DNA of 22,675 bases, taken from IMG/VR virus record IMGVR_UViG_3300046642_000866, positions 1-22,675 of that record; one strand, 5' to 3'. A program made the position numbers and the translations under genes. This document shows, one piece after another, positions 1 to 22,675 of this stretch; positions within the stretch are counted from its first letter, which is position 1; every line of letters begins with the position of its first letter. Below the pieces are notes generated by a model. The model had not been told where the DNA came from. It saw only the letters and a program-made list of their open reading frames with translations, and searched no databases. This DNA is from a virus.

Positions 1-86
1 CCCGCCTGCGCGACCAGGGCGCGGATCTCCTCATTCACCACATCGGCAGGCCGAACGGGGCCGCAGGGCGGGGGAGTCGGGGGCAT
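1..86 (-). CDS. Hypothetical protein, N-terminal fragment (runs off window)
   Basis: A leftward reading frame opens with ATG at position 86 and stays open to the window edge, giving about 28 residues beginning MPPTPPPCGPVRPADVVNEE. A Pro-rich start followed by 'RPADxVNxEIRALV' resembles small actinobacterial phage and plasmid proteins of unknown function, but this is from memory and the fragment is short. It diverges from the gene starting at 232; the 145 bases between them carry an inverted repeat and a promoter-like sequence. The rest of the gene lies outside the window. Confidence 0.45.
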   Translation of the reverse strand, partial: MPPTPPPCGPVRPADVVNEEIRALVAQA

Positions 87-164
87 GCTGATCAGTTTAG
101 GGCGCCGGTCCGACAGGCGGCATCGACAGGGCAGGGGCGGCATATGTCGGTCTGGCCGACCCTC

Positions 165-195
165 TTGCAACTATGTCTCACAGCGAGGCATAGTT
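165..195 (+). promoter_or_regulatory. Divergent intergenic promoter/operator with inverted repeat
   Basis: TTGCAA (165-170) and CATAGT (189-194) are spaced by 18 bases and could be the -35 and -10 of a promoter reading toward the gene at 232. A perfect inverted repeat AACTATG (169-175) / CATAGTT (189-195) with a 13-base spacer covers this promoter, as expected of an operator. Which regulator binds is not shown; the GntR and XRE proteins nearby are candidates. Confidence 0.4.
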
Positions 196-231
196 AGGCG
201 CGTCAGGGCAGCACCGACTCAGGGGGACACC

Positions 232-990
232 ATGGACAGCACCCGCCAGCACTACCGCATCCAGTACGGCACCCACGGCCGCGTCATCATCCGCCCCCGC
301 CGCGGCCTCATCGAAATCGCCCACCGTCTCGCCGACCCCACCGACAAGTGCCGCTACATCCCGGTCCTCAACGCCGCACAGTGCGCCGCCATCGAGGCCC
401 TCGGTGCTCGGATCCGCGTCGACTACTACGTCCTCCCCATCGACCAGGCCGACGCCGCCCTCGCCCTCGCCGCCGAATACTGGGGCGCGCCCACCGACAC
501 CGACGGCTACGAGATCCCCGCCACCGAGGAGCCTGCCGTCGACGCCGAGCCGCAGCCGACGGAGACTCCCGCCGCCGAGCAGGCCGCCGAAGCCGACCCG
601 ACCCGCGCCGCTGCCCGCATCATCTACGAGCACGGTGACCTGCTCTACGCGGCACTGCAGGACTACATCGCAGCCGAAGCCCAGCGCTTCCCCACCGCCG
701 ACCCCGAGCTTTTGCAGGACAGTTATGAGGTCGCCAGCCGCCTCGCCGAACACATCGCCGACGTCATGCAGGCGCTGAAGTCGCCGGAGCTGTGGACGAT
801 CGCCACCGTCGCCGAGCACATTGGCGCCACGACCACCGGTAGCGCCCGCAAGACGCTGTCCCGCTGGGGCGTCAAGCCGGTCAGCCGCGAGGCCGGACAG
901 CACGGGCAGTCCCTGTACGACCCCGCACAGGTTCGCGCCGCACACGACGCTCGGCCCGGGCGCGGGGCCCGCACCGACCTCACCGTCTGA
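232..990 (+). CDS. Phage/plasmid regulatory protein with C-terminal helix-turn-helix
   Basis: This 252-residue protein starts at ATG 232, chosen because AGGGGGAC lies 4-11 bases upstream; the frame extends in-frame to 85 but that part lacks a ribosome site and overlaps the promoter-like inverted repeat. Residues about 1-95 form a compact unknown domain, residues about 95-125 are an acidic, Pro/Ala-rich linker, and residues about 185-245 look like a winged or MerR-like helix-turn-helix ('WTIATVAEHIGATT', 'ARKTLSRWGVKP', 'YDPAQVRAA'). The likely role is DNA binding, perhaps as a regulator; no enzyme motif is visible. A strong terminator hairpin follows immediately. I do not recognise a named family for the full length. 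Confidence 0.75.
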   Translation: MDSTRQHYRIQYGTHGRVIIRPRRGLIEIAHRLADPTDKCRYIPVLNAAQCAAIEALGARIRVDYYVLPIDQADAALALAAEYWGAPTDTDGYEIPATEEPAVDAEPQPTETPAAEQAAEADPTRAAARIIYEHGDLLYAALQDYIAAEAQRFPTADPELLQDSYEVASRLAEHIADVMQALKSPELWTIATVAEHIGATTTGSARKTLSRWGVKPVSREAGQHGQSLYDPAQVRAAHDARPGRGARTDLTV

Positions 991-993
991 AGA

Positions 994-1019
994 GAAGCCC
1001 CGCCGTCGTGCGGGGCTTC
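994..1019 (+). terminator. Rho-independent-type terminator hairpin
   Basis: GAAGCCCCG (994-1002) pairs perfectly with CGGGGCTTC (1011-1019), with an 8-base loop. It lies four bases after the stop of the rightward HTH gene and just before the stop of the convergent GntR gene, so it probably terminates both. No T-run is present, which is usual in GC-rich actinobacteria. Confidence 0.75.
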
Positions 1020-1025
1020 GCCATG

Positions 1026-1286
1026 TCAGCCCTCGGCGGGCGGCTCGACGATGAACGTCCCCTTGCTGGCCACGGTCTGCACCAGCCCGCGATCCCGCAG
1101 CTCCTGAATGACCCGCCGGGCCGTCCCGTAGGCGATCCGGTACTGCTCGGCGAGTTCCCGCTCCCCGGGAAGCCGCGCACCCGGCTGTAGCTCGCCTCGC
1201 TGGATGCGGGCCTGGATGTCGTCGGCGACCTGCACGTACACGTACACGGGCGAGTTCGGATCCACCACCGACGCTTGATCATCCAT
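1026..1286 (-). CDS. GntR-family transcriptional regulator (short, DNA-binding domain only)
   Basis: This 86-residue protein starts at ATG 1286. It is essentially one GntR-type winged helix: 'PVYVYVQVADDIQARIQRGE', then 'LQPGARLPGERELAEQYRIA' (the hallmark GntR helix-turn-helix), 'YGTARRVIQELRDRGLVQTV' and the wing 'SKGTFIV'. There is no room for an effector-binding domain, so it is a minimal member of the family, a form common on actinobacterial mobile elements (pSAM2 KorSA is a known GntR regulator of an integrative element, though I do not claim orthology). It is transcribed away from the small gene at 1452, and direct repeats in the shared 165-base intergenic region may be its operator. 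Confidence 0.85.
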   Translation of the reverse strand: MDDQASVVDPNSPVYVYVQVADDIQARIQRGELQPGARLPGERELAEQYRIAYGTARRVIQELRDRGLVQTVASKGTFIVEPPAEG

Positions 1287-1346
1287 GCCGTCAACGTATG
1301 GCGGCCCGGTCCTCCACGCGTCGACAGGAGGCCGCGTGGTGCTGCA

Positions 1347-1376
1347 TGTGGCGGTACGGAGCGATGTGTAGCGGTA
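1347..1376. promoter_or_regulatory. Direct repeats, candidate GntR operator
   Basis: TGTGGCGGTA (1347-1356) and TGTAGCGGTA (1367-1376) are 10-mers differing at one base, spaced 20 bases start to start (about two helical turns). They sit between the divergent GntR gene (start 1286) and the gene at 1452, a usual place for an autoregulatory operator. A 10-base palindrome TGCAATTGCA follows at 1380-1389. Binding by the GntR protein is inferred from position only. Confidence 0.35.
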
Positions 1377-1451
1377 GCCTGCAATTGCAAAAGCCCCCGA
1401 GGCGCAGGCAGCGCACCCCAGGGGCAGTGCCGACGAACTGGAGCCGTCGAC

Positions 1452-1691
1452 GTGGACGAGCGTAGAGACCCACCACCCAAGCCCGTAACCCGCCCGCCGG
1501 TCATAGCCTCCGGAGCCGGGAAACTCTCCCCGTTGCAGCAGGCGTGGAGCCGCTACGTCGACCACACCACGACCTGCGACCACTGCCGCGACATCGACCG
1601 CGGGCGGTGCGACGAGTCCACGCTGCTGTGGGGCGCGTACCGAGCACAGGGCGATGAGGCGTACCGGCGGCTGTCCAGCGAGGCCCCCTGA
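1452..1691 (+). CDS. Small Cys-containing hypothetical protein
   Basis: The likely start is GTG 1452, with GGAG about 10 bases upstream, giving 79 residues; upstream sequence in the same frame overlaps the divergent promoter region and looks non-coding. The protein ends in an amphipathic segment 'LSPLQQAWSRYVDHTTTCDH' followed by CRDIDRGRC, so three Cys and a His could bind a metal. Similar short Cys proteins are common next to GntR genes on Streptomyces elements, but no function can be given. The start codon is uncertain; the C-terminal 55 residues are the most convincing part. Confidence 0.5.
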   Translation: MDERRDPPPKPVTRPPVIASGAGKLSPLQQAWSRYVDHTTTCDHCRDIDRGRCDESTLLWGAYRAQGDEAYRRLSSEAP

Positions 1692-1882
1692 CCGCCACCG
1701 GTATGGACCTTGAACTTGCCTCCCAGGCAAGCGCTGGCCAGCGTTTGACCTGCGGTTACGGAAACGTGCCCCGCGCACACAGGTCGCTCACATATATGTG
1801 ATGTGCAGGCTTCCCATACCGCCCAGGCGTGATGTTGAATCTGAGTCAATCGCGCGGTCAACCGTTGCCGCGCGGCAACCAT
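1692..1882. other. Convergent intergenic region with four perfect palindromes
   Basis: Between the stops of the rightward gene (1691) and the leftward XRE gene (1883) there are: hairpin CTTGCCT/AGGCAAG (1715-1721, 1725-1731), palindrome CGCTGGCCAGCG (1732-1743), palindrome CACATATATGTG (1789-1800) and palindrome GTTGCCGCGCGGCAAC (1864-1879). The first and last are placed to terminate the two converging transcripts. The A+T-rich CACATATATGTG is not GC-hairpin-like and more resembles a protein-binding site. No coding frame is convincing here. Confidence 0.55.
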
Positions 1883-2113
1883 TCAGCCGTGGAGGAGGTC
1901 AGTGACGTGCAGTCTCAGTGCTTCCGCGACGAGCAGCAGGTGGCTCAACTTCATCTCCTGGCCGGCTTCCATGCGCTGGATCGTCGACCGGTCGAGCCCG
2001 CTGGTGTAGGCGAGGGTTTCCTGCGTCATGTCCATGTGGAGCCGTCGCACGCGGATGCGGTCGCCGACACAGCGGCGGGCGTCGAGGACCCACTCGGGCT
2101 GATCGGCTGGCAC
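1883..2113 (-). CDS. XRE-family helix-turn-helix regulator
   Basis: This 76-residue protein starts at GTG 2113; an in-frame TAA lies a few codons upstream, which limits the start. An XRE/Cro-type helix-turn-helix fills most of it: 'VGDRIRVRRLHMDMTQETLA' then 'SGLDRSTIQRMEAG' and 'LLLVAEALRLHVTDLL'. It is a pure DNA-binding protein with no extra domain. It points away from the integrase region, and two TGATCA hexamers (2136-2141, 2171-2176) upstream could belong to its control region. This is a third XRE protein in the window; its role relative to the repressor/Cro pair at 4571-5427 is unknown. Confidence 0.8.
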   Translation of the reverse strand: MPADQPEWVLDARRCVGDRIRVRRLHMDMTQETLAYTSGLDRSTIQRMEAGQEMKLSHLLLVAEALRLHVTDLLHG

Positions 2114-2337
2114 CCGCTCAACGTCTTACGGACCATGATCATAAGTCAGCAGCAATTTTGCGGCATTCTTTGATCATGAAAGTCGCGCGACGGACCGTCA
2201 GCTTCCCGCCGTAGAACAGGTGGGTGCCCCCGTCGGGCAGTCGCCGCAACCTCCCGCTTGCGGCCCTGCGGCCTGGCATATGCCGTGGGGGCAGGGGTAG
2301 TGTCGAAGCTCGAACAGATGTTCCATACATGAATGCT

Positions 2338-2372
2338 TCGGCGCCGCGGAGACCTGAACGCCGCGGCGCCGA
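2338..2372. terminator. Strong GC hairpin, terminator candidate
   Basis: TCGGCGCCGCG (2338-2348) pairs perfectly with CGCGGCGCCGA (2362-2372) around a 13-base loop. It lies in the non-coding stretch upstream of the XRE gene and downstream of the integrase gene, so it could stop leftward transcription from the integrase operon. Confidence 0.55.
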
Positions 2373-2504
2373 GTGAACCGCCGCCTGGCCGTGTACCCCC
2401 GGCTGGGAGGTGGACCAGTGCGGGTGCCGGGGAGTAGTTGCCGGGTACTCGTGCGAACGAGTGAGCCGTGGGCCGTTATCGGTGTACGGGACACTCGTTG
2501 AAAG

Positions 2505-2573
2505 AAAAAGCCGGGCCCGGCTCCCAACATCGCCCCGAAGGGTGTTCACAGGGGAGTCGGGCCCGGCGCTTTG
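2505..2573. terminator. Long stem-loop, terminator candidate
   Basis: An arm reading AAAGCCGGGCCCGGCTCCC (about 2507-2525) pairs, with a 2-base bulge and one mismatch, with GGGGAGTCGGGCCCGGCGCT (2551-2570) and the following TT. A-run on one side and T-run on the other make it terminator-like in both directions. It lies 285 bases beyond the integrase stop, between the attachment-site repeats and the XRE region. Confidence 0.55.
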
Positions 2574-2600
2574 ACGCACTCGCCCCAGGGACAGTCTGCC

Positions 2601-2622
2601 ACTGGGAAACGACTGGGAAACG
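2601..2622 (+). repeat. Tandem 11-bp repeats, candidate integrase arm-type sites (P arm)
   Basis: ACTGGGAAACG occurs twice in perfect tandem (2601-2611 and 2612-2622). A near-identical pair in the same orientation lies at 2819-2840, next to the integrase stop. Two clusters of short tandem sites flanking a core is the known layout of attP for lambda-type tyrosine integrases. Assignment as arm sites is inference. Confidence 0.5.
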
Positions 2623-2818
2623 ATCGTGCGTACTCATGCCTACACATGCGCACGGGTGCCTACCGATTCCAGGGAAAGCACCAGCTAGAGGCACTGACCT
2701 ACTTCAAACAGCCAGAACAGAGAAGCGGGCGCCAGTTCAGCTTGAAGAAGTCGTAGTACTTGATAGATCGAGGCCCTGAAGTCCCCTGACCTGCAAGACC
2801 CTTGATCCAGAGTCGCCG
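2623..2818. other. Candidate attP core region
   Basis: These 196 bases lie between the two tandem-repeat clusters and adjacent to the integrase gene, where the strand-exchange core of attP would be expected. On the minus strand, 2726-2764 reads IKYYDFFKLNWRP with nearly every third base G or C, although it is isolated between non-coding sequence; a host-gene-derived core is one explanation. No tRNA T-arm was seen. The core cannot be fixed without the matching attB or attL/attR. Confidence 0.3.
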
Positions 2819-2840
2819 AGTGGGAAACAACTGGGAAAGA
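2819..2840 (+). repeat. Tandem 11-bp repeats, candidate integrase arm-type sites (P' arm)
   Basis: AGTGGGAAACA (2819-2829) and ACTGGGAAAGA (2830-2840) are tandem copies of the same 11-bp unit seen at 2601-2622, in the same orientation, differing at one to three positions. The second copy ends 17 bases before the integrase stop codon. Confidence 0.5.
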
Positions 2841-2857
2841 AGCATCGCCCCGGAGGG

Positions 2858-4129
2858 CTACTTCTGCTCCTGGAGCCCGTCCCAGCGCTCCTGCAACGTC
2901 TTCATGATGGCAGCTTCCATCGGCACCGTCACGCTCGAATACGTTCCCTCGACACCCGGCACCTCATGGCCCATCCGCGACTCCACCGCGAACCGGCTGT
3001 GCCCGTCCTCGTCCAGCCACGCCTTCGCGCCATGCCGCACCAGATAGAGGCGCCGGCCCGCGAACGACGGAACCGCGGGGATGGCCGGCCGGTTCCACCT
3101 GGCCTGCTTCGCCTTGCGCTCCTCGGCGCCGTCCGCGATCGGGCGCCACCACCGGTAGTCAAAGTTCACCACACCGAGACTCCCGCCCTCGAGCGCAGGG
3201 AACACCCACGGCCTGTCGTGCGAGGCAAGCAGCTTCTCCAGCAGCTCCGCCAGGAACGGCGGTACGACCAGGTTCCGGTAGGACTCGTACTTCGGCGGCA
3301 TGAACGCGAGCTTGCCGTCCTTGTACTGCACCTGCCGCTCCACCCGGATGGCAGGCATGAGCCCGTCACCCTTGCCGTACCGCAGGAGGTCGTCTTCGTA
3401 GCGGTCGTGGTCGTCGGGGTTCGACCGCAGGTCCGTGCCGGGCCAGTTGGGATAGCAGTACTCGCGGGTCAGCCCGTACAGCTCAGCCGGCCGCATGCCG
3501 GTGCAGGCCATCGTCCAGATGAAGACGTAGCCCGAATCGCCCAGAAGCGTCCGGGCGTTGACCGCGAGCTGCTCCACAGCCGCGGCCGTCATGTCGGGCT
3601 TGCGTTCCTTCGGCTTGCGCGTGTACCGGCCGCGGCGTCTGGTGCGCTCCACCGGGGATGTCCTGATGAGTCGCGGCACCGCGTCGTCGAGGATCATGCC
3701 GAAGATGGTCATGACCTTCTTCGCCGTGTTCGGCTTGAGCACGCTGTTGACGTGCTTGCGGAAGGCACGGAAGGCCATCACGTCGATGTCGGCGACGGCA
3801 GCGTTGCGCTTCCTGAAGTACGGGCGGATGTGGGTCTCGATGATGGACCGGTAGTTCCGCTCCGTCAGATGCGCGTGGTCCAGGCCCGCAAGCCAGCTGT
3901 CGAGCCAGTCGGACATGAGGGTCGCGCCGTCTGCATTCTTCACGTGCGAGCCGTGGCGGATCTCGTAGATCTTGTCCTGGCCGTGCCGGAACGCCTCGTC
4001 CTCGTCGGTGAAACCGCCCTTGGACTCGAACCGTTTGCGGCCGTCGTCGTGATACTCGCCCGACCACCACTTCACACGGCAGGTACCGCCCCGCCACTCC
4101 GTATAGACGTCCGTCGCGCGTCTGGCCAT
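2858..4129 (-). CDS. int: Tyrosine-family site-specific integrase
   Basis: This 423-residue protein catalyses integration, and with a directionality factor excision, of the element. The order is an N-terminal arm-binding-like region (1-65), a SAM-like core-binding domain (about 68-155, 'LTERNYRSIIETHIRPYF') and a C-terminal catalytic domain. Catalytic residues visible are Arg213 in 'ACTGMRPAELYGL', Lys280 in 'MPPKYESYRNLVVPP', Arg365 in 'LYLVRHGAKAWL', His388 in 'RMGHEV' and the nucleophile Tyr397 in 'GTYSSVT'. The first His of the usual HxxR box is replaced, probably by Tyr362, a tolerated but less common variant. Length is normal for actinophage integrases. It is the last gene of a leftward group and ends at the tandem repeats proposed as attP arms. 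Confidence 0.95.
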   Translation of the reverse strand: MARRATDVYTEWRGGTCRVKWWSGEYHDDGRKRFESKGGFTDEDEAFRHGQDKIYEIRHGSHVKNADGATLMSDWLDSWLAGLDHAHLTERNYRSIIETHIRPYFRKRNAAVADIDVMAFRAFRKHVNSVLKPNTAKKVMTIFGMILDDAVPRLIRTSPVERTRRRGRYTRKPKERKPDMTAAAVEQLAVNARTLLGDSGYVFIWTMACTGMRPAELYGLTREYCYPNWPGTDLRSNPDDHDRYEDDLLRYGKGDGLMPAIRVERQVQYKDGKLAFMPPKYESYRNLVVPPFLAELLEKLLASHDRPWVFPALEGGSLGVVNFDYRWWRPIADGAEERKAKQARWNRPAIPAVPSFAGRRLYLVRHGAKAWLDEDGHSRFAVESRMGHEVPGVEGTYSSVTVPMEAAIMKTLQERWDGLQEQK

Positions 4130-4207
4130 GTCGCCCCCTTCGGTGCCGGTGGCGCGGAGGCTCGGCGTGTACCCCTACTACCGCCTCGCCTCCGCGTCGC
4201 CATGATC

Positions 4208-4411
4208 TCAGCCCGCCTGCCCCAATGGACAGCGCAGGCAGTGACCACATTCACCACCGAGGTCCCTCACCATCTCCCGCATCGAGGCCTGAGCTTGCGG
4301 CCTCTCCTGGATCTGAACCGGCACTACACAGACGATCCCGTCATCGGTACGAACCGCCGTCCCGTCAAACTGTGGCCCGTAGTCGACTATGAGCGCGTCG
4401 CTTTGCTGCAT
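4208..4411 (-). CDS. Small hypothetical protein with CxxC-type Cys cluster
   Basis: The chosen start is ATG 4411, preceded by a clear ribosome site GGGGGAG, giving 67 residues; the frame remains open upstream to a TTG at 4555, but that region contains the promoter. The protein ends 'GGECGHCLRCPLGQAG', with CGHC and a third Cys spaced as in a half zinc-binding or Fe-S-like site. No family is recognised. It lies between the repressor candidate and the integrase, in the same direction, 78 bases before the integrase start, so it is probably cotranscribed with int. Confidence 0.6.
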   Translation of the reverse strand: MQQSDALIVDYGPQFDGTAVRTDDGIVCVVPVQIQERPQAQASMREMVRDLGGECGHCLRCPLGQAG

Positions 4412-4527
4412 GGCTCCCCCTTGAGTCGCCTGTAGGGAAGCCCCGAAGGACGTGTAACGACTGTGCCACGGATGAGTCCTGTTGGGACTGACTGGGACTG
4501 AAGTGATACGAGGAGTGATGTAACAAA

Positions 4528-4555
4528 AGGATAAACGGCAAAGGTTGTACGTCAA
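4528..4555 (-). promoter_or_regulatory. Leftward sigma70-type promoter for the small gene and integrase
   Basis: On the minus strand TTGACG (4555-4550) and TATCCT (4533-4528) are spaced by 16 bases, close to the consensus for a housekeeping promoter. The surrounding sequence is unusually A+T-rich for this genome. It would start transcription near 4520 and read through the 67-residue gene into int. Downstream, AGTCC/GGGACT and repeated GGGACTG elements (about 4468-4500) might be regulatory. Confidence 0.55.
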
Positions 4556-4570
4556 AAAGGTGAACTTCGG

Positions 4571-5005
4571 CTAGATCAGCCCGCGTTCACGCAAGTCGCG
4601 CACCACCCGCTCGCTCATCTCTCGGATCTCCTCCGCCGTCGTCCCCTTCGCCGTCGCCACCAGGGCCAGCTGGACGACACCACGCGCCTCCTCGTCGATG
4701 ACCTCACGAGGCATCGGCGACTTCTGGACACCGGCCGCGTCTGGGTCGGTCATCGCCGCGACAGGAATCGGCTCGCCGCCCTCAAGGATCGCCCTGGAAC
4801 TGCCGGGCGCCCACTTCAGCAAGCCGTCGATCTTCACGTAGTTGGTCTCGCGGATCTCAAGGCCCTTCTCGACACGCTGCCAGGTCCGGTTGGAGAGGCC
4901 GCCGGCTTTGGCGTTCTTGTCGTTGAGGGCAAGGCCGAGCTCGGCTCGGCGGCGGCGGGCGGTCGTCGCCAGCCTCTCGTAGTCCCATTCGTCGGCGCGT
5001 GGCAT
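4571..5005 (-). CDS. XRE-type helix-turn-helix protein, candidate lysogeny repressor
   Basis: This 144-residue protein starts at ATG 5005; the ribosome site is weak. Residues 8-75 are a helix-turn-helix of the XRE type ('ATTARRRRAELGLALNDKNA', 'GLSNRTWQRVEKG', 'YVKIDGLLKWAPGSSRAILE'), a variant often seen in actinophage and Streptomyces element repressors. Residues 85-144 are a helical, charged tail ('TTAEEIREMSERVVRDLRER') that may dimerise; there is no LexA-type peptidase domain, so RecA-driven self-cleavage is not expected. It faces the Cro-like gene at 5182 across an intergenic region with four AGATGCC half-sites, the classic immunity-switch arrangement. Its identity as the repressor is inferred from position. 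Confidence 0.8.
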   Translation of the reverse strand: MPRADEWDYERLATTARRRRAELGLALNDKNAKAGGLSNRTWQRVEKGLEIRETNYVKIDGLLKWAPGSSRAILEGGEPIPVAAMTDPDAAGVQKSPMPREVIDEEARGVVQLALVATAKGTTAEEIREMSERVVRDLRERGLI

Positions 5006-5092
5006 GGGCTCATCTTGGCAGGACTGGCGGGGACCAGCCAGGACTGGGGGGCACTTAGGCCCAATCTCGACCCCAAATCAGCGCAGGTCGGT

Positions 5093-5165
5093 AGGCATCT
5101 AGAGGTTAGATGCCTTGATCGCCACCAACAGGTGCGTACAGATGCCTAGACAGGATGGGCATCTA
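5093..5165. promoter_or_regulatory. Immunity-type operator: four AGATGCC half-sites between divergent XRE genes
   Basis: Two inverted pairs are present: AGGCATCTA (5093-5101) with TAGATGCCT (5107-5115), a perfect 9-bp inverted repeat with 5-base spacer; and AGATGCC (5140-5146) with GGCATCT (5158-5164), 11-base spacer. The pair centres are 48 bases apart. A possible rightward -35, TTGATC (5115-5120), abuts the first pair, and a TATAGG -10-like hexamer (5164-5169) overlaps the last half-site and would give a nearly leaderless transcript for the ATG at 5182. Binding by the repressor and/or the Cro-like protein is inferred. Confidence 0.65.
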
Positions 5166-5181
5166 TAGGTAGGTTCTGTGC

Positions 5182-5427
5182 ATGGCACAAACCCCAACCA
5201 CCTTCGAAGTGGACGGGACGGCTATCTGCACCAAGCGCATGAACGCGGGGATGGAAGTCCAGCAACTCGCAGACAAGGCGGGGATAACTCCCAGCTACCT
5301 GCGAAAGCTCGAACGCGGGTCTCGCACTCGCATGAAGCCTGCGACCTACGTCCGGCTCAGAGCCGCCCTGAGAGCGAACAAGACCGAACTCCTCGCCCCC
5401 CACTCGGACCCCCCAGAAAGGAAGTGA
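5182..5427 (+). CDS. XRE-family Cro-like regulator
   Basis: This 81-residue protein starts at ATG 5182; no strong ribosome site precedes it and it may be nearly leaderless. An XRE helix-turn-helix covers residues 15-68 ('MNAGMEVQQLADKAGITPSY', 'LRKLERGSRTRM', 'YVRLRAALRANKTELL'). It is the first gene of the rightward early operon, divergent from the longer XRE protein at 4571-5005, as Cro is to CI. Its stop precedes the next gene's GTG by one base, so they are translationally coupled. Confidence 0.8.
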   Translation: MAQTPTTFEVDGTAICTKRMNAGMEVQQLADKAGITPSYLRKLERGSRTRMKPATYVRLRAALRANKTELLAPHSDPPERK

Positions 5428-5428
5428 C

Positions 5429-5704
5429 GTGCCCACGCAGCAGTCCCCCCGCGAACCCGTCGAGCCGAAGTACCTCGACGCCCCCTTCTTCAGCGTCCTG
5501 GAGACGGCGTGGCTCCTGAAGTGCAGCTACGACACCGTGCTCCGACTCATCAGGTCTAACCGGCTCGGCGCCAGCCAGGACCAAAAGGGCGGCGCCATCC
5601 GCGTCAGCCGCCAGGACATCGACGCCTACTACGCGGCCTCCCGCGTGACTCCGGCAACCCGGGGACGAACCGCTCGCCGCAAGCCGGCCCGCGCCGCCGC
5701 CTAA
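5429..5704 (+). CDS. Excisionase-like (HTH_17/AlpA-type) DNA-binding protein
   Basis: This 91-residue protein starts at GTG 5429, one base after the preceding stop, with AAAGGAAG 8-15 bases upstream. Residues 17-68 form a MerR/excisionase-like winged helix: 'PFFSVLETAWLLKCSYDTVL', 'RLIRSNRLGASQDQKGGAIR', 'VSRQDIDAYYAAS'. The C-terminus is basic (RGRTARRKPARAAA). Proteins of this family act as recombination directionality factors for tyrosine integrases or as regulators; being next to the Cro-like gene in the early operon, either use is possible. It is the natural Xis candidate for the integrase in this window. Confidence 0.75.
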   Translation: MPTQQSPREPVEPKYLDAPFFSVLETAWLLKCSYDTVLRLIRSNRLGASQDQKGGAIRVSRQDIDAYYAASRVTPATRGRTARRKPARAAA

Positions 5705-5706
5705 CG

Positions 5707-5757
5707 GCCGCGGCCCCAACCGCCGGTTCGCACACCGACAGCCGGGGCCACCGCGGC
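5707..5757. terminator. Long-stem hairpin between early genes
   Basis: GCCGCGGCCCC (5707-5717) pairs with GGGGCC-A-CCGCGGC (5744-5757) with one bulged base and a 26-base loop that itself contains CCGG elements. It lies directly after the excisionase-like gene and could attenuate transcription into the long block of early genes. Confidence 0.4.
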
Positions 5758-5806
5758 TCACGCCGCGCGATCCACCCACACCATCCAAGAAGAGAAGGGC
5801 AGACCG

Positions 5807-6247
5807 TTGCCTGACATCGTCTCATCCGCACCCGAGGTCACGAAGACCTCGCCCGTGACTGAGCTGCGGGAAGCCGTAGCGAAGCTCCGCAAGCACGTGA
5901 AGCACGCGACCGATGGTCCATGGGTCACCAGTTCTGTCTGGTCGCCGCGCGCCGTATCGACGAGCGCTGTCTACTCCCACGCTCACCCGACGGGCACGGT
6001 CGAGTCCGAGGTCGTCGCCTCAGGGAAGATCCGTTCCGGCTACGGCGGGATCCGGGAGCCGTGGAATGCCGAGTACATCACCCTCATGCAGCCCGCCCTC
6101 GGCGCCGCGCTGGCCGACCTGCTGGAGCTGGAGGCCGACGTCATTGCGGCCCGGATCGCCCAGGCCGGCAGCGACGAGTACGCCGTCGACCTCGGCGGAG
6201 ACCACGCCCTGACGATCGCCCGCTTGATCAACGGCGGTGCGCGATGA
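5807..6247 (+). CDS. Hypothetical early protein, Ea22-like C-terminal pattern
   Basis: This 146-residue protein starts at TTG 5807, preceded by AGAAGGGCAG; other in-frame starts are much further in. Residues about 35-45 contain 'ATDGPW' and residues 90-115 read 'NAEYITLMQPALGAALADLL', a pattern like the 'NA+YI...P..+..LL.ELE' segment found in many phage early proteins of the Ea22 type. The biochemical function of that group is not known to me. It is the first gene of a coupled chain (overlaps the next start by 4 bases). Assignment to the Ea22 group is tentative. Confidence 0.7.
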   Translation: MPDIVSSAPEVTKTSPVTELREAVAKLRKHVKHATDGPWVTSSVWSPRAVSTSAVYSHAHPTGTVESEVVASGKIRSGYGGIREPWNAEYITLMQPALGAALADLLELEADVIAARIAQAGSDEYAVDLGGDHALTIARLINGGAR

Positions 6248-6513
6248 ACTTCGAGCCCCTGACCCCGTTCGACGAGATCACGTCCGGTGTTCCGGTGGTC
6301 TCCCCGTTCCAGACGATGTGGAACGACGCGGAGGAACTGCTGTACGCGACCCGCCCTGACGGGTTCGAGGTTGAGGAGATCGGCCGTCTCGCGTTCGAGG
6401 CGCTGCCGGAGGCCGAGAAGGCGGAGGCGCTCGACTGCCTCTTCTATACGTACTGGACGGCCACGATCGCCGACCGCGAGGCGCGCGCCACGCAGGACGG
6501 CGGTGCGGCATGA
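6244..6513 (+). CDS. Hypothetical acidic early protein
   Basis: This 89-residue protein starts at ATG 6244, overlapping the previous stop by ATGA. It is acidic and predicted mostly helical in the second half ('FEVEEIGRLAFEALPEAEKA', 'CLFYTYWTATIADREARA'). No known domain is recognised. Strong G/C third-position bias and coupling on both sides support a real gene. Confidence 0.7.
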   Translation: MNFEPLTPFDEITSGVPVVSPFQTMWNDAEELLYATRPDGFEVEEIGRLAFEALPEAEKAEALDCLFYTYWTATIADREARATQDGGAA

Positions 6514-7235
6514 ACGACTACGCCGAGATCGCCCGCCACTTCACCAACGACTTCGCCAAGGCCACGCTGAAGACGCAGCGCGAGGACGGCCTGTTCCGCC
6601 ACATGGAGTTCTCGGCCCCCAAGTCGATGAACCGTCTGATCGTGGTGACGTGGCCGTACAACCTGCTGGTCGCTGGCTCCCACGGCTCGTACCACTTCGA
6701 GCGGTTCGGCCCGGACACCGAGGACATGTTCGACTGGCTGCGCGGCATCCGCGTGGAGCCGGACCGGTGGGCGTCGAAGCTCGTCAACGGTGCCGACTCT
6801 GTCCGTGAGTACGACCGGGAGCGGCTTGTCGCTCAGGTCAAGTCTGAGGTCGCGGACGCGGTCAAGGAGGGCGCCCCGCGCGGTCTGCGCGCTGCGGTCC
6901 GTGAGCAGATCCTGGAGAGCGACCGCCTGTGCTCGCGGGACTGGGCCATGCAGATGGTCTACGACTTCGAGCACGGCGTCACCTACCGCGCCGAGTGCAC
7001 GTGCGGGGCTTCGAAGGATCACGAGTCTTCCCACGACGCCACGATGTGGGCCATCTACAAAGGCCACACGCGCGAAGGTCACGAGGTCGAGACACGCGAG
7101 ATCGGCGGCTTCGCCTTCTCCGACGTCGGCGACTGGAACCTCGACAAGGTCAGCTACCACTTCGCCTACCAGTGCCACGCCGCCTCCTGGGTCATCACCC
7201 AGTACGACGCCGCCCCGAAGGCGGTGGCCGCGTGA
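6510..7235 (+). CDS. Hypothetical phage protein, 241 residues
   Basis: It starts at ATG 6510 in an ATGA overlap. The N-terminal half is a compact domain ('FTNDFAKATLKTQREDGLFR', 'VVTWPYNLLVAGSHGSYHFE'), the middle is charged and helical (residues 95-135) and the C-terminal part contains a small Cys/His group 'CTCGASKDHESSH' followed by aromatic-rich segments ending 'YHFAYQCHAASWVITQYD'. Similar proteins occur in actinophage early regions; the function is unknown. A metal site in the Cys/His group is possible but not demonstrated. It is the largest gene of the unknown early block. Confidence 0.75.
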   Translation: MNDYAEIARHFTNDFAKATLKTQREDGLFRHMEFSAPKSMNRLIVVTWPYNLLVAGSHGSYHFERFGPDTEDMFDWLRGIRVEPDRWASKLVNGADSVREYDRERLVAQVKSEVADAVKEGAPRGLRAAVREQILESDRLCSRDWAMQMVYDFEHGVTYRAECTCGASKDHESSHDATMWAIYKGHTREGHEVETREIGGFAFSDVGDWNLDKVSYHFAYQCHAASWVITQYDAAPKAVAA

Positions 7236-7816
7236 ACGCCGACCAGTTCAACGCCCGCTATCCGATCGGCACTCCGGTCGTCGCCTACCCGGGCGCCCGC
7301 CCGGAGGACGCCTCGAACGGCGAGCGGCTGATCACCCGCACCCGCAGCAAGGCCGAGGTTCTCGGCGGCCACACCGACGTCGTCTGGGTCGACGGGCACG
7401 ACGCCTGCATCGCCCTCACGCACGTCGACGTGGTCACGGCAGCCGAGCCGATCACCGACCTGGCCACGGCCGTGGAGGTCATGGGTGCCCTGCCGATGCC
7501 CGCCGGACCTGCGCAGCCCGCCACCCCCCGCTGGCACCAGCTCCGCACCGAGCTGATCCGCACGTTCCGCCCCTACATGCCGGAGACGGCCGCGACCAAG
7601 GCAGTCGACCTGGTGGACCGGCTGCTCGTGGAGATCGGCGTTCCCGCCGCAACTGCGGAGTGGGGTGTCCGCCTCGTCGACGGCGGCTACACGGCCGCCT
7701 CCCGTGACCGGGAGCAGGCCCTGGAGAACCTGGCCGGGCTGAACGCCCACGACCAGGCCGCAGTCCTCGTGTGTCGCGCCGTGTACCGCAGCGACTGGAC
7801 GGAGGTGGCGTCGTGA
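7232..7816 (+). CDS. Hypothetical protein with N-terminal beta-rich domain
   Basis: This 194-residue protein starts at GTG 7232 (GTGA overlap). Residues 1-75 look like a small beta-barrel ('ARYPIGTPVVAYPG', 'RLITRTRSKAEVLGGHTDVV', 'VDGHDACIALTHV'), of the sort seen in phage proteins with an SH3-like fold. Residues 100-194 are helical. There are no catalytic motifs. It is coupled to genes on both sides. Confidence 0.7.
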   Translation: MNADQFNARYPIGTPVVAYPGARPEDASNGERLITRTRSKAEVLGGHTDVVWVDGHDACIALTHVDVVTAAEPITDLATAVEVMGALPMPAGPAQPATPRWHQLRTELIRTFRPYMPETAATKAVDLVDRLLVEIGVPAATAEWGVRLVDGGYTAASRDREQALENLAGLNAHDQAAVLVCRAVYRSDWTEVAS

Positions 7817-8097
7817 AGGCCTTCCAGACCCCCGCCCCGCACATCACCCGCGCGGACCGTCCAGTCGCCGACCTGGCCGCCGACATGCAGGCCCTCGTCG
7901 CCCGGCAGCGCAACTGCCAGACCCTGGCCGACGCCGCCGCCCACACGCACTCCCCGTCGGACCGCATCGCCTACGCCCACGACGCGTGGCTCCTCAGCCA
8001 CCCCGACGGGGCCTGTGCCGCCGACGACGACTACCCGGTCTGGGCCACCGCTCTTGCCGCCCAGCCCACCTATTTCCGCCCCTTGGAGACGTCGTGA
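7813..8097 (+). CDS. Hypothetical small early protein
   Basis: This 94-residue protein starts at GTG 7813, overlapping the previous stop by 4 bases. It is mostly helical, with 'ADLAADMQALVARQRNCQTL' and 'DRIAYAHDAWLLSHPDG'. No domain is recognised. Codon bias and coupling support expression. Confidence 0.65.
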   Translation: MKAFQTPAPHITRADRPVADLAADMQALVARQRNCQTLADAAAHTHSPSDRIAYAHDAWLLSHPDGACAADDDYPVWATALAAQPTYFRPLETS

Positions 8098-8411
8098 CGA
8101 CCTTCGCTGATCTGTCCCGCCCGATGGCACTGCTGCGTCTGCTCGCCGCCGACCACCCTGCTCTGCCCGCCATCGACGTGCAGGTGTCGCCGATCTACCC
8201 GGACCGCCTGCGCCTGTCTGTACACGGAGACCTCGGAGCGTTCGAGGCGTGGCGTGAGGCCCTCGGCATCGACCCGGAGGCGGTCCGCCACAACCTGCAG
8301 AGCGGCGACACCACGCTCGTCCTCGCAGCCAGCACGGTCATCGCGGACGCCCACGTCGACCTGACGGGCTACAGCACCAACCTGGCCCTCCTCGCGAAGG
8401 CGGTGGCGTGA
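8094..8411 (+). CDS. Hypothetical small early protein
   Basis: This 105-residue protein starts at GTG 8094 in a GTGA overlap. It has an alpha/beta pattern: 'MALLRLLAADHPALPAIDVQ', 'DRLRLSVHGDLGAFEAWREA' and 'TTLVLAASTVIADAHVDLTG'. This looks like a small two-layer domain of unknown role, common in actinophage early regions where the residue spacing 'GDLGAFEAWREALGI' recurs; I cannot name the family. Confidence 0.65.
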   Translation: MTTFADLSRPMALLRLLAADHPALPAIDVQVSPIYPDRLRLSVHGDLGAFEAWREALGIDPEAVRHNLQSGDTTLVLAASTVIADAHVDLTGYSTNLALLAKAVA

Positions 8412-8584
8412 TGGCCTCCCCGATCCGCCTCGACGACGTCATCGAGGACGCCCTCATCCGCGTCTACACGCAGGCCCACCGCGACTTCGGCCCCGACGAG
8501 AGCACGTGGCGGCCGGGAGAGATGCGCGAGTACCTGCTGCGCCTCGACGCCGCCCGCATGGACCCCGAAGCGGCGGTGGCCTGA
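8411..8584 (+). CDS. Small hypothetical protein
   Basis: This 57-residue protein starts at ATG 8411, which shares its A with the previous TGA stop (TGATG). It reads MASPIRLDDVIEDALIRVYT and continues through 'TWRPGEMREYLLRLDAARM'; acidic and helical, no known domain. Coupling on both sides is the main evidence for a real gene. Confidence 0.6.
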   Translation: MASPIRLDDVIEDALIRVYTQAHRDFGPDESTWRPGEMREYLLRLDAARMDPEAAVA

Positions 8585-8754
8585 TGACCACCGCGACACA
8601 GCAGAAGGCGGCCCCCTCGCTCGACGCGATCCTCGCCGCCCCGTCCGTCCGCGTCCCCGGCCTTCTCCACTGGCTCGGCCTCGACAACGGCCAGCCCTCC
8701 CTCGACGAGGACTTCGAGGACTACTGCAACCGCATCAGCAAGGAGGCGGCGTGA
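8584..8754 (+). CDS. Small hypothetical protein
   Basis: This 56-residue protein starts at ATG 8584, overlapping the previous stop by one base (TGATG). It contains 'APSLDAILAAPSVRVPGLLH' and an acidic tail 'LDEDFEDYCNRISKEAA'. The ending (about 'EAA' followed directly by a GTGA) repeats the pattern of neighbouring small genes. The function is unknown. Confidence 0.6.
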   Translation: MTTATQQKAAPSLDAILAAPSVRVPGLLHWLGLDNGQPSLDEDFEDYCNRISKEAA

Positions 8755-8864
8755 TCGCCGGCCTCTTCGTCGCCGTCGCAGCCGTGGCCCTGCTCCTCGC
8801 CAGCGCCCGCGACGACCACCGCAACCGTCGACTCTCCGACCACAACACCAGGGGGACCAAGTGA
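8751..8864 (+). CDS. Tiny single-pass membrane protein (37 residues)
   Basis: It opens with GTG 8751 overlapping the previous stop by 4 bases and ends at TGA 8862-8864. It reads VIAGLFVAVAAVALLLASA, a near-perfect transmembrane helix, followed by a charged tail 'RDDHRNRRLSDHNTRGTK', giving an N-out/C-in topology by the positive-inside rule. It is below the usual length cut for gene finders. Exact coupling to both neighbours, including the ribosome site CAGGGGGACC of the next gene inside its end, supports a true gene. A possible role is in the membrane (superinfection exclusion or similar), but that is a guess. Confidence 0.55.
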   Translation: MIAGLFVAVAAVALLLASARDDHRNRRLSDHNTRGTK

Positions 8865-9046
8865 CCGCCCTCGACGCCTACCTCACCGCCCGCACGCTCG
8901 CGGACCACGGCCGCCACGACTCGGACGCCGTCACCCACGCCGACATGGACGCCGCCGCCGACAACGCCGGAGCCCGACGCCCGGCCGGCTCCGACGACCG
9001 GCACACCGTGCGGACCGCCCTCGACGCCATCGGGGAGACGCGATGA
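8861..9046 (+). CDS. Small hypothetical protein
   Basis: This 61-residue protein starts at GTG 8861 (GTGA overlap) with AGGGGGA 6-12 bases upstream. It is Ala/Asp/His-rich ('HGRHDSDAVTHADMDAAADN') with no recognised domain. It overlaps the next start by 4 bases. Confidence 0.6.
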   Translation: MTALDAYLTARTLADHGRHDSDAVTHADMDAAADNAGARRPAGSDDRHTVRTALDAIGETR

Positions 9047-9405
9047 CGACCACGACCACAACCACCGCGACCGAGATCGCTGACGTCCTCGACAAAGCCC
9101 ACGCCCACATCGTCCGCGTCGGGTTCTGCAAGAAGTACCTGTACAGCACGCCGCAGGCCCGGAACGGGCTCCCGCTTGACCGCTGCGAAGTCGACCTGAT
9201 CGGCGCGATCAACGTGGCCGTCCATGGAACGCCCCTCCACCTCGTTACACCACTCACCACGGCCGTCGAGAAGGCGATCGAAGCCCGCGTCGATGCGCCG
9301 TCCCTGGCCGCCTGGTGCGACTACAAGGGCAACGGCAAGCAGCAGGCCCTCGACCTCCTCCGCGACACCGCGGACCGGCTCCGCAGGACGGAGGCGGCAG
9401 CATGA
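9043..9405 (+). CDS. Hypothetical early protein (120 residues, DUF6197-like pattern)
   Basis: It starts at ATG 9043 in an ATGA overlap; the N-terminus is a run of Thr. The rest, 'IADVLDKAHAHIVRVGFCKK', 'CEVDLIGAINVAVHGTP' and 'LAAWCDYKGNGKQQALDLLR', resembles a small helical protein widely found in Streptomyces and its phages as 'DUF6197 family'; this name is from memory and tentative. No function is established to my knowledge. Confidence 0.65.
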   Translation: MTTTTTTTATEIADVLDKAHAHIVRVGFCKKYLYSTPQARNGLPLDRCEVDLIGAINVAVHGTPLHLVTPLTTAVEKAIEARVDAPSLAAWCDYKGNGKQQALDLLRDTADRLRRTEAAA

Positions 9406-9887
9406 GCATCACCATCCCGTTCGTCAGCCGCCGCGAGAAGCCGCGCAAGGCGAACCGCGTCGAGGTGAAGCTGGCCCGCACCAGGGAGCAGCTCGCCGCC
9501 GTCCGGCAGGACAACGTCAAGCTCCTCAACCGGCAGGCAGCCGCCGACGACTTCTTCGCGATCCTCATGAACGACGTCGTCACCACCAATGAGGCCTGGC
9601 AGCAGGAGAAGAAGGCGCGGACCCTGCTGGAGGACATCAACCGCAGCCTGCGCAGCGAAGTCGACGCCTGGCAGGAACTAGCCGACGGCCTTCGCGCTCA
9701 ACTGGCGCCGTTCCTGGCGGCCGAAGCGAACGCCAACCGCGTCGACGTGCCGCCGATGGTCCGCGACACCAGCGCCATGGAAGACCAGGCGACAGGGCCG
9801 ATCGACGTGACCGCCCTGTGGGAAGCCCGCGACGCCGGACTCCTCGGCCCCGTCACCGACCCCGGCCGCCTTGGCGCCACCACCTGA
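9402..9887 (+). CDS. Coiled-coil hypothetical protein
   Basis: This 161-residue protein starts at ATG 9402 (ATGA overlap). Residues about 15-105 are a long charged helix with heptad-like spacing ('VKLARTREQLAAVRQDNVKL', 'LEDINRSLRSEVDAWQELAD'), so a coiled coil is likely. The C-terminal 45 residues contain 'PIDVTALWEARDAGLLGPV', a short helical motif. It ends the coupled early chain and is followed by hairpins, so a transcription or translation break is likely here. Confidence 0.65.
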   Translation: MSITIPFVSRREKPRKANRVEVKLARTREQLAAVRQDNVKLLNRQAAADDFFAILMNDVVTTNEAWQQEKKARTLLEDINRSLRSEVDAWQELADGLRAQLAPFLAAEANANRVDVPPMVRDTSAMEDQATGPIDVTALWEARDAGLLGPVTDPGRLGATT

Positions 9888-9968
9888 CTCCGCCGCCGCG
9901 CCGGATGAACCCGGCCGGCGAGGCGGCGGCCAAAAGCAAGAAGCCCCGAGCGCTAGTGACGCCCGGGG
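9888..9968 (+). terminator. Terminator-like hairpins after the early block
   Basis: CCCCGAGCG (9944-9952) pairs with CGCCCGGGG (9960-9968) with one mismatch and a 7-base loop. An imperfect GC-rich inverted repeat (about 9893-9930) precedes it. Together they separate the coupled early genes from the gene at 10004, which has its own ribosome site. Confidence 0.5.
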
Positions 9969-10003
9969 ATCCGACACCAGCATCCCACGGAAAGGGAACC
10001 CCG

Positions 10004-10543
10004 ATGATCGGTGAAGTCCGCGACTACCAACTCGCCATGGCTGACGGCCAGGTGTACACGGTGCCGCTCGCCAAGGAGATTGCGCCCGGTCTGCTCGTCT
10101 ACCGCATCCCGGACGGCTTGCACCCGTCCAGCCCGCACCGCTGGCGGATCGGCCACGAGACGTCCGGCCGCGCCGTGGCGGACACCATGACCCGCGAAGA
10201 CGCCATCAAGACCGCCGAGCTCTTCGGGACGCTCGTCGACTGGGCGCAAGACATGGACACGCTGCGCGCCAACGTCGACGCGGACGAGCTGTTCGCGAAG
10301 GCCAGCCGCTACTACCCGGTCCTGCCCGCGAGTCCGGCATACCGGATGCGCGGCGACGTCAGCCGCAACGGCGTCTACGCGGACGCGGACATCGACGAAG
10401 CGGCGCGCGAGGCCAAGGCGGACGGGTTCAGCGCCTACGACATCTTGATCGCGATGTCGCACACGGTGCCGTGGATGGGCCTCGACGAGAACGACTTCAA
10501 CGAAGCCCACGACCGCATCGTGACCGCCGCCGAGGCCACCTGA
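10004..10543 (+). CDS. Hypothetical early protein (179 residues)
   Basis: The start ATG 10004 is chosen because GGAAAGGGAA lies 5-14 bases upstream and the hairpin at 9944-9968 lies before it. The N-terminal half looks beta-rich ('GQVYTVPLAKEIAPGLLVYR', 'HRWRIGHETSGRAVAD'), and then helices 'AIKTAELFGTLVDWAQDM' and 'DEAAREAKADGFSAYDILIA'. No catalytic or DNA-binding motif is recognised. It stands alone between two hairpin-containing intergenic gaps. Confidence 0.65.
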   Translation: MIGEVRDYQLAMADGQVYTVPLAKEIAPGLLVYRIPDGLHPSSPHRWRIGHETSGRAVADTMTREDAIKTAELFGTLVDWAQDMDTLRANVDADELFAKASRYYPVLPASPAYRMRGDVSRNGVYADADIDEAAREAKADGFSAYDILIAMSHTVPWMGLDENDFNEAHDRIVTAAEAT

Positions 10544-10601
10544 CCTCCACTTCCCATACCGCCGCGGTGTAGCGCGCCCCCCTCGCGCTCCGCGGCATCC
10601 A

Positions 10602-10646
10602 GGGCCGCCGCCTCGCGGCAACCCCCCAGCCAACAGGCGGCGGCCC
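10602..10646. repeat. Perfect 12-bp inverted repeat in intergenic gap
   Basis: GGGCCGCCGCCT (10602-10613) pairs perfectly with AGGCGGCGGCCC (10635-10646) around a 21-base loop. It lies 58 bases after a stop and 29 bases before the next ATG. It may be a terminator, or may affect translation of the following gene; no T-run is present. Confidence 0.5.
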
Positions 10647-10675
10647 GCCTTCAGTGCACCCAGAAACGAGAGCTC

Positions 10676-10918
10676 ATGTACCTCACCCGCACCTTCGGCC
10701 GCTGGCAGTTCGAACTGCACCAGCGGGCGATCCACCTCACCCGGACACCGAAAGCGGACCCGACCTGCGGCGCCTGCTACGGGCGCGGCGGCCACGGCTG
10801 GCTCACCTACAGCGGCGACCCCGACTGGGAGGACTGCCACTGCCTCAAGGAGATCCGCACCTGGCGACTGCCCCTCTGGACCCGCCGCAACGTCACCGCA
10901 GAGAGGTACCCCTTCTGA
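10676..10918 (+). CDS. Small zinc-ribbon-like protein
   Basis: This 80-residue protein starts at ATG 10676. It has two Cys pairs, Cys31/Cys34 in 'CGACYGRGGHGWL' and Cys54/Cys56 in 'DCHCLKE'. The first pair with its Gly-rich follow-up resembles a DnaJ-type CxxCxGxG zinc knuckle, suggesting a single zinc site. It overlaps the following nuclease start by one base (TGATG), so it is translated together with the recombination module and may be an accessory to it. Function unknown. Confidence 0.65.
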   Translation: MYLTRTFGRWQFELHQRAIHLTRTPKADPTCGACYGRGGHGWLTYSGDPDWEDCHCLKEIRTWRLPLWTRRNVTAERYPF

Positions 10919-11760
10919 TGACCGATCCCCGACACGCCCACGACACCGACAACGGCCGCTACTACACGGACCCTGCCGGCGGCCCGGACCTCGTCTCCGT
11001 GACCAACGTTCTCGGCACCAGCGTCCACAAGCACGCGTTGATGCCGTGGGCCGTCAAGCTCACCGTCGAGTGGATCCTCGACCACCGCATGGAAGTCGCC
11101 CGGCGTGCCATCACGGACCGCGCGGCGCTCACCAAACAGCTCAAGCAGATCCACGTCGACGCGCGGGATACCGCATCCGACCTCGGCACCCGCATCCACA
11201 AGGCGGCAGAGCAGCGGCTTCTCGGGTCGCCGTTCGCAGTCGACCGCGAAGTCGGCCCCTACCTCGCCCAGTTGGAAGCGTTCCTCGGCTTCTGGGGCGT
11301 CGACATCGACAAGCACGTCGAAGCCGCCGAGATCACCTGCCTGCACCGCCGCCTCGGCTACGCCGGCACGGCGGACCTCATGATCTGGCTGCCCACCGGC
11401 GAAGGGCGTGAGCTCGAACTCTGGCTGATCGACTTCAAGACGTCGGCCACCCGCTCCGCGAAGTCGGTCTACCCGGAGAACACCCAGCAGCTGGCCGCCC
11501 TGCGCTACTGCGAGACCGTCCTGCTCCCGGATGACACCGAGCAGCCGATGCCGGAAATCCAGAAGACCGGCGTCCTCAACCTGCGGGCCAAGTCCCACGC
11601 TCTCGTCGAGATGCCCGCCGGGCGCGACGCCCACAAAGCCTTCCGCGGCGCCCTCGTCAACGCGCTGTGGCACCACGCCGCCCCCTCCTCGTATCCCGCC
11701 CTCCTCGCCCCCGACCAGCCTGTCCCGGCCCGGTGGCGCAACTTCCGAAAGGTGGCCTGA
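10918..11760 (+). CDS. Cas4/RecB-like PD-(D/E)XK nuclease
   Basis: This 280-residue protein starts at ATG 10918. The nuclease motifs are in order: 'GTRIHKAAE' with His94 (RecB/Cas4 motif I), 'GYAGTADLM' with Asp153, 'LWLIDFKTS' with Asp172 and Lys174 (the D...D-x-K core), and 'ENTQQLAALRYCE' (the Q-xxx-Y motif). No Fe-S cysteine set of true Cas4 is visible. Such phage proteins act as exonucleases in recombination or DNA-end processing. It is followed after 2 bases by the Gp3-like gene and then by a DnaQ-like exonuclease, so this is a DNA recombination/processing module. Confidence 0.85.
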   Translation: MTDPRHAHDTDNGRYYTDPAGGPDLVSVTNVLGTSVHKHALMPWAVKLTVEWILDHRMEVARRAITDRAALTKQLKQIHVDARDTASDLGTRIHKAAEQRLLGSPFAVDREVGPYLAQLEAFLGFWGVDIDKHVEAAEITCLHRRLGYAGTADLMIWLPTGEGRELELWLIDFKTSATRSAKSVYPENTQQLAALRYCETVLLPDDTEQPMPEIQKTGVLNLRAKSHALVEMPAGRDAHKAFRGALVNALWHHAAPSSYPALLAPDQPVPARWRNFRKVA

Positions 11761-11762
11761 CC

Positions 11763-12719
11763 GTGGGCTCCCGACTCCTCAACATCCAACGGCGCGCCGC
11801 CGAACACGGCCGCCTCCGCACCGGCTACACCCAGGGCAATCGGCCCGTCCGCTCCGCCACCTGGGTCGTCACCTCCCACTCCGAAGAGCACGTCCGCACG
11901 GCCGCGAAGCTGTGGGGCGGCGAGCCGGAGTCGTGGAAGCCGCTCAACTCGACGATTGACCAGTGGCGGGTCATCACCAAGGCGTCGTCCATCGAGGCTC
12001 TGATCACGCCCGGCGATCCGCTGAACCAGTACAACGAGATGTGGTCCGCGGGCGGCTGCCAGCGCCGATGCGACGGCGAGACCGAGCTCCTGTCCCGCAA
12101 GGCGTGCCTGTGCACCGCGCAGTTCGGTGAGGACTGGCACCAGCAGCCCAAGGGCCGCGTCTGCTCCGCCACATCCCGCCTGAACGTCATGCTCCCCGAT
12201 CTGTCCGGGATGGGCCTGTGGCGGGCCGAGACCCACTCCTTCTATGCCGCGTCCGAGTGGGGCGGCATGGTCGACATGGTCCTCGCCGGAACGAACGGCG
12301 ACGGCTTCGTCCCGGTCACGCTGCGGATTGAACCGCGGCAGGTCGTCCGCGAGGGGCAGACGAAGAAGTTCCCGGTCGTCGTAGTCGAGCTTCGCGGCGT
12401 GACCCCGCGGCAGGCACTGTCCGGCCCGTTGTCCACGGCGCTGGCGCTAGACCCCTCGGGTGGCGGACAGGCCGTCGCCGCGATCGAGGCGCCCCGCCCG
12501 GACTACGTCGCCGAGGCCGAAGGCTCGCTCACTTCCGACGACGTCCGCGACGTGTGGCGCAAGGCCCGTGTGGCCGGCCACGTCGACCCGAAGGGAAGCG
12601 ACGAGCTGTCCAAGCAGCTCATGGCCATCGCCGAGCGCATGGACGCCGAAGCCGAGCCGGTCGAGGCCGAGCTGGAGCCCGAAGGCGGCTGGCCGGCCGT
12701 CGCCCAAGTCCCCGCCTAG
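11763..12719 (+). CDS. Gp3-like protein (phiC31 recombination directionality factor family)
   Basis: This 318-residue protein starts at GTG 11763 with AAAGGTGG upstream. The pattern 'LNIQRRAAEHGRLRTGYT', then 'NEMWSAGGCQRRCDG' (Cys99, Cys103) and 'KACLC' (Cys115, Cys117), and 'CSATSRLNVMLPDLSGMGLW' is what I recall of the phage phiC31 gp3 family, where gp3 turns the serine integrase from integration to excision. Cys99/103/115/117 probably bind zinc. The C-terminal 70 residues are acidic and variable. Because this window holds a tyrosine, not serine, integrase, the protein may instead work with the adjacent Cas4-like nuclease, or act on an integrase outside the window. The family call is from memory. 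Confidence 0.65.
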   Translation: MGSRLLNIQRRAAEHGRLRTGYTQGNRPVRSATWVVTSHSEEHVRTAAKLWGGEPESWKPLNSTIDQWRVITKASSIEALITPGDPLNQYNEMWSAGGCQRRCDGETELLSRKACLCTAQFGEDWHQQPKGRVCSATSRLNVMLPDLSGMGLWRAETHSFYAASEWGGMVDMVLAGTNGDGFVPVTLRIEPRQVVREGQTKKFPVVVVELRGVTPRQALSGPLSTALALDPSGGGQAVAAIEAPRPDYVAEAEGSLTSDDVRDVWRKARVAGHVDPKGSDELSKQLMAIAERMDAEAEPVEAELEPEGGWPAVAQVPA

Positions 12720-12737
12720 AAATCCGCCATCCCGAGG

Positions 12738-12762
12738 GCGCCCGCACCCGTAATGCGGGCGC
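12738..12762 (+). terminator. Terminator-like hairpin
   Basis: GCGCCCGCA (12738-12746) pairs perfectly with TGCGGGCGC (12754-12762) around a 7-base loop. It lies 18 bases after the Gp3-like stop and 28 bases before the exonuclease start, so it may partly end the first recombination operon. Confidence 0.6.
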
Positions 12763-12790
12763 TCCCGGCAACACCAGGAGACCACACGAC

Positions 12791-13495
12791 ATGACTTGGC
12801 ACACCGGTCGCATGGCCGGCTTCGACATCGAAAGCACCGGACCCGACCCTCTCACCGCCCGCATCGTCACCGCCTGCATCGTCCAATGCGGCGGCGACCA
12901 GCCCGTCAACGCGGCCAACTGGCTGACCGACGTCGACGGGGAGATGATCCCCGACGAGGCCGCCGCGATCCACGGCATCAGCACCGAACAGGCCCGCGCC
13001 GAAGGCGTACCACTCGCCGAGGCCGTCACCGAGATCATCGCGGGGCTGACGCAGGCCATCCTCTCCGGCATTCCGATCGTGGCGATGAACGCCCGCTACG
13101 ACCTCACCCTCCTCGACCGCGAGGCGGAACGGCTCGGCCTCGCTGCGCTCCCGGCCGGCCCGGTCATCGACCCGTTCGTCATCGACAAGCAGGTCGACAA
13201 GTACCGGCCCGGAAAGCGCACCCTCACCGCCCTCTGCCAGCACTATGCGGTGCCGCTCGATGCCGCGCACTCCGCAGACGCCGACGCCATCGCGGCGTGC
13301 CGCGTCGCCTGGCGGCAGGGCGCACAGCACCCCGCGCTGAGCCTCATGACGCTCGACGAACTGCACACCGCCCAGACCAAGTGGGCTGCCGAACAGGCCG
13401 CTTCGCTTCAGGAGTACTTCCGCAAGAAGGACCCGCAGGCGGTCGTTGAGGGCGCCTGGCCGATCATCCCCCGCCAGCAAGAAGGTGCCCGATGA
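12791..13495 (+). CDS. DnaQ-like (DEDDh) 3'-5' exonuclease
   Basis: This 234-residue protein starts at ATG 12791 with AGGAG 10-14 bases upstream. The DEDDh motifs are all present: Asp12 and Glu14 in 'GFDIESTGPDP', Asp104 in 'NARYDLTLLD' and His160/Asp165 in 'HSADADA'. 'IPDEAAAIHGISTEQARAEG' is the family's usual linker after Exo I. It degrades single-stranded DNA 3' ends, as a proofreading-type or general exonuclease. It overlaps the next gene by ATGA. Confidence 0.9.
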   Translation: MTWHTGRMAGFDIESTGPDPLTARIVTACIVQCGGDQPVNAANWLTDVDGEMIPDEAAAIHGISTEQARAEGVPLAEAVTEIIAGLTQAILSGIPIVAMNARYDLTLLDREAERLGLAALPAGPVIDPFVIDKQVDKYRPGKRTLTALCQHYAVPLDAAHSADADAIAACRVAWRQGAQHPALSLMTLDELHTAQTKWAAEQAASLQEYFRKKDPQAVVEGAWPIIPRQQEGAR

Positions 13496-13899
13496 CCTAC
13501 ATCCAGCCCGCGTTCGACGGCGCCGAGCTCGCCGCCGCAGCCCCGGCCAAGACCCGCCGCATAGTCGACGACTTCGAGGCCTGGGTCACCGAGGTCTGGG
13601 ACGCGTTCGTCGAGGCCGCCGACTCCCGCGAGCCGTTCACGATCGCGGACGTCGCCGCCCGCATGCAGCTGCCCGATCCGCCCCGCCCGGCCAGCCAGTG
13701 GGGCAGCCTCCCCGCCCGCCTTCAGGACGCGGGGATCATCTGCCACCACGGATTCGGCGGCAGCCAGCGCGCCCACCAGTCCCTCGTCCACGTGTGGATC
13801 GGCGTCCCCGTCGCCATGCGGGAAATGGTCGCCGCCCGGCGCCGCGAAGAACGCGCCGCACGACGGGCCGCCCGCCAGCAGGAGAGGCGGGCGGCGTGA
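13492..13899 (+). CDS. Winged-helix-like hypothetical protein
   Basis: This 135-residue protein starts at ATG 13492 (4-base overlap). Residues 45-85 ('EPFTIADVAARMQLPDPPRP', 'WGSLPARLQDAGIICHHG') look like a small winged helix, with a basic Arg/Ala-rich tail ('RRREERAARRAARQQERRAA') able to bind nucleic acid. It lies between the exonuclease and the adenine methyltransferase and overlaps both. No named family is recognised. Confidence 0.65.
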   Translation: MTYIQPAFDGAELAAAAPAKTRRIVDDFEAWVTEVWDAFVEAADSREPFTIADVAARMQLPDPPRPASQWGSLPARLQDAGIICHHGFGGSQRAHQSLVHVWIGVPVAMREMVAARRREERAARRAARQQERRAA

Positions 13900-14903
13900 A
13901 GCTCACCGACGACATCCTCACTGCGCTCCGCGAGCGGGCCGAGATCGACGGCAACCGCCTCGTCCTCACCGGCCCGCGCATGGACCCCAAGCTGTACCAA
14001 CTCGTCAACGAAGTCCTCGAAGCCGTCGGAGGCCGCTGGACCACCAGCGTCCAGGCGCACGTGTTCCCCGTCGACGCCGCCGAGGCGATCGCCCCCGTCC
14101 TGGAGACCGGACAGGTGGTGACGTTGCGGGAGAAGCGGCAGCAAGCCCAGTACTTCCCGACCCCGGCCGCCGTGGTCCAGCGGCTCATCGAACTCGCGGA
14201 CGTACAGCCGGGCATGGAAGCCCTCGAGCCGTCGGCTGGCTCGGGCGCCATCGCCACCGCTGCCGCAGATCACGGCGCGGTCGTCGACTGCATCGAGCGA
14301 GACCCCGGATACGCCGCAGTACTCACCGACGCGGGCGTCGCGCGAGCCCTGTACGTCGCCGACTTCCTCACCGTGCCCGCCGCCGCTCGGTACGACCGGG
14401 TCGTCATGAACCCGCCCTTCACCAAAGGCGCCGACATCGCCCACGTCGAACACGCCCTCCGGTTCCTCAAGCCGGACGGGCTGCTGGTCTCGGTGATGTC
14501 GTGGGCCGTCACCTACCAGACGAGCAAGACCGCGACATTCCGGGCGCTGGTCGAGGCCCGCGGCGGCACCGTCGAGGCGGTCGCCGAAGGAGCGTTCCGT
14601 GAGTCCGGCACCGACGTACCCACCGTCATCGTCACCATCCCCGCCACCCGGCCTGTCGATGCCAAGCCGACCGTCTGGCCCGCGCGGGACGTGCTGAAGG
14701 AGACGAAGGAGCAGCTCCAAGACCCACTGACCATCGCCAACGAGATCAGGGCCAGTCTCCGAAACGCGTTGAGGGAGTTCGACGCGGTCGCCGCCTCCCT
14801 CGCCAAGCCGCCGCCGAAGGTTGCCGAAGCACGTGAGGCCGACGTCATCAAGCTGGCCGCCCAAGAGCAGTTGTCCCTCGACGGGCTCGGGGAGGCGTCG
14901 TGA
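13896..14903 (+). CDS. N6-adenine DNA methyltransferase
   Basis: This 335-residue protein starts at GTG 13896 (GTGA overlap). The class I SAM-dependent fold is clear: 'QYFPTPAAVVQRLIEL' (motif X, residues 86-100), 'ALEPSAGSGAIA' (SAM-binding motif I, 109-120), an acidic motif II at 'CIERDPG', and 'VMNPPFTKG' with the catalytic NPPF at 172-175. It transfers a methyl group to adenine N6 in DNA. Residues 1-80 precede the catalytic domain and are unlike typical target-recognition regions. No partner restriction gene is adjacent, so it is an orphan methyltransferase, likely for phage DNA self-protection. Confidence 0.88.
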   Translation: MKLTDDILTALRERAEIDGNRLVLTGPRMDPKLYQLVNEVLEAVGGRWTTSVQAHVFPVDAAEAIAPVLETGQVVTLREKRQQAQYFPTPAAVVQRLIELADVQPGMEALEPSAGSGAIATAAADHGAVVDCIERDPGYAAVLTDAGVARALYVADFLTVPAAARYDRVVMNPPFTKGADIAHVEHALRFLKPDGLLVSVMSWAVTYQTSKTATFRALVEARGGTVEAVAEGAFRESGTDVPTVIVTIPATRPVDAKPTVWPARDVLKETKEQLQDPLTIANEIRASLRNALREFDAVAASLAKPPPKVAEAREADVIKLAAQEQLSLDGLGEAS

Positions 14904-14992
14904 ACGACATCGCCCTCTTCCTCGCCGTCCTCGCGCTCATGGCCGGTATCGCCGCCGTCACCTACGCCGCACGCGTCGGGAGGCGGACGTGA
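14900..14992 (+). CDS. Tiny single-pass membrane protein (30 residues)
   Basis: It starts with GTG 14900 overlapping the methyltransferase stop by 4 bases and ends at TGA 14990-14992, overlapping the next GTG by 4 bases. The sequence is one transmembrane helix, IALFLAVLALMAGIAAVTYA, with a basic C-terminus RVGRRT. Exact coupling on both sides supports the gene. It is immediately followed by another membrane protein, so the two may work together. Confidence 0.55.
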   Translation: MNDIALFLAVLALMAGIAAVTYAARVGRRT

Positions 14993-15270
14993 GGGACAAC
15001 CTGGCCGCCGTCCTCGCCGCCGCGTTCTGGGGCCTGGCCATATCCGTGGCGGTCCTCGTGATCACCACGGCCGGGGTCGTCGTTACCGCTGGCTACTGGA
15101 CCGCCCGCCTCGCCATCTGGGGCGGACAGCGAGCCCGCCACCGCTGGGACCTCCGGCGGATGCGACGACGGCCCGCACGCAAGACGGCCGCCAGCGAACA
15201 GGCCGTCCTCGACTACCTCACCATCCGCCGCGCCTGGCGGCAGCCCACACGAGAGGAGATCAGCCGATGA
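14989..15270 (+). CDS. Small membrane protein with basic cytoplasmic tail
   Basis: This 93-residue protein starts at GTG 14989 (GTGA overlap). Residues 4-40 form one long or two close hydrophobic segments ('AAVLAAAFWGLAISVAVLVI', 'TAGVVVTAGYW'). Residues 48-93 are strongly basic ('RARHRWDLRRMRRRPARK') and probably cytoplasmic. The function is unknown. It sits between the methyltransferase and the WhiB-like gene, in one coupled run. Confidence 0.6.
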   Translation: MRDNLAAVLAAAFWGLAISVAVLVITTAGVVVTAGYWTARLAIWGGQRARHRWDLRRMRRRPARKTAASEQAVLDYLTIRRAWRQPTREEISR

Positions 15271-15668
15271 GCCGCTACGACTGGATGGAAGACGCGCGCT
15301 GCGCACAGACCGACCCTGAACTTTGGCATCCGGAAGGCAGTGGCGCCGGCTACTCCGACGCCAGGAAGATTTGCACCGGCTGCCCCGTCCAGCAGCAGTG
15401 CGCCGACTTCGCCCTGGCCACGGAAGGAGAGCTGGCCCACAACCGCCGCCACGGCATGTGGGGCGCCCAACTCCCGCGGACCCGCTCCAAGGCGGCCGGT
15501 GGCAACGAGCGCCGACGGCGGGAGGCCGAACGCCGCCAGAAGGTCTTCAGCCTCCTCGAGCGCGGCGCCATGGACGCCTACCAGATCGCCGACGCCGTCG
15601 GATGCCACGTCCGCACCGTGTGGCGCATCGCCGAGGCCTACCGCGAGCAGATGGGGGAGGCGGCATGA
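15267..15668 (+). CDS. WhiB-like Fe-S regulator with C-terminal helix-turn-helix
   Basis: This 133-residue protein starts at ATG 15267 (ATGA overlap). The four cluster-ligating Cys are Cys12, Cys36, Cys39 and Cys45 (C-x23-CxxC-x5-C), in 'RCAQTDPELWHP' and 'ARKICTGCPVQQQCADFAL'; the turn motif is GMWGA at 63-67, close to the family's GVWGG. WhiB-like proteins carry a [4Fe-4S] cluster and alter transcription with the vegetative sigma factor; phage WhiB proteins are known to control host septation and superinfection in mycobacteria. Unusually, residues 95-130 add a helix-turn-helix ('AYQIADAVGCHVRTVWRIAE') beyond the usual WhiB length. Confidence 0.9.
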   Translation: MSRYDWMEDARCAQTDPELWHPEGSGAGYSDARKICTGCPVQQQCADFALATEGELAHNRRHGMWGAQLPRTRSKAAGGNERRRREAERRQKVFSLLERGAMDAYQIADAVGCHVRTVWRIAEAYREQMGEAA

Positions 15669-16081
15669 ACACCCGCAACGCCATCGTCGAACTCCTCCGC
15701 GCCGGTTGGAGCGACCGCGCCATCGCCCGCCACGTCCACGTCCGCAACACCCTCGTCGGCGAGATCCGCGCCGAGCTCGGAATCCCCGCCCACAAGCCGG
15801 GACCCACCCCCGCCGGAACCTACGAAGACCTCTTCTGGCGGCGCGCCCAGCCCACCGTCGACGGTCACCTGATCTGGCCCCAGACCACCGCCAGCATCCG
15901 CATCAGCCACGAAGGACCCAAGCAGACCGCGGGCCGCATCGCCTTCCGCATCCGCTACGGCCGCGACCCCATCGGCCAGGTACGTCCCGGCTGCGGTATG
16001 GAGCGGTGCGTCCGCCCGGCCCACGTCGAAGACCAGCCGATGCGCGAGCAGTTCGCGGCGATCTTCGGCGCAGCCGCCTAG
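15665..16081 (+). CDS. Helix-turn-helix plus degenerate HNH-type protein
   Basis: This 138-residue protein starts at ATG 15665 (ATGA overlap). Residues 5-38 are a homeodomain-like helix-turn-helix ('NAIVELLRAGWSDRAIARHV', 'HVRNTLVGEIRAELGI'). Residues 65-128 follow the order of phage HNH endonucleases: 'GHLIWPQT', 'AGRIAFRIRYGRDPIGQV', 'GCGMERCVRPAHVEDQPMRE', the last matching the 'CxxxxCVNPxHL' zinc/His segment (Cys110, Cys115, His120). The first catalytic His, normally just before this Cys, is Pro here ('VRPGC'), so nuclease activity may be lost. It is the last gene of the coupled recombination run. Confidence 0.75.
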   Translation: MNTRNAIVELLRAGWSDRAIARHVHVRNTLVGEIRAELGIPAHKPGPTPAGTYEDLFWRRAQPTVDGHLIWPQTTASIRISHEGPKQTAGRIAFRIRYGRDPIGQVRPGCGMERCVRPAHVEDQPMREQFAAIFGAAA

Positions 16082-16096
16082 CCCGAACACGACGAA

Positions 16097-16117
16097 GGCT
16101 CCGCCGATGGCGGGGCC
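16097..16117 (+). terminator. Terminator-like hairpin
   Basis: GGCTCCGCC (16097-16105) pairs with GGCGGGGCC (16109-16117) with one G-T wobble and a 3-base loop. It lies 15 bases after the HNH-like stop and just upstream of the strong ribosome site of the next gene. Confidence 0.5.
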
Positions 16118-16137
16118 CAACGAAGGAGGGGAAGCCA

Positions 16138-17409
16138 GTGTCGAACGAGATCTACGTCGTCGATCTCGACCGTGAGATCAAGGATCTACAAGCCCTCTCG
16201 GTCGGTGACTGGGACTTCCTGTACAAGCGGGACCGTCGATGCGGCGACGACGGCGTCCGCGTTGAAGACCGAGGCATCCGCTGCGCAGGTATCTGCTGGA
16301 GCCAAGGCGTCGTGGCGTGGATGTACCTGCGCCAGCAGCGCAACGGGCGTCGCGAAGCCGTACACCAGCATCGCGAGGACCAAGACCGCCACCAAGGACC
16401 GGCTCGCAGCGACAGGCATATCGCCTGGCAGGAGCGTGCCGTCCGCGCGGCGGAGAGTGACGGGCACCCGGCCAGGACCGAGGTCAGGGCAACCGGTCCG
16501 CGTGGCCGCATACAGACGGACGTCCTCATCGAGGGTGACGGAGCCCGCATCGGCCTTGAAGTCCAGTTGTCCGACGTCCCCAACCTAGGCAAGAGCAGCG
16601 TTCCGTACCGGGCCGGCAAGGCCCTCAGCCTCGGCATCACCCCGTGGTGGCACACGGACCGCCACGACTACGGGCAGCGCACTGACGCGAACTGGACACG
16701 TAGCGACAACCTGCCCGCCCACGTCATCGAGGCCAAGGGTGAAATCACCGTCTGGACTGGGCACCGGACGATCGACTTCTGGCGTTGCGACGAACGATCC
16801 GCCCTCCCGTGCCCAATCAAAAAGCGCGGCCGCTGCAATGAGTTCCACACCACGCCGCAAGTCTCGCCGATCGGATTCGACGACCTTGTCCGCAAGACGG
16901 CAGCCGGCCTGATCGTGCCGCTGGAGTACTCCAGTGGGGCGCGAACGCACCGGTTCTGGGTTCCACGCGAGGACCGCGAACGGTATCTCGACAACGGCGC
17001 CGGGGAGGCTGCCGTTGGCCCTCAGGACGAGAGCCCGAAGGCGGCTGCCTCCGCGAGCGCGGCCGGGCCGACCTGCCAGCCACGACAGGTTATCCAGGCC
17101 CGAGATGTTCCTCGCTGCAGTGGATGCGGATTCCCGCTCATCCTGCCCGACGGCGTCCCATATCCGGAGTGCTGGAAGTGCGGCGGCACGGCCGCCGGGC
17201 TGGACTCGGACATCCGCGAGGACGGAGCGACCGCGAGCAACGTCGAGATCGAGGACGTTCCTGCTCGCTTCTGCGCCTATGACCTGCCTCGTAACCGTGC
17301 ACTGACGTGCGCCGCATGTGGCGGCCCCTGCTCGATGACCAATCGGTATGGCACGCCGCTCCATTGGACCTGCAGTGACTGCGGCCCTGGGCAGGGGCGG
17401 GCCGCGTGA
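16138..17409 (+). CDS. CoiA-like nuclease with C-terminal zinc ribbons
   Basis: This 423-residue protein starts at GTG 16138, with AAGGAGGGG 6-14 bases upstream, one of the best ribosome sites in the window. Residues 93-145 match the CoiA-type PD-(D/E)XK nuclease core: 'HIAWQERAVRAAESDGH' (Glu99), 'TEVRATGPRGRIQTDVL' (Glu115, Asp128), 'IGLEVQLSDV' (Glu141-x-Gln143, the ExQ form). CoiA is a competence-related protein of Firmicutes; phages of actinobacteria carry homologues of unknown role. The C-terminal third has two zinc ribbons: Cys327/330 with Cys345/348, and Cys391/394(398) with Cys412/415. Sequence composition is slightly less GC-biased than neighbours. It stands alone between hairpins, suggesting separate control. 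Confidence 0.75.
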   Translation: MSNEIYVVDLDREIKDLQALSVGDWDFLYKRDRRCGDDGVRVEDRGIRCAGICWSQGVVAWMYLRQQRNGRREAVHQHREDQDRHQGPARSDRHIAWQERAVRAAESDGHPARTEVRATGPRGRIQTDVLIEGDGARIGLEVQLSDVPNLGKSSVPYRAGKALSLGITPWWHTDRHDYGQRTDANWTRSDNLPAHVIEAKGEITVWTGHRTIDFWRCDERSALPCPIKKRGRCNEFHTTPQVSPIGFDDLVRKTAAGLIVPLEYSSGARTHRFWVPREDRERYLDNGAGEAAVGPQDESPKAAASASAAGPTCQPRQVIQARDVPRCSGCGFPLILPDGVPYPECWKCGGTAAGLDSDIREDGATASNVEIEDVPARFCAYDLPRNRALTCAACGGPCSMTNRYGTPLHWTCSDCGPGQGRAA

Positions 17410-17439
17410 GCGCGAACTGCGACGCCCGGACACGACGAA

Positions 17440-17460
17440 GCCCCGCCGTACAGGCGGGGC
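17440..17460. terminator. Convergent terminator hairpin
   Basis: GCCCCGCC (17440-17447) pairs perfectly with GGCGGGGC (17453-17460) around a 5-base loop. It is placed between the stop of the rightward CoiA-like gene and the stop of the leftward ribbon-helix-helix gene and can serve both. Confidence 0.75.
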
Positions 17461-17483
17461 GGAGGAAGGAGGAGGACGTGAGG

Positions 17484-17693
17484 TCAGTCGTCGGAAGCCT
17501 GCAGCTTGTCGAGCCGGCGCTCGATGGCGCCCTGGCGGGCCTGCTGCTTGCGCCAGGCGGCCACCTCGCGCACGACGTACATGCGGATGTCCGTCGCGCG
17601 GGCGATGCCCTTCTCCTCGCACAGCTGGCCGAAGTCCGCCCACGTCTCATCGTCGATGCGGATTACGCGGCCGGGCTGCCCCTTCGTCGTCAT
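17484..17693 (-). CDS. Ribbon-helix-helix DNA-binding protein
   Basis: The chosen start is ATG 17693, giving 69 residues; a longer frame from GTG 17765 is possible but overlaps the expected transcription start. After a short lead MTTKGQPG, 'RVIRIDDETWADFGQLCEEK' and 'GIARATDIRMYVVREVAAWR' follow the strand-helix-helix order of Arc/MetJ-type repressors that bind DNA as dimers. It is divergent from the replication operon at 17917; a perfect palindrome at 17786-17799 overlaps its likely -35, so it probably represses itself and may control the replication genes. A basic C-terminal helix ends the protein. Confidence 0.75.
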   Translation of the reverse strand: MTTKGQPGRVIRIDDETWADFGQLCEEKGIARATDIRMYVVREVAAWRKQQARQGAIERRLDKLQASDD

Positions 17694-17723
17694 GTCGACA
17701 GCGTAGCTGACCGTGCAGTGGCT

Positions 17724-17811
17724 GGTCACCCCCACGCCCGCCCGGTTGAGATGAACGATAGTCACTGGATTCTATTTGACCTGCCGGTGACCGGTCACCC
17801 TGGGGTAGGGT
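17724..17811. promoter_or_regulatory. Divergent control region with perfect palindrome GGTGACCGGTCACC
   Basis: The 14-bp palindrome GGTGACCGGTCACC lies at 17786-17799, and another GGTCACC half-site at 17724-17730. On the minus strand GTGACC (in the palindrome, -35-like) is followed after 18 bases by TAGAAT (17774-17769, -10-like), a good promoter for the ribbon-helix-helix gene. On the plus strand TTGACC (17776-17781) and TAGGGT (17806-17811) are promoter-like but 24 bases apart, so the rightward promoter is uncertain. The half-sites match those of the repeats inside the initiator gene (18295-18366). Confidence 0.55.
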
Positions 17812-17916
17812 GGAACCGCACCGAGGGCGCCAACTACGCCCCCGTGAAGCCTCCATGAGGGCTGTCCCCGAAACAGCGACTGACCAGTGCAGACACCCTC
17901 CCGAAGGAAGTAACCC

Positions 17917-18855
17917 GTGAGTACTGAGGCCGTCACGTGGGCCATGGACCGCGCACCCATGCCGCGCACCGAGAAGGGGAAGCCGGACACGACAGCCCGG
18001 CACATCCTTCAGGCGCTCGCTGAGCATGCGAGTCCGGCCGGCACTGACGCGCATCCTTCGGTACTCCGCATTCAGTACCGCACCGGCTTCGACCGGGCCA
18101 CCGTGCAGCGCGCGCTGCGCCGGCTCGAGAAGGCCGGACTGATCGTCAGGGACGGAACCCGTGAGGGCCGGACCCGATACAAGCTCGCGATGGAACTGTG
18201 CCGCCCCGCGACCGACTGGAATGACCTCGAGCGCGAAGAGGACGAGTTCCGTGCCGCCGCCGCGGAGCGGAAGCGCCGGTCCCGTTCGAAGGGTGTCACG
18301 CACGCAGAGTCCGTGACCGTCACGGACGTAGAAGGCGTGACTGTCACGCACGCAGAGTCCGTGACCGACGAATGTCACGCACTTAAAGTCCGTTCGTCAC
18401 GCACGGAACGCAGCCCTAACCACCAACAACCGTCAGACAAACAACTACTGGAAGACTCTTCTCTCGCCGCCGCCTCGAACCAGCCCGAGAAGCCGGTCGC
18501 CCCGGTCCAGACCAAGAGCGGCAGCGAGAAGGCCGGGCATCACCTCGAGGCCTTCGGTGCCTTCTTGTCGAACTACCCGAAGAAGCGCGACCGCGAGGAA
18601 GCCAAGAAGGCGTGGATCGCTGCTATCGAACGCGGCGTAGATCCCAAGCACATGGTCGATGCAGCCCAGGCCTACGCCCGCGAGCGCTTCGGCCAGGACC
18701 CCAAGTACACGAAGCTCCCGGCCACCTGGCTGAACAAGGGCTGCTACGACGACGAGCCCGATCCTCAGCCCGGCCCGCAGCTCCGCGCTGTCTCCGGCGG
18801 CTACCAGCCGTACCGCAATCCCACCGACCAATCCGTCTACGACGAGGACTTCTGA
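17917..18855 (+). CDS. Phage replication initiator, lambda O-like (winged helix plus C-terminal domain)
   Basis: This 312-residue protein starts at GTG 17917 with GAAGGAAG 6-13 bases upstream. Residues 24-95 are a winged helix of the kind found in phage and plasmid initiators ('TARHILQALAEHASPAGTDA', 'GFDRATVQRALRRLEKAGLI', 'GRTRYKL'). Residues 105-205 are a low-complexity linker that contains three 8-residue repeats (127-150). Residues 210-280 carry 'FLSNYPKKRDREEAKKAWIA' and 'PATWLNKGCYDDE', the 'YP+K...A.KAW...ATWLN' pattern of the C-terminal part of O-like proteins. It is followed directly by a DnaC-like loader and, after one gene, by DnaB. The likely role is binding the origin and recruiting the loader/helicase. 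The DNA of its linker looks like the origin itself. Confidence 0.8.
   Translation: MSTEAVTWAMDRAPMPRTEKGKPDTTARHILQALAEHASPAGTDAHPSVLRIQYRTGFDRATVQRALRRLEKAGLIVRDGTREGRTRYKLAMELCRPATDWNDLEREEDEFRAAAAERKRRSRSKGVTHAESVTVTDVEGVTVTHAESVTDECHALKVRSSRTERSPNHQQPSDKQLLEDSSLAAASNQPEKPVAPVQTKSGSEKAGHHLEAFGAFLSNYPKKRDREEAKKAWIAAIERGVDPKHMVDAAQAYARERFGQDPKYTKLPATWLNKGCYDDEPDPQPGPQLRAVSGGYQPYRNPTDQSVYDEDF
18295..18405 (+). repeat. Iteron array, candidate replication origin inside the initiator gene
   Basis: Three tandem 24-bp units lie at 18295-18318, 18319-18342 and 18343-18366. Units 1 and 3 are identical; unit 2 matches at 18 of 24 positions. Each begins GTCACG and ends CGTGAC plus one base, so the junctions form 15-bp interrupted palindromes CCGTGACCGTCACGG (18311-18325) and GCGTGACTGTCACGC (18335-18349). 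Degenerate copies follow: TGTCACGCAC, 4 other bases, AGTCCGT (18373-18393), and GTCACGCAC at 18396-18404. A stretch about 57% A+T (18417-18460) comes next, low in GC for this genome and a candidate unwinding element. Origin function is inferred from the lambda ori layout. Confidence 0.6.
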
Positions 18856-19565
18856 TGCAGTACATCCCGCCCTCGAACCTCCGGGGCCACGACATCGAGC
18901 CGCTGCTCGCCGCCCGCGGCCTCGACCTCAACTGGTGGAACGAAAACGACTTCGACCCGCACTCCACCGCCAACGTCGCCCGCCACACCTACGCTGCCGT
19001 CGCCGACGTGGTGCCGTTCCACTACCGGTCCGCGGTCTCGTCGCTGCCGCAGCTGCGCGTCTGGATCGACATGCTCGTCGCTGACGCCAAGCAGGCGCAG
19101 GCCGAGCGTGGGGCGCCGATCGCCGCGGTCAACATCGGTCCGTCGCTGCTGCTGCTCGGTTCGACCGGCGTTGGCAAGACGCATGAGGCATACGGGGCGA
19201 TGCGGGAGCTGGCCGTCACGGGGGTGTCCGCCCGCTGGGCCGTGACCACCGCCGCCGACCTGTACGCAGCTCTCCGGCCGCGCCACGGCGTCGACTCCGA
19301 AGCCGAGTTCGACCGCTACCGGGGCGCCCGCCTCCTGCTGATCGACGACCTCGGCGCCGACCGAAAGCCCACTGAGTTCACCGAGGAGGTCAACTTCCGG
19401 CTGATCAACCACCGGTACGAGAACCACCTCCCCACGCTGATCACCTCCAACGTCGGGCCGGCAGAGCTCGCCGGGCGTCTCGGCGACCGCGTCACCAGCC
19501 GCCTCGCCGAAATGTGCGAGCGCGTCCCGATGAAGGGCAACGACCGTCGCCGGAGGGCAGCGTGA
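18855..19565 (+). CDS. DnaC-like helicase loader (AAA+ ATPase)
   Basis: This 236-residue protein starts at ATG 18855, sharing one base with the previous stop (TGATG). The AAA+ motifs are clear: Walker A GSTGVGKT at 102-109, Walker B 'LLLIDDLGADR' at 160-170, sensor 'TLITSN' at 194-199 and an arginine-finger segment 'GDRVTSRLAEM' at 210-220. This is the DnaC/IstB type that loads replicative helicase at an origin. The N-terminal 95 residues would contact DnaB. The order initiator, loader, then helicase supports the role. Confidence 0.88.
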   Translation: MQYIPPSNLRGHDIEPLLAARGLDLNWWNENDFDPHSTANVARHTYAAVADVVPFHYRSAVSSLPQLRVWIDMLVADAKQAQAERGAPIAAVNIGPSLLLLGSTGVGKTHEAYGAMRELAVTGVSARWAVTTAADLYAALRPRHGVDSEAEFDRYRGARLLLIDDLGADRKPTEFTEEVNFRLINHRYENHLPTLITSNVGPAELAGRLGDRVTSRLAEMCERVPMKGNDRRRRAA

Positions 19566-20545
19566 CGAACATCAGCCTCTGCTCGGTCGCGGGAACCCTC
19601 GACCTGGCCGTCGAGCAGATCACCGGCAACAAGACCCTCGTCTATGCCGAGAACGACCCGTTCGCGAGCCGCGTCATGGAAGCCCGGTTCCCGTGGGCCA
19701 CCAACCTCGGCGACATCACCACCGCCGACTGGGCGGGCATCGCCCAGCAGTACCAGATCGACTCACTGTCGGCCGGATTCCCGTGCCGCAACATCAGCAA
19801 CGCAGGAGACAAAAGTGGCGTCAACGGGCAGTGGTCGAAGGTCTGGAAGAACGTTGCTCAAGCTGTGGGCGTCATTCGACCCCGCGTCGTCTTCCTGGAA
19901 AACGTTCAGGCGATCCTCTCGCGCGGCATCGACGTCGTCGTCGCCGACCTGGCCCAAATCGGGTATGACGCGCGGTGGACATGCCTACCAGCTCGCGACA
20001 TCGGGGCGCCCCACCTCAGGCGCCGCTGGTTCTGCATCGCGCATCCCGCTGCTTCCGACCCCGAGCGCAGCGGACGGTACCGGTGGCCCCGGGACCTCGC
20101 CGAAGCGCAAGGGCGGCATGAACCTGCGGACCGCCGTGACGCGCCTCCCGGAGGGCTGAGGCTGCTTCCGACACCCACAACCCAGAACGCGGGCGGCAAC
20201 CGCTGGAACAACCGCGGGGAGGCACTGCTCCCCGGGATACTCATGGGGTTGGACGGCCGATGGATCTCCCTCGACGGTGACGATTACGGCCCCGCCATCC
20301 GTCGGTGGGAGGGCATCCTCGGCCGCGAGGCGCCGGCGCCTACCGAGCGCACCCGCGGCGATGGGCGCGGCTTGTCCGCCCGCTTCGTCGAATGGATGCA
20401 GGGCGACGACGACGGATGGATCACGAGCGTCGACATCCCCCGCAACAAGCAGATCAAGATCGCTGGCAATCAGGCCATGACCCGCCAGGCCGTCGAGGGC
20501 TACCGCCGACTGCTCACTGCCGACCTGGAGGCGATGGCCGCATGA
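19562..20545 (+). CDS. C5-cytosine DNA methyltransferase
   Basis: This 327-residue protein starts at GTG 19562 (GTGA overlap). Motifs visible are a modified motif I 'ISLCSVAGTLDLAVE' (usual form FxGxGG), motif IV 'SAGFPCRNISNAG' with catalytic Cys75, motif VI 'FLENVQAI' (Glu113-Asn-Val) and motif VIII 'ARDIGAPHLRRRWF'. It methylates cytosine C5 in DNA. The target-recognition region (about 160-280) is short. The altered motif I is a point of doubt for full activity. It is inserted between the helicase loader and DnaB in a fully coupled run, with no restriction enzyme nearby, so it is an orphan enzyme that may modify phage DNA as it is replicated. Confidence 0.9.
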   Translation: MTNISLCSVAGTLDLAVEQITGNKTLVYAENDPFASRVMEARFPWATNLGDITTADWAGIAQQYQIDSLSAGFPCRNISNAGDKSGVNGQWSKVWKNVAQAVGVIRPRVVFLENVQAILSRGIDVVVADLAQIGYDARWTCLPARDIGAPHLRRRWFCIAHPAASDPERSGRYRWPRDLAEAQGRHEPADRRDAPPGGLRLLPTPTTQNAGGNRWNNRGEALLPGILMGLDGRWISLDGDDYGPAIRRWEGILGREAPAPTERTRGDGRGLSARFVEWMQGDDDGWITSVDIPRNKQIKIAGNQAMTRQAVEGYRRLLTADLEAMAA

Positions 20546-21924
20546 CCACCGAAACCGAAATGTGGGCCCCCGACGAGGTCGTGGCCGACGCCGGCCCGCG
20601 CCCGCCCGAGCGGCCCCGCGACATCGAAGCCGAACGCGTCCTCGTCGCCACCGCGATCATGCAGCCCGCCGCCATCGACGAACTCGGCGCCGAAGGGTTC
20701 GACCCCGCCGACATCACCACCGACTGGCTTCGCTGGAGCTGGTTCGCCGTCGAGGAACTCCGCACCAGCTTCCGCGACGGCGAGTTGAAGCACCTCGCCG
20801 TCCACCGGCAGCTCGAGGCCTGGCACGCCGACGGTCGCATGCCCACCCGCGTGCCCGTCGCCGACCAGCTCATGGAGCTCTGCAACGAAGCGCACTACGG
20901 CAACGCTGCCTGGTACGCAGCCCGCGTCGCCAAGAAGGCGGTCGCAGCCCGCGTTGTTGCCCTCGGCTACGACGCCATCCTCAAAGGCGGCTCCCCGGCC
21001 TTCGACGAAGACGCCGACGTTGCTTCCATCCAGGCCGACCTCGACGGCGCCGTCCGGCCCACCGACGAAAGCAACCTCGCCGCCATCGGCGACCTCCTCC
21101 TCGACAGCATCGAACGCGCCACCACTCCGCCCACCAACGAAGACCGCGTCCCCACTGGCTTCATCGACCTCGACAGCCTGCTCTGCGGCGGCTGGGCGCC
21201 CGGCCAGCTCGTCGTCGTCGGCGCCCGGCCCGCCATGGGCAAGTCGACGATCGCCCAGGACTTCGCCCGAGCCTCCGCCATCCGCTACAAGATCCCCACC
21301 CTGTTCGAGTCGCTGGAAATGTCGCAGGCGGAACTCTCCGACCGGATCCTGTCCGCCGAAGCCCGCATCGCTCACCACCACCTCAAGCAGGGCATCGCCA
21401 CCGACGACGACATGAAGCGGGCCGCCCGCCGCGCCCCCGACATCGCCGCCGCACCCCTGTGGATCAACGACGGAGCGCTGCTGTCCCTGCCCATCCTCCG
21501 CGGCCGGGTCCGCAACCTCGTCCGCACCAAAGGCCTCCGCCTGGTGATCGTCGACTACCTGCAGTTGATGCAGGCGCCGCGAGCGGAGAACCGGCAGCAG
21601 GCCGTCGCCGAGATCTCCCGCAACCTCAAGCTGATCGCCAAGGACTTCGGGATCACCGTCATCGTCCTGTGCCAGCTCAACCGCGGACCCGAACAGCGCA
21701 CCGAGAAGAAGCCCATGGTGTCCGACCTGCGCGAATCCGGCGCCATCGAGCAGGACGCCGACATGGTGATCCTGCTGCACCGTGAGGATGCCTACGAGAA
21801 GGAGTCCCCGCGCGCCGGCGAGGCCGACCTGATCGTCGGCAAGCATCGCGGCGGCCCAACCGCGACGATCACCGTCGCCTTCCAAGGTCATTACTCCCGC
21901 TTCGTGGACATGGCGGTTGCCTGA
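20542..21924 (+). CDS. dnaB: DnaB-type replicative DNA helicase
   Basis: This 460-residue protein starts at ATG 20542 (ATGA overlap). The N-terminal domain (27-130, 'DIEAERVLVATAIMQPAAID', 'VPVADQLMELCNEA') is typical of DnaB. The RecA-type C-terminal domain has 'VPTGFIDLDSLLCGGWAPGQ', Walker A GARPAMGKST at 227-236, 'FESLEMSQAELSDRILSAEA', Walker B 'LRLVIVDYLQLM' (Asp338) and 'SDLRESGAIEQDADMVILLH' with 'GKHRGGPT'. It unwinds DNA as a hexamer at the phage fork, and the DnaC-like protein two genes upstream is its likely loader. The length and motifs are complete. Confidence 0.96.
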   Translation: MTTETEMWAPDEVVADAGPRPPERPRDIEAERVLVATAIMQPAAIDELGAEGFDPADITTDWLRWSWFAVEELRTSFRDGELKHLAVHRQLEAWHADGRMPTRVPVADQLMELCNEAHYGNAAWYAARVAKKAVAARVVALGYDAILKGGSPAFDEDADVASIQADLDGAVRPTDESNLAAIGDLLLDSIERATTPPTNEDRVPTGFIDLDSLLCGGWAPGQLVVVGARPAMGKSTIAQDFARASAIRYKIPTLFESLEMSQAELSDRILSAEARIAHHHLKQGIATDDDMKRAARRAPDIAAAPLWINDGALLSLPILRGRVRNLVRTKGLRLVIVDYLQLMQAPRAENRQQAVAEISRNLKLIAKDFGITVIVLCQLNRGPEQRTEKKPMVSDLRESGAIEQDADMVILLHREDAYEKESPRAGEADLIVGKHRGGPTATITVAFQGHYSRFVDMAVA

Positions 21925-22211
21925 TGACCGAGCCGACTCTCGAAGACATCGCCGCGATGCGGGCGGACGGAAGCCTCCGCGAGTACTTCCAGTTCCTCAC
22001 CGGCCGCACCGCCACCCCGAAGCCGGCCCCGGTCGCCGCGGCCCCCGTCGAGCCCGGCTACCGGATCGCCCACACCGGCGGCTGGCCCATCGGTACTACC
22101 GCCACCGGCCCCACCCCGACGCACGGCCGCTGCACCTGCCCGCAGTGCGAGCCGGCCGCCGTGGTTCAACTGCCCACCCACACCCAGCACCGCGAAGGAG
22201 AAGCCGCCTGA
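21924..22211 (+). CDS. Small hypothetical protein with C-terminal CxCxxC
   Basis: This 95-residue protein starts at ATG 21924, sharing one base with the DnaB stop. The first 27 residues are helical and acidic ('LEDIAAMRADGSLREYFQFL'), the middle is Pro/Ala-rich and probably unfolded, and the end has 'RCTCPQCEP', a small Cys cluster. No family is recognised. It overlaps the next start by one base (TGATG). Confidence 0.65.
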   Translation: MTEPTLEDIAAMRADGSLREYFQFLTGRTATPKPAPVAAAPVEPGYRIAHTGGWPIGTTATGPTPTHGRCTCPQCEPAAVVQLPTHTQHREGEAA

Positions 22212-22675
22212 TGGCTACCACCAGCAAGATCGAATGGACGGACGCTACCTGGAACGTCGTCACCGGATGCGAGAAGGTCTCGCCCGGCTGTGACAACTGC
22301 TACGCCGAGACGTTCGCCGAGCGGTGGCGGGGCATCCCCGGCCACCACTTCGAGACCGGCTTCGACGTCACCCTCCGCCCCGAGCGGCTGACGCTGCCGC
22401 TGCGCTGGCGGAAGCCGAAGCGCGTCTTCGTCAACTCGATGTCCGACCTGTTCCACAAGGACATCCCCGACGAGTACATCGCCCGCACCTTCGCGATCAT
22501 GGCGTTGACGCCGCAGCACACCTACCAGGTGCTGACCAAGCGGCACGGCCGGATGCGGTCCCTGCTCAACGACCTGTGCACCTGCGGCAACGGCCACGTT
22601 CCCGGCGTCCACTTCCGATCCGCCATGGCCTGGACCGTGTCCAAGGCCAACCCGGACCGGATCCCCGGCGTCCCC
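22211..22675 (+). CDS. DUF5131 / phage Gp37-Gp68 family protein (C-terminus outside window)
   Basis: The frame opens at ATG 22211 and is open to the window edge (155 residues). 'SKIEWTDATWNVVTGCEKVS' and 'PGCDNCYAETFAERWRG' are the hallmark of the DUF5131 family, with Cys20, Cys27 and Cys30 spaced C-x6-C-x2-C, resembling the Fe-S motif of radical SAM enzymes. 'PKRVFVNSMSDLFHKDIPDE' and 'TPQHTYQVLTKR' continue the family pattern. The reaction is not known to me. Members are common in phages and prophages, often alone or with a three-Cys-motif partner protein. It is coupled to the upstream gene. Confidence 0.88.
   Translation, partial: MATTSKIEWTDATWNVVTGCEKVSPGCDNCYAETFAERWRGIPGHHFETGFDVTLRPERLTLPLRWRKPKRVFVNSMSDLFHKDIPDEYIARTFAIMALTPQHTYQVLTKRHGRMRSLLNDLCTCGNGHVPGVHFRSAMAWTVSKANPDRIPGVP

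Follow-up and report, generated by a model that had tools for sequence, protein, structure and literature searches.

Paired 11-bp arm-type sites, an 18-bp core and a predicted excisionase array in the putative attP of an uncultured Streptomyces phage group

Two pairs of tandem 11-bp repeats stand on either side of a spacer next to a tyrosine integrase gene (int) in IMG/VR virus record IMGVR_UViG_3300046642_000866, raising the question of whether positions 2601-2840 form a phage attachment site (attP) and which proteins read the repeats. The window, here and below, is the whole stretch of DNA analysed, 22,675 nucleotides long. The original prediction took the four units for integrase arm sites, placed attP between their outer ends and held that, if this is a prophage, the window had not been split at att. 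The units lie exactly where it put them: ACTGGGAAACG occurs twice in perfect tandem, and two variants, AGTGGGAAACA (2819-2829) and ACTGGGAAAGA (2830-2840), each two mismatches from it, follow on the same strand, the last ending 17 bases (2841-2857) ahead of the int stop codon, as had been described. The "196-base core" was correct as a measure of the spacer (2623-2818), but the true core has 18 bp. On the evidence set out below, the interval is very probably the attP of a temperate Streptomyces phage, with paired sites that the integrase (Int) would bind, a short core and a putative excisionase array (Table 1).

Table 1. Features of the putative attP and the neighbouring integration and regulatory genes, in window coordinates
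Feature	Position	Strand	Basis or remark
Distal pair of arm-type 11-bp units in perfect tandem	2601-2611, 2612-2622	+	exact match to ACTGGGAAACG; at attL of lysogens; conserved in free relatives, with a pair distance of 206-229 bp
Four-unit 10-bp direct-repeat array, predicted excisionase (RDF) sites	2627-2666	-	lag-10 periodicity across 20 attPs
attP core, 18 bp, AGTACTACGACTTCTTCA (minus strand)	2743-2760	-	common to attB in MFS transporter gene
GCAGGTCA motif between int-proximal arms and core	2787-2794	-	at most 1 mismatch near the same place in most relatives
Int-proximal arm-type pair	2819-2829, 2830-2840	+	kept in free relatives; remains at attR in lysogens
Tyrosine integrase (int), 423 aa	2858-4129	-	PHROG 1 integrase, E 2e-30; catalytic residues; predicted fold
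rep, repressor-like regulator, 144 aa	4571-5005	-	phrog_6288/phrog_37057; syntenic in relatives
rep-cro intergenic region	5006-5181	.	two-unit copy of the attP array at 5133-5152
Cro-like HTH regulator, 81 aa	5182-5427	+	PHROG transcriptional regulators; syntenic in relatives
Candidate recombination directionality factor of the excisionase (Xis) family, 91 aa	5429-5704	+	TIGR01764, phrog_66, phrog_2907

Single 11-mers with at most two mismatches are not rare in the window (6 found, 4.4 expected), whereas the tandem-pair pattern has two matches against 0.02 expected, and none of 100 shuffles contained two. In first-order Markov simulations of the window, any perfect 11-bp tandem arose in 2 of 300 and a second similar pair within 400 bp in none of 300; it is thus the tandem arrangement that is improbable, not the single unit. 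The tandem-pattern search found no pair elsewhere in the window. Just beyond the distal arms, a GC-rich inverted repeat at 2505-2572, with A and T runs on its flanks (AAAAAGCCGGGCCCGGCTCCC and GGGAGTCGGGCCCGGCGCTTT), resembles a bidirectional terminator, and many relatives have a similar sequence there.

The integrase search matched 31 viral contigs and five Streptomyces genomes, with no match among 50,697 phage and 72,556 plasmid records, and no named phage relative was found at the DNA or protein level. Apart from the distant L030, all Int relatives whose DNA is readable on both sides have two tandem 11-bp pairs. The original prediction had named absence of the units near int in relatives as evidence against itself; they are present, in tandem pairs that flank the core, down to an Int identity of about 40-45%. 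On the int strand the consensus in relatives is (C/T)GTTTCCCA(C/G)T, with CCC unchanged in all 60 units tabulated. Of 24 attPs, which share descent and are hence non-independent, 14 have the pairs 218 bp apart, four 217, three 229, two 206 and one 223 (L036, off the 11-bp series), and the spacing still persists at an Int identity of only about 45%. These mostly 11-bp steps are consistent with helical phasing. In closer relatives the core starts 141-143 bp from the distal pair, and 11 extra bp, where present, fall on the int side. In L030, tandem CTGGGAGCAG-like pairs occur downstream of int (about 3400-3760) in the reverse of the orientation seen elsewhere, which would fit an attP flipped with respect to int.

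The location of the crossover is indicated by five Streptomyces lysogens, in which the int-proximal pair lies at attR and the other pair at attL, at the far end. Because the pairs are split in this way, the crossover falls between them, and because the window has both, it appears to hold an unsplit attP; the placing of attP, the unsplit state of the window and the role of the units as arm sites, with Int as their presumed reader, all gain support from the flanking position of the pairs in relatives and their separation in lysogens. In the S. tuirus lysogen the pairs are 88-90 kb apart, attL and attR have AGTACTACGACTTCTTCATCTA in common, and the element measures 89,763 bp; since it carries terminase, portal, head and tape-measure genes, it is a phage. 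An attB-derived query joining both flanks splits in this genome (1-152 at 665324 and 131-291 at 755217, with 22 bp duplicated) and is matched at full length in other Streptomyces genomes, with 96 and 92% identity in the best. The intact target gene encodes a 452-aa MFS transporter, whose reading frame ends directly after the core in the lysogen. The window core is identical to part of the 22-bp S. tuirus att repeat and to intact sites in other Streptomyces, and we infer that the window phage uses this MFS attB. A literature search on Streptomyces prophages in MFS genes returned nothing relevant. Two further observations concern the S. tuirus prophage: the split MFS gene is apparently frameshifted downstream of attR (L033, about 11366-11650), which may reflect decay or an assembly error, and another tyrosine integrase gene, about 6 kb in from the far end (L087, 5922-7013), possibly marks a nested element.

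The four further lysogens have the same pair split in four other protein-coding genes, with att repeats of 14-99 bp. As read from translations, not from a database, these are a sugar ABC permease in ADI96-02 (14 bp), the 3' end of a GH18-type chitinase gene in S. aculeolatus (53 bp), a uppP-like gene near its 3' end in S. iakyrus (99 bp) and the 5' end of a GlsB/YeaQ-like gene in S. spinosus (18 bp). Rejoining attL with attR in S. tuirus and in ADI96-02 gives two attPs, counted among the 24, whose pairs are once more 218 bp apart. The core of L015, L017 and L018 is an M1 aminopeptidase sequence (FPSNDHP), with matches of at most two mismatches in all 21 genomes searched, and that of L016 and L019, TTCCTGCAGAACAACTGAGG, had no convincing host site in 31 Streptomyces genomes. 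A tRNA target was considered and rejected: the window has no tRNA, and in each of the five lysogens the att repeat reads as coding for protein. By these sequence comparisons, the attP layout is unusually well preserved among relatives with different host target genes. In the isolate prophages L021, L022 and L025 (about 62% Int identity), GGATCCATNAACATGAAAGGG (GATATCCAT in L025) lies near the expected core, and L021 and L025 run on after it with ATGTTCATACCACTAGGGTCCCA. The arm-pattern search did not find the distal ends of prophage records G066-G076.

The integrase itself is, as judged from its sequence, of the heterobivalent (lambda) type, with predicted binding to both arm and core sites. 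The catalytic R, R, H and Y (R213, R365, H388 and Y397) are invariant in 20 relatives, the arm repeats are clustered, and a separate N-terminal domain is predicted (three strands and a helix, residues 8-58), followed by a SAM-like core-binding domain. The first position of the HxxR motif departs from the type, being a nearly invariant Tyr in the group (Y362); a His at this position is not strictly required and is known to vary. Pfam and NCBIfam alone miss the protein (Pfam hits to the window Int are all sub-threshold, though at E up to 1 Pfam recovers a SAM-like integrase domain from 19 of the 20 members), but PHROGs and the fold detect it. The best structural matches of the AlphaFold model (pLDDT 82.7, pTM 0.60) are lambda Int-DNA complexes at E 4e-7, with low TM-scores (0.3-0.4) that are taken to reflect domain placement.

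Between the core and the distal arms, adjoining the latter, a 40-bp direct-repeat array varies in sequence by phage and is constant in period. Across 20 attPs the lag-10 identity is 0.54 against 0.25 when shuffled (Z 18; lag 20, Z 15), and a control stretch has no 10-bp periodicity. Part of the array recurs between rep and cro: 5133-5152 equals 2627-2646 at 17 of 20 bases, and the PWM of the window's own array scores 21.3 bits in the rep-cro region against 5.1 when shuffled. In 14 of 16 phages an own-array profile finds tandem 10-bp matches in the phage's own rep-cro region at or below 5% of shuffles, the match being specific to lag 10 (far above lags 7-14); the mean score is 14.3 bits against a phage's own region and 9.6 against those of others (permutation p 1e-4). 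The intergenic regions of L034 and L011 have no array match. This four-unit array and its rep-cro recurrence, as read in the sequence, are new beyond the original prediction. The rep-cro region of the window also has GGCATCT palindromes, and a second, different 10-bp direct-repeat array (AGTCCTGGCTGGTCCCCGCCAGTCCTGCC; CAGTCCCAGTCAGTCCCAACAGG), kept in most relatives, occurs at 5006-5045 by the rep start and at about 4468-4493 upstream of int, possibly as repressor sites.

Our analysis favours the excisionase as the probable protein bound to the array at 2627-2666. The product of 5429-5704 scores 38.6 bits against TIGR01764 (excise; cutoff 28.8), and a homologous ORF lies upstream of int in 27 relatives. 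Binding by the Cro-like or the repressor protein instead is the less likely reading, though one to be taken seriously, as the array divergence covaries about equally with Xis (r 0.72), Cro (0.73) and Rep (0.75), and in partial Mantel tests Xis is preferred over Int but Cro and Rep fit as well. Against this stand the excisionase-family gene within the same module and the spacing of the direct repeats at att by one helical turn, a pattern typical of RDFs (PMC7498355).

As to the 11-bp units, they could be operators of a phage regulator that flank the att site by chance, with Int using other arm sites. The module's regulators do seem to use direct repeats, as in the different array at the rep start and before int, yet tandem pairs occur only at attP in the window, they flank the core whatever the target, and promoter logic leaves a fixed spacing of 206-229 bp with the core inside it unexplained. 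In L035, moreover, the second unit is aberrant (CGACACCCA) in each pair alike, which would follow from a single protein recognising the four units; the operator reading is very improbable. That the repeats are functionless and retained through common descent is scarcely credible. Close relatives do have much of the surrounding DNA in common, but despite strong divergence of the spacer and core sequences the units survive, and with them the tandem spacing of 11 bp, the distance between pairs and the 10-bp period.

With the 11-bp units as arm sites and the array as excisionase sites, the N-terminal domain of Int would bind both tandem pairs, and its core-binding and catalytic domains would bind the core and the matching attB near codon 31 of the host MFS gene. 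Strand exchange at the core would then insert the phage and interrupt the transporter gene, with the constant, roughly helix-phased pair distance setting the loop geometry of the intasome, presumably by reason of that phasing. Excision would be driven by an excisionase, most likely the product of 5429-5704, assembling on the array beside the distal pair; the same protein probably binds the rep-cro copies too, which would tie excision to the lysis/lysogeny switch.

A comparison of relatives suggests how the target may change. Between about -1300 and the first 100 bp of int, L002 shows mostly 88-100% identity to L016; this falls to 49-81% over the remaining int and the core and returns to 97-98% from the array outward, whereas the int of L002 is about 90% identical to that of the window. 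The int body, proximal arms and core therefore apparently moved as a block, while the array, distal arms, xis and switch stayed; by this alignment, int and core look like a targeting cassette that moves as one. L002 does not decide which protein binds the array, since rep, cro, xis and array all derive from the L016-like parent. Positions 6001-7500 of L002 look like a mosaic, with the int body and core of a window-like parent within an L016-like background. Tentatively, and with rather less assurance than for the attP itself, we propose for this uncultured Streptomyces phage group a constant scaffold of arm sites, excisionase array and switch, with int and core exchanged as a cassette that retargets the phage among at least six protein-coding genes, and with one excisionase reading the 10-bp array at both attP and switch.

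The paired-arm layout itself is already known from mycobacteriophages, paired 10-11-bp arm repeats having been described in clusters J and K (PMC3706429, PMC3203893); what is particular here is the targets and the shared array. In cluster J (Omega, BAKA; PMC3706429), attP likewise lies 3' of a tyrosine int, with the core about 100 bp from the int end and pairs of roughly 10-bp direct arm repeats on either side, but the units are 10-bp and TGCATAC-type, and a 44-bp core lies in a tRNA-Leu gene, whereas the window has 11-bp TTTCCCA-type units, an 18-bp core in a protein-coding gene and a 10-bp array beside the distal arms. The core of cluster K1 (CrimD; PMC3203893) is also flanked by two pairs of 11-bp arm-type repeats, but these pairs are mutually inverted and the core lies in a tmRNA gene, whereas all four units of the window have one orientation. 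Lambda, which supplies the top structural matches, has a short core flanked by arm sites; its Int is only about 15% identical to that of the window, which differs in its Tyr for the HxxR His and in arms arranged as two equal tandem pairs. For Apl of phage 186 (PMC7498355), the direct repeats at att and between early promoters are spaced 10-11 bp apart. Two Apl/Cox-type features occur here, with helical-turn direct repeats at att and the same sites between early promoters in 14 of 16 phages; the dual use is a prediction for the window, whose candidate, likened to Apl by site layout, is in contrast the second early gene, after cro.

An exact attP, a core and a likely host target are thus given for a Streptomyces phage group lacking an integrase match in the phage and plasmid records searched. 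With at least five protein-coding targets and integrases that have one arm code, the group offers a natural series for how target choice changes, and it could be a source of vectors that integrate at new sites in Streptomyces. In an actinophage, the shared 10-bp array opens the way to a direct test of whether excision is coupled to the lysis/lysogeny switch.

Follow-up and report, generated by a model that had tools for sequence, protein, structure and literature searches.

The phiC31 integrase and its recombination directionality factor (RDF), gp3, are widely used engineering tools, and such factors raise two questions: why phages use RDFs that are so unlike one another and what gp3 does in phage replication. 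Gp3 of phiC31 and phiBT1 does not by itself bind att DNA (PMC3132441; PMC3836970, excerpt) and seems to be needed in these phages for excision as well as for phage DNA replication (PMC3836970, excerpt); it has been placed near replication genes (PMC5311408, excerpt), and seven residues of the phiC31 protein are described as required for integrase binding (PMC5814800, excerpt). The RDF of Bxb1, gp47, resembles gp3 in being needed for phage DNA replication too (excerpts of PMC3836970 and PMC12287305) and differs from it in belonging to an unrelated, phosphoesterase-like family. RDF relatives are known from phages that lack serine integrases, and RDFs may have been co-opted (PMC3132441); an RDF gene is also carried by the integrase-free phages of cluster EB (PMC10652889, excerpt). 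Other described systems that bear on the present locus include the exonuclease-annealase pairs known as SynExo (RecE/RecT, lambda Exo/Red-beta and the Erf pairs), in which the gene of an exonuclease is followed by that of its partner. As far as we know, Bxb1 gp47 is part of no such pair.

The stretch of DNA analysed here (the window, 22,675 bases) is a virus-record fragment of an actinophage-like temperate element, and its gene of interest is an open frame at 11763-12719 on the plus strand that starts with GTG and encodes 318 residues. The original prediction that the product is a relative of phiC31 gp3 is borne out by sequence and by structure. The Pfam family PF18897 (Gp3-like) matches residues 16-210 with E 7.6e-39 (134 bits against a cut-off of 23.6), and an AlphaFold2 model built from an alignment of 100 sequences (mean pLDDT 88.3) superposes on chain 9teh_I of the phiC31 RDF with Z 18.9 over 195 residues (rmsd 3.7, 18% identity). 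Structure prediction can be trusted for this family because a model of phiC31 gp3 made by the same procedure fits that protein’s own solved chain with Z 26.7. Among the PHROG families, the protein matches phrog_16191 (E 3.7e-100) and phrog_9220 (E 4.9e-11), the family to which phiC31 gp3 itself is assigned at 1.2e-104; a 16-row profile of the family retrieves the solved phiC31 RDF (9teh) at 8e-68, and the nearest named relatives, at 54% identity, are those of the Streptomyces phages VWB and SF3. The core domain (11808-12392, plus strand), delimited by the PF18897 match and by conservation, holds cysteines C99, C103, C115 and C117. This is the cluster that had been associated with phiC31 gp3 from the window sequence, and its residues do align, with C103, D104, G105 and C115 of the window protein standing opposite C117, D118, G119 and C135 of gp3; the cluster is a feature of the whole Gp3-like family. 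Behind the core lies a C-terminal helical domain (residues about 242-299, 12486-12659, plus strand), defined by model helices at 248-297 and by a profile that, among 28,714 ORFs, finds 160 Gp3-like ORFs and no ORF of another kind. Residues 242-299 also resemble the C-terminal part of the human EXOG nuclease (Z 6.5 over 55 residues), perhaps a chance likeness of small helix bundles.

Directly upstream and on the same strand lies the gene of a RecB-like phage exonuclease (10918-11760; phrog_298 exonuclease family, E 5e-34), whose end at 11760 is separated from the start of the Gp3-like gene at 11763 by a gap of 2 nt. The frame listed for it (10654-11760) begins too early, and alignment with VWB gp8, mu1/6 gp13 and phiC31 gp1 places the start at the ATG at 10918. 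Cas4 proteins carry four cysteines for an Fe-S cluster. The product of 10918-11760 has two cysteines in total and hence is not a true Cas4, so that of the earlier description as a Cas4/RecB-like nuclease the second half stands and the first does not. A search of the PDB by sequence returned no relative of this exonuclease, and no Pfam family matched it above cut-off; it is 33% identical (E 1e-29) to an exonuclease that is paired with RecT in phage Sleepyhead. The third gene of the module encodes a DnaQ-like 3'-5' exonuclease (12791-13495, plus strand; NCBIfam NF005927, DNA polymerase III epsilon-type, E 2e-86, above cut-off), and farther downstream the early region continues with a WhiB-HTH protein, a replication initiation (O-like) protein (17917-18855, plus strand; phrog_270, E 1.4e-27) and a DnaB-like replicative helicase (20305-21924, plus strand; DnaB_C, E 8e-86). 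The WhiB-HTH gene (15267-15668) joins a WhiB domain to a C-terminal HTH_23 in a single protein of 133 residues, and the same early region holds two DNA methyltransferases, one N6/MTS and one C5-cytosine, at 13896-14903 and 19514-20545. Upstream of the Gp3-like gene are a tyrosine integrase (2858-4129, minus strand; phrog_1 integrase family, E 2e-30), with R, RH, GH and TY motifs that we take to be those of a tyrosine recombinase, and an excisionase-like HTH protein (5429-5704, plus strand; HTH_17, E 5e-9, and the excisionase families phrog_66 and phrog_2907); both had been recognised as such from the window alone.

The name of the family and the solved structure of one RDF suggest that the Gp3-like protein might be a directionality factor here as well, serving either the tyrosine integrase or a serine integrase encoded in the unseen part of the element, of which the record is a fragment. 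We give this explanation hardly any credence. The serine integrase domain PF07508 was found neither in the 22,675-base record, a fragment whose missing part may hold one, nor in the complete phages VWB, SF3, mu1/6 and MinS1; VWB, a related complete phage, combines a tyrosine integrase with the same exonuclease-Gp3 pair, and the window has an excisionase-like gene of its own. Two results had been named beforehand as refuting the original prediction, a profile search that fails to support a Gp3-like identity and a serine integrase elsewhere in the element, and neither was obtained with this record or, for the integrase, with complete VWB. We extended the comparison to 99 records with a Gp3-like gene, taking PF07508 as the mark of a serine and phrog_1 as that of a tyrosine integrase. 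This census covered the window and records of 30 kb or more, including 50 of the 59 mu1/6-clade records of that size (the nine least similar, between L117 and L128, were left out), with the 229 phage records with a gp3 match and the records below 30 kb standing outside it. PF07508 scored above its cut-off in 20 of 49 and 7 of 50 of the records, and phrog_1 in 21 of 49 and 29 of 50, with weak serine matches below the family cut-off in L052 and L154 counted as none. Altogether 48 records had only a tyrosine integrase, 25 only a serine integrase, 2 both and 24, many of the records being fragments, neither. One of the unusual records is L019, a 175-kb IMG/VR record with both integrase types, Erf, SSB and a Gp3-like gene, which is probably host DNA or a set of several prophages.

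The distribution over the clades of the family is uneven. In the phiC31 and Samy clades the integrase is of the serine type or missing; the window clade, to which VWB and SF3 belong, has 18 tyrosine, 1 serine, 1 both and 4 none (24 records), and the mu1/6 clade has 30 tyrosine, 7 serine, 1 both and 15 none (53 records). The serine-only records in these last two clades (7 of 53 and 1 of 24) are a further point that the directionality explanation can claim. On a tree of the 99 Gp3 proteins, which is quick and unrooted and in which long branches set the phiC31 clade apart from the others, the fewest changes between serine and tyrosine integrase number 8, against 21 in shuffles, and all 8 are forced by well-supported branches; recent swaps are seen in sister pairs, L059 (serine) and L060 (tyrosine) among them. 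At least eight changes of integrase type argue against a constant bond between Gp3-like proteins and any one integrase, and the family is untied to integrase type.

The residues by which gp3 meets its integrase tell against a directionality role in the window too. Three of the seven phiC31 binding residues (G27, C117 and G119) are identical in the window protein, and M105 and P154 of phiC31 are replaced by N91 and C134. The equivalents of G27, C117 and G119 are present in 47, 48 and 48 of the 48 tyrosine-only records, even though no serine integrase was detected there; M105 is found in 3 of the 48 and P154 in none. Conservation of the first three in tyrosine-only records is therefore not explained by a serine integrase, and they are best read as residues of the fold or of a zinc site. 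M105 and P154 are predicted to be candidate integrase-interface residues, a prediction because P154 also marks one clade. Set beside phiC31 gp3 and the other PF18897 RDFs, the window protein shares with them the family, the fold, the Cys cluster, the equivalents of G27, C117 and G119 and the position of an early-region gene near an exonuclease, whereas it differs from phiC31 gp3 in its tyrosine integrase, the 2-nt gap to the exonuclease, the additional C-terminal helical domain and the loss of M105 and P154.

What accompanies the family more steadily than any integrase is the exonuclease. A profile started from six annotated phage exonucleases and that of the window, and widened over three rounds, detects the exonuclease, encoded on the same strand, in 200 of the 212 loci that have a Gp3-like match. 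Among 110 non-redundant loci (under 80% identity, with at least 1.5 kb of upstream sequence and the duplicate loci L001, L116 and L120 dropped), 105 carry it upstream in the same orientation, and in 75 the distance is at most 150 nt. The gap of 150 nt or less is found in 37 of 37 loci of the window clade, 59 of 75 of the mu1/6 clade and 44 of 56 in bacterial genomes. In the phiC31 clade, covered by single-protein scans because its alignment is too diverse for a scan of the collection, none of 25 loci has the exonuclease within 150 nt and 23 of the 25 have it within 1.6 kb; in phiC31 itself the exonuclease is gene 1, with gp3 two genes on. The eight Samy-like loci have it outside the locus (0 of 8 within 150 nt), Samy’s own lying about 5 kb upstream. 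Phages without serine integrases are those in which the original prediction had proposed to count how often the two genes are neighbours, and 47 tyrosine-only records with at least 1.5 kb of upstream sequence all have the exonuclease upstream on the same strand, in 41 of them no more than 150 nt away, against 6 of 24 serine-only records with an adjacent exonuclease. Of 187 loci, 112 have a DnaQ-like gene in the 3 kb downstream of the Gp3-like gene, and 71 of 181 have a RuvC-like gene in the 4 kb downstream.

A pairing as tight as 37 of 37 in the window clade could also mean that the Gp3-like protein acts on the exonuclease, or on a host nuclease, by loading, restraining or inhibiting it and has no role on single-stranded DNA (ssDNA), and phiC31 gp3 does act by gripping another enzyme (PMC5814800, excerpt). 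We consider such a nuclease regulator very unlikely, as it leaves unexplained two observations, namely the mutual exclusion between Gp3-like proteins and RecT, Erf or Bet and the presence of a RecT domain on some Gp3-like proteins.

The first of these observations concerns the gene behind the exonuclease. Homologous exonucleases are followed by RecT in prophiT36-2a, Sleepyhead and Hirko, and in Frokostdame RecT comes after one small ORF. In the best 80 of 212 viral loci from an exonuclease alignment, the partner is RecT in 68, Gp3-like in 9, neither in 3 and both in none, a ratio of 68 to 9 that is biased, since ranking was by likeness to an exonuclease that has RecT as its partner. The 3 loci with neither have Erf, Erf and Bet directly behind the exonuclease, so that none of the 80 lacks both a known annealase and a Gp3-like protein; with redundancy removed, 65 loci from these best 80 comprise 59 RecT, 4 Gp3-like, 1 Erf and 1 Bet. 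Whole-record searches point the same way. PF18897 is absent from 49 of 49 RecT, Erf or Bet records, with its control positive, and a full-length match to the RecT family phrog_4171 from 47 of 47 Gp3 records, with three of three controls positive; in 6 of these 47 it matches by its C-terminal part only. An apparent second RecT gene in 8 Gp3 loci was rejected, since the match is only to the C-terminal domain of the Gp3-like ORF itself. A Pfam search of 50 Gp3 records for annealases and SSBs gave RecT 0, ERF 1, Rad52 0 and SSB 4, of which the 0 of 50 for RecT (PF03837) counts for little because PF03837 is a poor probe for actinophage RecT, reaching E 0.006 at best on three actinophage proteins annotated as such. 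The window record, as a fragment, contains no RecT, ERF or Rad52 gene, and Pfam, PHROG and NCBIfam scans place the window protein in none of those families. A Gp3-like protein occupies the slot of RecT, Erf or Bet behind the same family of exonucleases, and RecT and Gp3-like proteins exclude each other there. A counter-example is Clavibacter phage CN1A (L216, 2962-5151), where the homologous exonuclease is followed by a 66-residue ORF, DnaQ and SSB, with no annealase annotated; the small ORF or the SSB may fill the annealase role.

The second observation is a domain shared by the two kinds of partner. When the C-terminal domain of RecT, as a profile trained on RecT loci alone, was run against 28,714 ORFs of 292 loci, it identified 59 RecT proteins, 13 Gp3-like proteins and nothing else; 10 of the 13 are matched at a domain E of 1e-3 or better, and the 13 include matches of lower confidence. 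The Gp3-like protein of L101 is 45% identical over 84 residues (E 1e-13) to the end of the Frokostdame RecT, and phrog_4171 also detects the RecT-type domain on it (E 1.3e-9). The idea that the window protein’s own C-terminal domain is the RecT one was unsupported; the window type is found only in Gp3-like proteins, and phiC31 gp3 has neither type. Two Gp3-like proteins, those of L083 (ORF 5001-6152) and L084, match both C-terminal profiles, the window type and the RecT type. Red-beta of lambda uses its C-terminal domain to bind lambda exonuclease and SSB (PMC8303780, excerpt), and by analogy the RecT-type domain would dock on the exonuclease or on a host protein. The original prediction of a two-part recombination system gains support from these results, strengthened by the RecT/Erf/Bet slot and by the RecT C-terminal domain on some Gp3-like proteins.

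The model of the core offers a lead to its activity. After 9teh_I, and with matches to the C-terminal bundle set aside, the structures closest to the window model are nearly all OB-folds, chiefly ssDNA-binding ones, although the scores are weak (Z 3 to 5). The core matches include BRCA2, RB69 gp32 (Z 4.3, 132 residues aligned), T4 gp32 (Z 4.2, 138 aligned), SSBs and RPA; the phiC31 gp3 model likewise matches BRCA2 (4.9), SSBs and gp32, with polymerase epsilon and MCM interspersed. In a viral structure library the matches beyond the Gp3-like family are mostly uncharacterised phage proteins, together with the SSB of Vibrio phage YC (E 3.4e-3 and 1.3e-3); two such uncharacterised proteins that are structurally close are BFVD entries K4JPM6 (phiCbK; E 3.4e-5 with the phiC31 gp3 model) and A0A0E3XB15 (GordDuk1; E 5e-4 with the window model). 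HHalign finds no sequence relation of the core either to T4 gp32 or to RecT (probability 0.1% each). From the models, the Gp3-like core is likely to be an OB-fold, and the weak scores may mean only a common arrangement. T4 gp32 is a zinc protein. With gp32 and proteins of the T7 gp2.5 type the Gp3-like core would share an OB-fold-like build and a phage replication context, and with gp32 zinc-type cysteines as well; against this, the structural score to gp32 is only weak (Z 3.3 to 4.3) and no sequence relation accompanies it, so that the likeness to gp32 is a lead.

These neighbours, which are mostly proteins of the SSB type, raise the question of whether the Gp3-like protein is a general, gp32-like ssDNA-binding protein of replication that has no annealing or exonuclease work and whose neighbourhood is simply an early replication operon. 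A canonical SSB is absent from 46 of 50 Gp3 records, the O-like and DnaB replication genes lie downstream in the window, and phage replication seems to require gp3 (PMC3836970, excerpt), all of which would fit. We nevertheless judge a general ssDNA-binding role on its own unlikely, because the same slot behind the same exonuclease is taken by RecT, Erf and Bet, because a RecT phage, Hirko, can carry an SSB too, and because some members share a C-terminal domain with RecT.

We think it likely that Gp3-like proteins are the ssDNA-binding or annealing partners of the phage exonuclease, that is, stand-ins for RecT, and that the directionality role in phiC31 is a second use; we infer the function from context, domain sharing and fold. 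As in the SynExo pairs, a homologous exonuclease is followed by its partner, and RecT and the Gp3-like protein replace each other, some Gp3-like members carrying the RecT C-terminal domain; unlike in those pairs, the Gp3-like core has no detectable sequence relation to RecT and no Erf, Bet or Rad52 match, is OB-fold-like with a Cys cluster, and is credited with annealing as a proposal only. Several results weigh against the proposal: gp3 alone fails to bind att DNA, the core has no sequence link to gp32 or RecT and its OB-fold scores are weak, the exonuclease is not adjacent in the phiC31 clade and lies outside the Samy-like loci, phage CN1A has the exonuclease beside no annotated annealase, 4 of 50 Gp3 records carry an SSB and one an ERF, and the RecT-type domain is missing from the window protein. 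The RecB-like exonuclease would resect a double-strand end, and the Gp3-like core, with its OB-fold-like build and its Cys cluster, probably binding zinc, would capture the ssDNA tail and assist its annealing with a complementary strand. Docking on the exonuclease or on a host partner would fall to the C-terminal helical domain, in the manner of the Red-beta C-terminal domain of lambda, and the DnaQ-like exonuclease next door may trim 3' ends, so that the exonuclease-Gp3 pair would serve recombination-dependent phage replication and the repair of ends. The Gp3-like proteins of phiC31 and its kin have no such C-terminal domain, and it is there that a serine integrase would have come to bind the same protein. 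A serine integrase that binds an early replication protein would thereby tie prophage excision to the presence of that protein. The earlier interpretation of a general role with directionality as a later use is supported in its first part, and the word later stays conditional because the Gp3 tree is unrooted.

A bolder form of the proposal, which we are as ready to doubt as to accept, is that phiC31-type RDFs are an unrecognised family of phage annealing proteins, OB-fold-like and so built differently from the RecT/Red-beta/Rad52 and Erf folds, with the same exonuclease partner and in part the docking domain of RecT, that serine integrases later adopted as an excision signal. In that reading, the adoption of an early recombination protein would have wired exit from the chromosome to the start of recombination-dependent replication. 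The open-licence literature that we searched holds nothing that connects Gp3-like proteins with annealases, with the exonuclease slot or with an OB-fold. As far as that search goes, what is new is the pairing, together with the exclusion of RecT, the RecT domain shared by some members and the repeated swaps of integrase; the general idea is already known.

Should Gp3-like proteins prove to stand in for RecT, the primary function of gp3 could be tested directly, and the link between excision and replication would acquire a concrete molecule. The integrase-binding mutants of phiC31 gp3 would then sort into probable folding or zinc defects (G27, C117 and G119) and interface candidates (M105 and P154), and the genes called “recombination directionality factor” in actinophages without a serine integrase would deserve a better name. 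The exonuclease-Gp3 pairs would, moreover, become candidates for recombineering in Streptomyces and other actinobacteria.
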